The notes beneath the pieces were generated by a model, which saw nothing but the letters and a program-made list of their open reading frames with translations, was not told where the DNA came from and did not search any database. The position numbers and the translations under genes are program-made. Shown here piece after piece: positions 1-64,000 of a stretch of DNA of 64,000 nt. The stretch's first letter is position 1; each line of letters starts with the position of its first letter. Source of the DNA: Prevotella sp. (GTDB lineage: Bacteria > Bacteroidota > Bacteroidia > Bacteroidales > Bacteroidaceae). The stretch covers positions 1 to 64,000 of the forward strand of contig JAFVFY010000129.1 in the NCBI GenBank assembly GCA_017475265.1, written 5' to 3'.

Positions 1-54
1 TTGTACTACAAAAGATATGGTCTTGTACTACAAAAGATATGGTCTTGTACTACA
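1..54. repeat. 22-bp direct repeat, 2.5 copies at window edge
   Basis: Two identical 22-bp units beginning TTGTACTACAAAAGATATGG lie at 1-22 and 23-44, followed by a partial third copy (first 10 bases) at 45-54. The array may continue beyond the left edge. No gene is visible around it; it could be a minisatellite or a set of protein-binding sites. Confidence 0.7.
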
Positions 55-147
55 AGACCACCTTTTTCGGTAAAAACCGACTAAAACGAAACAGTTTTAA
101 GGGGCAATCAGTCCATAGCTGAGCAGTAGCGTGAGAAACGCGGAGAC

Positions 148-280
148 GACCCCTCTCAAAACTGGCCCATACGCATTCCACCAAGCACCTCATTCAAAAA
201 ATCGGATTCTCAGAGGGGTCAATGTAAAGATTTTTCAGCACGAACTTTGTTCTCTAAGGAGTTTAGGAGTTCAGGAGTTT
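148..280. repeat. Intergenic inverted repeat and small AGGAGTT array
   Basis: The stretch 55-305 holds no convincing gene. It contains GACCCCTCT at 148-156 and its complement AGAGGGGTC at 212-220 (9-bp arms, 55-nt loop), and at 256-280 three near copies of AGGAGTTT, a simple array of the kind scattered through the window. A small TCGGT-AAAA-ACCGA hairpin lies near 67-80. No function can be assigned. Confidence 0.4.
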
Positions 281-305
281 TTCCCTGCGGGTTAGTGTCA
301 GTTCC

Positions 306-1166
306 TTACAGCCCCTTGATTTCCTCAGCAGTAAGGCCGGTAATCTCCGCGATGTCTTCAACAGGATAGCCTTTAACCTTCATCTTTCGGGCGGCATCGA
401 GCTTGTCTTGCTTTAACTTTTCTACTGCTGCTGCCACTGCTTTCTCCGCCTCGCGATAGATGTCGTTCACTATGGTCTTCTGTCTGGAGATGTAATCCCA
501 GAACTTGTCGTAGGCCCGCATCTCGCCAGGGCTGTATGCTCCAACCTCCAGTATCTTCAGGGCCTCGCTCACCTCGGGGTTCTCCAATAACTCTGCGGGA
601 GCCTCCAGCGTCTTGTCATTGATTTCCGTGAGAAAGCGGAGCCACAGCACCTGCATCTTCTTTTCTGAGAAAGACTGGGGCTTGAATTTCTTCAGCTCCA
701 CGAAGACGAGGTGCAGACCGTCAATCACCTTGTCGGTGTATTTGTCGTGGACGAGATGGAAATAGTGATAGTAATCGTCCACGTCCTTCATGAAATTCTC
801 GTTCACGAAGTTCAGCTCATAGACGGGCTGCAGCGTGTCGTAAACCCCACCCGCCTCCGACTGCGCCACGTAGGCTTTCGAGGCGTTAAGCAGGACACGC
901 TTCTTAAACGACTCCGTCCACGTCATCTGCATCTCGACAATGAATTCACGGTTCTTGTTGTCCTTGCAGCACACGTCCACGATGCTGTCCTTCTCGACCT
1001 GTGTCCGCTTGGGAATCTTCTCGGTTGGCCAATACTCGATGCTCTCCACGCGCTCGTCGTCCTTCAGGGGCAGCAGGGCGTTAAGTAGACTGATGACGAG
1101 GTTCTTGTGCTCACCGAATACTTTCTTGAAGGTCAGGTCGGCTCTCGGGTCTAAATACTTTCCCAT
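306..1166 (-). CDS. Rpn family (PD-(D/E)XK) recombination-promoting nuclease / putative transposase
   Basis: A 286-residue protein. The N-terminal signature KYLDPRADLTFKKVFG is typical of the Rpn/'PD-(D/E)XK nuclease family transposase' group, which is abundant in Bacteroidetes. The likely active-site set is D64 (VDVCC) with E78 and Q80 in FIVEMQ, the D...ExQ form of the fold. The C-terminal tail ends with a small helical segment (DIAEITGLTAEEIKGL), also common in the family. Rpn proteins of E. coli are DNA endonucleases that raise recombination; whether this one is active is inference. It stands alone with its own promoter (1193-1200) and lies next to a broken esterase gene, as expected for an accessory edge. 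The family call is secure, the role less so. Confidence 0.88.
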   Translation of the reverse strand: MGKYLDPRADLTFKKVFGEHKNLVISLLNALLPLKDDERVESIEYWPTEKIPKRTQVEKDSIVDVCCKDNKNREFIVEMQMTWTESFKKRVLLNASKAYVAQSEAGGVYDTLQPVYELNFVNENFMKDVDDYYHYFHLVHDKYTDKVIDGLHLVFVELKKFKPQSFSEKKMQVLWLRFLTEINDKTLEAPAELLENPEVSEALKILEVGAYSPGEMRAYDKFWDYISRQKTIVNDIYREAEKAVAAAVEKLKQDKLDAARKMKVKGYPVEDIAEITGLTAEEIKGL

Positions 1167-1192
1167 ATTCGTTGTTCTCTAGAATGATGGCG

Positions 1193-1200
1193 CAAAGTTA
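1193..1200 (-). promoter_or_regulatory. Bacteroidetes -7 promoter element for the Rpn gene
   Basis: On the minus strand this reads TAACTTTG, matching the TAnnTTTG -7 consensus, 27 bases before the ATG at 1166. It overlaps the worn 3' end of the esterase fragment. Confidence 0.6.
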
Positions 1201-1527
1201 CAAAACATTCCGCACATTCCCCGCAATCCCCCTGAAAAATCTACAAGTTTTAACGTCTTCGGGCGCGTAGGTTCCGCCGCTGAGCAGACCGTAGTAGCTG
1301 AAGACGGCGGGACGGGCCAGCGTGATGGCCTTGGTCTCCATGCCGCCCATCGACAGTCCGGCCATGGCGCGGCTCTCGCGCTTGGCAATCGTGTTGAAGT
1401 TCGCATCGATGTAGGGCACGAGTTCGTCGACGAGTACTGTCTCGAATGCCTTGGCGATGGCGCTGCGGTCACGGCCTGGTCCTCGGGGAGCCTCGTTGGT
1501 ACACATATTTATATATAATAAGGGCAT
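1198..1527 (-). pseudogene. Esterase D / feruloyl-esterase-like fragment
   Basis: The readable 109 residues contain a clear piece of an alpha/beta-hydrolase esterase of the kind attached to xylanases: GRDRSAIAKAFETVLVDELV, then the nucleophile elbow GLSMGG (Ser in GxSxG), then a LLSGGTYAPEDVK segment. A normal domain needs about 250 residues. The signal peptide, N-terminal half and the Asp/His part of the triad are absent, and the last 20 residues (after EDVK) are unlike the family. The N-terminus is not a plausible secretion signal. I read this as a remnant truncated on both sides, not a working gene. Confidence 0.75.
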
Positions 1528-1558
1528 AGCGTTAAATCTTGTAGATTTTTTCAGTGAA

Positions 1559-1592
1559 TTGCTACGTATGTGCAGAGAATTTCGTATCTTTG
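1559..1592 (+). promoter_or_regulatory. Promoter for the 1654 gene
   Basis: TATCTTTG at 1585-1592 fits the TAnnTTTG -7 box, with a TTG at 1559-1561 as -33 element, 23 bases apart. The ATG follows 61 bases downstream. Confidence 0.65.
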
Positions 1593-1653
1593 CACCGTCA
1601 TTTTAAGTATGTATATCGGAAAGCAACCATAAATATATGACATTTAAAATAAA

Positions 1654-2187
1654 ATGGAATCCAACGAAAACAAATGGACTTTGGGTGAAATAGTCACCCT
1701 TGACAGAAAGGGAAAGCCTTTGAAGAAGAGCGGCACGACAACTTACGAGCGTTTCATTCGCTCGCGATACATCTGTATCCGCGAGGCGACCGAGGGGCAG
1801 CAGGGTATCCTCATGAAAGTACTGGGGAAACCTGACAGCGAACAAATAAAAATAGTGAATGGACAGCCATTCTGCAAGGATGACTATGAGGAACTCTTTG
1901 AAGGCAACCGCTTTTTTAGCTTTCCGTTCCCGTCGGCGAATGAAGTTAAGGAAGCACTTGGAATCATCAGATACAACCAGAGCCTATTGCAGAAGTTCGA
2001 GAATGCATCGATGCACATCAATCCTAATTCCACATTTTGGGTGAACGATGTTTCACGCAACATGTTGTTTATGAAGAAACCGCAATATTATAGCGCTCGC
2101 GACGGTCGCATCTCTCCTGCAAAAGACGACAGTAATCATTATCGGATTACATTCGTGTATTTCCATCAAGGGGAGTTGCGTTGGTAA
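1654..2187 (+). CDS. Conserved hypothetical protein, 177 aa
   Basis: No domain is recognised. The protein is soluble in appearance, with no signal peptide or membrane segment, mixed charge and many aromatic residues near the C-terminus (TFVYFHQGELRW). It starts at an ATG with a Bacteroidetes promoter 61 bases upstream and is a single-gene unit, since the next gene has its own promoter at 2309. Its position directly before a capsule locus may be chance. The start is the first ATG after the promoter and the reading frame is unbroken, so the gene is likely real. Confidence 0.6.
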   Translation: MESNENKWTLGEIVTLDRKGKPLKKSGTTTYERFIRSRYICIREATEGQQGILMKVLGKPDSEQIKIVNGQPFCKDDYEELFEGNRFFSFPFPSANEVKEALGIIRYNQSLLQKFENASMHINPNSTFWVNDVSRNMLFMKKPQYYSARDGRISPAKDDSNHYRITFVYFHQGELRW

Positions 2188-2192
2188 ACCGA

Positions 2193-2278
2193 TTGCTCAT
2201 TTGTTAAGATCATTGCTGATTTGTTTCAGAGATGGACAAATACTTGTTTATTTGTTCTAAAATATTTGCTCACTTGTG
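2193..2278 (+). repeat. Four degenerate TTGCTcATTTGTT motifs upstream of the capsule regulator
   Basis: Related 13-mers lie at 2193-2205 (TTGCTCATTTGTT), 2213-2225 (TTGCTGATTTGTT), 2244-2256 (TTGTTTATTTGTT) and 2266-2278 (TTGCTCACTTGTG), spaced 20, 31 and 22 bases, all in the same orientation and just upstream of the promoter at 2286-2316. The placement suits binding sites for a regulator, but the sequence is AT-rich and chance similarity is possible. Confidence 0.4.
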
Positions 2279-2285
2279 TTTATTG

Positions 2286-2316
2286 TTGCGGGGACGGATG
2301 ATTTTGAGTACCTTTG
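2286..2316 (+). promoter_or_regulatory. Putative main promoter of the capsule locus
   Basis: TACCTTTG at 2309-2316 with TTG at 2286-2288, 20 bases apart: a good Bacteroidetes sigma-ABfr-type promoter, 53 bases before the first gene of the locus (ATG 2369). Confidence 0.7.
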
Positions 2317-2368
2317 TGGCTCAAATGAGAACCTTTGCGGTTCAATTAAAAACAATTGAACATATACT

Positions 2369-2959
2369 ATGACTGAAATGATCATCATCAACATCGTCGT
2401 CGTGGCCTTCTTAGTGACGATCGTTATCGCTTTCCTGTCCCTGAGACGGCAGAAGATGGCTGTCATGGACGAGGTGAACCAGTTGTCGCTTCGGCTTGCA
2501 GAAATGGAGACGAAGGTAGCTACACCCCCTCGCTTGAATGGCCAAGTCGAGACGGACCAAGGCAAAACCAATTCTCAGGGTAGCGATACTTCCGATTTAT
2601 CTGCGATGAACGACGAAGCGTTGTTTGTCTATTTGAGCAAGACCATCAAGGACGAGGAGATGTTCCGCAGGCCTGAGCTGAACCGCAAAGCGGTGAGGGA
2701 GCGTTTCTCGCTGTCGGCTGCCCGCATCGGCAATGCCTTTGTGCGAGGCGGCGGGATGGGGCTGCCCGAGTTTGTGCGCAACTGCCGACTGGACTATGCC
2801 TGCCGCCTGATGGTGGAGCAGCCGAATATGTCGTTTACCGAGGTGAGCATCCAGTCGGGCTATCAGCGCACCACCACGTTCTACCACGATTTCAAGGCCC
2901 GCTTCGGTATGCCGCCAGCGGAATATCGTGAACAGGAATTGAAGAAACAGGTGACCTGA
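2369..2959 (+). CDS. Membrane-anchored AraC-type helix-turn-helix protein
   Basis: A 196-residue protein with three visible parts. Residues 4-24 are a single hydrophobic helix (MIIINIVVVAFLVTIVIAFL) followed by RR, which predicts one membrane span with the rest in the cytoplasm. Residues 27-50 look like a short coiled coil. Residues about 85-190 are an AraC-type DNA-binding domain: LDYACRLMVEQPNMSFTEVS, then GYQRTTTFYHDFKARFGMPP, the usual second HTH and its PxxYR ending. It ends 12 bases before upxY, so the two are probably cotranscribed. The family and its location suggest control of the capsule locus, possibly through the motif set at 2193-2278; that is inference. The anchor without a periplasmic sensor domain is unusual for AraC proteins. 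Confidence 0.8.
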   Translation: MTEMIIINIVVVAFLVTIVIAFLSLRRQKMAVMDEVNQLSLRLAEMETKVATPPRLNGQVETDQGKTNSQGSDTSDLSAMNDEALFVYLSKTIKDEEMFRRPELNRKAVRERFSLSAARIGNAFVRGGGMGLPEFVRNCRLDYACRLMVEQPNMSFTEVSIQSGYQRTTTFYHDFKARFGMPPAEYREQELKKQVT

Positions 2960-2971
2960 CAAAGGTCCAAT

Positions 2972-3649
2972 ATGAGCACATTGTCTAATGTGACAACTCG
3001 AAGAGGCGAGTCAAATCCTCCCAGCGTCAGGTTTGCCCCTGATGCCTTCCCCGAAGCAAAAAGCTCAAAAACAGGGGTGTCGGTAAGATATGTGCCAGAA
3101 CCAAATAAGCAATGGTATGTCTTTCGCGCCTCCTACGGAAGAGAAGACAAGGCTTCAGATTACCTTGTGGAAGACGGAACCTATACCTACATAGCCAAGA
3201 AAATCGTTGAGAGGAATGTGGGGGGAAAGCGCAAGAGGTATCTGCAAGCCCTCATTCCTAACCTGTTGTTTGCCTATACCACGGAGGAGAAGGCCGAAGA
3301 ATATGTCAACAACACACCCGCCATTTCTTATTTGAGTTATTACTATAACCACTTTAAACAGGATGACCATCAGAAGAATCCCCCTTTGACGGTTTCCGAT
3401 GAAGAGATGAGCCGCTTCATTCAGACCACTTGTACCATGAACAAGCATTTATTGTTTGTGCAGCCATCCCAGTGCCACTTTAAGGGCGGCGAACAGGTCA
3501 GGGTCATCGACGGCCCCTTTGCTGGTGTTGAGGGAAGAGTGGCGCGGGTGGCAGGCCAGCAGAGGGTGGTAGTCTCCTTGTCAGGCATCGGCCTCATTTC
3601 AACGGCATATATACCAACAGCCTTTCTAAGGCCTATTGATACAGAGTGA
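2972..3649 (+). CDS. UpxY family transcription antiterminator (NusG-like)
   Basis: A 225-residue NusG paralogue. The NGN domain begins near residue 47 (KQWYVFRASYGREDKASDYL) and a KOW motif lies at about 173-195 (GEQVRVIDGPFAGVEGRV). In Bacteroides, UpxY proteins act on RNA polymerase in the leader of their own capsule operon and allow read-through of the long locus. Position as the gene right before the initiating sugar transferase (4-base gap) is the standard arrangement. No partner UpxZ gene is visible. The N-terminal 45 residues are an extension not needed for the NGN fold. Start chosen as the ATG 12 bases after the regulator's stop. Confidence 0.9.
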   Translation: MSTLSNVTTRRGESNPPSVRFAPDAFPEAKSSKTGVSVRYVPEPNKQWYVFRASYGREDKASDYLVEDGTYTYIAKKIVERNVGGKRKRYLQALIPNLLFAYTTEEKAEEYVNNTPAISYLSYYYNHFKQDDHQKNPPLTVSDEEMSRFIQTTCTMNKHLLFVQPSQCHFKGGEQVRVIDGPFAGVEGRVARVAGQQRVVVSLSGIGLISTAYIPTAFLRPIDTE

Positions 3650-3652
3650 ATA

Positions 3653-5047
3653 ATGCAAATACATATAAAGAACAACCATCAAACCAATAGGCTCATTCAG
3701 TTATTCATCATCGCGGTGGACTTCGCGGTGCTGTGTGTCCTTCTCTATTTTGTGACCGATGCCATTCCTAAGTCTGGAAGTTGGGACGATGAGAAGGAAC
3801 GAGCCTTCTGGATGGTGTGCATCTTTGCTTTTATTATTGCCGAGTATTTCATCCCCTCCGTCATCCATGAGCGAGCGGTTGGGGCTGGAGACATCCTGCA
3901 CCGCAGCACGATGCTCGTGATGACGCAGACCCTATTATCGTATCTCATGCTGCGTGCCATTCGCTTCCTCTCCCGTGTAGGCTGGCACCTGTTTGTGATG
4001 GGCCTTGTCATGCTGGTGGTCATCATTCTATTGCGATTCATAGAGCGATGGATAGTCAAGAAACTCAGACAGGCAGGCTACAACACACGCACCGTCACCT
4101 TCGTCGGCTCAGACAATGAATTGTCGCATCTGTATCACAAACTTATCAGCAATCCCACATTCGGCTACAGGGTACGCTGCACATACGGACACATAGAAGG
4201 CTTGAACGCGAAAGGCACTGTCAGCGATTTTGAAGCATTGCTGTCTCATCCCGAAGACCTTCGCTTAGGCGATGAACTCTATATGTGCGTTCCACGCAGG
4301 GAGCGCGAACTTATAGAGCGCACGGCCAGTCTGTGCCACCACAAGATGATTAAATTCTACTATGTGCCTATTGCCGAGGAGAAGCTCAACCTGCAATCCG
4401 TGCTTATCGACGACATGGAGGTGATGGCCACCTATAGCAGTCCGTTGGAGGAACCGCTGAACAGGTTGTTGAAGCGGGTGGCAGACATACTGCTCTCCAT
4501 GCTATTCCTGATACCCACTGCGCTGCTGTTACCCTTCATTGCCATCATCATCAAGTGCCAAAGCCCTGGCCCCGTGTTCTTCCGACAGCGTCGCACGGGA
4601 CTCGATGGGCGTGATTTCTATTGTTACAAGTTCCGCTCCATGCATGTGAACGTCGATTCCGACCGTCTGCAGGCCACCAAGGACGATCCGCGCAAGTTCC
4701 CCTTCGGTGATTTCATGCGCAAGACCAACATCGACGAACTGCCTCAATTCTGGAACGTGCTCATCGGTGATATGAGCATCGTGGGTCCCCGACCACACAT
4801 GCTGGCACATACAGAGCAATACGACAAACTGATAGACAAGTATATGGTGCGCCACTTTGTCAAGCCCGGCGTTACTGGTTGGGCTCAGGTAACAGGTTTC
4901 CGCGGCGAGACCCGCGAACTTTGGCAGATGGAGGGGCGCGTGGAGCGCGACATCTGGTACATCCAGCACTGGAGTCTGTGGCTCGACCTGCGCATCATCT
5001 GGATGACTGTCAAGACCATCTTCAAGAGAGACAAAAGGGCATATTGA
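3653..5047 (+). CDS. Exopolysaccharide initiating polyprenyl-phosphate sugar-1-phosphate transferase (WcaJ/CpsE type)
   Basis: A 464-residue membrane enzyme that would transfer a sugar-1-phosphate from a nucleotide sugar to undecaprenyl phosphate, the first step of repeat-unit synthesis. The first about 140 residues hold four to five hydrophobic spans; the middle is a Rossmann-like CoA-binding-type region (TVTFVGSDNELSHLYHKL); a last span precedes the catalytic bacterial sugar transferase domain (about 275-464) with RQRRTGLDGRDFYCYKFRSM, DELPQFWNVLIGDMSIVGPR and the C-terminal GVTGWAQVTGFRGETRELW. Length and order fit the long PNPT subfamily. A hairpin terminator at 5120-5166 follows. A diverged copy of its last about 50 codons is found again at 7070-7219. 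Confidence 0.93.
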   Translation: MQIHIKNNHQTNRLIQLFIIAVDFAVLCVLLYFVTDAIPKSGSWDDEKERAFWMVCIFAFIIAEYFIPSVIHERAVGAGDILHRSTMLVMTQTLLSYLMLRAIRFLSRVGWHLFVMGLVMLVVIILLRFIERWIVKKLRQAGYNTRTVTFVGSDNELSHLYHKLISNPTFGYRVRCTYGHIEGLNAKGTVSDFEALLSHPEDLRLGDELYMCVPRRERELIERTASLCHHKMIKFYYVPIAEEKLNLQSVLIDDMEVMATYSSPLEEPLNRLLKRVADILLSMLFLIPTALLLPFIAIIIKCQSPGPVFFRQRRTGLDGRDFYCYKFRSMHVNVDSDRLQATKDDPRKFPFGDFMRKTNIDELPQFWNVLIGDMSIVGPRPHMLAHTEQYDKLIDKYMVRHFVKPGVTGWAQVTGFRGETRELWQMEGRVERDIWYIQHWSLWLDLRIIWMTVKTIFKRDKRAY

Positions 5048-5119
5048 AAAATGAACAATAATGAATAAGAAGAAGTTACGAGCATGATGCGGAAACATAC
5101 GAATGAAGCTATTCTAATA

Positions 5120-5166
5120 AAAAATCAGCCATTTTCAAAGAAAACAGTTAAAAACGGCTGATTTTT
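5120..5166 (+). terminator. Hairpin terminator after the sugar transferase
   Basis: AAAAATCAGCC (5120-5130) pairs with GGCTGATTTTT (5156-5166) across a 25-nt loop; A and T runs on both sides make it plausible in both directions. It would cut or attenuate transcription inside the capsule locus, which fits the need for a UpxY antiterminator. Confidence 0.65.
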
Positions 5167-5171
5167 CCCCC

Positions 5172-5199
5172 TTGAATAGAATAGATTTTTGTACCTTTG
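5172..5199 (+). promoter_or_regulatory. Promoter for the DUF234-type ATPase
   Basis: TACCTTTG at 5192-5199 with TTG at 5172-5174 (17-base spacer, slightly short). It follows the terminator directly, so the ATPase gene is its own transcription unit inside the capsule locus. A small CAAATAGT repeat lies between it and the ATG. Confidence 0.65.
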
Positions 5200-5245
5200 C
5201 ACCCACAAATTATCAAATAGTGAATTGTCAAATAGTCTAATAATT

Positions 5246-6697
5246 ATGGTGGCAAACAAAAACATAATAGGCCGCAAAGAAGAAATCAGAATGTTGGAGA
5301 GATTGTTGAAGTCCCCAAAGTCTGAGTTCGTGGCCATTTACGGCAGACGACGTGTGGGCAAGTCCTATCTTGTGGAAGAGGTGTATAGGGGCAGGATTGT
5401 TTTTCGTGCAGTAGGCTCATATATCAAGGAGAAAGACAGTCAAACGTACAAGCAGGTTCAACTTGACCATTTCTACGAAAGTCTCTTGGACAGTGGCATG
5501 ATGCCAGTAGATGCCCGCCCAACCAACTGGCGTGAGGCATTCCGACTGCTAAAGAAGCACTTGGAGGGCATACATACAAAGCGGCGCGTCATCTTCCTTG
5601 ACGAATTACCATGGTTAGCAGGACCGCAGTCATCGGAGATGATTACTGAACTGGGCTATTTCTGGAACTCATGGGCCGACCGCCAGCGCAATATCGTGCT
5701 CGTGGTATGCGGCTCGGCTACCAGTTGGATGCTCGACAATGTTATCCGCGACTATGGCGGGCTACATGGACGGCTTACGGCAACCATCCGTCTGCTGCCC
5801 TTCGCGCTGAAAGAGTGTGAGCAGTATTTCAAGAGCCGGGGCTTCCATCTCTCGCGCTACGAAATGGCTGTGGCTTATATGGCTTTCGGGGGCATACCCT
5901 ATTATCTTGACAGGATGGACAATGAGAAGAACCTCTCGGAGAATATTGACGACTTCTTCTTCAAGGATGAGAAAATCAACCAGGAGTTCAAAGACGTATA
6001 TACTGGTCTGTATGCTACCTCTGAACGATATGTGGATATTGTGAAGGCGCTTGGTCGGAAGTTTTATGGCATGACCCGTCAAGAGCTGGCTGGCGCTATT
6101 GGCATTGAGTGCGGCGGTACATTCACGAAAATTCTGGACAACTTACATCAGTCAGGTATCACCCGCGAATACCCCCGGTACGGAAAAGAGCGAGTGGAGA
6201 CGGTCTATCAACTGAAAGACTTCTTCTCTCTGTTTTATATGCATTTCATCTATGGGAAAAATGTAGAAGCAGGCAATTGGCGCACCTTACAGCGCACGCC
6301 GACGTTCTATGCCTGGGCGGGCAACACCTTTGAAATGCTCTGTATGGAACATCTGCCACAGATGAAAGACAAACTGCGCATAGCCACCATCAGCCGGAAC
6401 TATTGTTGGCGTGGAGCAGCACCCAATGGCAGCACGGCCCAGATAGATCTCGTATTGGAGTGGAAGGGAGAACGCACCGACTATGTCTGTGAGATGAAGT
6501 TCAGTGAACATGAGTTTGTCATCGACCGCCAGTATGAGGGTGAGTTGGAGAATAAGATAGCAGCCTTCCAGCAAAGCAAGCAGCACACCAAGACGCACTC
6601 CATACAGCTTGTAATGGTGACAACCAACGGCATAACGGTCAATGAACATACGAAAGATGTGAACCAACAGGTGGTACTGGATGACTTGTTCAGTTGA
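5246..6697 (+). CDS. ATP-binding protein of the archaeal-ATPase/DUF234 type
   Basis: About 483 residues from the ATG at 5246; an upstream in-frame ATG at 5189 lies inside the promoter and is rejected. The AAA+ core has Walker A GRRRVGKS (residues 33-40) and a Walker B-like VIFLDELPWL, followed by a winged-helix region (GMTRQELAGAIGIECGGTFT). The C-terminal DUF234 part looks like a PD-(D/E)XK nuclease fold: IDLVLEWKGERTDYVCEMKF, with D, then E-x-K. Such ATPases are very common in gut Bacteroidetes, and their role is unknown; some resemble defence or mobile-element proteins. It has its own promoter and is followed by a mosaic pseudogene, so it is probably a later insertion into the capsule locus. 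Confidence 0.88.
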   Translation: MVANKNIIGRKEEIRMLERLLKSPKSEFVAIYGRRRVGKSYLVEEVYRGRIVFRAVGSYIKEKDSQTYKQVQLDHFYESLLDSGMMPVDARPTNWREAFRLLKKHLEGIHTKRRVIFLDELPWLAGPQSSEMITELGYFWNSWADRQRNIVLVVCGSATSWMLDNVIRDYGGLHGRLTATIRLLPFALKECEQYFKSRGFHLSRYEMAVAYMAFGGIPYYLDRMDNEKNLSENIDDFFFKDEKINQEFKDVYTGLYATSERYVDIVKALGRKFYGMTRQELAGAIGIECGGTFTKILDNLHQSGITREYPRYGKERVETVYQLKDFFSLFYMHFIYGKNVEAGNWRTLQRTPTFYAWAGNTFEMLCMEHLPQMKDKLRIATISRNYCWRGAAPNGSTAQIDLVLEWKGERTDYVCEMKFSEHEFVIDRQYEGELENKIAAFQQSKQHTKTHSIQLVMVTTNGITVNEHTKDVNQQVVLDDLFS

Positions 6698-6730
6698 GAA
6701 GTGACAACTTTCATGTAGAAAGTAAAAAGA

Positions 6731-7219
6731 ATGAACAAAGAGAATAATAACGAGTTGCTGCAAAAAATGATGAGTAAGGACAGCATCAAGGTGACCTCAC
6801 CATTGCTGCCTGAACTTAATGAATTCACAGAACTGCTGAAAGATATCTGGGATTGCCGACCATTATGGTCTGAAGGTCATCTACGATGCCGCGCATGCCT
6901 TTGGGGTGGAAGCCCCCCTGCCCCCAAGGGGGCTTCTGTCCTGCTTGCTGGCGATATGAGCACCCTCTCGTTTCATGCCACCAAGGTGTTTAACACGCTT
7001 GAGGGAGGTGCCTTGATTGTGCATGATGCAGAGACCAAGCGCCAGATAGACTATCTGAAGAACTTTGGTTTCGCAGGAGAGACCCGCGAACTCTGGCAGA
7101 TGGAGGGACGAGTGGAACGCGACATCTGGTATATCCAGCATTGGAGTTTCTGGCTCGACCTCCGTATTATCTGGCTCACGTTCAAGACCATTTTCAAGAG
7201 AGACAAAAAGGCATATTAA
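6731..7219 (+). pseudogene. Mosaic remnant: DegT-type aminotransferase joined to a sugar-transferase tail
   Basis: An open frame of 162 codons made of pieces. Its start (VTSPLLPELNEFTELLKDIW) matches the beginning of DegT/DnrJ/EryC1 aminotransferases. Then about 100 codons are missing and the frame shifts: in another frame 6856-6910 reads GLKVIYDAAHAFGVE, the PLP-Asp motif. After a GC-rich hairpin the original frame resumes with SFHATKVFNTLEGG, carrying the PLP lysine, and continues to KNFGF. From about 7070 it switches to the last 48 residues of an initiating sugar transferase (GETRELWQMEGRVERDIWYI). That tail is about 85% identical in DNA to 4898-5047 by hand count, so it is a diverged allele rather than a fresh duplicate. 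It cannot encode a working enzyme of either kind. An intact DegT homologue lies at 10459. Confidence 0.85.
6909..6936. repeat. GC-rich palindrome inserted in the DegT remnant
   Basis: GAAGCCCCC (6909-6917) and GGGGGCTTC (6928-6936) form a 9-bp stem with a 10-nt loop. It sits where the aminotransferase frame is broken and is much richer in GC than its surroundings, so it looks like an inserted short palindromic repeat. Confidence 0.65.
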
Positions 7220-7266
7220 AATGGTAATAATAAAATAAGAGCGAGACAAAATAAATTATTAAATGT

Positions 7267-8424
7267 ATGAAACTATATGCAAGTGAAGACGAGGTCTATC
7301 AGATTCGTATAGGTCACGAAATTGTAGCGGCTTATTCTGAAATCTACAAGCCGTTGGTTATAGAAGACATTAAACAAAATCTGAAGCAGCACGCCGACAT
7401 CAGGCCCGACATAGCGGGGGGTAGAAGATTAGAGGATATCTTTGCCATTGCCACATACGACTACTGGCAATATGGCATTGGCACGGCTGAAGAGTTTTAC
7501 AATGAGCTTTTAGGATCGACTGACGAGAAGAAGCGTCAATATCTTACCTTCCGAGGACGTTTCGACTATATAGACCAGCTTAACAAAAAGGAGGATTTGC
7601 ATTTGCTCCGAAACAAGTGGCATTCCTACCTGTTGCTGAAAGATGCCTACAAGCGCGAAGTCCTGCTACTCGAAGGCGAACAAGATTTACCTGCCTTCGA
7701 GACCTTTTGCCATCGGCATCCCGCCTTTGTAGCCAAGCCCGTTGGACTCGGAGGGTCAGAGGGAGTGCATAAGGAGGAAGTTGGGGATGCTGACATTCAT
7801 ACGCTCCTCAATAAGTTGCTTGCTGAAGCAGAAGAAACTAACAGTCGTTTTAACACTGTTATCGACAAATGTGTGCTGGTGGAGGAAGTGATTGCTCAAG
7901 GCGAGGAAATGGCTGTGCTTCATCCTGCCAGTGTCAACAGTGTGCGAATGACTACTATCAATATGGGCGATGGAGATATACGTATGTGGTATCCTGTAGT
8001 TCGTATCGGAGTCGGCGGAAATTTCCTTAGCTCTGGGGCAGTCGGCTGCATTGTTGCCGGCATCAATATGTGTACAGGCATAACTGAAACACCGGGTAGT
8101 GACGAGTGGGGAAAGACCACAATTGTGCATCCAGACACTCACATTCCTATCAAGGGCATCAAGATACCCCGATGGCGGCAACTCTGCGATAAAGCCATCG
8201 AGATGGCGGAACGTCTGCCTACCCTGCGCTACATTGGTTGGGACTTTGTATTCGACAAAGACAAGGAGTGGATTGTAATGGAGGGCAACGAGGTCGGAGA
8301 AATACTCTCCCAGTTTGTCTATCATCGTGGGGAACGTGAAGAGTTTGAACAGCTCATCGGCTACAAACCCACAAAAGAGTATTGGTGGCAAGGAAAATAC
8401 CCGTCAAGATTTGAGAACGTTTAA
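7267..8424 (+). CDS. Sugar-transfer-associated ATP-grasp protein
   Basis: A 385-residue protein resembling the ATP-grasp group found in polysaccharide loci (Pfam ATPgrasp_ST). Visible ATP-grasp features are PAFVAKPVGLGGSEGVHK (phosphate-binding loop region), VLVEEVIAQGEEMAVLHP, SVNSVRMTTI and the metal-binding end DFVFDKDKEWIVMEGNEVGE. ATP-grasp enzymes join a carboxylate to an amine or similar group through an acyl phosphate, so this one may attach an amino acid or acid to a sugar; substrate unknown. It is followed after 11 bases by a second, unrelated ATP-grasp gene, then WbqC and DegT genes. The N-terminal 130 residues are helical and lack a known domain. Confidence 0.82.
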   Translation: MKLYASEDEVYQIRIGHEIVAAYSEIYKPLVIEDIKQNLKQHADIRPDIAGGRRLEDIFAIATYDYWQYGIGTAEEFYNELLGSTDEKKRQYLTFRGRFDYIDQLNKKEDLHLLRNKWHSYLLLKDAYKREVLLLEGEQDLPAFETFCHRHPAFVAKPVGLGGSEGVHKEEVGDADIHTLLNKLLAEAEETNSRFNTVIDKCVLVEEVIAQGEEMAVLHPASVNSVRMTTINMGDGDIRMWYPVVRIGVGGNFLSSGAVGCIVAGINMCTGITETPGSDEWGKTTIVHPDTHIPIKGIKIPRWRQLCDKAIEMAERLPTLRYIGWDFVFDKDKEWIVMEGNEVGEILSQFVYHRGEREEFEQLIGYKPTKEYWWQGKYPSRFENV

Positions 8425-8435
8425 TTAATTGAAAA

Positions 8436-9680
8436 TTGAAAGTTGAAAGTTTAAAAGGCAAACGGCTCGCCGTGTTCGGTGCCAACAACGTGACAGAGGA
8501 AGTGACTGCCTTTGCCCGTCGCCATGGTATCGTGTTGGTGTCAGTAGGTAATGTGCCAGAGGCTCCGATGCATCAGGTTTCTGACGAACAGTATTACTTG
8601 GACTGCACAAACGAGACTGTGATGCTGCCGTTCTTCAAGGAGAAGCACATCGATGCCTTGCTGTCCTGTTCTGGCGAAATGGTAATCAGGAAGTCGGTGG
8701 GCTGGATTGCGAAAACAGGCTTCCACTACATTGCCACGCCCCGACAATGGGATGTCCTGATGAACAAACAGCATTTCAAGGAGGCTTGCATCCGCTATGG
8801 TATGCCAGCCATCCCCGCCTTCCGCTTGGAGGATGAAGACATTCCTTTCCCCGTCATCGTCAAGCCTGTCGATAACGGCGGCTCCTTCGGCATCACCGTG
8901 TGCTACGACCGCACAGAGATGAAAGAGGCCATCGCCAAAGCCATCAAGAACTCCATCGTGGGCGAATATCTTTGTGAAAAATTCCTCGAAGGCCCCTATT
9001 TTCAATTTGAGATATGGCGGCAGAACGGGAAGTCATATTTCCCCTACACCAAGGGACGTGCGTTCTATCCGTCAATAGACCAGTCACCATGTCAGCCTTT
9101 CCTTGATCTTTACCCTTCTCCCGAGGCCGACATTATCGGCCAGTTGTACGAACCTATGTCACAATTGTTTGACGACCTCGGAGTGAGCAACGGTTCGTGT
9201 ATGTTCCAGGGCATCATCAGCAATGGCGTACCTTATATTATGGACAATGCCTTCCGCCTCAGCGGTGGTATGGATTTCCGTGTTGTCCACGAGGACAAGG
9301 GTATCGATCTCGTAGCCTGCCACATGCAGTATGCTCTGACAGGTCAGTTCGGCAATGATTTCTCAACTCTCAACTCTCAATTTTCAACTCTCAACTCTCA
9401 TTATGCCACTATCTGCATTGGTTTGAGAAACGGTCATATCCATACCATCAGGGGAATAGATGACGTGAGGCTGTTGCCCTACGTATATAGCCTCTTCCAG
9501 TATTACCATGAAGGCGACACCATGCAGTACTCTGGCATCTTCCTGCAAGTGCTCTGCCGCATCTTTGTGCGAGCCGATAGTCAGCAGGAACTACACCAGC
9601 ATATCAACTCCATTCTCAGTTTCATCGAAGTGGAGGATGACAATGGTCGCTCACTACTCATAAATTTTCCACACTTTTAA
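8436..9680 (+). CDS. ATP-grasp carboxylate-amine ligase-like protein (TTG start)
   Basis: About 414 residues. The N-terminus is a Rossmann-like pre-ATP-grasp domain (KGKRLAVFGANNVTEEVTAF); the central part has PFPVIVKPVDNGGSFGITVC and GEYLCEKFLEGPYFQFEIW; the end of the fold contains PYIMDNAFRLSGG. This is the PurK/CarB/D-Ala ligase type. The start is unusual: an in-frame TGA stands at 8430, and the only start before the conserved domain is TTG at 8436, inside an AT-rich repeat (GAAAATTGAAAGTTGAAAGT). Residues around STLNSQFSTLNS (9361-9400) are an in-frame insertion of a short CTCAA repeat within the ATP-grasp domain. Substrate unknown; the neighbours imply sugar modification. Confidence 0.8.
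   Translation: MKVESLKGKRLAVFGANNVTEEVTAFARRHGIVLVSVGNVPEAPMHQVSDEQYYLDCTNETVMLPFFKEKHIDALLSCSGEMVIRKSVGWIAKTGFHYIATPRQWDVLMNKQHFKEACIRYGMPAIPAFRLEDEDIPFPVIVKPVDNGGSFGITVCYDRTEMKEAIAKAIKNSIVGEYLCEKFLEGPYFQFEIWRQNGKSYFPYTKGRAFYPSIDQSPCQPFLDLYPSPEADIIGQLYEPMSQLFDDLGVSNGSCMFQGIISNGVPYIMDNAFRLSGGMDFRVVHEDKGIDLVACHMQYALTGQFGNDFSTLNSQFSTLNSHYATICIGLRNGHIHTIRGIDDVRLLPYVYSLFQYYHEGDTMQYSGIFLQVLCRIFVRADSQQELHQHINSILSFIEVEDDNGRSLLINFPHF
9361..9400. repeat. In-frame CTCAACTCT micro-repeat within the ATP-grasp gene
   Basis: TCTCAACTCTCAACTCTCAA followed by a near copy, 40 bases in all. It encodes STLNSQFSTLNSH in an otherwise conserved enzyme and belongs to the same simple-repeat family as 28771-28866, 38147-38180 and 33070-33228. 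Confidence 0.7.
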
Positions 9681-9691
9681 ATTGATGTTTT

Positions 9692-10411
9692 ATGACTGAC
9701 AAAAAAGATCGTATTGCCATCATGCAGCCGTACTTCTTTCCATACATCGGCTATTGGCAGCTCATTCATGCTGTTGATCTGTATGTTGTTGCCGACAACG
9801 TCCACTATATTAAACACCATTGGATTAACTTCAACCGCATTCTAGGCGAAAAAGACCAGCCACACTATTTTGGCATTGAAATCAGTCACGCCAATGGTAC
9901 GCGCCATATCAGTGAGACGAAACGGGTAGTCAGTCGTAAACAGGCTGAATATCTGTGTCGAGTGCTGAAGTTCTACTACAGCAAGGCACCCTACTACAAC
10001 GAGGCGATGGAAGTCATCAAGCCTATCCTGATGGACGAAGAACCCGACCTGACACGCTATCTCCTCAAGCAACTGAAGACTGTGGCCGAGTATTTGGGCA
10101 TCAAGACAGAAATCATCTTGCTATCTGATGTGACCCCCCGTGGGGATTGCACGGCTCCGGAATTGATTCGTCGTGTTTGCGAACTCAAGGGCCATTCCAC
10201 CTTTACCAGCTCTATCAATGGAAATATCTACTACACAAAGGATGCTTTCCGCGAGATAGGAGTCAACCTTGATTTTCTGGTTCGCAACGAGGATATTCGC
10301 TACAAGCAACGCTGCGAGGAGTTTGTTCCCGACCTGAGCATCATCGACGCGATGATGTACTGTTCGCGAGAGGAGTTGCACGGAATGCTGAACCGTTATC
10401 ATTTCGAATAA
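9692..10411 (+). CDS. WbqC family protein
   Basis: A 239-residue protein with the family opening IAIMQPYFFPYIGYWQLIHA, followed by VVADNVHYIKHHWINFNRI. WbqC-like proteins occur in O-antigen and capsule loci and near DegT aminotransferases; they are proposed to act in amino-sugar or amino-acid modification, but no reaction is established to my knowledge. Here it sits 11 bases after an ATP-grasp gene and 47 bases before a DegT aminotransferase, a setting that supports a joint pathway. Full length for the family; ATG start. Confidence 0.88.
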   Translation: MTDKKDRIAIMQPYFFPYIGYWQLIHAVDLYVVADNVHYIKHHWINFNRILGEKDQPHYFGIEISHANGTRHISETKRVVSRKQAEYLCRVLKFYYSKAPYYNEAMEVIKPILMDEEPDLTRYLLKQLKTVAEYLGIKTEIILLSDVTPRGDCTAPELIRRVCELKGHSTFTSSINGNIYYTKDAFREIGVNLDFLVRNEDIRYKQRCEEFVPDLSIIDAMMYCSREELHGMLNRYHFE

Positions 10412-10429
10412 TTAACTTATAATTCGAAA
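10402..10429. repeat. Inverted repeat between wbqC-like and degT-like genes
   Basis: TTTCGAAT (10402-10409) and ATTCGAAA (10422-10429) form an 8-bp stem with a 12-nt loop, without a T-run. It overlaps the end of the WbqC gene and marks the left edge of an AT-rich stretch. Confidence 0.4.
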
Positions 10430-10458
10430 CAATCATGAAATAAAAAGAATACAAAAAT

Positions 10459-11559
10459 ATGGAAAAGAGAATTAATGTAACACGTTCTTCCATGCCGTCA
10501 TGGGAGGAGTATGTTGAGGAAATCAAAGTCTTGTGGGACAATCGATGGCTGTCGAATCGTGGAGTCATTCACAAGGAATTTGAAGAGAAACTCAAAAAAA
10601 GAATGAAAGTAAATTATCTTTCTCTTTTTGCAAACGGTCATGTTGCATTGGAAGTTGCCATTGATGCCATGCAGTTTCCGAAAGGCTCAGAGGTGATTAC
10701 GACTCCATACACACACTGTTCAACCACTCATAGTATCGTTCGAAACGGATTAATCCCGGTTTTTTGTGATGTCAATGATATTGACTATACGATTGATGTC
10801 AGTCAGATTGAAAAATATATTAACGAGAAGACGGTTGCAATAGTTGCAACGCATGTCTATGGAGTCTTATGTGATGTAGAAAGTATTCAAAAGATAGCTG
10901 ATAAGCATGGACTAAAAGTGATTTATGATGCAGCACACGCTTTTGGTGTCACAAAAGACGGTGTTGATGCGGCGAATTTTGGTGACATTGCCATGTTCAG
11001 TTGCCATGCCACGAAAGTATTTCATACCATCGAAGGTGGAATAACGGTTTTTAGGGATCCTTCAGTACATGAAAAACTGGAAAGTCTGATTAATTTTGGC
11101 TTCAACGGACCTGAACACGTACAGTATGTCAGTACTAATGCACGAATGAATGAGTATGAAGCCGCTATGGGAGTGTGTAATCTTCGCCATTTTGAAGAAG
11201 AGGTTGCCAAACGTAAAATTGCAGCAGACAGATATGACGAGAGACTGTCAGGAATAAAGGGTATTCACATGATTGCTCCTCAAAAAGGTGTGACACGCAA
11301 CTATGCATATTATAGCGTTTTCTTTGATGGCTACAAGTATAATAGAAATGAAATACAGGAAAATCTGTCAAAACACAACATCTTTGCAAGAAAGTATTTT
11401 TATCCTATTGTACCAGAAATGGAATGCTATCATGCCATGTATCAGGGAATAGAAATGCCTGTGGCAAAACATGCCTCTGAAACAGTTCTTGCACTTCCTA
11501 TGTATGCAGACTTAACTGTTGAGGACGTAGATAGGATATGTGATATAATTCTAAAGTAA
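10459..11559 (+). CDS. DegT/DnrJ/EryC1/StrS family aminotransferase
   Basis: A 366-residue PLP enzyme of the sugar aminotransferase family, which makes amino sugars from nucleotide-linked keto sugars. Key sites are visible: ANGHVALEVAI (cofactor phosphate region, 58-68), D157 in VIYDAAHAFG and the Schiff-base lysine K186 in SCHATKVFHTIEGG; the C-terminal FARKYFYPIVPEM is also typical. The DNA is visibly richer in A and T, with more A/T-ending codons, than the genes on either side (9692-10411 and 11560-13002), which suggests separate acquisition. Its stop abuts the GTG start of the flippase. The substrate sugar cannot be told from sequence. Confidence 0.92.
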   Translation: MEKRINVTRSSMPSWEEYVEEIKVLWDNRWLSNRGVIHKEFEEKLKKRMKVNYLSLFANGHVALEVAIDAMQFPKGSEVITTPYTHCSTTHSIVRNGLIPVFCDVNDIDYTIDVSQIEKYINEKTVAIVATHVYGVLCDVESIQKIADKHGLKVIYDAAHAFGVTKDGVDAANFGDIAMFSCHATKVFHTIEGGITVFRDPSVHEKLESLINFGFNGPEHVQYVSTNARMNEYEAAMGVCNLRHFEEEVAKRKIAADRYDERLSGIKGIHMIAPQKGVTRNYAYYSVFFDGYKYNRNEIQENLSKHNIFARKYFYPIVPEMECYHAMYQGIEMPVAKHASETVLALPMYADLTVEDVDRICDIILK

Positions 11560-13002
11560 GTGGCAGAATCGCTGAAAAATAAGACGATAAAAGGTCTGGG
11601 CTGGTCAGCCTTGGACAATGCAGCCCAATATGGCATACAGTTCGGCATTGGCATCATACTTGCCAGACTGCTGTCACCTGACGACTATGGCCTGTTGGGA
11701 CTTACCGGCATTTTCACCGTCATCTGTACTGCCCTCGTCAATGGAGGCTTCAGCAACGCTCTTATACGCAAGAAAGATGTAACCGACGATGATTACAACA
11801 CGGCTTTCATCTGCAATCTCAGTATGAGCCTGCTGCTCTATGCGGTAGTGTACCCCTGTGCACCGCTGATAGCTGATTTCTTCAATCGTGAAGAGTTAAC
11901 CTCACTGGTACGAGTTTCGTCGTTAGGACTGATCATTGGGGCATTTGCTATGGTTCAGCAGACGCGCCTTACCAAACGTATCGACTTCAAAACACAGACA
12001 AAGATTACGCTTGTGTCGTCCACTGTCAGCGGCATGGCGGGTATCAGCATGGCCGTGATGGGGTTTGGCGTGTGGGCACTGGTGGCCCAGCAACTGATGT
12101 CCCATGCACTGCGCACGCTACAATTATATATATATAATAGGTGGCTGCCGCGTTTGCGCTTCTCCACCAAAAGTTTCCACGAATTGTTCGGCTTTGGCTG
12201 GAAGCTGATGGTGACAGCTCTTTTGGATGGCGTGTGGAAGGAATTGTATCAGGTAGTGGTGGGCAAGTTCTATACCCCTGCCACCTTAGGTCAATATACC
12301 CGTGCCAAGCACTATGCAAAGTTATTCTCGCAGAACTTGACATCGGTGATGGACAGAGTCACCTACCCTGTGCTGAGTAGTATTCAGGACGATAAAGAGC
12401 GCATGACACAGGCCTATCGCCGCATCATCCGCACCAGTATGTTTATCACCGCCGTGGCTTTATTCTTCCTGGGAGCTGTCAGCGAACCGCTCATCTACTG
12501 CATGATAGGTCCCAAATGGCACGAGGCGTCAACTTACCTGCCTTTTATCTGCATCAGTTCCAGCCTTTACCCCCTCCATGCCATCAACCTGAACATGCTG
12601 AAGGTTCAGGGGCGGAGCGACCTCTTCCTCGGACTTGACATCATCAAGAGAATCATCAGCTTGGCACCGCTGTTTGTCGGAGCCTTTGTGGGCATCATAC
12701 CTATGCTTTGGGTAAACATATTCATTGGCATCATAGGCTATTTTCTCAATTCTTACTATTCGGGCCGTCTGTTGGGTTACAGCTCATGGATGCAGTTGCG
12801 CGACATTGCCCCCTCCTACACATTGGCTATAGTTATTTCCCTATCGGTGTGGTTTTTGAAATATCTGCCACTGAGCTACTGGATTGTACTTCCAATGCAG
12901 ATTGCTTTGGGGGCCACGGTATTCTTTACCCTCTGCAACGTGTTCAAGATGAACGAATATAAAGAGATTATGGAGATTCTGAAAGAACGAAAGAAGAAAT
13001 GA
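11560..13002 (+). CDS. Wzx-like polysaccharide flippase (MOP superfamily)
   Basis: About 480 residues with 12 or more hydrophobic segments. The opening KNKTIKGLGWSALDNAAQYG, followed by GIGIILARLLSPDDYGLLGL, is the standard start of the PST/MOP lipopolysaccharide flippase family (RfbX/WzxC type). It would move the lipid-linked repeat unit across the inner membrane. The start is GTG placed directly after the aminotransferase stop codon; no ATG fits the conserved beginning. It overlaps the next gene by four bases (ATGA). Confidence 0.9.
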   Translation: MAESLKNKTIKGLGWSALDNAAQYGIQFGIGIILARLLSPDDYGLLGLTGIFTVICTALVNGGFSNALIRKKDVTDDDYNTAFICNLSMSLLLYAVVYPCAPLIADFFNREELTSLVRVSSLGLIIGAFAMVQQTRLTKRIDFKTQTKITLVSSTVSGMAGISMAVMGFGVWALVAQQLMSHALRTLQLYIYNRWLPRLRFSTKSFHELFGFGWKLMVTALLDGVWKELYQVVVGKFYTPATLGQYTRAKHYAKLFSQNLTSVMDRVTYPVLSSIQDDKERMTQAYRRIIRTSMFITAVALFFLGAVSEPLIYCMIGPKWHEASTYLPFICISSSLYPLHAINLNMLKVQGRSDLFLGLDIIKRIISLAPLFVGAFVGIIPMLWVNIFIGIIGYFLNSYYSGRLLGYSSWMQLRDIAPSYTLAIVISLSVWFLKYLPLSYWIVLPMQIALGATVFFTLCNVFKMNEYKEIMEILKERKKK

Positions 13003-14024
13003 ACGATAAGACTGTCAACTGCCAAATATCAACAGCCAAATACAAAGTGTGGGTGCTCTGCGCGACCTTCAACCACGCGCCTTACATTACGGATACGATG
13101 GACGGTTTTTGCAGGCAGCAGACTGACTTCCTTTACCTATGTGTCATCGTTGACGATAATAGCAAGGACGGGGAACAAGATGTCATCAATCAATATCTGA
13201 GCAACCATTTTACAGTCGAAAGCATAAAGGAAACTGATGACTACCACCTCACGTTGGCTCGCCATAAGGACAATAAGAACTGCTATTTTGCTGTGTTTCT
13301 GCTGAAATACAATCACTACAGTATCAAGAAACCAATAAGGACACATTATCAAGAATTAGTATCTGGAGTGAATTATTTAGCATTCTGTGAGGGTGATGAC
13401 TATTGGACAGACGAACATAAACTGCAAAAGCAAGCTGATGCGCTGGATGCCAATCCACAGGCGATGATGGTTTATACCAACTTTCGCATCATTGATGGTG
13501 AAGGCAAGCCGATAAGCAGGCCAATTATAGAAAAGTTTCCTGGACGTTCCCATTCCGGTGATAACCTGCCCACACTGTTCCATTATGGAAACTATGTGAT
13601 GGCGCTCACTACGATGTACCATTACGAGGTTTTGCAGAGTGATGCTTATAAAAATTGTTCCTATAGCATCGATTTTGCAACAACTCTGGCGGCGGCCCTG
13701 ATGGGAGACTTCATTTGGTTGCCGGAACAAACAGCTTGTTATCGATCGCTTGAGAGCGGAATGGTAAGATCAAATCTGCAGAAAGGTCTACGCTGGATTC
13801 AGGATATTTACCGCTACTATGCCGGATTGGTGATGAATGGGCAGTGCAAACCATTGTCGTTAGGTCAACGCATTCATCTCACGATTCTTATCCTCATGAG
13901 GGCATTGAGCAGAAAAGACCATCAACTTAAAAAGAACACGCTTAGTGTCTGTCCTCTTTCGTGTTTTCTGCTGCCTATAGCCTTTATTAGATTAAAGATT
14001 AAAAGATTAAAAGAAAAACTATGA
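12999..14024 (+). CDS. Glycosyltransferase family 2 (repeat-derived N-terminus)
   Basis: A 341-residue GT-A type enzyme. KVWVLCATFNHAPYITDTMD is the N-terminal beta-strand region, VIVDDNSKDGEQDVI the nucleotide-binding acidic turn, and FCEGDDYWTDEHKLQKQ contains the DxD-type site and the ED-like catalytic region. The first 15 residues (NDKTVNCQISTAKY) are encoded by a simple CAACTGCCAAAT-like repeat and look like an extension. Cytoplasmic, acts on the lipid-linked intermediate; donor and acceptor unknown. Four-base overlap with genes on both sides. Confidence 0.88.
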   Translation: MNDKTVNCQISTAKYKVWVLCATFNHAPYITDTMDGFCRQQTDFLYLCVIVDDNSKDGEQDVINQYLSNHFTVESIKETDDYHLTLARHKDNKNCYFAVFLLKYNHYSIKKPIRTHYQELVSGVNYLAFCEGDDYWTDEHKLQKQADALDANPQAMMVYTNFRIIDGEGKPISRPIIEKFPGRSHSGDNLPTLFHYGNYVMALTTMYHYEVLQSDAYKNCSYSIDFATTLAAALMGDFIWLPEQTACYRSLESGMVRSNLQKGLRWIQDIYRYYAGLVMNGQCKPLSLGQRIHLTILILMRALSRKDHQLKKNTLSVCPLSCFLLPIAFIRLKIKRLKEKL

Positions 14025-14737
14025 AAACAGCTATCATTATTCTCACCATATTGGTGTCATTGCTCTACTTAAAGTGGGTACTGATTATCCTAGTGTTTCC
14101 CTTTCAGGTTATTCACGGACAAATTCTCAAGAAATGGGGGAAGGAACAAAATGCTCCGCTGGTGTATAGAGTTTTTGACAAGCCGTACCAATACTGGGAG
14201 AAAATCTTTAGAAAAGGTTGGCAAAGATATATGCTGTTCCAAGTCGCTTTAGTTCCATCTCATCATATACGTAGGTTTATATATAAGGCTCTCGGTGCTG
14301 AGATTGGCAAACATGTGGTATTCCATTTCCGCACAGAGATACGTGGTATACATCGCCTAAAGATTGGCTCCGGTACTATTATCGGCGACAATACATTGCT
14401 CGATGCACGTCGGGGACTAACTATTGGTGAGAATGTTAATATTGCCTCGGATGTAACAATCCATCCTGGAGGCCACGACATCCGTGACCCTTTTTTCAGA
14501 GCGCCAGCCTTGGACAGCAGCCCCGTGGTCATCGGTGACAGGGTATATATCGGTGCTCGTGCTATGATACTGAATGGTGTCACCATCGGCGTAGGAAGTG
14601 TGCTCTGCGCCGGTTGTGTCGTCACAAAGGACGTGGAGCCATACGCTGTAGTTGCTGGTATTCCAGCAAGAAAAGTCAGTGAGCGCCCGCACGACTTGAG
14701 ATATGAGTTTAAAGGAAGATCGCAGAGACTGTATTAA
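14021..14737 (+). CDS. Hexapeptide-repeat acyltransferase
   Basis: A 238-residue protein with an N-terminal hydrophobic segment (residues 3-25) and a left-handed beta-helix of hexapeptide repeats from about residue 85: LGAEIGKHVVFHFRTEIRGI, then IGSGTIIGDNTLLDARRGL, then GARAMILNGVTIGVGSVLCA. The ending GCVVTKDVEPYAVVAGIPAR is the CoA-binding coil seen in CysE/WbbJ/maltose acetyltransferases. It probably acetylates a sugar of the repeat unit at the membrane. Overlaps the previous gene by four bases. Confidence 0.88.
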   Translation: MKTAIIILTILVSLLYLKWVLIILVFPFQVIHGQILKKWGKEQNAPLVYRVFDKPYQYWEKIFRKGWQRYMLFQVALVPSHHIRRFIYKALGAEIGKHVVFHFRTEIRGIHRLKIGSGTIIGDNTLLDARRGLTIGENVNIASDVTIHPGGHDIRDPFFRAPALDSSPVVIGDRVYIGARAMILNGVTIGVGSVLCAGCVVTKDVEPYAVVAGIPARKVSERPHDLRYEFKGRSQRLY

Positions 14738-14772
14738 AATGTTGTAATGACCGACATATTGAAGAAAGTACA

Positions 14773-16203
14773 ATGAAGTTTGTTGCTATTATAGTTACCC
14801 TAGTGTGTTGCGGCTTGATGTTTTTCGTCAAACGGGAATGGAAGGCGGGCATGCTAGTCATGGGTGCAATGACTCTGACAGTGGTGGATGTTCCCGGTAT
14901 TCCATTGCACAAAGCAAACTTCTTACTACAAGCGACCTTCCTGCTTTCAGAATGGAGAAATCTGCCACGATATGTCAACAGACTACGATATTCATCCTAT
15001 CTGTGGATTCCACTTCTGATAGTTGGTTTCTCGGCACTGTTGGCCGCGCTGACCAGTCAATACACAGGAATATCAGAAATGATAAAGTCTGAACTTCTGT
15101 TCAAGTATTTTGCCCTTGCATACGCCTTCTGGGCTGTCAAGAATGAAAAGTCACTAAAGCCTGTATTGCAAGTTTCACTGTATTGTTTGATTGTGCTTAC
15201 CGCCTTTGGTGCGCTCAATTATATACAAAAGAATGCCATATTTGTCAATGCCTTGACAGAAGGTAGGACAAGTATAATACATGAAGGTGTCTCTCTTGGT
15301 AATGTCTTTTCGGAAAGTGCCCGGTTCAGAGTGCAGTCAATGTTCAGGTTTCCTTTTGATTATGGTTATATATGTGCAGCCATTTTATTGCTTCATCTGC
15401 ATGGATGGTACCGGCACTTGGAAAGCAAGAGGGATTTTATTATCGCCATTGCATGTTGTTCATTCGGAATATTGATATGTGGATCTCGCACAGTATGGCT
15501 GAGTGCTGCATTGTCAATAGTCTGTTACTATATGTGGACTTTCCAACTGAGCAGAAATGTGTTGTATGGCATTTTTGCCATGATGCTTATGATGTTCTCA
15601 TACCTTACCATTCCTGCCGTCGAGGAAAAAGTCAACCAGGTGACAGACATTTTCGCAGAAAACAGTGAAACAAGAGGAAGTTCTATCCAAATGCGAATGT
15701 CGCAATACGGGTATGTACTTATCCACACAGAAGGACATAGATTGTTAGGGTTGGGAAAAGGATATTGGACACATACACACACTGAGGATCGAGAGTCAGT
15801 CCGTGGTCTCTATGGTGTAGAAAGTGTTATCTTAGAGTATTTGCTTGAACGGGGTATCATCGGTCTAGTTTTATGGGCGGCCTTTTATACCATCATTTTT
15901 CTCTATTTTTGGAGGAATCGTAAAAAAAGAAAGAAGCTAACAGGCTTGGGAGTTTCTATCCTTTCTTTGTACCTGCTTTTCTCAATAGGGACGGGAGAGT
16001 TGGGTTCTGTTTATCCTACGATGCTATTACTCGGCTTTGTCATCAAGACTATCGAGTACCAGAAACTCAAGAAACTGTATAAGTTGCTTGTAAGACTGAA
16101 ACAAATAAGAAGCGGCTCGCCATCATCTTCCACGCTTATCAGTAGGCTGCGCTTGGCTCTATTGCGGCACAGACTTGCAGGGAATTCAGGCAATAACAAG
16201 TAA
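14773..16203 (+). CDS. O-antigen ligase/polymerase family protein (Wzy-like)
   Basis: A 476-residue integral membrane protein with about ten hydrophobic spans and the long periplasmic loop near residues 290-355 (ENSETRGSSIQMRMSQYG, then LLGLGKGYWTHTHTEDRES), which is the pattern of the Wzy_C/O-antigen ligase family. One such gene in a locus with a flippase and a Wzc kinase is best read as the capsule polymerase. The gene overlaps the following acyltransferase at TAATG. Confidence 0.82.
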   Translation: MKFVAIIVTLVCCGLMFFVKREWKAGMLVMGAMTLTVVDVPGIPLHKANFLLQATFLLSEWRNLPRYVNRLRYSSYLWIPLLIVGFSALLAALTSQYTGISEMIKSELLFKYFALAYAFWAVKNEKSLKPVLQVSLYCLIVLTAFGALNYIQKNAIFVNALTEGRTSIIHEGVSLGNVFSESARFRVQSMFRFPFDYGYICAAILLLHLHGWYRHLESKRDFIIAIACCSFGILICGSRTVWLSAALSIVCYYMWTFQLSRNVLYGIFAMMLMMFSYLTIPAVEEKVNQVTDIFAENSETRGSSIQMRMSQYGYVLIHTEGHRLLGLGKGYWTHTHTEDRESVRGLYGVESVILEYLLERGIIGLVLWAAFYTIIFLYFWRNRKKRKKLTGLGVSILSLYLLFSIGTGELGSVYPTMLLLGFVIKTIEYQKLKKLYKLLVRLKQIRSGSPSSSTLISRLRLALLRHRLAGNSGNNK

Positions 16204-17273
16204 TGAGAGATAACAGCATATCTATAGCAAAAGGAATTGCCATCATTCTGATGGTATTAGGACACGCAGATTGCCCTGATTTCATCAATAAATATCTTTC
16301 AATGATGCGAATGCCCTTGTTCTTCTTCATGAGCGGGTATTGTTTCAAAATCAAATACTTGGATGACGAAAGGGGGTACTTGAAAAAACGTGTGACGGGT
16401 ATCTATTGGCCTTATTTGAAATGGTCTCTTTTCTTCCTTCTTATTCATAATGTCTGCTTCCGACTGAACATTTATAGCGATGAATATGGCTTTATTGGCC
16501 ATACGTCATCTCTTTACACATTTTCGGACTTTTTAAATCACGCAATTTCTATAGTAACAAAAATGAAAGACCATGAGCAATTGGTCGGTGGTTTCTGGTT
16601 TTTGAAATCACTTTTTGTAGGATCCGTGATTTTCTTTGCAACGATGAAATTGTTGAAGGGATCTAAAGTTGGAATGGTCTTTTTGCTTTTGCTGTCTCTA
16701 TTGTTGGTATATATGAATTGGAAGATTCCATACTTTCAAGTTGGACATCGTGAATGCTTAGCTGCATTCTATCTATATTGCGGTCATCTTTATAAAAGAT
16801 ACAAATTAAACTGGCATCATCATACATGGCTGAACATTGTTTTCGTAGTCATTGTAGGCATTGGTTCTGTCTATTGGTCGGCATCAATGCTTCGTCTTAC
16901 TTTCGCCAAAATGTTGCCATACGTTGTCACTTCGATTATGGGGCTATTAGTGATTTTCAATATCGGTCAGCATTTGTCTCAATGTGAACATTCTAAGATA
17001 AAACAGTTCCTTGTATATGTTGGGAATTATACCTTTAATGTTCTTACGTGGCATTTCCTGTCCATGAAATTAGTGTCATTCATGCTTATTGCCATATACG
17101 GTCTTCCCATGAAGCGGCTCTCAGAGTTTCCCGTGATTGAAGAATATGCCAGACAAGGATGGTGGATTGCCTATCTTGTTGTAGGCGTAGCCGTACCTGT
17201 TATCTGGACTTATTATTATCACCTGTTCAAAGACAGGTTGATGAATTGTTCAGCTAATAAATCCCTCTCCTGA
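16203..17273 (+). CDS. Acyltransferase 3 family membrane protein
   Basis: A 356-residue membrane protein with about ten spans. The opening SISIAKGIAIILMVLGHADC carries the conserved region with the active-site His of acyltransferase-3 proteins (OafA/WecH/NodX type), and RMPLLFFMSGYCFKIK-like residues (MRMPLFFFMSGYCFK) give the second motif. It probably adds acetyl or another acyl group to the polysaccharide, making a second modifying enzyme beside the hexapeptide acyltransferase. Starts in a one-base overlap with the polymerase gene. Confidence 0.87.
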   Translation: MRDNSISIAKGIAIILMVLGHADCPDFINKYLSMMRMPLFFFMSGYCFKIKYLDDERGYLKKRVTGIYWPYLKWSLFFLLIHNVCFRLNIYSDEYGFIGHTSSLYTFSDFLNHAISIVTKMKDHEQLVGGFWFLKSLFVGSVIFFATMKLLKGSKVGMVFLLLLSLLLVYMNWKIPYFQVGHRECLAAFYLYCGHLYKRYKLNWHHHTWLNIVFVVIVGIGSVYWSASMLRLTFAKMLPYVVTSIMGLLVIFNIGQHLSQCEHSKIKQFLVYVGNYTFNVLTWHFLSMKLVSFMLIAIYGLPMKRLSEFPVIEEYARQGWWIAYLVVGVAVPVIWTYYYHLFKDRLMNCSANKSLS

Positions 17274-17277
17274 TCAC

Positions 17278-18219
17278 ATGACACATCGACTTGCCATCAT
17301 CATTCCTGCCTACAAGGCTACATTCCTGCCCGCTGCGCTTGACTCTATTGCCATGCAGACGTGCAAGGACTTCACCTTATATATAGGAGACGACTGTAGC
17401 CCTGAGCCGATAAGTGATATTGTTGAGCAATACAGAGACAAGATAGAACTGGTATATCAGCGGTTTGACACCAATTTAGGAGGCAAAGACCTTGTTGCCC
17501 AATGGGAGCGGTGCATTGCCATGAGTCAGGATGAGCCTTATATCTGGTTGTTCTCTGACGATGATGTGATGGAACCGAACTGCGTGGAACTGTTATTGAG
17601 AACGATTGATGAAACAAAAGGTGCATACGACCTCTATCACTTCGATGTGAATGAAATCAATGACGAGGGAAAGGTGACAAAGCAACTTCCAGCTTATCCG
17701 CAAGTTCTTAGCGCATACGACTATTATAAAGGGAAATCTTCTGGAAAATTTCGCAGCTATGTGATGGAGGATGTCTTTTCACGAAGGACTTATGAACAGG
17801 CGGGCGGTTTCATGAACTTTGACCTTGCCTGGGGAAGTGATGTAGCTACCTGGTGCATCTTCTGTGGGAAGAAAGGAATGTTTAAGATTCCTGGTGCCCA
17901 TGTCCTATGGCGTAGAAGCAGTCAGAACATTACTCCGGACAAATCCAGACAGATAGCAGAGCGCAAGCTGAAGTCTGAATGTGAGTTCCTGAATTGGTCA
18001 TATAACTATTTTAGTAACGAGAAAGATATATGGGAAGTAAACCGTGCTCTTTTTATCAGCAAAATGCAACAATACAAGGCACGTGTTGGACAGAAATGTC
18101 GCAAAAAAGCATTCTCTGTCTTCTTTCAGACACATGGTCATAAACACGAAAGATTAATAGTATTCTTATTAGTTCATCTTCATCACAAACTATACCATTT
18201 TGTAAAACCTCTATTATGA
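17278..18219 (+). CDS. Glycosyltransferase family 2
   Basis: A 313-residue GT-A enzyme: LAIIIPAYKATFLPAALDSI at the N-terminus, FTLYIGDDCSPEPISDIVE, and the DxD-like site LFSDDDVMEPNCVELLL. The EDVFSRRTYEQAGGFMNFDL segment fits the acceptor-side loop. Four bases after the acyltransferase stop and overlapping the next gene by four bases. Specificity unknown. Confidence 0.88.
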   Translation: MTHRLAIIIPAYKATFLPAALDSIAMQTCKDFTLYIGDDCSPEPISDIVEQYRDKIELVYQRFDTNLGGKDLVAQWERCIAMSQDEPYIWLFSDDDVMEPNCVELLLRTIDETKGAYDLYHFDVNEINDEGKVTKQLPAYPQVLSAYDYYKGKSSGKFRSYVMEDVFSRRTYEQAGGFMNFDLAWGSDVATWCIFCGKKGMFKIPGAHVLWRRSSQNITPDKSRQIAERKLKSECEFLNWSYNYFSNEKDIWEVNRALFISKMQQYKARVGQKCRKKAFSVFFQTHGHKHERLIVFLLVHLHHKLYHFVKPLL

Positions 18220-19280
18220 AAGTCTATTTTGTAGTCAAAGAACCTTCTAAGCGAACCATCAACCATTTTGTGTCTTCGCTTGGCAACGCTCTGCAGAAGC
18301 AGGGCTGCGAGGTTGTCTATGGCCTTAAGCTGCTTTGGACAGATGAGGTTTTGAGTTATGATATCATACATTTCCAGTGGCCAGAAGGACTTTTTGGCTT
18401 GTTCGGTCATCAGGTGACAGATGAAGAACTGAAACGTGTGAATCAGCGCCTTGTTTGGCTTAAGGAGCACGGAAAGAAAATATTCTATACTTGCCATAAC
18501 TTAAGGCCTCATACAAATAAAAACGAAAACTTATTATGCCTCTATGAACTGATTTGTAACAATGCTGACTATATTCATCATTTAGGTAATTACAGTTGTG
18601 AGCTTTTACAACAAAAATACCCAAAGGCACGTCATATCGTGATACCACATCATATTTATGACGATGTCTATAGCTTTTCCATTACTCGTGAAGAGGCAAG
18701 AAATCGTTTGCGCCTCCCAGGAAACAAAAAAATAGTGCTGAGTTTTGGAAAGTTTCGTAATGAGCGGGAACGTGACTTCGTGCTTGAGATGCAACAGGCT
18801 TTAGGCCGTTCAGTTCTTTTCCTAATGCCAGGCTTTTATCGTGAAACACTGCACACATGGAATCCGATAAAGTTCATTACACGCTTGTATCACACCATAC
18901 GTTACAAGTTGAAAGGCATTCGATTCTGTAATGAAGCGATTCCCGATGACTTGATGCAATGTTATTTCTGCGCTGCCGATGTGGTGCTGATCCAGCGGCT
19001 TGATATCCTAAACTCAGGTAATCTGCCGATGGTCTTCCATGCCGGCAAAGTTGTGGTTGGACCAGATGTAGGCAACGTAGGACCTATACTATGCGATACA
19101 GGCAATTTCACCTTTGACCCACATGATATGAGAAGTGCTGTAAGTGCATTACAAAACGCATTGGAAGCCACTTCAAAAGGGGGTGAGAACAAAACTTACG
19201 CCACAGAGCACTGGTCATCTGAGCGTATTGCAGCATCATTGTTAAAGTATTATCAACAGGCATTATACAGGGAAACATGA
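18216..19280 (+). CDS. Glycosyltransferase, GT-B fold (GT4-like)
   Basis: A 354-residue protein. The N-terminal half has a Rossmann-like start (MKVYFVVKEPSKRTINHFVS) and IIHFQWPEGLFGLFG; the C-terminal half has the nucleotide-sugar part with KKIVLSFGKFRNERERDF and a region (CAADVVLIQRLDILNSGNLP) equivalent to the donor-binding E-x7-E zone. It is more distant from standard GT4 enzymes than the other glycosyltransferases here, so only the fold-level call is firm. Confidence 0.75.
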   Translation: MKVYFVVKEPSKRTINHFVSSLGNALQKQGCEVVYGLKLLWTDEVLSYDIIHFQWPEGLFGLFGHQVTDEELKRVNQRLVWLKEHGKKIFYTCHNLRPHTNKNENLLCLYELICNNADYIHHLGNYSCELLQQKYPKARHIVIPHHIYDDVYSFSITREEARNRLRLPGNKKIVLSFGKFRNERERDFVLEMQQALGRSVLFLMPGFYRETLHTWNPIKFITRLYHTIRYKLKGIRFCNEAIPDDLMQCYFCAADVVLIQRLDILNSGNLPMVFHAGKVVVGPDVGNVGPILCDTGNFTFDPHDMRSAVSALQNALEATSKGGENKTYATEHWSSERIAASLLKYYQQALYRET

Positions 19281-20290
19281 AACCGAATAGGGAACCTTTA
19301 ATCAGCGTGGTGCTGCCTACCTACAACGTAGTGCAGTATTTGCGGCAATGCCTGGAAAGCGTTGCGGCTCAGACCTACCATAACATTGAGGTCATCATCA
19401 TCATTGATGGAGCCACTGATGGTTCGTACGAGATTGCCCAAGACTTCTGCAAGACAGATAACCGCTTCTCCGTCTATTGGCAGGAGAATGCAGGCAGTGG
19501 CCCTGCCCGCAACAATGGGCTTGCACACTGCCAGGGAGAGTTCGTCATGTTTGTTGACCCTGACGACTGGATAGAACCGGAGCTGTTGGAGAAACTGTAT
19601 GAGGCTCAACGGGAGGGAGATAACGATTTAGTAGCTACAAGAAGAACTCGTGTCTTGTGTGACAACAACGATAAAGTCTTGAAAGTTATTCCTCGTCATT
19701 TCAAAGAAGAGACCATTCAGGGGCAGAAGGAGATTCGCCAATCATATATTAGAATGTTAACTTCTGACGTTGTGGGCTCTCCTACGCAAAAGTTATACAA
19801 AATGTCAATCATAAGGAATTCTGGTGTTGAGTTCCCTCCTTTACGCAGGTCGCAAGATGTTGCTTTCAATTATAGGTATTATTCCTGTATTCAATCGTTA
19901 AGGCTTATTTCTTATAGTGGTTATAACTATAGAATAATGACAAAGCGTGCGCCGGGTAAAAGTGGACAGGATTATTATAAAACGATTGAATGGTTCTACC
20001 AGGACTATCAGCGTCTTTATCAGTCATGGAATATGCCTTTCCCTGAACAAGAATTGTGCGATTTCTTCTTTAGAGTACGCATTTATGCCAATTTGCAGCA
20101 GTTTGCTGCACATGGTTGGGACATGAAGCCTGTCGTTGAGAATCCAACGATTCAGCATATCTTTCTAACGGCAAATCCTCAGACGTTTTATTTGAAAACT
20201 GTCAGGAGCCTGCTTTGTAGGAGAAAATATGAGATGCTGAGGATATTTCTGATAATGATTATGTTTGTTAAACGGTATTTGAACAAATGA
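19277..20290 (+). CDS. Glycosyltransferase family 2
   Basis: A 337-residue GT-A enzyme of the EpsJ/WcaA group: LISVVLPTYNVVQYLRQCLE, IIIIDGATDGSYEIAQDFC, ENAGSGPARNNGLAHCQGEF and the DxD-type FVDPDDWIEPELLEKL. The C-terminal third has the usual aromatic helices of these enzymes. Overlaps both neighbours by four bases, which suggests coupled translation. Confidence 0.9.
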   Translation: MKPNREPLISVVLPTYNVVQYLRQCLESVAAQTYHNIEVIIIIDGATDGSYEIAQDFCKTDNRFSVYWQENAGSGPARNNGLAHCQGEFVMFVDPDDWIEPELLEKLYEAQREGDNDLVATRRTRVLCDNNDKVLKVIPRHFKEETIQGQKEIRQSYIRMLTSDVVGSPTQKLYKMSIIRNSGVEFPPLRRSQDVAFNYRYYSCIQSLRLISYSGYNYRIMTKRAPGKSGQDYYKTIEWFYQDYQRLYQSWNMPFPEQELCDFFFRVRIYANLQQFAAHGWDMKPVVENPTIQHIFLTANPQTFYLKTVRSLLCRRKYEMLRIFLIMIMFVKRYLNK

Positions 20291-21540
20291 ACATCAGTTA
20301 TACGACAAGACACCATCTGTGCTTAGGTTGTGGCTTATGTGAAGACATTTGTCCACAAGGTGCTATAACTATAGATATTCGCCAAGGAGAATACCGTCCG
20401 AGCGTCGATGAGTCCCTTTGTATCGGCAGTAAATGTGGACGATGTTCAGATATCTGTCCAGGGTTAGGTGTTGACCTTTTAAAATTATCAACAAGGCATG
20501 ACTCTCTAACGAACGGTCATATTACATATAATGAGTATCTCGGCCGCTATGTACAACTTTATACCGGTCATTGTACAAATGAGAATATCAGATATCATTC
20601 TGCTTCCGGGGGACTGGTTACAGGTCTGTTGGTTTATCTGCTTGAGAAAAAGATGATTGACGGAGCTGTCGTGACACGGTTCTCTTCCATCGACCATCTG
20701 ACGCCGGAGGTTTTTATTGCGCGTAATACTGAAGAGCTGATTTCTGCCCGAAGTTCCAAGTATTGTCCTGTATCCATGCAGGGTATCAGGAAACAAATAA
20801 GAGAGGCCGAAGGGAAATATGTCATTATAGGGTTGCCTTGTCATTTGCACGGATTCAGGAAAATTGAAGAAAAGGACAAGAAATTCCGTGAACATGTATT
20901 TGCATATTGGGGACTGTATTGTTCATCTGGCCGGACATTTCACCTGACTGATTATGTTCTTCAACAAAGACATATCAATCAAGAGGATATCCGTTATTTC
21001 TCCTATCGTGACGAGGGATGTTTAGGGTCTTTAGTGGTCAAATGTAGCAATGAGGTATATAAAGAAAGATACCAAAGTTATTTTCATCCGCTTCGAAGCA
21101 TTTTTATACCTCGTCGTTGTCATTTCTGTATCGACCACTCCGCAGAGTTGGCTGACATCTCATTTGGAGATATACATATAAAGCCCTATTCTGATGATAC
21201 TATAGGCATCAATTCTCTGATAGTACGAACCCCTCAAATGAATGATTTGTTACAACAAGCCATGATGGATGGTGCTATTGTCATGGAAGAACTAAACGAG
21301 GCGACATTAGTGGCTTCTCAGAAAATGGCCAGGGTAAAGAAAACAAAATATGCATCCTTGGTCTATTGGTGCAAACGAATGGGAATGGCAGTCCCCCAAT
21401 ACGATGTAAAACCGTATTCCAAAATAGGATTTGTAAAGTCTCTATTCTATTTGATAAATCTAAACCTGCAATACCAAGTGGGACATCATCGTAATCTGTG
21501 GTTTCTGATAAAATACATGATAAAGAAAAGAAAGGCATGA
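20287..21540 (+). CDS. 4Fe-4S protein with F420 hydrogenase/dehydrogenase beta-subunit domain
   Basis: A 417-residue protein. The N-terminus carries two [4Fe-4S] motifs: CLGCGLCEDICPQGAI and, further on, CIGSKCGRCSDICPG. The rest matches the FrhB_FdhB N- and C-terminal regions, including the further cysteines RRCHFCIDHSAELADISFGD. In polysaccharide loci this family is regularly next to a polysaccharide pyruvyl transferase, as here (four-base overlap). An electron-transfer role in sugar or pyruvyl modification is assumed; the reaction is not known to me. Confidence 0.88.
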   Translation: MNISYTTRHHLCLGCGLCEDICPQGAITIDIRQGEYRPSVDESLCIGSKCGRCSDICPGLGVDLLKLSTRHDSLTNGHITYNEYLGRYVQLYTGHCTNENIRYHSASGGLVTGLLVYLLEKKMIDGAVVTRFSSIDHLTPEVFIARNTEELISARSSKYCPVSMQGIRKQIREAEGKYVIIGLPCHLHGFRKIEEKDKKFREHVFAYWGLYCSSGRTFHLTDYVLQQRHINQEDIRYFSYRDEGCLGSLVVKCSNEVYKERYQSYFHPLRSIFIPRRCHFCIDHSAELADISFGDIHIKPYSDDTIGINSLIVRTPQMNDLLQQAMMDGAIVMEELNEATLVASQKMARVKKTKYASLVYWCKRMGMAVPQYDVKPYSKIGFVKSLFYLINLNLQYQVGHHRNLWFLIKYMIKKRKA

Positions 21541-22721
21541 TGAAGATAGGCTGTGTTATAGCATATTCCAAGGGTCACAATAACTATGGAACTTCACTTC
21601 AAGGCTATGCTTTGGTTCGGAAGATTCAGGAATTGGGGTATGATGTAGAGATCATAGAATACGTCAAGCGACTCTCACTGATTGATAAGGTTAAATACGT
21701 TATCAATGCTATACGTGCTGGCGAAATAAAAGTGCTGAAACGGAAAGCATGGGGTAAAAGAGCATATCATCATCCTCAGTATGCAGAAGGCCTGACATTG
21801 CGTACCCAAGCAGTAGATGCCTATAAAAGCAAGAAATTGATTCCCTTATTTCATCGCTACACAGGTTTTAAGGCATTGTCTGAAGGTTCTTTAAATTATG
21901 ATACCGTGGTTGTCGGTTCTGACCAGGTTTGGACACCGTTGTCATTACCCAACAAGTTCTTTAATTTGTTGTTTGTGAAAGATTCTGTGAGGAAAGTGTC
22001 TTATGCTAGTAGTTTCGGTGTAAGCCATATTCCTGATTTCCAGAAAAAGGCCACAGGTCATTATCTTGACAGGTTCTATAAAATCAGCGTCAGAGAGCAA
22101 CGAGGAAAAGAGATTATAGAAAGTTTAAGTCATCAGCAGGCATTAGTAGTAGCCGACCCCACACTATTACTCACTCGAGAAGAATGGGAAAAGGAAATAG
22201 CAGAAAATATATCGGAATCAACTGCTCAGAATGTTGCAAGGACAGAAGGAACACCATATATCTTTTGCTATTTGATTTCGCCCAACAAAGAAGCGCGTAT
22301 TCAGGTACAGAGATTGAAGGATGAGACAGGCCTGCCAATGGTCACCATCAGACACATGGAGCAGTATCGCGAGATAGACGAAACGATAGGCGATGAAGCT
22401 CCTTACGCTGTTGATCCCAATGATTTTGTCAGATATATCAGTAAGGCACAATATGTATGTACGGACTCTTTCCATTGTACGGTGTTCTCTACGTTATTTC
22501 ATAGGCCATTCATGACTTTTTATCGTACCAGTCATCAAGTACGTTCAAACAGGAACTCAAGAATTGATTCCCTGTTTGAGATTTTAGGAATCAATAAGAG
22601 CCATATTTTTAAAGATGACATCTTAAAGATTAAAGAACCGATAGACTGGAATAGGGTAGATAACAATCTTGAAGAACTCAGATTAGATAGTTTAAAATTC
22701 TTGAAAACAGCATTAAAGTAA
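21537..22721 (+). CDS. Polysaccharide pyruvyl transferase family protein
   Basis: About 394 residues from the ATG at 21537, which overlaps the previous stop (ATGA); a further upstream start would lie inside the Fe-S gene. Motifs are IGCVIAYSKGHNNYGTSLQG, VVVGSDQVWTPLSLPN, VSYASSFGVSHIP and VCTDSFHCTVFSTLFHRPF, the full set of the CsaB/WcaK family. It probably adds a ketal pyruvate (or acts as a GT-B-like transferase) on the repeat unit, giving it negative charge. Confidence 0.9.
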   Translation: MMKIGCVIAYSKGHNNYGTSLQGYALVRKIQELGYDVEIIEYVKRLSLIDKVKYVINAIRAGEIKVLKRKAWGKRAYHHPQYAEGLTLRTQAVDAYKSKKLIPLFHRYTGFKALSEGSLNYDTVVVGSDQVWTPLSLPNKFFNLLFVKDSVRKVSYASSFGVSHIPDFQKKATGHYLDRFYKISVREQRGKEIIESLSHQQALVVADPTLLLTREEWEKEIAENISESTAQNVARTEGTPYIFCYLISPNKEARIQVQRLKDETGLPMVTIRHMEQYREIDETIGDEAPYAVDPNDFVRYISKAQYVCTDSFHCTVFSTLFHRPFMTFYRTSHQVRSNRNSRIDSLFEILGINKSHIFKDDILKIKEPIDWNRVDNNLEELRLDSLKFLKTALK

Positions 22722-23752
22722 TGAAGCAAGTTCTCTTTGTCGGTTGGGTGAATCAAGGAAAACCGCCTGTGGATGGTGAGACCACCAAGAACCAATACAT
22801 TATTGCAGAACTGAAAAAGTACTGCAAGGTGACGGTCTTGGACTTCTACGAAAAACGTAAGCACCCATGGGTATATCTGCAGGCATTATGGGCTGTAATC
22901 ATTCAGTCTCATGCCACTATCGTTTTTTCTACTTCTGCATCGAATATTTATGGTGTATTGAAATGGTTCAAGAAATTGAAAATCCATCGTAATGTTGTCC
23001 ATTGGGTTATTGGCGGAACCTTAGGTGACAAAGTGAAGAATGGTGTATTCAACGCAGACGTTATCGGTTATGCTAAACATACGCTCGTTGAAAGTCCTTT
23101 AATGCTTCGACAATTGGAAGATTGCGATGTAAAAGGGGTTATTCATGTTCCGAATTTCAAGCGCATCGATTACCTTCCCCAAATAAGTGCCCCCAAAAAC
23201 GTTCTGCGTTTCGTTTTTCTTTCACGAATTATGGCAGAAAAAGGATGTAATGAAATTTTAGCAGCAGCAAACCTCTTGAATGAGTGGGGATTACAGAAGC
23301 AATATGTAGTTGATTTTTATGGCAAGGTAGCAGATGATTACAAAACGACTTTCGAGGAAGGATTATCCAAATTGCCAAACGTAAAACACCAGAATTTCCT
23401 TGACATGCGGCAAAAGAAAGGATATGACAGGTTAGCCACATACGATATGCTGCTATTTCCGACTTATTGGAAAGGGGAAGGGTTTGCGGGTATATTTATA
23501 GATGCCTTTGTGTCAGGGCTACCGATGATAATTACTGATTGGGCACATAACAGCCAGTTTGTGAAAAAAGGGGAAACAGGACTGTTCATTCCCGTTCATG
23601 ATGCGAAGGCATTGGCGTATAAAATGAAAGATTGCATTGATGGCCAATACGATATCTGGAAGATGAAACAGTATTGTCAAATAGAAGCAAAGAAATATGA
23701 TGTAAGCAGAATTGTTACGGAAGGTCTTTTGAAGAAAATCGAAATATTATGA
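22721..23752 (+). CDS. Glycosyltransferase family 4
   Basis: A 343-residue GT-B enzyme. The C-terminal half has LRFVFLSRIMAEKGCNEILA and the donor-binding FPTYWKGEGFAGIFIDAFVS, in which E-G-F-x-x-x-x-x-D/E is the GT4 signature, followed by PMIITDWAHNSQFVKKGETG. The N-terminal half opens with LFVGWVNQGKPPVDGE, a glycine-rich acceptor loop. Start ATG shares one base with the previous stop (TAATG). Confidence 0.9.
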   Translation: MKQVLFVGWVNQGKPPVDGETTKNQYIIAELKKYCKVTVLDFYEKRKHPWVYLQALWAVIIQSHATIVFSTSASNIYGVLKWFKKLKIHRNVVHWVIGGTLGDKVKNGVFNADVIGYAKHTLVESPLMLRQLEDCDVKGVIHVPNFKRIDYLPQISAPKNVLRFVFLSRIMAEKGCNEILAAANLLNEWGLQKQYVVDFYGKVADDYKTTFEEGLSKLPNVKHQNFLDMRQKKGYDRLATYDMLLFPTYWKGEGFAGIFIDAFVSGLPMIITDWAHNSQFVKKGETGLFIPVHDAKALAYKMKDCIDGQYDIWKMKQYCQIEAKKYDVSRIVTEGLLKKIEIL

Positions 23753-24651
23753 GCAAAACAATGATTCTTTTCTTCGTCAGCTTTCTTGTCAGGCTGCACA
23801 TCTTGACACCCATTCGGGTGGCAAGACTGAAGTTCTTCTACAAGTTACATCGTTGGCCCGATTTTGAGCTTCCTAAGGACATCAACGAAAAAATTAACTG
23901 GATGAAGTTCTACGGGGATACAAGTCAGTGGTCATTGCTGGCAGACAAGTATCGCGTCAGAGAATATGTTGCAGAAAAGATAGGAGAGGAATACCTGATT
24001 CCCCTTATTGGCAAGTGGGACACGGTGGATGATATAGATTGGGACCAGTTGCCACAGCAGTTTGTGATGAAATGCAACAACAGCAGTGGCGATGTAGTGG
24101 TGTGTACAGACAAGAAGACATTGGATAAGAAAAAAACTCTTCAGCATTTTAGAAAGAATCTTCAGACGCCCTACGGCATACTTACCGGCGAAGAGCATTA
24201 TAAACAGATTAGACCATGTATTATTGCCGAAGAACTGCTTGACGGAAGTACACAGCCCAACAAATCACAATCACTTGTAGATTACAAGATATGGAGTTTC
24301 AATGGCAAACCGGAATTCATCGTGTGTTATGGTAGTCGGCATGATAAGTATTATTGTGAGATTGGTGTGTATGACCGTAATTGGGATGCTCATCCAGAAT
24401 ACCTTTGCTATTCTTCCCATTATATACCAGAACAGAAACTGATGCCCAAACCTGCATCACTGGACACTATGTTACGTATTGCATCAATTCTTTCCAAAGA
24501 ACATCCTCAGATGCGGGTAGATTTGTATGATGTCAACGGACATGTTTATGTTGGAGAACTAACCCTGACATCAAGCGGAGGATATATGAATCATTTCACA
24601 CAAGCGTTCTTAGACAAACTCGGTCAATTTACAGTATTACCAATAGATTAA
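23749..24651 (+). CDS. TupA-like ATP-grasp protein
   Basis: A 300-residue member of the ATPgrasp_TupA family, named after the teichuronopeptide biosynthesis protein of Bacillus. Typical segments are ELPKDINEKINWMKFYGDTS, LADKYRVREYVAEKIGEEYL, PQQFVMKCNNSSGDVVVCTD and VDYKIWSFNGKPEFIVCYG, with metal ligands probably in MRVDLYDVNGHVYVGELTLT. It may link an amino acid or peptide to a uronic acid of the polymer; this is inferred from TupA. It is the third ATP-grasp gene of the locus. Confidence 0.88.
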   Translation: MSKTMILFFVSFLVRLHILTPIRVARLKFFYKLHRWPDFELPKDINEKINWMKFYGDTSQWSLLADKYRVREYVAEKIGEEYLIPLIGKWDTVDDIDWDQLPQQFVMKCNNSSGDVVVCTDKKTLDKKKTLQHFRKNLQTPYGILTGEEHYKQIRPCIIAEELLDGSTQPNKSQSLVDYKIWSFNGKPEFIVCYGSRHDKYYCEIGVYDRNWDAHPEYLCYSSHYIPEQKLMPKPASLDTMLRIASILSKEHPQMRVDLYDVNGHVYVGELTLTSSGGYMNHFTQAFLDKLGQFTVLPID

Positions 24652-25107
24652 ATGAATAAGAAAAAAGTAATTGCCGTAGCCTCGATAGGAGGTCATTGGA
24701 TACAATTGTTGCGGATAGCGAGGCCCCTGGAGGAATATTATGAGATGGTATATGTCTCAACACATCCAAAATGTGCTGCGATGGTAGAAGGTAAGAATTA
24801 TTATCTGGCTACTGATTTCAGTCGTTCAAATGCCTGGAAACTGATACCGGCATTCTTCAGGCAGTTGAATATCATCAGAAAGGAAAAGCCCGATGCAATC
24901 ATCACCACTGGAGCCGCTCCGGGACTGATCTGTGTGTTTGCTGGATGGCTGCTACGCAGAAAGACCATTTGGATAGACAGCATCGCCAACGTCAACCGCC
25001 TGTCCCTAAGCGGAAGGATTGCGGCTTTATTCGTCTCCAGAGTCTATACGCAGTGGCAACACTTGGCTACAGCCAAAATCCATTATGCCGGAGACATCTT
25101 TGGATAA
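24652..25107 (+). CDS. Alg14-like subunit of a split GlcNAc/Gal transferase (PssD/CpsF type)
   Basis: A 151-residue protein: KVIAVASIGGHWIQLLRIA at the N-terminus and DAIITTGAAPGLICVFAGWL give the Alg14/EpsF-type acceptor-side half of a GT28-like enzyme. In streptococcal capsule and exopolysaccharide loci such proteins pair with an Alg13-like half to form an active beta-1,4-transferase. The partner follows after 24 bases. A hydrophobic stretch near residue 85-105 would hold it at the membrane. ATG directly follows the TupA stop. Confidence 0.9.
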   Translation: MNKKKVIAVASIGGHWIQLLRIARPLEEYYEMVYVSTHPKCAAMVEGKNYYLATDFSRSNAWKLIPAFFRQLNIIRKEKPDAIITTGAAPGLICVFAGWLLRRKTIWIDSIANVNRLSLSGRIAALFVSRVYTQWQHLATAKIHYAGDIFG

Positions 25108-25131
25108 TAACTAACCATTCAAATCTCAACT

Positions 25132-25605
25132 ATGATATTCGTTACTATTGGCACACAGATTCCATTCGACCGGCTCATCGAGATGCTCGACCGCATCGCA
25201 CCTGAGCTTGACGAAGAGATCTATGCTCAGGCCCTTAGGGGTAAATACAAACCTAAACACTTTAAACTCATTGATTTCATTGAACCCGATGAATTTGAAA
25301 AGGTGTTTGCCCAGGCAAGATTGATTGTAGCCCATGCTGGCATGGGGACTATTCTGTCTGCTCTACGCAACTCTAAGCCGTTGGTCATCTTTCCACGCAT
25401 AGCATTGATAGGTGAGCATCGCAACGAACATCAGAGAGCCACTGCCCTGATGATAAAAGAGAATAAATATGCATACGTGGCTACCAATGAGAAGGAGCTT
25501 CGCGAACTGCTCCACATGGACCTCCGTCCACTGAAAAAAATAGGCGAGTTTGCATCGGAAAGCCTCGTCAAATCCTTGAAAGACTTTATCGACTTCAACG
25601 TGTAA
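25132..25605 (+). CDS. Alg13-like catalytic subunit of a split glycosyltransferase (PssE/CpsG type)
   Basis: A 157-residue GT28 C-terminal domain: MIFVTIGTQIPFDRLIEMLD, VAHAGMGTILSALRNSKPLV (donor-binding loop) and GEHRNEHQRATALMIKENKY. Size and order are right for Alg13/EpsF partner proteins. It needs the preceding Alg14-like protein for membrane attachment and activity, as known for the family. Confidence 0.9.
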   Translation: MIFVTIGTQIPFDRLIEMLDRIAPELDEEIYAQALRGKYKPKHFKLIDFIEPDEFEKVFAQARLIVAHAGMGTILSALRNSKPLVIFPRIALIGEHRNEHQRATALMIKENKYAYVATNEKELRELLHMDLRPLKKIGEFASESLVKSLKDFIDFNV

Positions 25606-25632
25606 ACAATTATAAAATAAAATAATAAAATT

Positions 25633-28191
25633 ATGTCAGACAAAGTAGAATTTGATTTGGAAGATCTCGACGACCTGAAAGACCTTATAGGCGACGAGAG
25701 AAAAGGAGCAAATGTTAGCTTCCAGAAAGTATTTGCCCACGTGGTGCTGAACTGGCAGTGGTATGTGCTTTCACTCATCATCTGCATGAGTGCTGCCTAC
25801 ATCTATCTGCGCTATGCCCAACCCGTCTATCAGGTGTCGGCAAGAATGTTGGTGAAGGATGAGGACAAGAACACGAGGACCTCCATCAGGCAGATTCTTC
25901 CAAACATGGAAGACTTCGGCATCATGAACAACTCCAGTGGATTCGACAATGAGTTGGAGATACTGCAGTCGCCGGTAACGGTGCATAATGCCGTGAAGCA
26001 CCTGAAACTCTATACGGACTATCAGCTCGATGGGCATATTCGGAAACAGCTGCTCTATGCCGACCAGCCGGTCAGCGTAGACCTCGACCCCATGTCGCTC
26101 GATACGCTGGACTACTATATGTTCGAGGGCATACGTTCCTTGCAGATGGCCATCACAAAAAAAGAAAAGGGATATCATGCCGACATCTCGCTGGTTTACA
26201 ACGGGAAGGTCATGAAGGAGTACAGTGAAGACCTTGATTCGCTGGGGGTGTCCATCCCGACAGACTATGGCACACTATCCTTCATGAATAACCCCAAATA
26301 TAAAAACAACAAGACAGACCGTTTCAATAATGGAGTAAAGCTCTTTGTCACCATTCGTCCGCCCATGGTGGTGGCACTCGGATATATGGGACAGATGGGC
26401 GTGGCACCGACATCGAAGGAAACCTCGATTGCTTCCATCGTTGTCAACGACGAGAACGTCAAACGTGGCATCGACTTTATCAACACGCTCGTACTGTGCT
26501 ATAACGACCAGGCCAATATTGACAAAAACGAAGTGGCAAGGAAGACGGAGGAGTTCATCAACCAACGCTTAGAGAAGATTGACGCCGAACTGGGAACGAC
26601 GGAGAACTCTTTGGAGAACTACAAGAAACGCAACGCAGTGACCCAATTAGAGGCGGATGCAGCACAGTCACTGCAGCTCTCAGCTCAGTATGCAGCCCGT
26701 CTGGCAGACATCAACACGCAGATGCAATTGCTCGACTATTTGCAACAATATTTGAACAATCCTGACAACCGCTACAAGCTGATACCGGCCAATATCGGTA
26801 TGAACGACCAAGCATCTACACAGTTGATAACCGACTACAACAGGATGGTACAGGAGCGCAACCGGCTGATGAAAAGTGCCAGCGAACAGTCGCCACAGGT
26901 ACAGACGCTTACCACCACGCTTGACGATCTGGAGGTCTCTATCCGTCAGGCATTCGCACAGGCCCGCCATTCCGCCGAACTGCAGCGCAGTTCCATTCAG
27001 GGGCAGTATGCCAAGTATCAGGGGCGCATCGGCAGCACGCCCGAACAGGAGCGTGTGCTCAATCAGATAGGCCGTCAGCAGGAAGTGCGCTCTGGCCTTT
27101 ACCTGCTACTGCTGCAGAAGCGCGAGGAAAACAGTATCTCCTTAGCAGCAACGGCCGATAAGGGAAAACTCATTGCACCACCACTGTACGATGGCCAGGT
27201 AAGTCCGAAAAAGGGCAAGATTCTTGGAATAGCCATCTTTGCAGGTCTGTTCATCCCGTTTGTTATTTTGCTCGTCATAGAACTGCTGCGCTACCGCATA
27301 GAGGGCCGCGAGGATGTTGCCTCGATCACCAAAGTGCCCATCGTGGCCGACGTGCCCGTCGCCAACGAAAAGGCAAAGACCGCAGCGGGCATCGTGGTAC
27401 AGGCCGACAAGAACACCCAGATGGATGAGGTGTTCCGCTCGCTGCGCACCAATGTGCAGTTCATGATGGCGGAGAACGAGAAAATCATCCTCTTCACCTC
27501 CGGCACGTCCGGTGAAGGCAAGACGTTCCTCGCTGCCAACCTCGCAGTGTCGTTCGCACTACTCGGCAAGAAAGTTATGCTTGTAGGATGCGACATCCGT
27601 AAGCCCGCACTAGGACGTCTGTTCGACACGTCAAACCAAAAACAGGGCCTTACCAACCTGCTCAGAGTGGAGAATGTCACGGCAGAGCTCCTGCATAAAG
27701 AAACGTGCAACTCAGGAGTACACCCCGGTCTTGACCTCCTGCTGTCAGGACCTGTTCCTCCAAATCCTACGGAACTGTTGAGCAGGAAAAGCTTGAATAC
27801 GGTGCTCGACCTGCTGAACGAGGAGTACGACTACATCATCCTCGATACTGCTCCCGTAGGACTGGTCACCGACACGCTACAGTTCGCCCGACATGCCAAT
27901 GTCTGCTGCTTAGTCTGCCGTGCTGACTATACGCCAAAGGCAAACCTCGCAATGCTCGACTCACTGGCTCAGGAGCACAAGCTACCCAATGCCTGCGTGG
28001 TGCTCAACGGAGTCGATATGTCGAAGAGGAAGTACGGCTACTATTATGGCTATGGCCGTTATGGCAAATATGGCCGCTACGGATATGGAAAGTACGGCTA
28101 TGGTAAGTACGGCTACGGCAACTATGGCAGTTACGGCAACTACACTTCCTCCCATTACAGCGACAAGCATGATGAGAGTATAAAGAAATAG
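25633..28191 (+). CDS. Wzc-like polysaccharide co-polymerase / BY-kinase
   Basis: An 852-residue inner-membrane tyrosine autokinase that controls chain length and export. Parts in order: Wzz region with a first span at about 42-66 (WYVLSLIICMSAAYIYLRYA); a long periplasmic coiled-coil region (about 300-520); second span at about 527-550; kinase domain with Walker A SGTSGEGKTFLAANLA (near 623), Walker A' VMLVGCDIRKPALGRLF and Walker B YDYIILDTAPVG; and from about 797 a tyrosine cluster with 17 Tyr in about 45 residues spaced by Gly (YGYGKYGYGKYGYGNYG). The cluster is the expected autophosphorylation tail but long and repeat-built. Last gene of the locus, closed by a terminator at 28212. No Wza-like outer-membrane exporter is seen in the window. 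Confidence 0.93.
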   Translation: MSDKVEFDLEDLDDLKDLIGDERKGANVSFQKVFAHVVLNWQWYVLSLIICMSAAYIYLRYAQPVYQVSARMLVKDEDKNTRTSIRQILPNMEDFGIMNNSSGFDNELEILQSPVTVHNAVKHLKLYTDYQLDGHIRKQLLYADQPVSVDLDPMSLDTLDYYMFEGIRSLQMAITKKEKGYHADISLVYNGKVMKEYSEDLDSLGVSIPTDYGTLSFMNNPKYKNNKTDRFNNGVKLFVTIRPPMVVALGYMGQMGVAPTSKETSIASIVVNDENVKRGIDFINTLVLCYNDQANIDKNEVARKTEEFINQRLEKIDAELGTTENSLENYKKRNAVTQLEADAAQSLQLSAQYAARLADINTQMQLLDYLQQYLNNPDNRYKLIPANIGMNDQASTQLITDYNRMVQERNRLMKSASEQSPQVQTLTTTLDDLEVSIRQAFAQARHSAELQRSSIQGQYAKYQGRIGSTPEQERVLNQIGRQQEVRSGLYLLLLQKREENSISLAATADKGKLIAPPLYDGQVSPKKGKILGIAIFAGLFIPFVILLVIELLRYRIEGREDVASITKVPIVADVPVANEKAKTAAGIVVQADKNTQMDEVFRSLRTNVQFMMAENEKIILFTSGTSGEGKTFLAANLAVSFALLGKKVMLVGCDIRKPALGRLFDTSNQKQGLTNLLRVENVTAELLHKETCNSGVHPGLDLLLSGPVPPNPTELLSRKSLNTVLDLLNEEYDYIILDTAPVGLVTDTLQFARHANVCCLVCRADYTPKANLAMLDSLAQEHKLPNACVVLNGVDMSKRKYGYYYGYGRYGKYGRYGYGKYGYGKYGYGNYGSYGNYTSSHYSDKHDESIKK

Positions 28192-28209
28192 CAAGTGTAA
28201 GTTCGGTAT

Positions 28210-28767
28210 CTACAAGGAAGAGGCGTCTTGGAAGATGTCCTCTTCCTTGTTTTTTTTGTAGTAGTCGGCGAGCATGCCTATGAAGGTGGAGATTTCACGC
28301 ACGGCATGTTCCGTGTTCGGGGTAACCTCCTTCTTCTGGAGACGGAGCATCATCACACCGTAGAGGAGGTTGAGGCAAGTCTCTATCTCACCCTCCTCAC
28401 GGTTGGCACCACGACTGCGCAGCTCAACAATAAAGGGCAGCACCTTGTAGTAGGCGGTGTTGTAGAAGGGGAATTTCGGAGAGGCAAGCAGCTGGGCGTG
28501 AAGTTCGGTGAGCAGTTGGAGCGTCACCCGGTTTATCTGCAGATGACCTCCGTCACGACATCCTTCTTCATTCATCATGCGCACAAGGTTGCCAAACCAG
28601 TCAGCCTCCTCGTCCTTCTGTTCTTCACTGTAGTCAAAACGGGAAATGTACTCACGACGGATACGTGGAAGTGAACAACCAAAGGCGCGTATCGTGTCTT
28701 CTATCTGCCACATGTAGAGCAGATATTCGGCAATGTTTGTTTTTCGCAGTTCGTTGGCTATATACAT
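28210..28767 (-). CDS. DUF4924 family protein
   Basis: A 185-residue cytoplasmic, mostly helical protein. The start MYIANELRKTNIAEYLLYMW and the later NRVTLQLLTELHAQLLASPK, then FPFYNTAYYKVLPFIVEL, match the Bacteroidetes family DUF4924, of unknown role. The C-terminal FQDASSL is encoded within the capsule terminator hairpin. It may be cotranscribed with the upstream RNA methyltransferase gene, from which a 14-bp repeat array separates it. Confidence 0.85.
   Translation of the reverse strand: MYIANELRKTNIAEYLLYMWQIEDTIRAFGCSLPRIRREYISRFDYSEEQKDEEADWFGNLVRMMNEEGCRDGGHLQINRVTLQLLTELHAQLLASPKFPFYNTAYYKVLPFIVELRSRGANREEGEIETCLNLLYGVMMLRLQKKEVTPNTEHAVREISTFIGMLADYYKKNKEEDIFQDASSL
28212..28257 (+). 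terminator. Strong intrinsic terminator closing the capsule locus
   Basis: ACAAGGAAGAGG (28212-28223) pairs perfectly with CCTCTTCCTTGT (28239-28250), 15-nt loop, then a run of T (28250-28257). It overlaps the 3' end of the convergent DUF4924 gene, so its bases also encode that protein's C-terminus. Confidence 0.88.
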
Positions 28768-28770
28768 GAT

Positions 28771-28866
28771 GATTTGAGAATTGAGATTTGAGAATTGAGA
28801 TTTGAGAATTGAGATTTGAGAATTGAGATTTGAGGATTGAGATTTGAGGATTAAGATTTGAGATTT
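28771..28866. repeat. 14-bp tandem array (GATTTGAGAATTGA), about 7 copies
   Basis: About seven units of GATTTGAGAATTGA with small variants fill the gap between the methyltransferase and DUF4924 genes. The methyltransferase stop codon (28851-28853) and its last residues (NLKS) are made from the repeat. Similar short arrays lie at 62517, 56604, 38147 and 9361. Confidence 0.88.
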
Positions 28867-29672
28867 ATGCGGCAGAACTCTGAACAGACGATGGCAGTGG
28901 CAATGGCAACGTTGAGACTCTCAGCACCGGGGCGCATTTGCGGGATGAGCAGACGGTGGGTGAGCAACTGGCGGATAGGTTCAGAAATGCCGTTGCCCTC
29001 ATTACCCATGACGATGATTCCCTCCTGAGTAAGTTGCAGGTCGTATATATTGTCACCGTCAAGGACGGTGCCGTAGACAGGAACGGAGGCTTCGCGTAGC
29101 AACTGCTGAAGGTCACAATATATAATATGTACGCGTGCGATACTGCCCATCGTTGCCTGAACCACCTTGGGGCTCCAAGCATCGGCAGTGTCCGCCGAGC
29201 AATAAATGGTGTCTATGCCATACCAGTCAGCAACGCGGATGATGGTGCCAAGGTTGCCAGGGTCTTGGATGCCGTCGAGAGCCAGGGAGAGGCTACTATA
29301 GGGGGTAGAATGATATTCAGCGGGCAGCTCAAATACAGCAAGTACCTGCTGGGGATGCTGGAGGAAACTGAGGCGGCGGAGTTCCTCCTCAGTAACATCT
29401 ATAACACAATCAGCGAAGTCAGCATATACTCCCATCTCTTTTGGAGAGGGGCTGGGGGTGAGGCTTTTTGGAGAGGGGCTGGGGGTGAGGCTCTTTGGAG
29501 AGGGGTTGGGGGTGAGGCCTTTTTGGTTGAGGTAAATGTAGCGAGGCCGAAAGTGGCAGGCGAGCAAATCGCCTACCACTTTCGGCCCCTCGGCAACGAA
29601 GAGTCCTTCTTCTTGTCGGTATTTCTTCTTTTCGAGAGAGCGTACCAGCTTTATCTGGTTCTTAGAAATCAT
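28851..29672 (-). CDS. TrmH/SpoU family RNA 2'-O-methyltransferase
   Basis: About 273 residues from the ATG at 29672 (an ATG two codons upstream is possible). The N-terminal substrate-binding domain starts SKNQIKLVRSLEKKKYRQEE; the SPOUT domain has the three motifs LALDGIQDPGNLGTIIRVAD, GIIVMGNEGNGIS and PGAESLNVAIATAIVCSEF. It would methylate a ribose in rRNA or tRNA with SAM; target unknown. Between the two domains (after YLNQKG) three 9-residue repeats LTPSPSPKS are inserted by a 27-bp tandem repeat. The C-terminus runs into a 14-bp array. Confidence 0.9.
   Translation of the reverse strand: MISKNQIKLVRSLEKKKYRQEEGLFVAEGPKVVGDLLACHFRPRYIYLNQKGLTPNPSPKSLTPSPSPKSLTPSPSPKEMGVYADFADCVIDVTEEELRRLSFLQHPQQVLAVFELPAEYHSTPYSSLSLALDGIQDPGNLGTIIRVADWYGIDTIYCSADTADAWSPKVVQATMGSIARVHIIYCDLQQLLREASVPVYGTVLDGDNIYDLQLTQEGIIVMGNEGNGISEPIRQLLTHRLLIPQMRPGAESLNVAIATAIVCSEFCRINLKS
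29437..29517. repeat. 27-bp tandem repeat, three copies, inside the TrmH-family gene
   Basis: Three consecutive 27-bp units (29437, 29464 and 29491) containing GGAGAGGGGCTGGGGGTGAG. On the coding strand each gives nine residues, so copy number can change without a frameshift. The SPSP-type coding form of this GC-rich repeat recurs in unrelated bacteria in my recollection. Confidence 0.85.
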
Positions 29673-29741
29673 TACCACTTCTTCAATAGAACAAATTGTT
29701 CTTTTGGCCTCGTTGTCACGCTGGGAAGCGTGACCTACTAC

Positions 29742-31448
29742 TTAGAAGGTGTACCCAAGGGTGAGCAATACCTGATGACGCTTGAAGTCAAAGGATGTGG
29801 GAGTGGCAATACAGGTCTCGTAGTAAGGCTCCGTCACTCCATTGTCGTATGTGATATAACCGTCTTGGAACTCCAGGTTTGACTGGAAGGGGTGGAACGT
29901 TCCCTTGTTGATGGAGTACTGATAAGCCAGGTCAATGCTGAAGCCTTCGTACTTGTAGCCCAGTCCGCAGGTGATGCGGTGAGTATCGTCCCAGTTCACG
30001 AAGTCGGGCGTAGAGGAGAAGTACACGCCTGGGGAATCGAGCTGTGTGTCACGGAAGGCGTCCTTGTTATAGGCAGTCGTCTGATAGTTGTAACCCAGGC
30101 GGACAGCCAGTGCGGGGTCTGGCTTGAACTCTGCGCCCACCTTCAGCAGGTGTACACCGGTAAGCTTGTTCTCTGTATCGCGGGTCATAATACGGTCCTG
30201 CGAAGTATTCTCATGGCCATAGTAGTCGAAGCTGCCATTGTAGCCACGGGTACTGGCGGCACCATAGTCGCTGTACTCATAGCTGGCACCCAGAGCGAGG
30301 TAGCTCTCGAAGGTGTGGCCAAGGCTGAGGCCGAACTTCCACGGAGTAACATACTTGTATTCGAATGAATCCTCGCACGACAGGTCATCGTAGCCCCAAT
30401 AGTCGTATGCAGGGTCAAGCAGATGCTCGTATTCGCCCGTATAAGTATTATTGAATATCGTAGTGTAGTTCTTGCTAGTCAACGTATACCATGTCGGGGT
30501 ACTCACCGAGAGGCCGACACGGAAAGGGCTGTCCTCCACAGGACGGACGATGAGGCCAAACTTCACGTCGAATCCGCTACCCTCTATGCGGTGGTCATCC
30601 TCCAGCTGGATGGTTCCAACGTCATCACCATTGCTGTTTACCAGCATCTCGTCGTAGAGGCTAAAGCTCTTGTAGTTCACACTGTGGAACCCAAAGGTGA
30701 GACCCCAGAACACACGCTGGTCGAAGTTGCCACTGAGGTTGAAGTCAAAGTCAGCAATCCACCCACGGTTGGCCTCGTCGAAGTAATAATCATGGGCATC
30801 GGAGAAGAGGAAATCACCTTCGGGGTTGTTCACGTCGTCAACGTTATAGGCGTTGGTGTAGAGGTAGTCCCACTGTGTGAATGGATAGGCATACTGACTG
30901 TTCTCCTGAGGGTTACGATACCCCATCCAGGTGTTCGTCTTTGTATTGTACCCCAGGTCGTACCCGCCGTTGGTATCGCTGCGCTTCGTACTCTTGGCAA
31001 AAGCCAGCTTCGAAAGCGATGCTCCACGGTCGTTGTGGCGGACAAAATTGTTGTGGACGTTGATCAGACGGTCAAAGTTACGACTCTTGTGATAGTTGAA
31101 CGAGAAGTTCAGGAACGACTCATCACCCACGATGTCTGCCCATACGAAGCCTCCCTGGTCAAAGCTCATGTTAGTCTTACTCAAATTGTCGAACTTGTTC
31201 ATGCCCTGCTGGCTCACCAAACCTGCGGAGAGGCTTACGTGTGAGTGGCGGAAAAGACCCAGTCCAGCTGGGTTGGTGCCTATGGTCGAGATGTCGGCGC
31301 CTAAAGCCTCCATTGCTCCACCCATGCCCACGTATCGTGCAGTACCGTTAAGGTCACCACCCAGCACGTTGGCGTTCTCGTATGTGTCTTGCGCAGCCGC
31401 CGGCATCAGAGCCACGGTCAATGCTGCCATTGCAATATATCTCTTCAT
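29742..31448 (-). CDS. OmpP1/FadL-type outer-membrane beta-barrel protein
   Basis: About 568 residues from the ATG at 31448, chosen because the signal peptide MKRYIAMAALTVALMPAAAQ begins there; the upstream ATG at 31466 would add six residues inside a repeat. After the signal comes GTARYVGMGGAMEALGADIS, then TIGTNPAGLGLFRHS, the hatch-like N-terminal motif of the FadL/OmpP1 family, followed by alternating beta-strand sequence to the aromatic end HQVLLTLGYTF typical of barrels. It probably carries hydrophobic compounds across the outer membrane; substrate unknown. Confidence 0.85.
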   Translation of the reverse strand: MKRYIAMAALTVALMPAAAQDTYENANVLGGDLNGTARYVGMGGAMEALGADISTIGTNPAGLGLFRHSHVSLSAGLVSQQGMNKFDNLSKTNMSFDQGGFVWADIVGDESFLNFSFNYHKSRNFDRLINVHNNFVRHNDRGASLSKLAFAKSTKRSDTNGGYDLGYNTKTNTWMGYRNPQENSQYAYPFTQWDYLYTNAYNVDDVNNPEGDFLFSDAHDYYFDEANRGWIADFDFNLSGNFDQRVFWGLTFGFHSVNYKSFSLYDEMLVNSNGDDVGTIQLEDDHRIEGSGFDVKFGLIVRPVEDSPFRVGLSVSTPTWYTLTSKNYTTIFNNTYTGEYEHLLDPAYDYWGYDDLSCEDSFEYKYVTPWKFGLSLGHTFESYLALGASYEYSDYGAASTRGYNGSFDYYGHENTSQDRIMTRDTENKLTGVHLLKVGAEFKPDPALAVRLGYNYQTTAYNKDAFRDTQLDSPGVYFSSTPDFVNWDDTHRITCGLGYKYEGFSIDLAYQYSINKGTFHPFQSNLEFQDGYITYDNGVTEPYYETCIATPTSFDFKRHQVLLTLGYTF

Positions 31449-31455
31449 AATACTA

Positions 31456-31490
31456 TCAATTTTCAATTGTCAATTATCAATTATCAATTT
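31456..31490. repeat. TCAATT micro-repeat between two envelope genes
   Basis: ATCAATTTTCAATTGTCAAT followed by two more ATCAATT units. It fills the 45-base gap between the FadL-like gene and the Ser/Gly-rich protein gene. Confidence 0.75.
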
Positions 31491-31493
31491 GGA

Positions 31494-32579
31494 TTACCTC
31501 CGGCTGCTGCCACTGCGAGTTCCGCCGCCGCCACCGCCGCCGCTGAAGCCACCGCCGCCACCGCGGCTACCACTGCTACCGCTATAGCTGCTGCCACTGC
31601 TGCCGCTATAAGAACGGCCACCCGAAGAGCTACTGCCACTATAGGAAGAGCTGCTACGCGAAGAGCTACCGCTATAAGAAGAGCCACTGCTGTAGGTTGG
31701 GCCAATGCTATATGAACCTCCTGTCGCTGAACGCACGCCCAAGCCACTACCAGAACGACGGCTGCCCACACTACTGCTGCGGCTAGTGCCAACACTACTG
31801 CTTCGGCCGGTGCCTATGCTCCCCCGGCTACCTGTCGATGCACGGGAGCCTCCAGCATCGCCGAAGCGCGATGCACGCCGTGTGCCTGCCACGCTACCGG
31901 TGTAGCGGCCAGAGCCCGTGCCATGAGGTATGTCACGGTATGTGCCACGACCATACGTATGGGTTACAAGACCACCACCATGGTAGCCACCGTACCAGCC
32001 GCCATACCAGCCACCATAGTAGCCGCCCCAGCCGTAGTGGTAATAGGGTCCCCAGCCCCAGTAGCCGCCGTAGTACCAGGGGTCGTACCAGCCATAGTGC
32101 CATGACGAATAGTACCAGGGGTCGTAGTACCAAGGATCCCAGTACCATGAGTCGTACCAGGGGTAATATGAACTATAGTACCAAGGTGAGTGCCATATCA
32201 CGCGGGCATCCTTGCTGCCTTGGCTGTAGCCCTCCCAGTAGGCATCCGAGGGAGTGTAGCCGTCCCAGCGTGCCATTTCACGCGTGGCCTTGAAGTCAAG
32301 CAAGGAGTCGGGGTAGACACCCTCCACTGGGGCAAACGAGATGATGTCGCCAGTATCGGCGGGAAGCACCTCATAGCTGCTGCCGCCACGACGGTTGTAC
32401 TCGTCAACGCTGCGGCTGCTGCCCGAATAGTAAGTCTCCTGTACAGGGACATAGCTGGAGCTGGGCTCACTTTTCTTCTCGGCCTTCTTGCTCTTGACGA
32501 AATACATGTCGTCCTGAGCCATCATCGAGAGCGGAAGCATCCCGATGAGCAGTGTAAGTAACAAGCACCTGTTTTTCAT
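31494..32579 (-). CDS. Secreted low-complexity protein (Tyr/Trp/Gly then Ser/Gly rich)
   Basis: A 361-residue protein with signal peptide MKNRCLLLTLLIGMLPLSMM ending AQ. Residues about 130-210 are dominated by Tyr, Trp, Gly, Pro and Asp (WYDSWYWDPWYYDPWYYSSW); from about 230 the chain is mostly Ser and Gly with Arg (SSGSSYSGSSSRSSSSYSG) and ends GGGGGGGTRSGSSRR. No domain is recognised. The codon pattern and unbroken frame over biased sequence, a signal peptide and a promoter at 32656 support a real gene. It may be a surface or periplasmic disordered or adhesive protein and may be cotranscribed with the FadL-like gene. Confidence 0.75.
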   Translation of the reverse strand: MKNRCLLLTLLIGMLPLSMMAQDDMYFVKSKKAEKKSEPSSSYVPVQETYYSGSSRSVDEYNRRGGSSYEVLPADTGDIISFAPVEGVYPDSLLDFKATREMARWDGYTPSDAYWEGYSQGSKDARVIWHSPWYYSSYYPWYDSWYWDPWYYDPWYYSSWHYGWYDPWYYGGYWGWGPYYHYGWGGYYGGWYGGWYGGYHGGGLVTHTYGRGTYRDIPHGTGSGRYTGSVAGTRRASRFGDAGGSRASTGSRGSIGTGRSSSVGTSRSSSVGSRRSGSGLGVRSATGGSYSIGPTYSSGSSYSGSSSRSSSSYSGSSSSGGRSYSGSSGSSYSGSSGSRGGGGGFSGGGGGGGTRSGSSRR

Positions 32580-32655
32580 ATCCTTTACTGTGTTTTTGGT
32601 TATACTTTTGGTTCCTTTCGGATTCCGAATGCAAAATTAATCCTAAAATTGACTG

Positions 32656-32663
32656 CAAAGATA
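32656..32663 (-). promoter_or_regulatory. Promoter for the Ser/Gly-rich protein gene
   Basis: TATCTTTG on the minus strand, 76 bases before the ATG at 32579. A second match, TAATTTTG, lies at 32632-32639. Confidence 0.55.
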
Positions 32664-32705
32664 CGGAAAAACCCTAAAACGGGGTAGGATTTTCCCTATT
32701 TTTAG

Positions 32706-32713
32706 TAATTTTG
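32706..32713 (+). promoter_or_regulatory. Promoter for prmA
   Basis: TAATTTTG (TAnnTTTG), 30 bases before the ATG at 32744 and divergent from the envelope-gene promoter. Confidence 0.6.
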
Positions 32714-32743
32714 CACCGTTATTTAACAAAAGGACATATTTAT

Positions 32744-33751
32744 ATGAAATACTTTGAGGTGAACTTCCGCATAGAGGCTCCAGAGGAGCTTATGCAGACA
32801 GGACGTGACGTGCTCTCGGCAATGGCTGGAGAAGCAGGATTTGAAACTTTCGAAGAGACCGAAGAGGGCATTACGGGCTATGTGCAGCAACAACTGCTCG
32901 AACGCCAGCAACTGGATGACCTCGTAGACAACTTTCCTTTACCCGATATTACTGTCAGTTATGACATCAGCGAGGCCGAATACCGTGACTGGAACGAGGA
33001 GTGGGAACAGCAGGGCTTCTACCCCATTGTCGTAGACCGGTACGTCATCCACGACGGGAAGCATTTGCCAACTCTCAACTCTCCGCTCGGCCGAAGGACG
33101 CTTGCGCAGCAAGAACTCTCAACTCTCCGCTCGGCCGAAGGACGCTTGCGCAGCAAGAACTCTCAACTCTCCGCTCGGCCGAAGGACGCTTGCGCAGCAA
33201 GAACTCTCAACTCTCAACGCTCAACTCAAATGATTGAGATTCACGCCCGTCAGGCCTTCGGCACCGGCACCCACGAGACCACCCAGATGATGGTTGCCAC
33301 GTTGGCAGCAATGGAGCTGGAAGGGAAACGAGTACTTGACTGCGGCACAGGCACTGGCATCCTGGCCATCGTCGCACTGAAAGGCGGTGCCCGTGAGGCC
33401 GTGGGCTACGACATTGACGAATGGAGTACTGCCAATGCCCGCCATAACGCCACGCTGAACGGCGTGGACGAGCGGATGAAGGTTCTTCTGGGTGATGTTT
33501 CTGTACTCAATGAGGTGGAGGGCTCTTTCGACGTGGTGCTGGCAAACATCAACCGCAACATCCTTCTTGCCGACATGCCCGCCATGGCATTAAAGCTGAC
33601 TCCCGGCGGTACGCTTGCCCTCAGTGGGTTCCTCACCGCCGATGTTTCCCTGTTGCTTGCCAAGGCTGGTGAACTGGGACTAACCCTTACGGCAAAGAAA
33701 AACGAGGCAGAATGGGTCTGCCTCGTATTTACTTCCAAAACCAAGATGTGA
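32744..33751 (+). CDS. prmA: Ribosomal protein L11 methyltransferase with an inserted repeat array
   Basis: About 335 residues from the ATG at 32744 (an in-frame TTG at 32711 lies in the promoter). The N-terminal L11-binding domain is residues 1-105 (YFEVNFRIEAPEELMQTGRD); the SAM domain begins at IEIHARQAFGTGTHETTQMM and contains VLDCGTGTGILAIVALKGGA and DVVLANINRNILLAD. Between the domains, about 53 codons (33070-33228) are foreign: three 44-bp units each read in a different frame, plus a CTCAA stretch. PrmA is normally about 280-290 residues. The enzyme trimethylates L11 and is usually dispensable. Its 3' end overlaps the convergent nrdG by 23 bases. Confidence 0.93.
   Translation: MKYFEVNFRIEAPEELMQTGRDVLSAMAGEAGFETFEETEEGITGYVQQQLLERQQLDDLVDNFPLPDITVSYDISEAEYRDWNEEWEQQGFYPIVVDRYVIHDGKHLPTLNSPLGRRTLAQQELSTLRSAEGRLRSKNSQLSARPKDACAARTLNSQRSTQMIEIHARQAFGTGTHETTQMMVATLAAMELEGKRVLDCGTGTGILAIVALKGGAREAVGYDIDEWSTANARHNATLNGVDERMKVLLGDVSVLNEVEGSFDVVLANINRNILLADMPAMALKLTPGGTLALSGFLTADVSLLLAKAGELGLTLTAKKNEAEWVCLVFTSKTKM
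33070..33201. repeat. 44-bp tandem repeat, exactly three copies, inside prmA
   Basis: Identical units at 33070-33113, 33114-33157 and 33158-33201. Since 44 is not a multiple of three, the copies are translated in three frames (NSPLGRRTLAQQ, STLRSAEGRLRSK, NSQLSARPKDACAA in order); none of the three forward frames has a stop. Three copies total 132 bases and restore the frame; two or four would not. Confidence 0.95.
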
Positions 33752-34193
33752 TGTCATCCATACTTCCATCAGGATTGACTCGGTAAAGACGCTGGTTTGT
33801 CGTTTTCTGGTTCAGCGGTCCGAGGTGGCGTATGTAGGGGCCTAGCTTGATGTAGTCAAAGTCGGTCTTGTTTACATTTGCCGGTATGTAAGCCCTGCCA
33901 CTGTACCAGGCTACGCGGAACTCCGGGTGCTCCTCATGGATGTATTGTGCCAGAAGGTTCACTCCTACCTGGTCACCATCGCCGCCCATGAAAGCCAGGC
34001 AGGTGATGTCTTGACCATACTGGGCAATGAAATCGTCGATAGCATCTGTGTCCAGGGGAAGCCCGATGTCTTCCCACAGATAATGGCTATGGCAACCTGG
34101 ACAGCGGCATGGACAGCCGCTGATGTTAATGGCCAGCGTCACCTCATCGGGTATCTCCTGGAACACGATTCCCGTGTTTACATACTTCAGCAT
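33729..34193 (-). CDS. nrdG: Anaerobic ribonucleotide reductase activating protein (radical SAM)
   Basis: A 154-residue radical SAM protein of the NrdG type. The cluster motif is CPCRCPGC (C-x3-C-x2-C) in NISGCPCRCPGCHSHYLW, followed by LAFMGGDGDQVGVNLLAQYI (SAM-binding GGE-like region). NrdG puts the glycyl radical on anaerobic ribonucleotide reductase NrdD. No nrdD is in the window; here nrdG instead follows uxaB with a one-base overlap (TAATG), so the two would be cotranscribed. An activase for another glycyl-radical enzyme is possible but less likely given the C-terminal sequence. Confidence 0.85.
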   Translation of the reverse strand: MLKYVNTGIVFQEIPDEVTLAINISGCPCRCPGCHSHYLWEDIGLPLDTDAIDDFIAQYGQDITCLAFMGGDGDQVGVNLLAQYIHEEHPEFRVAWYSGRAYIPANVNKTDFDYIKLGPYIRHLGPLNQKTTNQRLYRVNPDGSMDDITSWFWK

Positions 34194-35635
34194 TAGATGA
34201 TGGTCTTTACGGCATCGAGCATACCCACCTGCTGAATGAGGTCGAGGTACTGTTTGACGAGTGCGTTGAGACCTGGCACCTTGTTGAGGTTCTCTTGCCA
34301 GATGAACTCTGCCGAGAGTACTCCGTCGGTAACCTTCTGCGTGTCGCCCGTAGCCCAGAGGTCAGCAAGCAGCTGCATGATCTTCGGGTCGTCGTTGGGG
34401 ATGATGTCGGTGCCGTCGGCGCGCTTGCCTCCCTTGTAGTAGGTGATAATGGCAGCAAGTCCGAAAACGAGTCCCTTTGGCAGTTCTCCCTTGCGCTCCA
34501 GATAAGTCTTCACGCCGGGCAGGTCGCGAGCCTGGAACTTCGGGAACGAGTTGAGCATGATGCTCGTGACTGCGTGATCAACGAACGGGTTGTCGAAGCG
34601 CTCCAGCACGTCGCCGGCGAACTTCTCCAGCTCCTCGATGGGCAGGTCGAGTGTCTGCATCAGCTCGTCGAACTGCACCTTGTGGATGTACTTGCCGATG
34701 ACCTCGTGCTGACAAGCATCGCGCACGATGTTCACACCAGAAAGGAAAGCCACGGGCGAGAGCACGGTGTGCGGGCCGTTGAGCAGGGTGACCTTGCGCT
34801 TGTGGTAAGGCTCCTCTGAGGGAACGAAGAGCACATGCAGGCCGGCCTTGTCGGCGGGGAACTCCTGTGCCACTTCGCGTGGGGCCTCGATGACCCAAAG
34901 GTGGAAGTTCTCGGCCTGTACGACGAGGTTGTCACGATAACCAATCTTCTCCTGTATCTGGGCAATCTCCTTGCGGGGGAAGCCCGGCACGATACGGTCT
35001 ACGAGCGTGGCATAGACGCCGCAGCTGTCCTCAAACCACTTGCGGAAGCCCTCGGGCAGTTCCCAGAGGTCGATATACTTACGGATGCAGTCCTTCAGCA
35101 CGTGGCCGTTGAGGAAGATCAGCTCGCAGGGGAAGATGATGAGACCCTTGGTGGGGTCGCCGTTGAAGGTCTGGTAGCGGCGGTAGAGCAGCTGCACGAG
35201 CTTGCCGGGATACGAGCTGGCGGGTTTGTCGTCAAGCTTGCAAGCGGGGTCAAAGGCAATGCCGGCCTCGGTGGTGTTAGAGATGACAAAGCGAATCTCG
35301 GGCTGGTCGGCCAGTGCCATGAAGGCTTCGTTCTGGCTATAGGGGTTCAGGCAGCGGCTGATGACGTCGATGCGCTCCAGCGTATTCACGGGCTTTCCGT
35401 TCTCACGGCCCTGCAGGTTGACGTGGTAGAGGCAGTCCTGGCCGTTGAGCCACTCAATCATGCCCTGTGCCAAGGGTTGTACGACGACGACGGAGCCGTT
35501 GAAGTTGGTCTTCTGGTTCGTATTCCAGATAATCCAATCGACAAACGCACGAAGGAAATTGCCCTCGCCAAACTGAATAACTTTCTCGGGCATCACGCTC
35601 TTAGGAGCGAAATGTTTGTTTAACGGTTTCAACAT
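34193..35635 (-). CDS. uxaB: Tagaturonate reductase (altronate oxidoreductase)
   Basis: A 480-residue member of the mannitol dehydrogenase family, close in length to E. coli UxaB (about 480). The NAD-binding start is VIQFGEGNFLRAFVDWIIW; other family segments are VNTLERIDVISRCLNPYSQN, CELIFLNGHVLKDCI and the catalytic KVTLLNGPHTVLSPVAFLSG (Lys-x4-Asn-x2-His). It reduces D-tagaturonate to D-altronate in galacturonate use. UxuB (fructuronate reductase) is the alternative, but length and the GPHTVLSPVAFL stretch favour UxaB. Promoter at 35678. Confidence 0.85.
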   Translation of the reverse strand: MLKPLNKHFAPKSVMPEKVIQFGEGNFLRAFVDWIIWNTNQKTNFNGSVVVVQPLAQGMIEWLNGQDCLYHVNLQGRENGKPVNTLERIDVISRCLNPYSQNEAFMALADQPEIRFVISNTTEAGIAFDPACKLDDKPASSYPGKLVQLLYRRYQTFNGDPTKGLIIFPCELIFLNGHVLKDCIRKYIDLWELPEGFRKWFEDSCGVYATLVDRIVPGFPRKEIAQIQEKIGYRDNLVVQAENFHLWVIEAPREVAQEFPADKAGLHVLFVPSEEPYHKRKVTLLNGPHTVLSPVAFLSGVNIVRDACQHEVIGKYIHKVQFDELMQTLDLPIEELEKFAGDVLERFDNPFVDHAVTSIMLNSFPKFQARDLPGVKTYLERKGELPKGLVFGLAAIITYYKGGKRADGTDIIPNDDPKIMQLLADLWATGDTQKVTDGVLSAEFIWQENLNKVPGLNALVKQYLDLIQQVGMLDAVKTII

Positions 35636-35677
35636 GTTAGATAGAATTAAATAGGTTTAGTGTTTTAAAAGTTTTGG

Positions 35678-35685
35678 CAAAGTTA
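35678..35685 (-). promoter_or_regulatory. Promoter for uxaB-nrdG
   Basis: TAACTTTG on the minus strand, 43 bases before the uxaB ATG at 35635. Confidence 0.6.
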
Positions 35686-35735
35686 CAACAATAATCCGTA
35701 ACGGAAAAAGAAAATAGCATTATTTAAAAGTATTT

Positions 35736-36923
35736 TCACAGATTTCTTAGCAAAATGCGAGCTGCGTTCTCTGGCGCGCTGTTTTTTCCCGATTCAGGGT
35801 TGTCGGTGTCATGGCTAGGTTTCAAACGCTGCATCACCTCCTCATAGCCCCGCAACATCTCCTCCCGGGCAGGGCCTTGGAGGATGCATTTCAGGTGGTG
35901 CTCGAGGTTTGCGACAGAGAATCCGTCGGCCACCAGTTCAGGCACCACCTCGCGACCAGCAATAAGATTGACCAGAGAGACGTATTTCACCTTGACGAGG
36001 ATTTTCCGCAACATGCCGAAGAGACGAGGCAGGGCGGTGGCATAACACACCACCTGAGGCACGCCGAAGAGAGCCGTCTCCAGCGTGGCCGTACCGCTGG
36101 TGACGAGGGCCGTGTGGGCGTGATAGAGCAGTTCGTAGGTGTGACCCTCGGGGAGTACGCTGACTTGATGGCCGCGAGTGAAGGACTCGTAATAGTCGTG
36201 GTCTATGCCAGGTGCTCCGGCAACGATAACCTGATAGTCGGAGGCCAGGCGGTCGGTGACGGCCAGCATCGGCGGAAGGTTGTCCTTTATCTCCTGCTTG
36301 CGGCTGCCGCAGAGCACGGCGATGATGGGGAGTTTTGAGGGAGTGAAAGGGGAGTGAGGAGGGAGTGAAGGGGGAGTGAAAGGGACGTTACTTTTGAACT
36401 CCTGTACCTCGTCGTAGGTCGGATTGCCCACATAGTGAATGGGATAATGGTGCTTACCCTCGAAGAAGTCCACCTCGAAGGGCAGGATGGAGAACAGCTC
36501 GTCAACGTCGCGCTTGATGTTCTTGATGCGGTATTCCTTCCAGGCCCAAATCTTCGGTGCAATATAATAGTATACATTATATTTATGAGGGTCGGCAACG
36601 TGGAGCCGGTGCACGTACTTGGCAATATTGAGGTTGAAGCCCGGATAATCCACAAGGATGACGCAGTCGGGCTGCCACTCCTTGATATCTTGCTTCGCAC
36701 GCCGCATGTTTCGCAGAATGGCAGGCAAATGCCTGAGTACGGGGAATAGACCCATATATGCCAGTTCACGGTAGTGGCGCACAAGGGCTCCGCCCACGGC
36801 TGTCATCTGGTCGCCGCCTATGAAGCGAAACTCCGCCTTAGGGTCACGACGCTTCAGTGCCATCATCAGGCGCGAGGCATGGAGGTCGCCACTGGCCTCA
36901 CCAGCTATCAGGTAGTATCGCAT
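35736..36923 (-). CDS. lpxB: Lipid-A-disaccharide synthase with inserted repeat
   Basis: About 395 residues from the ATG at 36923, where the family start MRYYLIAGEASGDLHASRLM begins; seven extra upstream residues are possible but are not conserved. Further motifs: FIGGDQMTAVGGALV, VDYPGFNLNIAKYVH, YYIAPKIWAWKEYRIKNIKR and the donor site AVLCGSRKQEIKDNLPPM. It is a GT19 enzyme joining UDP-diacyl-GlcN and lipid X in the inner membrane. Before PIIAVLCGS about 20 residues (SNVPFTPPSLPPHSPFTPSK) come from an in-frame GGGAGTGAA-type repeat arm (36339-36392). Follows surE with 34 bases between. Confidence 0.93.
   Translation of the reverse strand: MRYYLIAGEASGDLHASRLMMALKRRDPKAEFRFIGGDQMTAVGGALVRHYRELAYMGLFPVLRHLPAILRNMRRAKQDIKEWQPDCVILVDYPGFNLNIAKYVHRLHVADPHKYNVYYYIAPKIWAWKEYRIKNIKRDVDELFSILPFEVDFFEGKHHYPIHYVGNPTYDEVQEFKSNVPFTPPSLPPHSPFTPSKLPIIAVLCGSRKQEIKDNLPPMLAVTDRLASDYQVIVAGAPGIDHDYYESFTRGHQVSVLPEGHTYELLYHAHTALVTSGTATLETALFGVPQVVCYATALPRLFGMLRKILVKVKYVSLVNLIAGREVVPELVADGFSVANLEHHLKCILQGPAREEMLRGYEEVMQRLKPSHDTDNPESGKNSAPENAARILLRNL
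36339..36392. repeat. Single GGGAGTGAA arm inside lpxB
   Basis: Four to five units of GGGAGTGAA(R)GG end in GAAAGGGACGTTAC, the same arm end and first core bases as the inverted-array element at 52078. No opposite arm is present. It is in frame with lpxB and falls in a linker just before the C-terminal domain. Confidence 0.85.
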
Positions 36924-36957
36924 TGAACGTGAACCAATAACCAATAAACAATAAACA

Positions 36958-37785
36958 TTAAACAGTTTCCCAAGTGGACTTCATCTGACGCAGCATCTCG
37001 TAGTGGGTCACGTCGATGTGCGTGGGTGTGATGGCGATGTAGCCGTTACGTAGTGCCCAGTTGTCGGTGTCGTCAGCTTCTGGCTCGTCATTCTGGTAGT
37101 GACCCACCATCCAGAAGTAGTCATAGCCACGGGGATGATGGCAGCGCGTCACCTCGTTGAGCCATGAGCCATGAGCCATGCGGCAGACCTTCACCCCCTT
37201 GAAACTGGAAGCCACGACTGCCGGAGAGTCAGTGGCCATAGGAGTCGGCACCTCAGCTGTGCTTTCCTCCAGCAAGGGGAAGTTGATGTTGAGGCACACA
37301 CCCTGGGGAAGTCCCTCGCGCAACACACGCTCAGTGAACTGCTCTATGTAGGGGCGCAGAGGTTCGAAGTCGGCATCCGTCCTGTGGTCGCAGAGCGAGT
37401 AGGCCACCGAAGGGATATACTTCATGCACCCTTCGAGGGTAACGCCCATCGTTCCGCTGTAGTGGCTATTCACAGAGCCGTTGTCGCCGTGGTTAATGCC
37501 GCCGATGACCATGTCGGGGCGGCGCTGTAATATCTGTGAGAGCGCCATCTTCACACAGTCGACGGGAGTGCCGTTGCACGACCATATCTCCACGCCCGGC
37601 TCCCGATGGCGCAGGGTGAGCAGCAGCGGTGTGGTGGCCGAGAAAGCACAAGAGAAGCCAGAGCGGGGACCTTCAGGCGCACATACCACAATGTCGGCAA
37701 AGCGGCGCACCATGTCTACAAGACAGCGCAGGCCCTTCGCCTCGTAGCCATCGTCATTTGAGATAAGAATAACAGGTTTTTCCAT
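36958..37785 (-). CDS. surE: 5'/3'-nucleotidase SurE
   Basis: A 275-residue phosphatase with the SurE start VILISNDDGYEAKGLRCLVD (metal-binding Asp-Asp), CAPEGPRSGFSCAFSATTPL, SCNGTPVDCVKMAL and GGINHGDNGSVNSHYSGTMG. It removes phosphate from nucleoside monophosphates, thought to help in stress or stationary phase. Upstream of lpxB in the same direction with a short gap, a pairing common in Bacteroidetes. The start is the only ATG in front of the motif. Confidence 0.93.
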   Translation of the reverse strand: MEKPVILISNDDGYEAKGLRCLVDMVRRFADIVVCAPEGPRSGFSCAFSATTPLLLTLRHREPGVEIWSCNGTPVDCVKMALSQILQRRPDMVIGGINHGDNGSVNSHYSGTMGVTLEGCMKYIPSVAYSLCDHRTDADFEPLRPYIEQFTERVLREGLPQGVCLNINFPLLEESTAEVPTPMATDSPAVVASSFKGVKVCRMAHGSWLNEVTRCHHPRGYDYFWMVGHYQNDEPEADDTDNWALRNGYIAITPTHIDVTHYEMLRQMKSTWETV

Positions 37786-37816
37786 AATGTTAGTTTATGT
37801 ATAGACTATACATTCA

Positions 37817-37935
37817 ATGATGCCTCTATACATAGACAATAAACGGACTTTTTCAACAAATATAACGGAAGAATGTAAAGATAATAACCGGCTTCTGTTT
37901 CCTCCGTGGAAACAAATTTGTTTCCACGGAGGAAA
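37817..37935. repeat. Intergenic repeat shared with 63394-63600, with perfect palindrome
   Basis: From 37817 the sequence ATGATGCCTCTATACATAGA continues almost identically to 63394 onward, through CAATAAACGGACTT, CAACAAA and ATAACGGA. It ends in a perfect 38-bp palindrome at 37898-37935 (arm TTTCCTCCGTGGAAACAAA). It lies between uxuA and surE and is probably a small dispersed, possibly mobile, element; the palindrome may also end uxuA transcripts. Confidence 0.85.
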
Positions 37936-37954
37936 CATTGAGAACCTATGTGAT

Positions 37955-39247
37955 TCAGTCGAAGAATCCGGGCTGCTTGTAGGGGATGCCTAGCTCACGG
38001 TCGACGGTAGCGAGGATGCCCTGCACCTGGCCGAGGGCGAACATACGGCCTAGGAGGGTGTAGCCGGCATTGTGGCCGTGACTGCTCTCGTCCATGATAC
38101 CACCGGGTTGGTCGGTGAAGGTCATACCGTGGTCGACACGCATGGGGAGTTGAGAGTTGAGATTTGAGAGTTGAGAGTTAGCTGCACGACGCTGGCCCTC
38201 TTGCTCGAAGATGCGGCAGAGCTCGATGAGGTCGGCACGTCCGCCAAGGTGGCTGGCCTCGGTGAAGTCTCCATTGGGAAAGATGTGGCAAGAGCGCAGG
38301 TGAACGAAGTGGGTACGGGGAGCAAACTCGCGAGCCATCTCGACGACGTTGTTATAGGCTCCTGCGGAGAGCGAACCGGCACAGAAAGTGAGGCCGTTGT
38401 GCTGGTTGGGCACGGCATTGAGGAACCAGCGGATGTCGTCGGCAGTACGCACGATGCGCGGCAGACCCAGAATCTCGATGGGGGGGTCATCGGGATGCAC
38501 GCACATGTCCATGTTACACTCCTCACAGACGGGCATGATGGCCTCCAGGAAGTACTTCATGTTCGCGCGCAACTGAGCCTTGTCTATGCCTTTGTACAGG
38601 TCGAGAAACTCGCGGAACTTCTGTACCGGAGCCTCGTCGTTCTCGCTGAAGTTGCCAGAGACGAAGCCCTGGGTCTTGATGACGATGTTCTCCACCAGCT
38701 TGTGGTCTTTCTCGGGAGTCATGGTCTTGGCCAGCTCGTCGCACTCGGCCAATACGTTGCGGCCTTCACCCACACCAGCGGGAAATTCAAACTTCGCCCA
38801 CTCCTCGCGTGCACCCGGACGCTTCAGGATATAGATGTCGAAATAGGCGAACTCGGCGTAGTTGAAGTAGAGGTTCGTCGAACCGTTGGGATTCTGGTGC
38901 AGCAGGTCTGTGCGTGCCCAGTCGAGCACAGGCATGAAGTTATAGCAGATGCAATGGATGCCCTCTGCCGAGAGGTTGCGCAGGCTCTCCTTGTAGACCT
39001 CAATCTGCTCGTCGCGGTCGGGGCCAGCATACTTGATGGTCTCCACCACCGGCAGGCTCTCCACCACGCTCCAGCGCATGCCGTAGCTCTCGATATACTC
39101 ACGCAGGTCACGGATTTTCTCACGTGTCCAAACCTGTCCCAGGGGCACGTCGTGAAGTGCGGTGACGATGCCCTCAACACCAATCTGTCTCAACATGGCA
39201 AGCGTAATCTTGTCCTTCTTGCCAAACCATCTCCAAGTTCTTTCCAT
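37955..39247 (-). CDS. uxuA: Mannonate dehydratase
   Basis: A 430-residue enzyme converting D-mannonate to 2-keto-3-deoxygluconate in glucuronate use. Family segments: TWRWFGKKDKITLAMLRQIG, PVLDWARTDLLHQNPNGSTN, CEECNMDMCVHPDDPPIEIL and the metal-site run FVHLRSCHIFPNGDFTEASH, plus MRVDHGMTFTDQPGGIMDES near the end. E. coli UxuA has about 394 residues; part of the excess is ANSQLSNLNSQLP just before MRVDHG, an in-frame simple-repeat insertion (38147-38180). No kdgK, kdgA, uxaC or uxuB is in the window. Confidence 0.93.
   Translation of the reverse strand: MERTWRWFGKKDKITLAMLRQIGVEGIVTALHDVPLGQVWTREKIRDLREYIESYGMRWSVVESLPVVETIKYAGPDRDEQIEVYKESLRNLSAEGIHCICYNFMPVLDWARTDLLHQNPNGSTNLYFNYAEFAYFDIYILKRPGAREEWAKFEFPAGVGEGRNVLAECDELAKTMTPEKDHKLVENIVIKTQGFVSGNFSENDEAPVQKFREFLDLYKGIDKAQLRANMKYFLEAIMPVCEECNMDMCVHPDDPPIEILGLPRIVRTADDIRWFLNAVPNQHNGLTFCAGSLSAGAYNNVVEMAREFAPRTHFVHLRSCHIFPNGDFTEASHLGGRADLIELCRIFEQEGQRRAANSQLSNLNSQLPMRVDHGMTFTDQPGGIMDESSHGHNAGYTLLGRMFALGQVQGILATVDRELGIPYKQPGFFD
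38147..38180. repeat. In-frame GAGAGTTGAG micro-repeat inside uxuA
   Basis: GGAGTTGAGAGTTGAGATTT followed by more of the same, read on the coding strand as NSQLSNLNSQLP. It sits only a few residues from the conserved MRVDHG motif. Confidence 0.75.
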
Positions 39248-39281
39248 AGTTTTCTTGTTTTATGTTTTTAGGAATTTTGCG

Positions 39282-39289
39282 CAAAGGTA
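39282..39289 (-). promoter_or_regulatory. Promoter for uxuA
   Basis: TACCTTTG on the minus strand, 35 bases before the ATG at 39247. Confidence 0.6.
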
Positions 39290-39390
39290 CAAAGAAAAAG
39301 CGAAAGGGCAAAGGTCGTTACTTTTTTTTAGTATTATTCCCGATATTCGTTATTTTTCGTAAAAACCGCACATATATAAAAAATAATGTG

Positions 39391-39398
39391 TAATTTTG
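39391..39398 (+). promoter_or_regulatory. Promoter for the CotH/dockerin-like gene
   Basis: TAATTTTG, 27 bases before the ATG at 39425. Confidence 0.6.
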
Positions 39399-39424
39399 CA
39401 GCCAAATTACTAAAACAACTAACC

Positions 39425-42391
39425 ATGAAGTTACGACTACTACTATTTTCCCTGGTCATTTCGACCACCGTTTGGGCCGACCCCGATTTCTCGAAAGACA
39501 AGAAGTACCACATCGTTTGTTCGCAGTTCTCCGCAGGATGTGTTGTCGACGGAGCCTCTGCCCATCAGAACACGCCGCTCTATCATCTGCAGGAGGCGAC
39601 CACAGACGCGGAGACCTACTGGCTGATGAATGACGAGGGCGACGGATACTTCTCCATCAAGAACGCCAAGACTGGACAATACGTCACCTACGACGGGCAG
39701 CGCCAGGACTCGCCCATGCTGTTGCGCTACGTGAACATGACCGACGAGATGGACGGCAGGAACTCGCTCTGGGCCTTCATAGAATACACCGACGGCGTGT
39801 ATGCCATACGCAATGCCGAGAAGACCGACCACCTCTGGGATGTCCGTGTAGACAGCTACTGCGTGGGCACTTACTCACGCACCGAATCTCCCAACTCGAA
39901 CCAGCAGTTCCGCATCTTCGACGAAAACGACAACCTGGTGGGGGAGAAAAAGGAAGAGATTCCCGAGACGGACGATAAGTTCTATGTTTCGTCGTGGCTG
40001 GTGGCAACGGCAGACTCTCCCGACGGATGGACTTTCCAGACCGATGCCTGGAGCGACCCCGGCTTTGGAGACTACCGCAACGGAACGTCAAGAATCACTT
40101 CGCCTTTCCTGGAGCGTTGGAACGACAGCGCATACGGTGCCCTGGATGACAACGCCCTGAGCCAGACGCTCCACAACCTGCCTGAAGGCAACTACCAGCT
40201 GGAAGCCGACGTCATCGCCGTGCGCCAGTCTTCAAACGACTGGTGGAGCAGCACGCCGGAAGAGGTAGGCCACGGCGTGTTCCTCTATGCCAACAGTCAG
40301 CAGACAGAGTGTGGCACCAACGATGAGCGGCCACGTCATTACACTACCAACTTTACTGTAGACAGCAAAGGAACGGTTTCGCTGGGACTGCGCATCAACG
40401 GCACCAACGCCAACTGGGTGGCTATCGACAATTTTGAGCTTTACTTCCTGGGAACAGAGGAGGAACTGATTGCCGGAGAAAAGGCTAAGGTGAGGGCCGA
40501 GCTGGAGAGCTACTACGACAGTAGCTCGCTGGAAACACTCATCGATGCTTGTAACGATGACTTCAACGCCCTCGAAGTGCTGCGCCACAGTACCGACAAC
40601 ATGCCAACCATCGACCCACTGGGAGAAGGAATGATTGAACTGACCATCGACGGACAGGGACTCTCATGGGCAGAGAGCATAGAACTCTACCTGGTAAGCA
40701 CCTCAGAGGACATCTTCGGCACAGACTATACTGCCGTCATCGACTACGTCCAGGCTGAGGGATGGGACAGCCTGAAAATCAACGGCAAGTACGTGGCTCC
40801 TGGCGAAAGCTTCACCTTCTCCAAGGTCACCGCAGGAAAGTACTATTCCTTCACGGCCGCCAAGAAAGACGGCTCAAAGAAATACATCAGGCGTGTCACC
40901 TTCACCTCACTTCCCGTAGTGAGACTCTACGGTTCATTCAACAACAGCTACAGCGACGGATACATTCAGGTGATGGAACCCGGCTTGGGCTACATACCAG
41001 ACGTACTGAACATGAAGGCAAAATGGCGCGGAGGAATCACCAACGGCAGCGGAAAGCACAAGCGCAACTACCACGTCAAGCTGCAGAACGCGCTGGGCAA
41101 GAAACTAGAGACGGAGTTCTTCGGACTGCGACACGACAACTCCTGGATTCTGGAGTCGTGCCAGGTAGACATGAGCCGCATACGCAACCGAGTGCTCACC
41201 GACCTCTGGAACGACTTCTCCACCCCACCCTACTACATCGACAAGGACGACAGGGCCATGACCGGCACACGCGGACAATTCGTGGAGCTGATACTCAACG
41301 ACGAATACCGAGGCATCTACTGCATGACGGAAAACATGGACCGCAAGCAGATGAAGCTGAAGAAGATAGACGAAGCCACCGACGACACCGAGCAAGTCAC
41401 ACACGGACAACTGTGGAAGGCAAAGGACTGGTGCTACGCCGTGTTCATGGGTCCCAACCGAGGACACTACCAGCCCGCCAACTATCTCACCACCCCCAAC
41501 AAGAGAAGCGAAATGTGGGACAATTATGAAGTGAAGTACCCCGACTTCGAGGACTACGGCAACGTGACCGACTGGAGCCTGCTCTATGATGCCGTGGACT
41601 TTGTCTGCCACTCCGACGACGACGAGTTCCGTGAGCACGTGGCCGAGTATTTCGACATACCCGTGGTCATGGACTACTACATTCTCATGGAGACCGTCCT
41701 CGCCACCGACAACCACGGCAAGAACCAGTTCTTCGCCGTCTACGACAAGCAGGAGGACAAGAGAATCACTTTCGCCGTATGGGACATGGACGCCACCTGC
41801 GGACAGCGGTGGAGCGACCAGTACTACCACTCCTCGCTCATGCAGCCTGAGCAGGACTACGCCCGATACATCTATAACAACGAGCACGGCGAGAACAACC
41901 TCTACAAACGTCTGCGTGACACCGATGCCAATGACTTCAACATGCAGATGCGCCTGCGCTACCGTGACCTCAGACACAACAACCTGGCCACCGACAGCAT
42001 CCTCAGCCGGTTCCGCATCTACCTCAACCAGTTTAAGAAATGTGGGGCAGCACAGCGTGAGTACGACCGCTGGAACGGCGACAGCGACATCTATGGCTAC
42101 GACCTGAACTTCGATGACGAGATGGAATACCTCACCGACTGGTTCACCCGCCGCATGGACTATCTGGACACCGTGCGCTTCGACATTGCCTCTCTGCCTG
42201 AAGAATCTGTCAAGGGCGATGTGAACGGCGACGGCGTAGTCGACGTGGCCGACATATCCAGCATCATCACCTTCATGGCCGACGGTGGTAACGATGAAGC
42301 TAAAACAGCTGCCGACGTGAATGGTGACGGAACAGTCGACGTGGCCGACATCTCAAACGTGATAAGCATCATGGCGGGAGTTGAATCGTAA
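39425..42391 (+). CDS. Secreted CotH kinase family protein with dockerin-like C-terminus
   Basis: About 988 residues from the ATG at 39425, where a signal peptide MKLRLLLFSLVISTTVWA begins. Residues about 20-165 look like a beta-trefoil/ricin-like carbohydrate-binding region (YFSIKNAKTGQYVTYDGQ); 175-350 resemble a CBM-type beta-sandwich (NLPEGNYQLEADVIAVRQSS). The CotH domain covers about 500-860: WRGGITNGSGKHKRNYHVKL, RGQFVELILNDEYRGIYCMT and FAVWDMDATCGQRWSDQY, with the Asp of WDMD in the kinase-like active site. The end has two dockerin type I-like calcium repeats, DVNGDGVVDVADISSI and DVNGDGTVDVADISNV. CotH proteins of other bacteria phosphorylate proteins; the target is unknown. Stand-alone, followed 27 bases later by lpxD. 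Confidence 0.88.
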   Translation: MKLRLLLFSLVISTTVWADPDFSKDKKYHIVCSQFSAGCVVDGASAHQNTPLYHLQEATTDAETYWLMNDEGDGYFSIKNAKTGQYVTYDGQRQDSPMLLRYVNMTDEMDGRNSLWAFIEYTDGVYAIRNAEKTDHLWDVRVDSYCVGTYSRTESPNSNQQFRIFDENDNLVGEKKEEIPETDDKFYVSSWLVATADSPDGWTFQTDAWSDPGFGDYRNGTSRITSPFLERWNDSAYGALDDNALSQTLHNLPEGNYQLEADVIAVRQSSNDWWSSTPEEVGHGVFLYANSQQTECGTNDERPRHYTTNFTVDSKGTVSLGLRINGTNANWVAIDNFELYFLGTEEELIAGEKAKVRAELESYYDSSSLETLIDACNDDFNALEVLRHSTDNMPTIDPLGEGMIELTIDGQGLSWAESIELYLVSTSEDIFGTDYTAVIDYVQAEGWDSLKINGKYVAPGESFTFSKVTAGKYYSFTAAKKDGSKKYIRRVTFTSLPVVRLYGSFNNSYSDGYIQVMEPGLGYIPDVLNMKAKWRGGITNGSGKHKRNYHVKLQNALGKKLETEFFGLRHDNSWILESCQVDMSRIRNRVLTDLWNDFSTPPYYIDKDDRAMTGTRGQFVELILNDEYRGIYCMTENMDRKQMKLKKIDEATDDTEQVTHGQLWKAKDWCYAVFMGPNRGHYQPANYLTTPNKRSEMWDNYEVKYPDFEDYGNVTDWSLLYDAVDFVCHSDDDEFREHVAEYFDIPVVMDYYILMETVLATDNHGKNQFFAVYDKQEDKRITFAVWDMDATCGQRWSDQYYHSSLMQPEQDYARYIYNNEHGENNLYKRLRDTDANDFNMQMRLRYRDLRHNNLATDSILSRFRIYLNQFKKCGAAQREYDRWNGDSDIYGYDLNFDDEMEYLTDWFTRRMDYLDTVRFDIASLPEESVKGDVNGDGVVDVADISSIITFMADGGNDEAKTAADVNGDGTVDVADISNVISIMAGVES

Positions 42392-42418
42392 ATCGAAAAT
42401 TAGTAAATCGCAAATAAT

Positions 42419-43453
42419 ATGGAGTTTACAGCAAAACAAATCGCCGAGATGATTGGCGGACGAATTGAAGGCAACGAGAATGCCGCAGTACACACCTTTG
42501 CAAAGATTGAGGAGGGACAGGAAGGCGCATTGTCATTTCTCTCGAACCCGAAATATAAGCACTTCCTCTACGACACCCATTCAAGCATCGTGCTCATCAA
42601 CGATGACCTCCAGCTGGAGCAGCCCGTGACGACCACACTCATCCGCGTGCCCGATGCCTACGAGGCCGTGGCCAAGCTGCTGCAAATCTACGAGAGCATC
42701 AAGCCCCGCAAGACGGGCGTAGACACGCTGGCCTTCGTCTCACCGAAAGCCACCATCGGCAAGGATGTCTACATCGGTCCCTTTGCCTGCATCGGCGACG
42801 GGGCAGTCATCGGCGATGGCACACAGATATACCCCAACGTCGTCATCGGCGAGGGAGTGACTATCGGCCAGAAATGTCTGCTCTACCCCAACGTCACCAT
42901 CTATCAGGGCTGTAAGCTCGGCAATGCCGTCACCATCCATGCTGGAAGCGTCATAGGTGCCGATGGCTTCGGCTTCGCGCCTGGCACAGAGGGCTACGAC
43001 AAGATTCCGCAGATTGGCATCGTCATCATCGAGGACAACGTCGAGATAGGTGCTAACACCTGCATCGACCGCTCCACCATGGGAGCCACCGTCATACACC
43101 GTGGCGTAAAGCTCGACAACCTTATCCAGGTGGCTCACAACTGCGAGATTGGCGAGAACACCGTCATGTCTGCTCAGGTAGGAATGGCAGGAAGCACCAA
43201 GATTGGCCAGTGGTGCATGGTAGGCGGACAGGCTGGCTTCGCAGGCCATATCCATGTTGCCGACAAGACCTTCGTTGGCGCACAATGTGGCGTCATCAGC
43301 AACACCAAGGGCAACGAGCAGCTCATCGGCTCGCCCGCCATGGAGCCCAAGACCTACTTCCGAGGCATGGCCATATTAAAACACCTGCCAGACATGTACC
43401 GTGAACTGGCACAGTTGAAAAGGCAGGTGGAAGAGATGCAAAACTCCAAATAA
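42419..43453 (+). CDS. lpxD: UDP-3-O-acylglucosamine N-acyltransferase
   Basis: A 344-residue lipid A enzyme. The N-terminal uridine-binding domain contains [20 protein letters not shown]; the left-handed beta-helix has many hexapeptide repeats ([20 protein letters not shown]); [20 protein letters not shown] and [20 protein letters not shown] carry the catalytic His region. The C-terminal helix is [16 protein letters not shown]. Full length. In many Bacteroidetes lpxD is followed by lpxC/fabZ and lpxA; here it is followed by a convergent toxin-antitoxin pair, so it stands alone. A short AAATCG repeat precedes it. Confidence 0.94.
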
Positions 43454-43491
43454 AGTGAATATTGTTACCTTTTGAGGCTGGTTGGGAGTAC

Positions 43492-43767
43492 CTAAATCCC
43501 GAACAGCTCGTGGTGTGTGCCGAGACGCAGGAGTTTGATGGTGTTGGTGGCTTTGTCAATCCAGATGAGCAGGAAGTCGTCTTCAATGTGGCACTCCATG
43601 CAGCCTTCGTATTCGCCGTGAAGCTTGTGCGGGTGGTTCTCAGCAGGTACGCGCCCGTGCCGATTCATATACCTGATGATTTCTCCCAGGGCGTGTATTT
43701 TATCGGCTTGGTGCTTGTACCGCTTCAGGTCTTTCTTGAACTTCCCCGATTGTATGATGGTTGTCAT
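43492..43767 (-). CDS. YafQ/RelE family toxin
   Basis: A 91-residue mRNA interferase-like toxin: FKKDLKRYKHQADKIHALGE at the N-terminus and HKLHGEYEGCMECHIEDDFL, LIWIDKATNTIKLLRLGTHH at the end, the pattern of YafQ (type II). The conserved His and basic residues for ribosome-dependent mRNA cutting are present. It starts four bases inside the antitoxin gene, as in most such pairs. Confidence 0.9.
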   Translation of the reverse strand: MTTIIQSGKFKKDLKRYKHQADKIHALGEIIRYMNRHGRVPAENHPHKLHGEYEGCMECHIEDDFLLIWIDKATNTIKLLRLGTHHELFGI

Positions 43768-44018
43768 AGACTGGCGACGTACTCCTCAAAGTGTTCAATC
43801 TGATAGGGTGTCAGCTCTTCCATTTCCACGCCAGAGCGTGCCTCCTCGATGGCGGCGAGTGTGTCGGCGTTTGGCCTTTTGTACATTCCGTCGAGGATAT
43901 ACTCGCCAGCGAGCGCGCTGAGGCTCCAGCCAATGCGCTTAGCCTCTTTCCTTATGTAGTCGGCCTCGAACTGTGGGAGGGTGACCGTCATTCTCACTTT
44001 CCTTGCTGTAGTGTTCAT
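43764..44018 (-). CDS. RelB/DinJ-like antitoxin
   Basis: An 84-residue partner with a basic beta-strand start KVRMTVTLPQFEADYIRKEA (ribbon-helix-helix type) and acidic C-terminus (MEELTPYQIEHFEEYVASL) fit for binding the toxin. First gene of the pair, with promoter at 44059. It probably represses its own promoter. Confidence 0.82.
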   Translation of the reverse strand: MNTTARKVRMTVTLPQFEADYIRKEAKRIGWSLSALAGEYILDGMYKRPNADTLAAIEEARSGVEMEELTPYQIEHFEEYVASL

Positions 44019-44058
44019 ATTATATTCGATTTAAAGGCATATCTGATTAACTACGGTG

Positions 44059-44066
44059 CAAAGGTA
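44059..44066 (-). promoter_or_regulatory. Promoter for the toxin-antitoxin pair
   Basis: TACCTTTG on the minus strand, 41 bases before the antitoxin ATG. Confidence 0.6.
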
Positions 44067-44115
44067 GTTATTTTTGTTGTAATCTCCAAATTTGTGGGGG
44101 AATTTTATCTACAAG

Positions 44116-44191
44116 TGGAGCGGAATACGGGACTCGAACCCGCGACCCTCGGCTTGGGAAGCCAATGCTCTACCAACTGAGCTAATTCCGC
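44116..44191 (-). tRNA. tRNA-Gly (anticodon CCC)
   Basis: The minus strand folds as a full cloverleaf: acceptor GCGGAAT/ATTCCGC, D-arm AGCTCAGTTGGTAGAGC, anticodon loop TTCCCAA (CCC, reads GGG), T-arm GCGGGTTCGAGTCCCGT. Discriminator T and an encoded CCA (44116-44118). 76 nt with CCA. Confidence 0.95.
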
Positions 44192-44237
44192 CTGTAAATC
44201 TAAAAAGAAAGGAACAACGCTGTTCCCCTTGACTTTG

Positions 44238-44310
<73 letters not shown>

Positions 44311-44330
44311 ATTCCGCTCATTTGCGGCTG

Positions 44331-44338
44331 CAAAGGTA
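44331..44338 (-). promoter_or_regulatory. Promoter for the two tRNA genes
   Basis: TACCTTTG on the minus strand, 20 bases before the start of tRNA-Thr. Confidence 0.65.
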
Positions 44339-44432
44339 AGCATTTTTTCTATTCCCAACAAATTTTTCCTCGTTTTTTTTGAAAATAGATTAAAAAAGGA
44401 GTGCCGAAGCCCATTTTATGGAATATTATTCA

Positions 44433-44440
44433 TACCTTTG
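44433..44440 (+). promoter_or_regulatory. Promoter for the M15 peptidase gene
   Basis: TACCTTTG, 24 bases before the ATG at 44465. Confidence 0.6.
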
Positions 44441-44464
44441 CCACTCCTTACAATATTATTATAT

Positions 44465-45103
44465 ATGAGACATTTCATCTACCTGCTCCTTCTCATCTGT
44501 AGTCTGACCGCAACGGGTCAGGAAGCGGAGTCATTTCGCGTCGACACCCTCAGCGATGCCGTGTTCAGTCGTATGTTGGGCAAGAGCTATCCTGAGGGTT
44601 GTTCCGTAGCCCGTAGCGACCTGCGCCTTCTCAGCGTGCTCCACTACGATGCCAACGGATACACGATGAAAGGCCAGATGGTGTGCCATAAGTCCATCGC
44701 CTCCGACCTGCTCGACATCTTCCGCCAACTCTACGAAGCCCGCTACCCCATAGAACGCATGACGCTTATCGACGACTATGACGCTGACGACGAGCACTCT
44801 ATGACGGCCAACAACACCTCCTGCTTCTGCTACCGACCGATTGCGGGCAGCAAGCGGCTGTCGAAGCACGCCCAGGGACTGGCCGTAGACATCAACCCGC
44901 TGTACAACCCCTGTGTGAAGAAGAAATCCGACGGTAAGACCACCATCCAGCCCGCAGCAGGAGCACCCTATGCTGACCGCCGCAAGCCCTCACCCTACAA
45001 ATTGAAACGCGGCGACCTCTGTTATCGTCTGTTTGTGGAGCACGGTTTCCATTGGGGCGGAGAATGGAAAACCGTCAAGGACTACCAGCACTTTGAACGC
45101 TAG
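44465..45103 (+). CDS. Secreted M15 family peptidase (D-Ala-D-Ala carboxypeptidase-like)
   Basis: About 212 residues from the ATG at 44465, which opens the signal peptide MRHFIYLLLLICSLTATGQ; the upstream start at 44438 lies in the promoter. The zinc site is visible as SKHAQGLAVDINPLYNP (His...Asp) and EHGFHWGGEW (His), with NNTSCFCYRPIAGS before it. This fits the VanY/M15 group that cuts peptidoglycan peptides in the periplasm. It lacks any cell-wall-binding domain. Confidence 0.88.
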   Translation: MRHFIYLLLLICSLTATGQEAESFRVDTLSDAVFSRMLGKSYPEGCSVARSDLRLLSVLHYDANGYTMKGQMVCHKSIASDLLDIFRQLYEARYPIERMTLIDDYDADDEHSMTANNTSCFCYRPIAGSKRLSKHAQGLAVDINPLYNPCVKKKSDGKTTIQPAAGAPYADRRKPSPYKLKRGDLCYRLFVEHGFHWGGEWKTVKDYQHFER

Positions 45104-45137
45104 TTGGGGGAATAATACTGTTTCATAAGCCCCCCGC

Positions 45138-45836
45138 TTACTCGTAGTCATCGATGACGGCATTGGTGAAATCCATCATAGGTTTGGCTGCGCGGAATAT
45201 CCGCTCCATCTCGTCAAGCCATCCATCGCCCTCGAAAAACGTCTCAGGGACATGATGCCACATGCAGTAGTCCTTCAGTCGCAGATACTTAACATGCTCA
45301 TAGTCACGTGGAAAACCGCTAGGACATGATTTCAGCTTAGTCATGCCAAAGCCTTGCGGCGAACCCCAACTGGCATCCTCCGGCCCGTCGAAAAAACGGA
45401 GGAACTCCGCACTCTCTACACAGCGCAGCCAATCCGCCTCATTGGCCATTATTTCGTTGCGACAGGCAGTGAGGATGTTTGTAGGCAGCCAGTAGTTACC
45501 CACAGCCAGCACGCAGCCATCGGGTTCCACATGCATGTAGTACCCGCCACGAAGGGCTTTCTTCCCGTGGGCATTGAAGTAGGCTCCGAAATGGTTCTTA
45601 TATGGCGACTTGTCGGGCGAGAACCTTGTGTCGCGGTAGAAGCGGTAGGTGCAATCCTTCAGCGGCTGACGCGCTATGTCGGGGTCGAAGCCAATGATGC
45701 GCCCACGCGCCTTCTCCACAGCCGTCTCCCACTCACGCCGGGCAGCGTCGTAGGCTGCGCGATGCTCCTGAAACCATGCACGGTTGTTGTTAGCCATCAC
45801 GTCGCGCAGAAAAGAAATAATAAGCTTTATGTCCAT
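45138..45836 (-). CDS. DUF2461 family protein
   Basis: A 232-residue protein of the DUF2461/TIGR02453 family: SFLRDVMANNNRAWFQEHRA, YRFYRDTRFSPDKSPYKNHF and GGYYMHVEPDGCVLAVGNYW are the family signatures. Cytoplasmic, no known function. Convergent with the M15 gene (34 bases apart) and divergent from the DUF4301 gene. Confidence 0.9.
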   Translation of the reverse strand: MDIKLIISFLRDVMANNNRAWFQEHRAAYDAARREWETAVEKARGRIIGFDPDIARQPLKDCTYRFYRDTRFSPDKSPYKNHFGAYFNAHGKKALRGGYYMHVEPDGCVLAVGNYWLPTNILTACRNEIMANEADWLRCVESAEFLRFFDGPEDASWGSPQGFGMTKLKSCPSGFPRDYEHVKYLRLKDYCMWHHVPETFFEGDGWLDEMERIFRAAKPMMDFTNAVIDDYE

Positions 45837-45886
45837 GCAATTTTCTTTTTAACAACTTTTATAACGTCTATATCTGTGAAAAATTG

Positions 45887-45894
45887 TACCTTTG
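45887..45894 (+). promoter_or_regulatory. Promoter for the DUF4301 gene
   Basis: TACCTTTG, 35 bases before the ATG at 45930. Confidence 0.6.
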
Positions 45895-45929
45895 TCGGCA
45901 AATTGCGTTAAACCTTAAAGATAATCATT

Positions 45930-47432
45930 ATGTTACAGGAAAAAGACCTAAAGCAGATTGCCCAGCGTGGCATTAGCGAAGAGCAAATCAAGACCCAGTT
46001 ACACCAGTTTGAGACAGGCTTCCCCTTCCTTAAACTCGAAGCCGCAGCAGCCGTAGGACGTGGCATCGTGGCCCCAACGGAGGCAGAGCGCAAGCAGTAC
46101 GTCAGCGCATGGGAGCAGTATAAGGCCGCCGGACGCCGCATCGTGAAGTTCGTTCCTGCCAGTGGTGCCGCCAGCCGCATGTTCAAGAACATGTTCGCCT
46201 TTGTAGACGCCCCCTACGATGTGCCCACTACCGACTTCGAGAAGAAATATTTCGACGAGATAGAGAAGTTTGCCTTCTACGACGCGCTCGATGCCGCCTG
46301 CCAGAAGAATGAGGGCAAGGGCATCAAAGCCCTGATGGCCGAAGGCAATTACAAGGCCGTGGCTGCCAACATGCTCCGTAAGGAAGGCCTGAACTACGGC
46401 CAGCTGCCCAAGGGCATGTTGCTCTTCCACAAGTATGCCGAGGGAGCCCGCACACCGATGGAGGAGCACCTCGTCGAGGGAGCCCTCTATGCCGCCAGCA
46501 ATGGTGAGGCCCACGTGCACTTCACCGTCTCGCACGACCATCTGGAGTTCTTCAAGCAGAAGGTGGCCGAGAAGGCCGACGGCTTCGCACAGAAGTATGG
46601 CATCAAGTACGACATCACCTTCTCCGAGCAGAAACCCTCTACCGACACCCTCGCCGCCAACACCGACAACACCCCCTTCCGCGAGGACGACGGCTCGTTG
46701 CTCTTCCGTCCAGGAGGCCACGGCGCACTCATCGAGAACCTCAACGAGATTGAAGCCGACGTGGTGTTCATCAAGAACATAGACAATGTGGTGCCCGACC
46801 GTCTGAAGCCCGAGACCGTAGAGTGGAAGCAGGTCATCGCCGGCGTGCTCGTCACCCTGCAGCAGAAAGCCTTCGACTACCTGCGCATCCTCGACCACGG
46901 TGCCACCGATGCCCAGCTACAGGAGATAGCACAATTTGTAAAGGACTGCCTGTGCGTAGACCCGAAGGACAATGTGGTCGACGCTGGCTACCTGCGCAGC
47001 AAGCTGGACCGCCCCATGCGCGTCTGTGGTGTGGTGAAGAACGTGGGCGAGCCTGGAGGAGGCCCCTTCCTCACCTACAATCAGGACGGCACCGTCTCGC
47101 TGCAGATTCTCGAGAGCTCACAGATTGACACCAACAACGAGGAGTACATGAAGATGTTCACCCAGGGCACCCACTTCAACCCCGTAGACCTTGTCTGCGC
47201 CGTGAAAGACTATCTGGGTAAGCCCTATCATCTGCCCGACTTCGTGGACAAGACCACCGGCTTCATCTCCTCGAAATCGAAGGGTGGAAAGGAACTGAAA
47301 GCCCTCGAGCTGCCCGGTCTCTGGAACGGAGCCATGAGCGACTGGAGTACCGTCTTCGTAGAAGTTCCCCTCGGAACCTTCAACCCCGTGAAGACCGTCA
47401 ACGACCTGCTCCGCCCGCAGCATCAGGGATAA
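45930..47432 (+). CDS. DUF4301 family protein (nucleotidyltransferase-like)
   Basis: A 500-residue Bacteroidetes protein. RRIVKFVPASGAASRMFKNM looks like the nucleotide-binding loop of sugar nucleotidyltransferases, and HVHFTVSHDHLEFFKQKVAE and RPGGHGALIENLNEIEADVV, then FIKNIDNVVPD, resemble the GT-A-like core of UDP-sugar pyrophosphorylases. A uridylyl- or guanylyltransferase role is inferred only. Full-length frame with strongly biased codon use, suggesting good expression. Followed by a terminator at 47534. Confidence 0.88.
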   Translation: MLQEKDLKQIAQRGISEEQIKTQLHQFETGFPFLKLEAAAAVGRGIVAPTEAERKQYVSAWEQYKAAGRRIVKFVPASGAASRMFKNMFAFVDAPYDVPTTDFEKKYFDEIEKFAFYDALDAACQKNEGKGIKALMAEGNYKAVAANMLRKEGLNYGQLPKGMLLFHKYAEGARTPMEEHLVEGALYAASNGEAHVHFTVSHDHLEFFKQKVAEKADGFAQKYGIKYDITFSEQKPSTDTLAANTDNTPFREDDGSLLFRPGGHGALIENLNEIEADVVFIKNIDNVVPDRLKPETVEWKQVIAGVLVTLQQKAFDYLRILDHGATDAQLQEIAQFVKDCLCVDPKDNVVDAGYLRSKLDRPMRVCGVVKNVGEPGGGPFLTYNQDGTVSLQILESSQIDTNNEEYMKMFTQGTHFNPVDLVCAVKDYLGKPYHLPDFVDKTTGFISSKSKGGKELKALELPGLWNGAMSDWSTVFVEVPLGTFNPVKTVNDLLRPQHQG

Positions 47433-47533
47433 GCCCACAGGCCAAACCTACCGACTAAGCTGAGCCAACCAGCTGACATCGACTCATTATTGATACGTCC
47501 GAAAGAAGATAAGAAGATAATCTAGAAATAATC

Positions 47534-47566
47534 CCGCAATTCTTTTGTGAGTTGCGGTATTTTTTT
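47534..47566 (+). terminator. Intrinsic terminator after the DUF4301 gene
   Basis: CCGCAATTC (47534-47542) pairs with GAGTTGCGG (47549-47557) with one G-T wobble and a 6-nt loop, followed by TATTTTTTT. Confidence 0.82.
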
Positions 47567-47598
47567 GCTCCGTGTGGTGATAAATATCTCAAAAAATG

Positions 47599-47950
47599 TT
47601 AATCGATTTCGTCGTCAGTTGGTATGGAATAGTTCCTCCACTTTATGTCCGAGGTGTAGCACGCAGCTATCTTGACCAATCTGTCGAACAAATCGTACTT
47701 AGGGTCGTTTGAGTCCCTGAAGAACCTGCGATTGAACTTCCAGCAGAACTCATTGAGGTAGAGTTGCAAGAATTGCCTGTCAACTTCGCCATGAATTGCT
47801 GCTATCCCGTTTTTACATCTGCCTATCACGATATGTACCCACGGGAGGTTCGTCTTGACGACTTTGTCCACATCGTATTCCGTGTAAGGCACATGCTTTT
47901 TGAAGAAATCCTTGAAATTGACATGGGAAGACGATCCGTCTGTAGCAGGG
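47599..47950 (-). pseudogene. ISXO2/IS1595-type transposase remnant
   Basis: The minus strand reads, from about 47945, TDGSSSHVNFKDFFKKHVPY and then LPWVHIVIGRCKNGIAAIHG and LNEFCWKFNRRFF, the last third of the ISXO2-like transposase domain with its DDE-region Asp, the WVH(I/V)xxxNxK-type segment (here GRCK) and the C-terminal NRR motif. The first two thirds, including the zinc-ribbon, are missing, a stop closes the frame upstream of about 47950, and no terminal inverted repeats were found. It is an old insertion-sequence scar between DUF4301 and the nucleoside-recognition gene. Confidence 0.8.
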
Positions 47951-48008
47951 TCGTTCGGGATTTAGAAAAGTTTAAATGCAAAGATAGTGATAATTACGGA
48001 ATTATTGC

Positions 48009-48016
48009 TAACTTTG
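48009..48016 (+). promoter_or_regulatory. Promoter for the nucleoside-recognition gene
   Basis: TAACTTTG, 56 bases before the ATG at 48073. Confidence 0.6.
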
Positions 48017-48072
48017 CACCCGTATTTAGAAAAGTTCATCATGTAACACTAAATCATCATTCGTAAACAACT

Positions 48073-49305
48073 ATGGTTCTTAACTACATCTGGATAGCGT
48101 TTTTCATCATTGCCTTTGTGGTGGCGCTGGTGCGCTTGATTTTCTTTGGCGACTATGAAGTGTTCCCTGCGATGATGGACAGCACGTTCTCATCGTCGAA
48201 GACTGCGTTTGAGATTTCCCTGGGTCTTACGGGCGTGCTGGCCCTTTGGCTCGGCGTGATGAAGATTGGAGAGAAGGGCGGCGTGGTGAATGTGCTGGCC
48301 CGTCTGCTCTCTCCGCTGTTCGCAAAGCTCTTCCCCGACATCCCGAAAGGACACCCCGTGACGGGGAGCATCTTCATGAACATCGCCGCCAACATGCTCG
48401 GGCTGGACAATGCCGCCACACCCTTAGGTCTGAAGGCTATGGAACAGCTGCAGGAACTGAATAAGGATAAGGAGACGGCCACCAATCCGATGATTATGTT
48501 CCTCGTGCTGAACACCAGCGGCCTGACGCTCATCCCCGTGAGCATCCTCGTCTACCGTGCCCAGCAGGGGGCGGCACAGCCTACGGATGTCTTCATACCG
48601 ATACTCCTGGCCACGTTCTTCTCTACTATCGTGGGCGTGCTCGTCACCTCGATTTGGCAACGCATCAACCTCTTTAACCGCGTCATCATCGGAACTCTTG
48701 GCGGGGCCTGTCTGCTTGTCTCGGCTATCATCTGGGGATTCAGTCAGCTCGATGGCGAGACGATGAACACGGTGAGTACTACGGTGGCCAACATCCTGCT
48801 GATGACTATCATCGTGGCCTTCATCCTATCCGGCATGAGGAAGCGCGTCAATGTCTACGATGCATTCATCGACGGGGCAAAGGATGGTTTCCAGACGGCG
48901 GTACGTATCATCCCCTACCTCGTGGCCATCCTCGTGGCTATCGGCGTGTTCCGGGCCTCGGGAGCTATGGACTATCTCATCGACGGTGTTGCCAACGGCG
49001 TCAAGGCCTGTGGCATCGATGCCGACTGGGTGGCTGCCTTGCCTACAGCGCTTATGAAACCCCTGAGCGGTAGCGGAGCACGTGGCATGATGGTCGACGC
49101 CATGCAGACCTACGGTGCCGACTCCTTCGTGGGTCGTCTGAGTTGCATCTTCCAGGGTTCGACAGACACCACGTTCTATATCCTTGCTGTTTACTTTGGC
49201 TCTGTGGGCGTACGTCACACACGCCATGCCGTAGCCTGTGGACTACTGGCAGACCTTGCCGGCATCATTGCCGCCATAGCCATCTGCTACCTGTTCTTCT
49301 CATGA
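48073..49305 (+). CDS. Nucleoside recognition domain protein (fused SpmA/SpmB)
   Basis: A 410-residue inner-membrane protein with ten or so hydrophobic spans and two Gate/nucleoside-recognition domains. The SpmA half has SSKTAFEISLGLTGVLALWL and GSIFMNIAANMLGLDNAATP; the SpmB half has GFQTAVRIIPYLVAILVAIG and PLSGSGARGMMVDAMQTYGA, GSTDTTFYILAVYFGSVGVR. In sporulating Firmicutes the halves are separate spore maturation proteins; the fusion is normal in non-sporulating Bacteroidetes and may be a transporter. Its end overlaps the convergent HD gene by six bases. Confidence 0.92.
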   Translation: MVLNYIWIAFFIIAFVVALVRLIFFGDYEVFPAMMDSTFSSSKTAFEISLGLTGVLALWLGVMKIGEKGGVVNVLARLLSPLFAKLFPDIPKGHPVTGSIFMNIAANMLGLDNAATPLGLKAMEQLQELNKDKETATNPMIMFLVLNTSGLTLIPVSILVYRAQQGAAQPTDVFIPILLATFFSTIVGVLVTSIWQRINLFNRVIIGTLGGACLLVSAIIWGFSQLDGETMNTVSTTVANILLMTIIVAFILSGMRKRVNVYDAFIDGAKDGFQTAVRIIPYLVAILVAIGVFRASGAMDYLIDGVANGVKACGIDADWVAALPTALMKPLSGSGARGMMVDAMQTYGADSFVGRLSCIFQGSTDTTFYILAVYFGSVGVRHTRHAVACGLLADLAGIIAAIAICYLFFS

Positions 49306-49836
49306 GAATAGGCTATGCCAGTGTAAGAAGCGTTCCACACCATCAAGGCCGAACTTTTCCAGGCTCTTGGCGGTCTGCTCGGCGGTGAGCAGTCTTTGTG
49401 GGTGGCTCTTAGAGTAGAACTTGTCGGCATAGCATATTAGCTGCTCCTCCAGCGTCTCCGGCAGATAGTCGGCCAATGGCAGGGGCAGTTGTCGTTCTTC
49501 TATCTGCTGTCGGGTAAGGCCAGCTCCGGTATGTCGCTCACAGACACGGGCATGACGGGGAAACCCTTCCTCACGAAGCACACGCCCACCGATGAGTCCG
49601 TGACAAAGATAAGGCGAATCACCATGACAGTAGATGCCCGGCGCATCGCACCAGCGGATGCCAATGTCATGGAGCATGGCGGCTTCCTCCACAAACTGAC
49701 GGTCTAACGACAACTCTGGATGACGGTCACAGCACTCCAGACAACGATTGGCCACCTGACGACTATGGAGCAACAGCAACTGGCGCAGCTCGTCGTCGTC
49801 AGGATAATACTTCTCTATGATTTTATTGTAATCCAT
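49300..49836 (-). CDS. HD domain phosphohydrolase
   Basis: A 178-residue protein with the HD signature: LLLHSRQVANRCLECCDRH (first His), EEAAMLHDIGIRWCDAPGIY (HDIG) and CERHTGAGLTRQQIEERQLP, then LICYADKFYSKS (last Asp). This is the small HDIG group active on nucleotides or phosphates; substrate unknown. Likely last gene of the minus-strand series from the porin gene, separated from lacI-type gene by an inverted-array element. Confidence 0.88.
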   Translation of the reverse strand: MDYNKIIEKYYPDDDELRQLLLLHSRQVANRCLECCDRHPELSLDRQFVEEAAMLHDIGIRWCDAPGIYCHGDSPYLCHGLIGGRVLREEGFPRHARVCERHTGAGLTRQQIEERQLPLPLADYLPETLEEQLICYADKFYSKSHPQRLLTAEQTAKSLEKFGLDGVERFLHWHSLFS

Positions 49837-49845
49837 ATTGATAAA

Positions 49846-49972
49846 GGGGAGTGAAGGGGGAGTGAAGGGGGAGTGAAGGGGGAGTGAAGGGGGAGTGAAA
49901 GGGACGATACCTTCTTTCTCAGTTTATGGGGACAGCAAAAGTATTGTCCCTTTCACTCCCCTTTCACTCCCC
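49846..49972. repeat. Inverted-array element A (GGGAGTGAA arms, 40-nt core)
   Basis: The left arm has five GGGGGAGTGAA units and ends GAAAGGGAC (49897-49905). A 40-nt core (49906-49945) contains CTTCTTTCTCAGTTTATGG. The right arm starts GTCCCTTTC (49946-49954) and continues ACTCCCCTTTCACTCCCC. The arms are complementary, so RNA would form a long hairpin. The core differs at only two positions from that of the element at 52078. It fills the space between the HD and LacI genes. Confidence 0.93.
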
Positions 49973-49980
49973 TTAAAATA

Positions 49981-51045
49981 CTATCCGATGTTCGTTCGGC
50001 GGTAGAAATCAATGTTCTCCTTGGTGAGCAGCTCGATGGGCATGTAGTTGACGGGAGTGACTTCGTGTTTCAGCACGATGGCCTGGAAGAGCGTCTCCAC
50101 GCAGGAGTAACCCTGGAGGTAGGCATGCTGGGCAATGAGGAACGAGATGCTGCCCTGCCGCACGCACTCCGCGTTCTTTGGCACCATGTCGTAGCCCATG
50201 ATTTGGATGTTCCGGCGGTTCTTTCGCAGGAGATAGTCGCCGACGAGGTGGGCCTTCGAGTTGAACGTAATGCAATGGTGCACATGAGGATGGGCCTGAA
50301 AGAACTCGTCAAGAATCTCGTCGAACGTCTCCTTCGGCTGTCCCAGTGGGAGGTTCACCTCTGTAATCTCAATCTCTGGGAAGTGATCCCTCATGTAATG
50401 CCGGAAGCCAGTCTCACGGTTCGACTGCTGCTTGGAGCCGATGTGTCCGTCCTTGAGCTGCTTCATCACCATGATTTCCTTCTCCTTCGACGCGATGAGC
50501 ATCATCATGCGGGCGGCGAAGTAGCCACTTTGGAAGGAGTCCTGACCGAAGAACGCCAGCGGCTTCAGGTCGGGCAGGTAGGAGTCGAGGAGAATGAAGG
50601 GCACGCCGCGCTCGGTCAGCTCATCGGTAAAGTTACGTGTCACCTCCAGCTTTGCCGGCACGACAATGACGCCATCCACCTTTTCTGCCAGACAATCGGC
50701 AGCGGCCTTGATGAACGTCGGGGCGTTGAAACGCTCGTAGTAAAGTAAGCGCAACGTGATGTGAAAGTCGCGACGATGCTTTGTGGCGGCCTGCACGCCC
50801 TCTTCTATCTCGTCCCAGTAGGCCTCGCTGTCGTGCTGGGGGATGATGCAGACGAAAGTGTAGTCCTTGTTGTAGGCCAGCGCCGAGGCGTACATATTGG
50901 GCTGATAGTCCATCTCTGAGAGCGCCTGCTCCACCTTCTCTCGTGCCGTCTTCGACACATTGGGACGTTCATGGAGCACACGGTCCACGGTGCCCACACT
51001 TACTCCTGCCCTTTCGGCAATGTCCTTTATCCTGATTTTGTCCAT
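49981..51045 (-). CDS. LacI family transcriptional regulator
   Basis: About 354 residues from the ATG at 51045; a longer frame up to 51144 is rejected because its extra residues come from a repeat element. The helix-turn-helix is KIRIKDIAERAGVSVGTVDR followed by the hinge; the periplasmic-binding-like domain contains YTFVCIIPQHDSEAYWDEIE and VDGVIVVPAKLEVT, and ends near IQIMGYDMVPKNAECVRQG. It probably senses a sugar or sugar acid. A link to the uxuA/uxaB uronate genes in this window is possible but nothing in the sequence shows it. Confidence 0.92.
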   Translation of the reverse strand: MDKIRIKDIAERAGVSVGTVDRVLHERPNVSKTAREKVEQALSEMDYQPNMYASALAYNKDYTFVCIIPQHDSEAYWDEIEEGVQAATKHRRDFHITLRLLYYERFNAPTFIKAAADCLAEKVDGVIVVPAKLEVTRNFTDELTERGVPFILLDSYLPDLKPLAFFGQDSFQSGYFAARMMMLIASKEKEIMVMKQLKDGHIGSKQQSNRETGFRHYMRDHFPEIEITEVNLPLGQPKETFDEILDEFFQAHPHVHHCITFNSKAHLVGDYLLRKNRRNIQIMGYDMVPKNAECVRQGSISFLIAQHAYLQGYSCVETLFQAIVLKHEVTPVNYMPIELLTKENIDFYRRTNIG

Positions 51046-51059
51046 ATTTCTTTCTTTTT

Positions 51060-51240
51060 GGGGAGTGAAAGGGGAGTGATGGGGGGAGTGAAGGGGGAGT
51101 GAAAGGGACGAATGTCTTGCTGGTAGTATAGAATACCATAACACTCACTTCTATTAACTTAATGTTGTTGTCAGTCTAATAATATAAGTATCGTCCCTTT
51201 CACTCCTCTTTAACTCCCCCTTCACTCCCCTTTCACTCCC
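51060..51240. repeat. Inverted-array element B (same arms, different 79-nt core)
   Basis: Left arm of four GGGAGTGA units ending GAAAGGGACGA (51101-51111), core 51112-51190 unlike that of elements A and C, right arm starting TCGTCCCTTTC (51191-51201) and ending CTTTCACTCCC. It occupies the whole spacer between the panB stop (51247) and the LacI-gene start (51045), so any transcript running from panB into the regulator gene would fold here. Confidence 0.92.
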
Positions 51241-51246
51241 ATAAAA

Positions 51247-52068
51247 TTAGTATGATTCGCTTTCGTTGGGGAAATCGCCGCTCTTCACATCGGTGACATA
51301 CTGCCCTACGGCATCGGTCATGATACTGTTGAGGTCGGCATAGCGACGGAGGAAACGTGGCGAGAAGCCTTGTGTCATGCCCAGCATGTCGGCTATGACA
51401 AGAATCTGACCGTCGCAATAGGCTCCGGCACCAATGCCGATGGTGGGCACACTGATCTCTGCCGTTACCTGTTCAGCCAGCGCAGCAGGAACCTTTTCCA
51501 GCACCACGGCGAAGCAACCGGTCTCGGCAAGCAGACGGGCATCGTTGAGCAGTTTCTCAGCCTCGCGCTCTTCTTTAGCCCTGACGGCGTAAGTTCCAAA
51601 TTTATTGATACTTTGCGGTGTAAGGCCAAGGTGCCCCATCACGGGGATTCCAGCATCGAGGATCCGCTTCACGCCATCGATGATTTCCACACCACCTTCG
51701 AGCTTCAGCGCGTCGCATCCGCTCTCCTTCATGATACGTATGGCATTGGACACGGCGACATGACTACCCACCTGATAGGAGCCGAAAGGCATGTCGCAGA
51801 CCACCAGGGCACGCTTCACGCCGTTGACCACGGCACGTGCATGGTAAATCATCTGGTCGACGGTCATGGGAAGCGTCGTCGTGTTACCTACCATTACGTT
51901 CGAGGCGGAGTCACCGATAAGGATTCCGTCAATACCAGCACGGTCTACGATACCGGCGGTGGTGAAATCGTAGGAAGTGAGCATGGAGATTTTCTCTCCC
52001 TTCTGTTTCATTTCGATGAAGCGATGCGTTGTTACCTTACGCTCGTCGTTAACTAAATATCCTGCCAT
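51247..52068 (-). CDS. panB: 3-methyl-2-oxobutanoate hydroxymethyltransferase
   Basis: A 273-residue enzyme making ketopantoate from 2-oxoisovalerate and methylenetetrahydrofolate, first step of pantothenate synthesis. Motifs: [40 protein letters not shown] (metal-binding Asp), [32 protein letters not shown] and [20 protein letters not shown]. Full length. panC and panD are not in the window. The gene is bracketed by two inverted-array elements. Confidence 0.96.
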
Positions 52069-52077
52069 TTTTGTTTA

Positions 52078-52215
52078 GGGGAGTGAAAGGGAAGTGAAGG
52101 GGGAGTGAAAGGGGAGTGAAAGGGACGTTACCTTCTTTCTCAGTTTATGGGAACAGCAAAAGTATTGTCCCTTTCACTCCCCCTTCACTTCCCCCCTTCA
52201 CTTCCCTTTCACTCC
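52078..52215. repeat. Inverted-array element C (same core as A)
   Basis: Left arm of about four units ending GAAAGGGAC (52118-52126); 40-nt core 52127-52166 identical to element A except two bases; right arm from GTCCCTTTC (52167-52175) with ACTCCCCC and ACTTCCCC units. The right arm covers the 3' end of the HAD phosphatase gene, and its bases encode the last about 20 residues. Confidence 0.93.
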
Positions 52216-52831
52216 AAAAATTAAAGTTATTATAGTTATCAATCTGAATATCAGAGAGCGGTGCTATGGCCTCGCGGGTATTGGTGGTAGCCAGTCCTAC
52301 GACATACATCCCGGCGGCTCGGCCAGAACGCAGTCCGTTGAAGCTGTCTTCAAACACCACACAGTCCTCAGGCGCCACGCCTAGTCTCTGTGCCGCCCTG
52401 AGGTAGCATTGCGGCGAAGGCTTGCTCTCGGTGAAGTCTTCGCTGGTGAGTATCTCGTCGAAAACGAGACGCAGCTCCGGCCGGCTGCGATAGACGCTGT
52501 CCATCTTCTGCCGGTTGGAGCTGGTCACTATAGCCGTCCGCACCCCTTGGGTGCGCAGTACGGCCAAAAAGTCCTGTAGCCCTTCGATGTAGTCGTAGTG
52601 CATCTGTGCCTCGAAGTCGTTGAGCCGTTGCATCACCGTCTCGCGCTCCGCCTCCAAAGGTCCTGACCACCAACGGTCGAAAATCTGGTCCAACGTGGAG
52701 CCTTTTATCTCATGCTCCAGGCCAGGATGCTCCGGATGGTAAAGCCGACATTGTGAACCCCAGAACACAGAGTACTGGGGTTCCGTGTCGAACACCACAC
52801 CGTCGAGGTCAAAAAGAGCTGCCCTGAACAT
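52145..52831 (-). CDS. HAD superfamily phosphatase (beta-phosphoglucomutase-like)
   Basis: A 228-residue HAD subfamily IA protein: FRAALFDLDGVVFDTEPQYS (motif I, nucleophile Asp), VRTAIVTSSNRQKMDSVY (motif II), then ESKPSPQCYLRAAQRL and CVVFEDSFNGLRSGRAAGMY (motifs III-IV). Substrate is probably a sugar phosphate. The natural protein ends near IDNYNNFNFW; the following REVKGGSEGGVKGTILLLFP is read from the right arm and part of the core of element C. Four bases after the porin stop, so part of the same unit. Confidence 0.9.
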   Translation of the reverse strand: MFRAALFDLDGVVFDTEPQYSVFWGSQCRLYHPEHPGLEHEIKGSTLDQIFDRWWSGPLEAERETVMQRLNDFEAQMHYDYIEGLQDFLAVLRTQGVRTAIVTSSNRQKMDSVYRSRPELRLVFDEILTSEDFTESKPSPQCYLRAAQRLGVAPEDCVVFEDSFNGLRSGRAAGMYVVGLATTNTREAIAPLSDIQIDNYNNFNFWSEREVKGGSEGGVKGTILLLFP

Positions 52832-52835
52832 AAAT

Positions 52836-53525
52836 TTAGAGGGCGAACTTGTAGCCCACGGTGAGCATCACAGAGTTGTTCTTAAAGTCCTTCACGCCAG
52901 GAGTGCTATCCTTGTTCACCTTCGTCAGGCCAAGGTTGTAGCGCAGGTCGAGCACGATGGGCACCTTGAACTGATAGGAAACGCCCAGGGGGATGGAGAT
53001 GTCCACCTTTTTCAGGCCGTCCTTGATGTCAACATCAGCCTCCATCGACGTGTTGTCTACCTTTTCCTTAGCCTTCGAGCTGGCGTTCGTCAGGAAGCCG
53101 AACTGCACACCAGCCTTTACGGCAAAACCGTTAAAGAGATAGAGATTGGCGGTCACAGGCACATGGACATAACCCAGCTCCAACTTGGCGTCGGAGATTT
53201 CATGCTTTTTTCCGTCTGCAGTACTGTAGATGTCCGTATCTTTCCAACCACTTCCCTGAAGAGCATAGTCCACACCTGCTGCCAAGCTGAACTTGGGAGC
53301 CAGCTGGTATTCAAACTCCACGCCAATGAGTCCGGCACCGATGGGCGACTTGTCAAGAGTCATACCTTGTAAACCTGCTTGATCCAAAGGCAGGTCGGGC
53401 ATGTTGCTCAACCAAGAGACACCGAGACCGGCCTTCGGCTGAATGGAAAACGTGCCTGGTTCAAACTGGGCGTTAGCACTTACTGCGGCCACCATCATGG
53501 CGGCAATCATCACAAACTTTTTCAT
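52836..53525 (-). CDS. Porin family / PorT-like outer-membrane beta-barrel
   Basis: A 229-residue barrel with signal peptide MKKFVMIAAMMVAAVSANAQ, then FSIQPKAGLGVSWLSNMPDL and alternating beta-strands to the aromatic end VMLTVGYKFAL. This is the small 'outer membrane beta-barrel' (PF13568-like) group of Bacteroidetes; no known cargo. First gene of a minus-strand series (porin, HAD, panB, LacI, HD), with promoter at 53594. Confidence 0.85.
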   Translation of the reverse strand: MKKFVMIAAMMVAAVSANAQFEPGTFSIQPKAGLGVSWLSNMPDLPLDQAGLQGMTLDKSPIGAGLIGVEFEYQLAPKFSLAAGVDYALQGSGWKDTDIYSTADGKKHEISDAKLELGYVHVPVTANLYLFNGFAVKAGVQFGFLTNASSKAKEKVDNTSMEADVDIKDGLKKVDISIPLGVSYQFKVPIVLDLRYNLGLTKVNKDSTPGVKDFKNNSVMLTVGYKFAL

Positions 53526-53593
53526 AATTGTTACCTATTAATAAATAATAATGTGTAATGGCCCATAAGCGGGTCTCTTCTTAAAATCGGGTG

Positions 53594-53601
53594 CAAAGGT
53601 A
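53594..53601 (-). promoter_or_regulatory. Promoter for the porin-like gene
   Basis: TACCTTTG on the minus strand, 69 bases before the ATG at 53525. Confidence 0.6.
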
Positions 53602-53727
53602 GGCACTTTTTCCTCGGAGTTTTAAAAAATAATGCTAAAAAAAGATAAACAGATTGATAAAAGTGCCTTTTGTGGCCTAAAAACGCAAAAAAAAGGTTTA
53701 AAATTTCACCATATCCAATATTTTACG

Positions 53728-53735
53728 TAACTTTG
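53728..53735 (+). promoter_or_regulatory. Promoter for the TPR-ribH unit
   Basis: TAACTTTG, 41 bases before the ATG at 53777. Confidence 0.6.
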
Positions 53736-53776
53736 CGCCCGCAAAATAAGCGACAGTAAAAAAAACCAATAAAATA

Positions 53777-54466
53777 ATGGCAGACAAAATGAACAATCAG
53801 CAGGGTGCTCCTGAAGTGATGGAGACCCTCAGCAAGAGCGAGGACTTTATCCTCAAGTACAAAAACCTTCTCATTGGCGGCGTTGTGGCTATACTCGTCC
53901 TCGTGGCCGGCTACTTCACCGTGAAGCATTTCACCCACGAGTCGTTCCAGAAAGCCAGCACCGCTATGGCCAAGGCTCAGGAGTACTACTCCGACGCCGT
54001 GCTCAGCGACGATGCCGCCCTCTTCAACAAGGCTCTCAATGGTGACAGCCTCGGCAACGTTGGATTCCTTGCCATCGCCAGCGATTACTCAGGCAAGGCC
54101 GCCAACCTGGCTAACCTCTATGCCGGCATCTGCTACGCTCGTCTGGGCAACTGGGAGGAAGCAGCAAACTACATCAAGAAGTTCGACGGCGACGACGAGA
54201 TGGTAGCTCCCGCTGCCATCGGTGCCCTGGGCAATGTCCAGGCTAGCCTTGGACAGCTCGACGAGGCCATAAGCACCCTGAAGAAGGCTGCTTCAAAGGC
54301 TGACAACGCCGCTCTCTCACCACAGTTCCTCATCCAGGCAGCAGAAATCCTGGAGAGCCAGGGTAAGAAGGACGAGGCCCTCAAGCTCTACGAGCAGGTG
54401 AAGGCCGACTATCCCGAGTACCTGCGCTTCAACAACCTTGACAACTTCATTGAGCGCGTTAAATAA
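53777..54466 (+). CDS. Membrane-anchored tetratricopeptide repeat protein
   Basis: A 229-residue protein with a cytoplasmic N-terminus, one span at about 32-50 ([20 protein letters not shown]) and periplasmic TPR-like helices: [40 protein letters not shown] and [20 protein letters not shown]. The layout matches YfgM/'tol-pal-like' anchored TPR proteins, probably a chaperone or scaffold. Stop and ribH start overlap (TAATG), so the two are cotranslated; the same pairing is common in Bacteroidetes. Confidence 0.88.
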
Positions 54467-54942
54467 TGGCTTCCGCACTCCATAACCTGAGCGACTACGA
54501 CTTCAAGGCCGTACCCGACGCGTCGAACATGATTTTCGGCATTGTCGTGGCCGAGTGGAACTCTGAGATAACGGGTGCCTTGCTCGAAGGTTGTGTCTCC
54601 ACATTGGAGAAGCACGGCGCGCTGCCCGAGAACATCCACGTGAAGACCGTCCCAGGCTCTTTCGAACTCATCTACGGTGCTCACCAGATGACCCTCAACG
54701 ACGGTTATGATGCCGTCATCATCCTAGGAAGCGTTATCCGTGGCGAGACACCCCACTTCGACTACATCTGCGAAGGAGTGACGGCAGGTATCGCACGGCT
54801 CAATGCCACCAGTAACATTCCTGTCATCTATGGTCTGCTCACTACCAATGACCTTGAACAGGCTAAGGAACGTGCCGGTGGGAAGCTGGGGAACAAAGGA
54901 GACGAGTGCGCCGTGGTAGCCATCAAGATGGCAAAGTTCTAA
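54466..54942 (+). CDS. ribH: 6,7-dimethyl-8-ribityllumazine synthase
   Basis: A 158-residue enzyme of riboflavin synthesis that condenses 5-amino-6-ribitylaminouracil with dihydroxybutanone phosphate. Motifs: [57 protein letters not shown] and [20 protein letters not shown]. The other rib genes are not in the window. Followed by a terminator at 54968. Confidence 0.96.
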
Positions 54943-54967
54943 AACGCGATTACACTTTACAGCTACA

Positions 54968-55005
54968 ACGTCCGCCGTGCATCTTGCATGACGGACGTGT
55001 TTTTC
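54968..55005 (+). terminator. Intrinsic terminator after ribH
   Basis: ACGTCCG (54968-54974) pairs with CGGACGT (54992-54998), followed by GTTTTTCT. Confidence 0.75.
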
Positions 55006-55018
55006 TATACGACTGACT

Positions 55019-55474
55019 ATGAAACAAGAAGACGATGAGCGCTATATGCGCATGGCCTTGGCCGAGGCACGGATAGCCTTGGAAAAGGGCGAGGTGCCCA
55101 TTGGGGCGGTGGTGGTGTGCAAGGATCGTGTCATAGCACGTGCACATAACATGACGGAGACATTGACTGACGTAACGGCACATGCCGAGATGCAGGCCGT
55201 GACGATGGCTGCCAACCAATTGGGCGGGAAGTACTTAACGGACTGTACGCTCTATGTGACGGTGGAGCCTTGTGTGATGTGTGCAGGGGCTTTGGGATGG
55301 GCACAACTGCCACGTATAGTCTTCGGATGCCGTGATGAGAAACGTGGCTACCAACGTTTCGCCCCTCAGGCGCTACACCCCAAGGCAACAATAACAGGCG
55401 GCATCCTGGAGGAGGAGTGCCGCCTGCTAATGACGGAATTCTTTAAAGAACGAAGGGGAGTGAAAGGGGAGTGA
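55019..55474 (+). CDS. tadA: tRNA-specific adenosine deaminase / nucleoside deaminase
   Basis: A 151-residue zinc deaminase: MRMALAEARIALEKGEVPIG, then the catalytic DVTAHAEMQAVTMAANQLGG (His-Ala-Glu) and VTVEPCVMCAGALGWAQLPR (Pro-Cys-x2-Cys). It converts A34 to inosine in tRNA-Arg(ACG). The last residues RRGVKGE and the stop lie in a GGGAGTGAAAG repeat arm (55454-55487), so the native C-terminus was probably a little different. Confidence 0.92.
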   Translation: MKQEDDERYMRMALAEARIALEKGEVPIGAVVVCKDRVIARAHNMTETLTDVTAHAEMQAVTMAANQLGGKYLTDCTLYVTVEPCVMCAGALGWAQLPRIVFGCRDEKRGYQRFAPQALHPKATITGGILEEECRLLMTEFFKERRGVKGE

Positions 55475-55487
55475 AAGGGACGTTACT
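55454..55487. repeat. Single GGGAGTGAA arm at the tadA 3' end
   Basis: Two GGGGAGTGAAA units followed by GGGACGTTACT, the same arm end and first core bases as element C and the lpxB copy. The tadA stop codon is inside it. Confidence 0.85.
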
Positions 55488-55512
55488 CGTACTTCCAAAA
55501 CTTGAGTGACTT

Positions 55513-57621
55513 TTAGCGCAATGGTTTTATCCCGTTCCGTTTGAGCAGCGCCTTGATGGTCGGCTCTCCGCCACGGAAGCGTTTGTAGAGCACCATCGGG
55601 TCTTCGGTGCCTCCCTTGGAAAGGATGTTCTCACGGAAGCTCTCGGCAGTCTCACGGTCGAAGATACCATGGCGTTTGAACACGGCAAAAGCATCAGCGT
55701 CGAGCACCTCGGCCCACTTATAACTATAGTAACCAGCGGCGTAACCTCCTGCCATAATGTGCGAGAACTGCACGGTCATGCAGGTGTCGGTACGTTGCTT
55801 GCCGATGATGGCTTTCTTCCAGGCCTCTTTCTCGAAGGTCATCACATTCTCCGTAAACTCTTCTTTCTGGGTGTAGTAGGCCATATCGAGCAGTCCGAGG
55901 CTTACCTGACGCAGACAAGCCGTGGCCGCCATGAAGTTACGGCTCTTCACCACACGGTCTATCAGTTCGTCGGGTAGCGGCTCGCCCGTCTCATAGTGGA
56001 AGGCAAAGGTACGCAGGAACTCCTTCTCCACAGCGTAGTTCTCCATGAACTGTGAGGGCAGCTCCACGAAGTCCCAGAGCACACTCGTACCCGAAAGGCT
56101 CTCGAAGCGTGTATTGGCAAACATGCCGTGAAGCGAATGACCAAACTCATGGAGGAAGGTCTCCACCTCGCCAAGAGTCAGCAAGGCAGGCTTTCCCATT
56201 GACCATTGACCATTGACCATTGAACCTTCAGTAGGCTTCGTGAGGTTCATCACCACGCTGACATGCGGACGTATGTTCTCGCCCTTCTTGTCGATGCACT
56301 GGCTCTGAAACTGCGTCATCCATGCCCCACCCTGCTTGCCCTTGCGCGGATGGAAGTCGGCATAGAACACAGCAAGATACGAGCCGTCCTTGTCGAACAC
56401 CTCGTAGGCCTTCACGTCGGGGTGATAGACGGGAATGTCCTTGTTCTCCTTGAAAGTGATGCCGTAGAGGCGGTTGGCCAGGCCGAAGACGCCGTCGATG
56501 ACTTTCTCCAACTGTAGATAAGGACGCAGCATCTCAGCATCGATGTTGTATTTCTTCAGCTTCAGTTTGTGGGAGTAGAAGGCAATGTCCCAAGGCTCGA
56601 GCTTGATTTGAGATTTGAGATTTGAGGGTTGAGATTTCTTATAGAAACGCTTGACCTCTTCTTTCTCCTTCAAAGCTGTAGGCTTATACGCTTCTATGAG
56701 GTCGTTGAACAGACGGTAGACGCTGCGGACGTTACGTGCCATACGGTTTTTGAGCACGTAGTCGGCGTATGTCTTGAAGCCGAGCAGCTGGGCAATCTCG
56801 CGGCGCAGGTTGACAAGCTTCTTACAGATTTCCAGGTTGTTAGCATCGTTGTCGTGTATACAGAGCGTGTTGTGAGCCATGTACATCTGACGGCGTAGCT
56901 CCCGCTGAGTGCTGTAGGTCATAAATGGCGAATAGGACGGAGAGTCGAGGGTGAAAGTCCATCCGTCGCCCTTTGCTTCCTCTGCGGCAGCGTCGATAGC
57001 CGTCTGGGGCAGTCCTTCGAGTTGTGCGGGGTCGGTAATGTGGAGCTTGAAGGCCTTCTGCTCCTTGAGCACGTTCTGCGAGAACATCAGGGAGAGCATC
57101 GAAGCCTCCTCGGTGAGCTTTCGCAGCTTCTCCTTGCCCTCGTCATCTAGCAAGGCACCGCTACGCACAAAACCGTCGTAACAGTTATCGAGCAAACGTT
57201 TTTCTTCGGGAGTAAGACGGCGGTGATGGAGGTGCACATATTTCACACGCTCGAATAGCTTAGGGTTCAGGCGCACATCATTGGCATGTTGTGTCAGGAT
57301 AGGTTGCAGCTTCTGGGCAAGGGCATCCATGTCATCATTCGTCTCTGCAGAGAGCAAGTTGAAGAACACGCTGCTGACACGCTCCAGCAGGTCGTAGTAA
57401 CCCTCGGAATCGTCCTCCTGGTCTACGATGGTGTTGTCGAAGTTGGGCTTTGCGGGGTTATTGACGATACGGTCTATCTGCTCGTTGTCCCGGCGTATAC
57501 CCTCCATGAAGGCTTCCTCGAAGTCCTCCAGGCGTATGCGGTCGAATGGCGGGGTGTCGTGAGGCGTGTTGTAGGGTTCAAAAAACGGGTTCTTCCTCAC
57601 ATTGACATTATCTGTACTCAT
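55513..57621 (-). CDS. M3 family oligopeptidase (Dcp/OpdA-like)
   Basis: A 702-residue zinc metallopeptidase that cuts short peptides in the cytoplasm. The zinc site is EVETFLHEFGHSLHGMFANT (HExxH with the third ligand Glu in FESLSGTSVLWDFVELPSQ). Other signatures are YADYVLKNRMARNVRSVYRL and QFSHIMAGGYAAGYYSYKWA. Two simple-repeat insertions are in frame: SQPSNLKSQIK (56604-56638) and EGSMVNGQWSMG (about 56190-56227), the second a few residues before the zinc site. No signal peptide. Promoter at 57675. Confidence 0.94.
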   Translation of the reverse strand: MSTDNVNVRKNPFFEPYNTPHDTPPFDRIRLEDFEEAFMEGIRRDNEQIDRIVNNPAKPNFDNTIVDQEDDSEGYYDLLERVSSVFFNLLSAETNDDMDALAQKLQPILTQHANDVRLNPKLFERVKYVHLHHRRLTPEEKRLLDNCYDGFVRSGALLDDEGKEKLRKLTEEASMLSLMFSQNVLKEQKAFKLHITDPAQLEGLPQTAIDAAAEEAKGDGWTFTLDSPSYSPFMTYSTQRELRRQMYMAHNTLCIHDNDANNLEICKKLVNLRREIAQLLGFKTYADYVLKNRMARNVRSVYRLFNDLIEAYKPTALKEKEEVKRFYKKSQPSNLKSQIKLEPWDIAFYSHKLKLKKYNIDAEMLRPYLQLEKVIDGVFGLANRLYGITFKENKDIPVYHPDVKAYEVFDKDGSYLAVFYADFHPRKGKQGGAWMTQFQSQCIDKKGENIRPHVSVVMNLTKPTEGSMVNGQWSMGKPALLTLGEVETFLHEFGHSLHGMFANTRFESLSGTSVLWDFVELPSQFMENYAVEKEFLRTFAFHYETGEPLPDELIDRVVKSRNFMAATACLRQVSLGLLDMAYYTQKEEFTENVMTFEKEAWKKAIIGKQRTDTCMTVQFSHIMAGGYAAGYYSYKWAEVLDADAFAVFKRHGIFDRETAESFRENILSKGGTEDPMVLYKRFRGGEPTIKALLKRNGIKPLR
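56604..56638. repeat. In-frame GATTTGAGA micro-repeat inside the M3 peptidase gene
   Basis: GATTTGAGATTTGAGATTTG and variants, encoding SQPSNLKSQIK on the coding strand. A second simple repeat of TTGACCA units lies at about 56199-56220 in the same gene. Confidence 0.75.
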
Positions 57622-57674
57622 CTTATTATTGGACTATTTGACTATTTACTATTTGACTATTTACAAATTGGCTG

Positions 57675-57682
57675 CAAAGGTA
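57675..57682 (-). promoter_or_regulatory. Promoter for the M3 peptidase gene
   Basis: TACCTTTG on the minus strand, 54 bases before the ATG; a CTATTTGA simple repeat (57632-57662) lies in the leader. Confidence 0.6.
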
Positions 57683-57753
57683 AGAAAAAAGCGGGACATA
57701 ATGCTTAAATATTAAAAAAAGTTCACATTTTTGGCTAGTTCATGCAATCTTAG

Positions 57754-57761
57754 TACCTTTG
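57754..57761 (+). promoter_or_regulatory. Promoter for the class I aminotransferase gene
   Basis: TACCTTTG, 147 bases before the ATG at 57908; the long leader is filled by a 51-bp tandem repeat. Confidence 0.65.
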
Positions 57762-57763
57762 CG

Positions 57764-57890
57764 CCCAAATCGTAAATCGTAAATTCGTAAATAGTCAAAT
57801 CGTTTAGGCGTAAGCCCAAATCGTAAATCGTAAATTCGTAAATAGTCAAATCGTTTAGGCGCAAGCCCAAATCGTAAATCGAAAATTGCT
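57764..57890 (+). repeat. 51-bp tandem repeat in an mRNA leader, about 2.5 copies
   Basis: Units start at 57764, 57815 and 57866 (third partial). Each has AAATCGTAAATCGTAAATTC and ends with GGCGTAAGCC, a small hairpin (GGC-GTAA-GCC) whose second copy is GGCGCAAGCC. The array lies between promoter and start codon, so it is transcribed. Confidence 0.9.
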
Positions 57891-57907
57891 AAATCGTAAA
57901 TAATAAG

Positions 57908-59110
57908 ATGCCTGAGATTTCCGTCCGGGGCCTTGAGATGCCCGAAAGCCCCATACGCAAGCTGGCCCCTCTGGCCGCTGCCGCCAAGAAGCGTGGCACA
58001 CATGTCTATCACCTGAATATCGGTCAGCCCGACCTGCCTACACCGCAGGTAGGTCTTGATGCGCTGAAGACCATCGACCGCAACATCCTGGAGTATTCTC
58101 CCTCGCAAGGCTATCTCAGCTACCGTGAGAAGCTGGTGGGCTACTACGCGAAATACAATATTCAGGTGACTGCCGATGACATCATCATCACCAGTGGTGG
58201 TAGTGAGGCCGTGCTCTTCGCCTTCCTGTCGTGCCTGAACCCCGGCGACGAAATCATCGTCCCGGAGCCTGCCTACGCCAACTACATGGCTTTTGCCATC
58301 TCAGCCGGAGCAAAGATACGCACCATTGCCACGACTATCGAGGAAGGCTTTTCCTTGCCGAAGGTGGAGAAGTTCGAGGAACTCATCAACGAGCGCACCC
58401 GCGCCATCATGATCTGCAACCCCAACAACCCCACGGGCTATCTCTACACCCGTCGCGAGATGAACCAGATACGTGACCTTGTGAAGAAGTATGACCTTTA
58501 CCTCTTCTCCGACGAGGTCTACCGCGAATATATCTACACTGGTTCACCCTATATCTCTGCCTGTCACCTGGAGGGCATCGAGCAGAATGTTATCCTCATC
58601 GACTCTGTATCGAAGCGCTACTCTGAGTGCGGCATCCGCATCGGAGCTCTTATCACGAAGAACGAGCAGGTGCGTCGCACGGTGCTGAAGTTCTGTCAGG
58701 CTCGCCTCTCCCCTCCTCTTATCGGACAAATTGTGGCCGAGGCATCGCTCGACGTACAAGAAGAGTACATGCGTGAGGTTTACGACGAATATGTAGAACG
58801 CCGTAAGTGCCTCATCGACGGACTGAACCGCATCCCCGGCGTCTATTCGCCCATCCCCATGGGAGCTTTCTATACCGTGGCCAAGCTGCCCGTGGACGAC
58901 AGCGAGAAGTTCTGCCGCTGGTGTCTTGCCGAGTTTGAATATGAGGGCTGCACCGTGATGATGGCTCCTGCTGCAGGTTTCTACACCACGCCAGGTGCCG
59001 GCATCAACGAGGTGCGTATTGCCTACGTGCTCAAGAAGAAAGACTTGGAGCACGCCCTTATCGTCCTCCGCAAAGCCTTGGAGCAGTATCCGGGAAGAGT
59101 AGAGGCATAA
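57908..59110 (+). CDS. Class I/II PLP-dependent aminotransferase (AspC-like)
   Basis: A 400-residue cytoplasmic aminotransferase. HVYHLNIGQPDLPTPQVGLD is the substrate-side start, ITSGGSEAVLFAFLSCLNPG the cofactor phosphate region, ICNPNNPTGYLYTRREM (Asn, PLP ring) and DSVSKRYSECGIRIGALI holds the Schiff-base lysine (SxxKxx). It most resembles aspartate/tyrosine aminotransferases; the exact substrate is not certain. Upstream leader carries a 51-bp repeat. Confidence 0.93.
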   Translation: MPEISVRGLEMPESPIRKLAPLAAAAKKRGTHVYHLNIGQPDLPTPQVGLDALKTIDRNILEYSPSQGYLSYREKLVGYYAKYNIQVTADDIIITSGGSEAVLFAFLSCLNPGDEIIVPEPAYANYMAFAISAGAKIRTIATTIEEGFSLPKVEKFEELINERTRAIMICNPNNPTGYLYTRREMNQIRDLVKKYDLYLFSDEVYREYIYTGSPYISACHLEGIEQNVILIDSVSKRYSECGIRIGALITKNEQVRRTVLKFCQARLSPPLIGQIVAEASLDVQEEYMREVYDEYVERRKCLIDGLNRIPGVYSPIPMGAFYTVAKLPVDDSEKFCRWCLAEFEYEGCTVMMAPAAGFYTTPGAGINEVRIAYVLKKKDLEHALIVLRKALEQYPGRVEA

Positions 59111-59152
59111 ACTCTCTATAAGCCTTATAAGCCCCAAAGACCTATAAGCCTC

Positions 59153-60439
59153 ATGAACCTCCCACTTTTCTTAGCCCGCCGCATCTATGGCGACGAGGGC
59201 AATCGCGAGAAGGCGAGTCAGGAAATGGCCTCCGAAAAGACTCGGAGCGTAAGCCGACCTGCCATTCGTATTGCCACCATCGGCGTAGCCATCGGCCTTG
59301 CGGTGATGATTGTCACGGTGAGTGTGATTCTGGGGTTCAAGCATACCATCAGGGACAAGGTGGTGGGCTTCGGCAGTCACATACAGGTGATGAACGTTCA
59401 CTCGATGGCAATGACAGCCGGCAGCCGTCCTGTGTGCATCGGCGACAGTATGTTGCAAGCATTTTGTGACGTGGAAGGTGTGCGTCATGCTGCCCGCATC
59501 GTCATGACGCAGGGAATACTCAAGACCGAAGATGACTTTCTTGGTGTGATGATGAAGGGCATTGGTCCTGAATATGACACACAGTTTCTGAACGAATGTC
59601 TCTTGGAGGGCGAACTACCTGCGTTCTGCGATACGGCCACGACCTATCCCCTTGTCATCTCAAAGACCATGGCCGACAAGCTGCGTCTGAAGGTTGGCGA
59701 TCGTGTCCACGCCTATTTCATAGAGACAGACGATGTACGTGCCCGCCGCTTCACGGTGAGTGCTGTCTATCAGACGAACATGAAGCGCTTCGATGACCTC
59801 ATCTGTCTTACCGACCTCTACACCACCCAGAAGCTCAACGGCTGGACAGCCGATGAATGTACGGGAGCAGAACTGTTGGTGAATGATTTCTCACACCTCG
59901 ACGAGACCAACCGTAGCGTGGCTTTGATGCTCAAGGGTCGTTTCGATGACGAAGGCAATCTCATGTCGCCGCAAACCATTACGAGTGCCTATCCCCAGGT
60001 GTTCTCCTGGCTCGAGCTGCTTGACATCAACGTATGGATAATCCTGGCCTTGATGATTGCCGTTGCGGGCTTCACGATGATTAGCGGACTGCTCATCATC
60101 ATCTTGGAGCGCACGCGAATGATTGGCGTGTTGAAAGCCCTCGGTGCACGTAATACTACGATTCGTCACACCTTCCTCTGGTTTGCTACTTTCATTATCG
60201 GACGAGGACTCCTCTGGGGGAACATCGTCGGCATTGGTATCGTGGTGCTTCAGCAGCAAACGGGCATCATCACCCTTGACCCACAAACCTACTATGTCAG
60301 CCAGGCACCCATGGAGCTGAACATTCCACTCATTATCCTACTCAACGTCGCCACACTTATTATCAGCGTCGTTGTGCTCATTGGTCCTAGCTATCTCGTC
60401 TCGCGCATAGACCCAGCGAAGTCTATGCGCTACGAGTAG
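59153..60439 (+). CDS. FtsX/LolE-like ABC transporter permease
   Basis: A 428-residue membrane protein of the MacB-FtsX class. It starts NLPLFLARRIYGDEG, has a first span at about 38-60 (IGVAIGLAVMIVTVSVILGF), a long periplasmic domain (60-280) and three C-terminal spans with WIILALMIAVAGFTMISGLL, IGVLKALGARNTTIRHTFLW and LIILLNVATLIISVVVLIGP. Arrangement and start match LolC/LolE, which extract lipoproteins from the inner membrane. The partner ATPase (LolD) is not in the window. Follows the aminotransferase with 42 bases between. Confidence 0.9.
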   Translation: MNLPLFLARRIYGDEGNREKASQEMASEKTRSVSRPAIRIATIGVAIGLAVMIVTVSVILGFKHTIRDKVVGFGSHIQVMNVHSMAMTAGSRPVCIGDSMLQAFCDVEGVRHAARIVMTQGILKTEDDFLGVMMKGIGPEYDTQFLNECLLEGELPAFCDTATTYPLVISKTMADKLRLKVGDRVHAYFIETDDVRARRFTVSAVYQTNMKRFDDLICLTDLYTTQKLNGWTADECTGAELLVNDFSHLDETNRSVALMLKGRFDDEGNLMSPQTITSAYPQVFSWLELLDINVWIILALMIAVAGFTMISGLLIIILERTRMIGVLKALGARNTTIRHTFLWFATFIIGRGLLWGNIVGIGIVVLQQQTGIITLDPQTYYVSQAPMELNIPLIILLNVATLIISVVVLIGPSYLVSRIDPAKSMRYE

Positions 60440-60452
60440 GGAGTCTTGCTTG

Positions 60453-61358
60453 TCAAATCCCGAAAGCCTCCAGTTCCCTGGCCATCTGCTCTTGCAGTTC
60501 CTTGGCCTTCATGCCAGCCACTTCGGCAAAGTCTTCGCCAGATGAAGCAAAGATGATGCCTCGTGAGGAGTTCACCAACAAGCCACAGTCCTCATTCATT
60601 CCGTACTTGCAAACCTCTTCCAGACTTCCGCCCTGAGCACCTACACCAGGGACGAGCAGGAAATGATGGGGAACAATATCGCGGATGTCCTCGAACATAC
60701 GCCCCTGCGTGGCACCCACGACGTACATCATGTTTTCCTCCGTGCCCCATTGCATTGAGGTTTTCAGCACCTTCTCATAGAGACGCTCACCCTTAAAATT
60801 ACCTGGTCCCCACCTGCCGACAAGAGGAGTATGAAGGGGAGTGAGCTGGAAGTCCTCGCTTCCCTTGTTGCTGGTCAATGCTAGAAGAATGACCCACTTA
60901 CCCTCATATTCGAGGAAGGGCTTTACGCTGTCCTCGCCCATATAGGGAGCGACGGTGAGGGCGTCGACCTGTGTGTCGCCCTCAAAGAACGAGCGGGCAT
61001 ACATCTTCGACGTATTACCGATGTCGCCGCGCTTGGCATCAGCGATGATGAAGTGGTTAGGATAGTTCTCACGCAGATAGGCCACCGTCTCCTCATAAGC
61101 TGCCACCCCCATCGAGCCAAGCGACTCGTAAAAGGCAAGGTTGGGCTTATAGGCCACGCAATAAGGAGCCGTAGCATCGATGATGGCCTGGTTGAAGGCC
61201 ATAATGGCGAGGGTGTCGTCATACTCCTCATCATCGCCCACCTCAGCCTTACAGTCGTCGATGACACACTGTGGAATCTTCTTGATGTCCGGGTCAAGTC
61301 CTACGCAGAGGAACGACCTCTTCGTCTTAATCTGGTTTACTAATTCTTGTCTTGTCAT
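60453..61358 (-). CDS. pyrF: Orotidine 5'-phosphate decarboxylase
   Basis: A 301-residue enzyme of UMP synthesis (long type 2 group). Motifs: [40 protein letters not shown] and the catalytic [20 protein letters not shown] (Asp-Ala-Lys-Arg-Gly-Asp), then [16 protein letters not shown]. About 20 residues ([18 protein letters not shown]) after EDFQ look like extra sequence; their DNA has a GGGGAGTGA stretch near 60835-60845, resembling the repeat arms, but the match is short. Last of the GH25-prfA-pyrF unit. Confidence 0.93.
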
Positions 61359-61390
61359 AATTGTTATTGATGTGCCATTGTCACACTACA

Positions 61391-62506
61391 TCAGAGTTCT
61401 GTTTCCTTCATGCGTTCTGCATTCTCGGCCACGGTGAGTGCATCAATCATGGGCTGGATGTCGCCAGAGAGGAAGCCCTGGAGGTCGTGGGTGGTGTAGC
61501 CGATACGATGGTCGGTGACACGACCTTGGGGGAAGTTGTAGGTGCGAATCTTTGCGCTTCGGTCACCGGTGGAGACGAGGGTCTTGCGGCGTGAGGCAAT
61601 GTCGTCCATATACTTTTGGTGCTCCTTGTCATATATAAAAGTGTACAGGCGCGAGAGAGCACGCTCCTTGTTCTTCGGTTGGTCGCGGGTCTCGGTACAC
61701 TCGATGAGGATTTCCTCGGTCTCACCGGTGTTGGGGTTCTTCCACATGTAACGGAGACGGACACCCGACTCCACCTTGTTCACATTCTGACCGCCGGCAC
61801 CTGAGGAACGGAAAGTGTCCCACTTAATCTCGCCCTCGTTTATGTGCACCTCAAACTTATCGGCCTCGGGAAGCACGGCGACGGTGGCAGCAGAGGTATG
61901 CATACGTCCCTGTGTCTCGGTGGCGGGCACGCGCTGCACACGGTGCACGCCGCTCTCATACTTCAGCGTACCATAGACATCGGCACCCGAGACAGCGAAG
62001 TCAATCTCCTTGTAGCCGCCCACGGTACCCTCGTTGAAGTCGGTCACCGACAGCTGCCAGCCCTTCGACTCACAGAAGCTCTTGTACATCTTGAACAGGT
62101 CGCCAGCGAAGAGACAGGCCTCGTCGCCACCCGTACCGGCACGAATCTCCATCTGCACGTTCTTCGCGTCCTCCGGGTCTTTGGGGATGAGGGCAATCTT
62201 GATTTCCTCCTCCAGCTTCGGCTGCAGCTCCTCGTTGGCAGCCAGTTCCTCACGGGCCATCTCCTTCATTTCGGGGTCGTCCTCGTTGGCCAAGATGTCC
62301 TTGGCCTCCTTGATGCCATTCAGACAGGCGATGTAGCGTTTGCGGGCATCCATGATGTCCGAGAGGTCTTTATATTCCTTGGTCAGCTTGACGAAGCGCT
62401 GCTGGTCGCCAATGACGTTAGGATCGGTAATGAGTGTCGATACTTCCTCGAAACGAGCCTCGAGTCCATCGAGCTTTTCTAATATACTATTGGTTGTCTC
62501 TGCCAT
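61391..62506 (-). CDS. prfA: Peptide chain release factor 1
   Basis: A 371-residue class I release factor for UAA and UAG. The peptidyl-transferase motif GGQ is at 238-240 (SSGAGGQNVNKVESG) and the stop-codon anticodon-like motif PAT at 194-196 (QRVPATETQGRMHTSAATVA), which marks RF1 rather than RF2. Full length, no programmed frameshift (seen in RF2). Begins 50 bases after the GH25 gene stop; a GATTTGAGA micro-repeat lies between. Confidence 0.96.
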   Translation of the reverse strand: MAETTNSILEKLDGLEARFEEVSTLITDPNVIGDQQRFVKLTKEYKDLSDIMDARKRYIACLNGIKEAKDILANEDDPEMKEMAREELAANEELQPKLEEEIKIALIPKDPEDAKNVQMEIRAGTGGDEACLFAGDLFKMYKSFCESKGWQLSVTDFNEGTVGGYKEIDFAVSGADVYGTLKYESGVHRVQRVPATETQGRMHTSAATVAVLPEADKFEVHINEGEIKWDTFRSSGAGGQNVNKVESGVRLRYMWKNPNTGETEEILIECTETRDQPKNKERALSRLYTFIYDKEHQKYMDDIASRRKTLVSTGDRSAKIRTYNFPQGRVTDHRIGYTTHDLQGFLSGDIQPMIDALTVAENAERMKETEL

Positions 62507-62516
62507 TTAGGATTTG

Positions 62517-62558
62517 ACATTTGAGATTTGAGATTTGAGAGTTGAGGGTTTAGAGTTT
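62517..62558. repeat. GATTTGAGA micro-repeat between GH25 and prfA genes
   Basis: ATTTGAGATTTGAGATTTGA and variants, of the same family as 28771-28866, ending at the GH25 stop codon. Confidence 0.8.
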
Positions 62559-63255
62559 ATCGTCTGTATCGTATTTCCTTGAGTGAGTGCTTGTCCATGA
62601 AGCGGCTCTTGTCCACATTGGTGGTCACGCCCACGATGCGTCCTTTGCTGGTATACTGCCAGATGGTGTAGTCACGTCCGTCGGCAAGCAAAGGTTTCTC
62701 GTCGCTATACATGGCAATCATCAGGTGATAGTCGTCAATCAAGCCCTGCAGGTGCTTGTTATAGAAGTTACGGAAGGTATAAATCAAAGGCTTCTGATGA
62801 TAGGCCTCCTCCATGAGTACCAAGAACTTCTGAAGCGAGTCACAGAAAGCCTTCTGGCTCAGGTTACCAGTCGTTTCCACGTCGAGCATGGGAATCAGGT
62901 CTTGCTCCCCGGGCAGACATTGTGCCTTGAAGTTTTTCAGTTGCTGACGCAGCGGGGTCTTGGGACGGAAGAAGTGATAGCTGCCCACCTTCAATCCGTG
63001 ACGGTGAGCCAGGTCGATGTTACGCTCATAGCGGGCGTCGATGCGGTCGCCGCCCTCGGTGGCCTTCAGGTAGACGTAGGCCATGTTGGTATGCTCACCG
63101 ATGGTTTCCCAGAACACCTCGCCCTGATAGTGACTCATGTCGATGCCGTGAGTGTGGGCGCAAGTGTCCTCACAACAGAGATAGGGATTGTGCTGCGCCG
63201 ATGCACGGCCGATAACGAGAGAAAAGAGGATTAACAGAAATGCCTTTTGTTTCAT
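62557..63255 (-). CDS. GH25 family lysozyme
   Basis: A 232-residue secreted muramidase with signal peptide MKQKAFLLILFSLVIGRASA. GH25 features: HGIDMSHYQGEVFWETIGEH (first Asp), MAYVYLKATEGGDRIDARYE, GLKVGSYHFFRPKTPLRQQL and LIPMLDVETTGNLSQ (catalytic Asp and Glu), with YTIWQYTSKGRIVGV at the end. It cuts the MurNAc-GlcNAc bond, acting on own or competitor walls. Only a catalytic domain. First gene of the unit with prfA and pyrF; promoter at 63292. Confidence 0.94.
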   Translation of the reverse strand: MKQKAFLLILFSLVIGRASAQHNPYLCCEDTCAHTHGIDMSHYQGEVFWETIGEHTNMAYVYLKATEGGDRIDARYERNIDLAHRHGLKVGSYHFFRPKTPLRQQLKNFKAQCLPGEQDLIPMLDVETTGNLSQKAFCDSLQKFLVLMEEAYHQKPLIYTFRNFYNKHLQGLIDDYHLMIAMYSDEKPLLADGRDYTIWQYTSKGRIVGVTTNVDKSRFMDKHSLKEIRYRR

Positions 63256-63291
63256 TATGATGATTATTTATTGATTTTTAAAAATGAAGTG

Positions 63292-63299
63292 CAAAGATA
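63292..63299 (-). promoter_or_regulatory. Promoter for the GH25-prfA-pyrF unit
   Basis: TATCTTTG on the minus strand, 37 bases before the ATG at 63255. Confidence 0.6.
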
Positions 63300-63393
63300 T
63301 AGTTTTTTCGGAAAAGCACAAACAAATTTAATAAATTATACGATTTTTTTTAGAACATCATCATCTAATCAATAACCAAACTTGATTAAGAGG

Positions 63394-63600
63394 ATGATGC
63401 CTCTATACATAGACAATAAACGGACTTCTTCAACAAACATAACGGAGGAAAAGGTCTTTACCAACAAACATAACGGAAGAAAGTGGTCACAATAACCGAC
63501 CTTTGTTTCAGTTTCCTCCGTGGAAACTGTTTGTTTCTCCTGTAGAAACTGTTTGTTTCTCCCATGGAAACAAATTGTTTCCACGGAGGAAATGTTGGGA
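63394..63600. repeat. Second copy of the intergenic repeat of 37817, with degenerate palindromes
   Basis: 63394-63450 matches 37817-37870 almost base for base (ATGATGCCTCTATACATAGA onward). Then come GTTTCCTCCGTGGAAAC (63511-63527), GTTTCTCCTGTAGAAAC, GTTTCTCCCATGGAAAC and GTTTCCACGGAGGAAA (about 63578-63593): four related short palindromes about 22-24 bases apart. The 37.9-kb copy has only the outer pair fused into one perfect palindrome. Confidence 0.85.
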
Positions 63601-63665
63601 AACAAACTGATTATCTTATACTTAAATGCATTATTATGGTCAATATCCTACGTCTGTTCTCAATG

Positions 63666-63704
63666 AATGTATAGAGCTCACTAATTATGTATGCTCTATA
63701 CATT
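63666..63704. repeat. Inverted repeat AATGTATAGAGC
   Basis: AATGTATAGAGC (63666-63677) and GCTCTATACATT (63693-63704), 12-bp perfect arms, 15-nt loop, no T-run. The CTATACAT word also occurs at 63404, 37805 and (inverted) at 63749. No gene is seen in 63300-63977; a 74-codon open frame at 63626 is not convincing. Confidence 0.7.
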
Positions 63705-63804
63705 ATCTAAATCATTTATCTTTAGACAGTTACAACAAAAATGTAGGAATGTATAGTGTTTTTAAAAACTTTTCGCCAGAAAAAATGTCACACTTACTGA
63801 GCCT

Positions 63805-63839
63805 AAGTATTATACTTGCGCCACCTAAGTATCATACTT
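63805..63839. promoter_or_regulatory. Paired AAGTATnATACTT palindromes, possible operator
   Basis: AAGTATTATACTT (63805-63817) and AAGTATCATACTT (63827-63839), each inside a CCTAAGTAT...CAC unit, spaced 22 bases (two helical turns). They lie about 100 bases before the promoter at 63937, a sensible place for regulator binding. Confidence 0.45.
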
Positions 63840-63936
63840 CTGTCACCTAAACACTATGTTTTCCGTTTTCGGCCTCCATATATCGCAAAAAGTATTAAAT
63901 CCTTTTCATTTCTTCGTTCGTTTCGAGGGAATTGTA

Positions 63937-63944
63937 TATCTTTG
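63937..63944 (+). promoter_or_regulatory. Promoter for a gene leaving the window
   Basis: TATCTTTG, 33 bases before an ATG at 63978. Confidence 0.55.
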
Positions 63945-63977
63945 CATTCCAATAACGATAACGAACAAACCGGTAAT

Positions 63978-64000
63978 ATGATTTGTAATATTACTTATGT
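63978..64000 (+). CDS. Start of a gene cut by the window edge
   Basis: ATG at 63978 with seven codons visible (MICNITY) after a good promoter. Too short to identify. Confidence 0.35.

Follow-up and report, generated by a model that had tools for sequence, protein, structure and literature searches.

A dispersed hairpin element within heptanucleotide arrays in the PrmA linker of a Prevotella genome

The prmA gene of Prevotella sp. (assembly GCA_017475265.1, contig JAFVFY010000129.1), which encodes the ribosomal protein L11 methyltransferase, carries a tandem repeat of 44 bp between the L11-binding and SAM domains of its product. An original prediction, made from the letters of a stretch of 64,000 nucleotides (positions 1 to 64,000 of the contig, hereafter the window), offered two readings of this repeat, either an on/off switch that would make ribosome methylation phase-variable or simply a site that permits insertions. 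The question is what the repeated unit is, how it came to lie inside a housekeeping gene, and which of the two readings it fits.

Architecture of the repeat in prmA

The prmA frame runs on the forward strand from an ATG at 32744 to a stop codon ending at 33751 and is uninterrupted across the insert. Its C-terminal part matches PF06325 in Pfam, and both domains were recovered by alignment. Exact 44-bp units had been predicted between the two domains, and Tandem Repeats Finder indeed places a 44-bp repeat at 33070–33215, with 3.3 copies and 100% matches. The whole insert spans 160 bp (33070–33229, forward strand) and consists of 10 heptamers, eight AACTCTC followed by AACGCTC and AACTCAA, broken by three copies of a 30-bp core, CGCTCGGCCGAAGGACGCTTGCGCAGCAAG, each made of a 5' CGCT, a hairpin A, and a hairpin B (33084–33113, 33128–33157, and 33172–33201, all on the forward strand). 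The 3' heptamer run AACTCTC AACTCTC AACGCTC AACTCAA (33202–33229, forward strand) abuts the conserved SAM-domain part of PrmA, with MIEI starting at 33230.

Because 44 equals 2 modulo 3, the three copies are translated as PLGRRTLAQQE, RSAEGRLRSK, and ARPKDACAAR. All sense frames are open and the prmA ORF is intact, in agreement with the prediction that each unit is read without a stop in a new frame and that the frame is then regained; gain or loss of one unit would shift it, as also predicted, and so would that of one heptamer (1 modulo 3). When four units were placed head-to-tail, the three sense frames were open and each antisense frame contained a stop, whereas the core alone was open in all six. 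The window contains three matches to a 23-base stretch of the core, versus no match in 100 shuffles, which places the array beyond chance. A search of Rfam with positions 32700–33760 returned a chance match only, and the prmA DNA had no match in plasmids.

A dispersed family and its copies inside genes

The 44-bp unit is not private to prmA, as its core belongs to a family dispersed throughout the genome. In the genome of the window (G000; the other G numbers denote the compared genomes), the 29-bp core obtained by omitting the first base had 20 matches with up to three mismatches (reversed control, 0), and a looser pattern, CTCGGCC-N2-6-GGACGCTTGC, had 64 (control 0) and was present in 60 of 200 genomes of the genus, including G000 itself. 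The general form GCTCGG-N4-12-CGCTT-N5-17-AAGAA, which is loose enough for chance matches, occurred at least once in 94 of 150 same-genus genomes including G000 (reversed control 26/150) and at least three times in 60 of 150 (control 2/150), with 78 matches in G000 itself (control 1). It was found in 21 of 198 genomes of an order-wide sample versus 18 of 198 for the control, and so does not exceed chance in the rest of the order, with the exception of G342, a genome of another family with seven copies of clear hairpin form. Among the matches listed for named genomes, the narrower pattern gave at least 80 stretches, 54 of them titled Prevotella, Prevotellaceae, Bacteroidales, or Bacteroidaceae, and many of these Prevotella/Bacteroidales-type stretches are rumen bins; about 25 of the listed stretches come from unrelated genomes and are probably chance matches. 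The record of Prevotella sp. ne3005 holds a copy within a coding frame, adjoining the heptamer AATCTTC. Among the papers listed in literature searches, none was recognised as describing the element.

The element, with the consensus CGCTCGG..CGCTT..AAG, has a 5' tail of CGCT and two small hairpins, A and B. Among 85 distinct loops, 54 have complementary hairpin B ends, whereas 1000 shuffles of the partners gave 29.5 on average and never more than 41. Four cores folded as DNA gave −5.4 to −8 kcal/mol; two of them were more stable than most shuffles (z about −2.2), and the other two, including the prmA core (z 0.04), were not. The borders, counted on the 62 of 64 G000 copies with a recognisable GCAAG end, have CG at the left in 61 and AA next at the right in 56, and core lengths in G000 range from 30 to 42 bp. 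The GT[AG]G foot tetranucleotide of canonical REPs is absent from the consensus, and variants with CCGCTT have neither GACG nor its CGTC counterpart as a tag.

Heptamers flank 36 of the 64 G000 copies, and 32 of these 36 lie in open frames of at least 200 aa, 30 in sense and two scored as antisense. Read by eye, one of the two has a sense frame after a putative signal peptide and the other is located before the likely start of the gene. The 35 sense copies in open frames of at least 200 aa are distributed over the codon phases as 15, 14, and 6; all three frames are used, and the hosts include the housekeeping genes proA, mutS2, gcvT, and gcvPA. Twenty-seven hosts were scanned for domains. In 11, one uninterrupted frame carries Pfam domains that either span the insert or flank it (MFS_1; GlcNAc_2-epim; UPF0004/Radical_SAM; ResB/Cytochrom_C_asm; GCV_T; GDC-P; GH9; Glycos_transf_1; M64; Glycos_transf_2; MutS2), and an NCBIfam match covers residues 20–449 of the 450 of ProA across its insert; in the remaining scanned hosts, cobT aside, domain matches did not settle frame continuity. 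In the assembly, cobT (L266; G000:C29, 10926–12067) is divided into two frames on either side of a core-plus-heptamer insert, with positions 1–210 of the profile PF02277 before the insert and 221–328 after it. A frameshift considered for a sensor-kinase host (L293) was rejected, as the frame ends in a tail before the next gene and no second frame was seen. At another locus (L290; G000:C103, 52532–61169), the neighbouring genes gcvT, gcvPA, and gcvPB hold one copy each, that of gcvPB at the very start of the open frame and perhaps ahead of the real start.

When G000 copies were sorted by their flanks alone, all 36 heptamer-flanked ones had lengths divisible by three (30, 33, or 42 bp), as had 15 of the 26 others. 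These 3n lengths represent a few variants copied many times, so that the copies are not independent. A second test took distinct copies in which hairpin B is paired, from all fetched loci of any species, that is, 64 from G000 (two edge copies dropped) and 143 from other genomes (20 dropped), a copy being taken as inside a long frame if the frame had 200 aa and extended 40 aa beyond the copy in both directions. Inside were 28 copies of G000 (26 sense, 2 antisense) and 46 of other genomes (36 sense, 10 antisense). Every one of these 74 copies has a 3n length, a result that is partly circular because a lone non-3n copy would close the frame and the filter thus partly forces it. Outside long frames, the 3n proportions were 22/34 in G000 and 53/77 in other genomes.

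Of the 86 short arrays found in 264 kb of sequence, made up of the window and ten samples of 20 kb, 57 had period 7, versus none of the two arrays in one codon-shuffled control. A genus-wide heptamer count (63/150) was rejected as evidence because the reversed control was also high in array-rich genomes (166 vs. 64 in G000). Elsewhere in the window, a 702-aa ORF that looks oligopeptidase-like by eye (55513–57621) has, within its open frame, a pair of period-7 arrays built from other units (56196–56223 and 56605–56637). Arrays of an 11-mer, AGGGGAGTGAA, mostly intergenic, were also seen at 49846–49974, 51060–51240, and 52077–52215, as inverted pairs around spacers of 45–90 bp, two of the three spacers being nearly identical.

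Insertion sites and a candidate transposase

At the DNA level, an occupied site was compared with its empty counterpart in one case, a DUF4160 gene (PF13711) of G000 in which a 32-bp copy sits exactly between GACCAC and AACCC. The homologues in G171, G145, G208, and G050 have an empty site with uninterrupted sequence. The copy was inserted 5' of AA with no target duplication, and its length is not a multiple of three, so that the host frame is shifted. It is also free of heptamers, which indicates that the core is able to move without them. IS200/IS605-like (HUH) elements insert with no larger target-site duplication, according to the part of the source available (PMC2817692), and the same was found at this one site. 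Direct repeats do flank copies (heptamers, AATGGTC, AATTTAGG, or 9-mers), but target-site duplication as a general feature was rejected because the DUF4160 site has none. Two non-heptamer settings recur, CAGACCC..core..CTTAGGGG (L281, L286, L287, L296, L298) and AATTTAGG..core..AATTTAGG (L263, L272, L282, L285, L301), or near variants of these, and in both the core appears as if nested within larger repeats.

Y1_Tnp was found in 10 of 12 element-bearing versus 6 of 12 element-free genomes, some of them incomplete, and a clear link between its presence and element number in these 24 genomes was rejected on these figures; it was not found in G155 (125 matches) or G110 (20 matches). Two Y1 open frames stand in tandem in G342, each preceded by a copy in the same orientation, at distances of 107 and 44 bp. 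Each other aside, the two Y1 proteins are closest, among those compared, to proteins of G050 and G000, with 43–50% identity. The signature of the TnpA(REP) subclass 2.6, as given in the part of the source available, is NH[LIV]H, WQ, YIH[QN]NP, and SS (PMC6006769). A protein of G000 (contig C20) fits it with NHLH, WQ, YIHQNP, and SS, and the G342 proteins have the variants SHLH and WT. Two of the 12 genomes that bear the element and were searched had the signature (G050 and G342); among all fetched loci it was found in G000, G050, and G342 only, adjacent to the element in G342 only; the nearest copy to the G000 gene is 1.1 kb away, and none is near the G050 gene (contig C25). These protein motifs and positions are suggestive of a subclass 2.6 enzyme as the mobiliser of the element, although the link is weak and they are not proof. 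A second Y1 transposase gene of G000 (L256/L268; G000:C37, about 7233–7830) was rejected as a partner, being of another type and flanked on both sides by its own, different hairpins.

Origin of the PrmA insert and comparison with known systems

PrmA was detected in 184 of 200 same-genus genomes, and linkers were examined in 44 genomes, G000 included, drawn from the best prmA/PrmA matches. A period-7 array was present in seven of the 44, G000 included (mean 0.02 and maximum 1 in 200 base shuffles), and an array of another period in one. The core was present in two, three times in G000 and once in G022, where it is diverged, inverted, and placed amid AACGAGG heptamers; it is absent from the linkers of 42 of the 43 relatives examined. 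The prmA genes of G018 and G014 have heptamer arrays without cores. Arrays in 7/44 linkers and cores in 2/44 indicate that the linker is a recurrent landing site, in which coreless arrays can also occur. The permissive site of the original prediction is favoured by these arrays and by the G022 copy. The on/off switch gained no positive evidence, the unit being dispersed over unrelated genes and absent from prmA in nearly all relatives examined, and the core length being frame-neutral. Relatives with non-repeat sequence of the same length at this place had been proposed as an argument against a switch, and the linkers examined agree with it in part, as most of them lack the core and are much shorter than that of G000.

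We consider it probable that a REP-like element entered a permissive PrmA linker, that its 3n copies are tolerated there, and that a HUH transposase is the mobiliser. The 44-bp unit would then be a 30-bp REP-like core lodged in a heptanucleotide microsatellite of the interdomain linker, and the core would spread through the genome, perhaps to this day, as a unit separate from the heptamers. Its precise entry on the 5' side of AA, leaving no target duplication, would be that expected of single-strand (HUH/Y1) transposition, with a subclass 2.6 TnpA(REP) as the likely enzyme. In-phase heptamer arrays would serve as landing pads, and 3n copies would persist inside genes since the reading frame survives them, with an accidental peptide that varies by frame. 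ARPKDACAAR, PLGRRTLAQQE, and RSAEGRLRSK are probably DNA-level passengers, which is a warning for annotation. The triple copy may have arisen by repeated insertion into successive heptamers, in which no step would disturb the frame since the cores are of 3n length, or the unit may have been duplicated in tandem, which would break the frame unless heptamer number compensated; the equal 14-bp spacing of the cores favours duplication. Most probably, PrmA itself tolerates a linker lengthened by roughly 45 residues.

The dispersal of the core could also be explained without a transposase, if cores and heptamers were copied from one heptamer array to another through gene conversion or template switching. 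The 36 of 62 measured G000 copies that lie between heptamers, the existence of coreless arrays, including those in prmA of G018 and G014, and the failure to find Y1 genes in the copy-rich G155 and G110 agree with such a process. We nevertheless regard it as rather unlikely, as cores also occur in non-heptamer contexts and amid other heptamers, the clean DUF4160 insertion is heptamer-free, and the element lies upstream of Y1 genes in G342. Phase variation, in which slippage or recombination among 44-bp units or heptamers would toggle PrmA under selection, is physically possible because a single change in the number of either shifts the frame, and cobT of the same genome, divided between two frames at its insert, speaks for it. 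In the comparison, which covered genomes of other species, no second copy number of the array was seen. Phase variation is however improbable for PrmA, given the scatter of inserts over unrelated housekeeping genes, the coreless prmA of 42 of the 43 relatives, and the 3n length of heptamer-flanked cores, which suits toleration better than switching. We give very little credence to a flexible linker selected for its function within PrmA: the tract does lie in frame and exactly between the two domains, but other proteins read this DNA in different frames, and most relatives do with much shorter linkers. An error of assembly, in the copy number or in the whole repeat, might be suspected in a draft genome of 135 contigs, repeats being prone to mis-assembly; the frame that remains intact through three copies, the similar in-frame element of the ne3005 record, which is not marked as a metagenome bin, and the presence of the family in many other genomes make it hardly credible.

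The REP-like element in a permissive linker can be extended, much more tentatively, to a protein-invading system proper to the whole genus in Prevotella-like gut bacteria. Heptamer arrays would grow within the interdomain linkers of housekeeping genes as in-phase landing pads for a 3n hairpin mobilised by a HUH enzyme, so that the linkers of many proteins would be repeatedly lengthened and some genes put reversibly out of frame. If this holds in a gut commensal genus, it would provide a tractable system for how proteins gain linker sequence.

Heptanucleotide repeats are familiar from cyanobacteria as STRR, period-7 arrays scattered in the genome. Heptameric SSRs are likewise described as period-7 arrays scattered in the genome, in the part of the source available (PMC4692102). 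The G000 arrays differ from both in being also intragenic and in carrying inserted hairpin cores. Rickettsia is the best-known case of mobile repeats that settle in reading frames, and its palindromic elements (RPE), in the excerpt available, measure about 150 bp and encode a conserved peptide (PMC10969869). The present element shares with them its palindromic structure and its dispersal, in frame, in many unrelated genes, but it has a core of mostly 30–42 bp that is read in three frames and does not qualify as an RPE. Intragenic REPs, of which the portion available describes the GTAG and CGTC families and the cases of Opitutus terrae and of RPE-4/RPE-6 of Rickettsia conorii, with clusters encoding 43–82 residues (PMC3733652), are also short hairpin repeats found in many unrelated genes and sometimes clustered; unlike them, our element has no GTAG and no constant CGTC tag, and many of its copies lie in heptamer arrays, those with 3n cores. 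The element also resembles the REP-like structures of subclass 2.6 of TnpA(REP)/RAYT (RAYT group 5), a subclass that occurs mostly in Bacteroidetes and whose structures are atypical, as far as the available part of the source describes it (PMC6006769). Common to both are the lack of a GT[AG]G foot, a weak and atypical structure, copies elsewhere in the genome, and the transposase signature fitted by the G000 protein, all of these being likenesses of description. The element departs from that description in spreading inside genes at heptamers and in adjoining a transposase gene in G342 only. A frame-neutral hairpin of roughly 30–42 bp tied to heptamer arrays would be a candidate cognate element for subclass 2.6.
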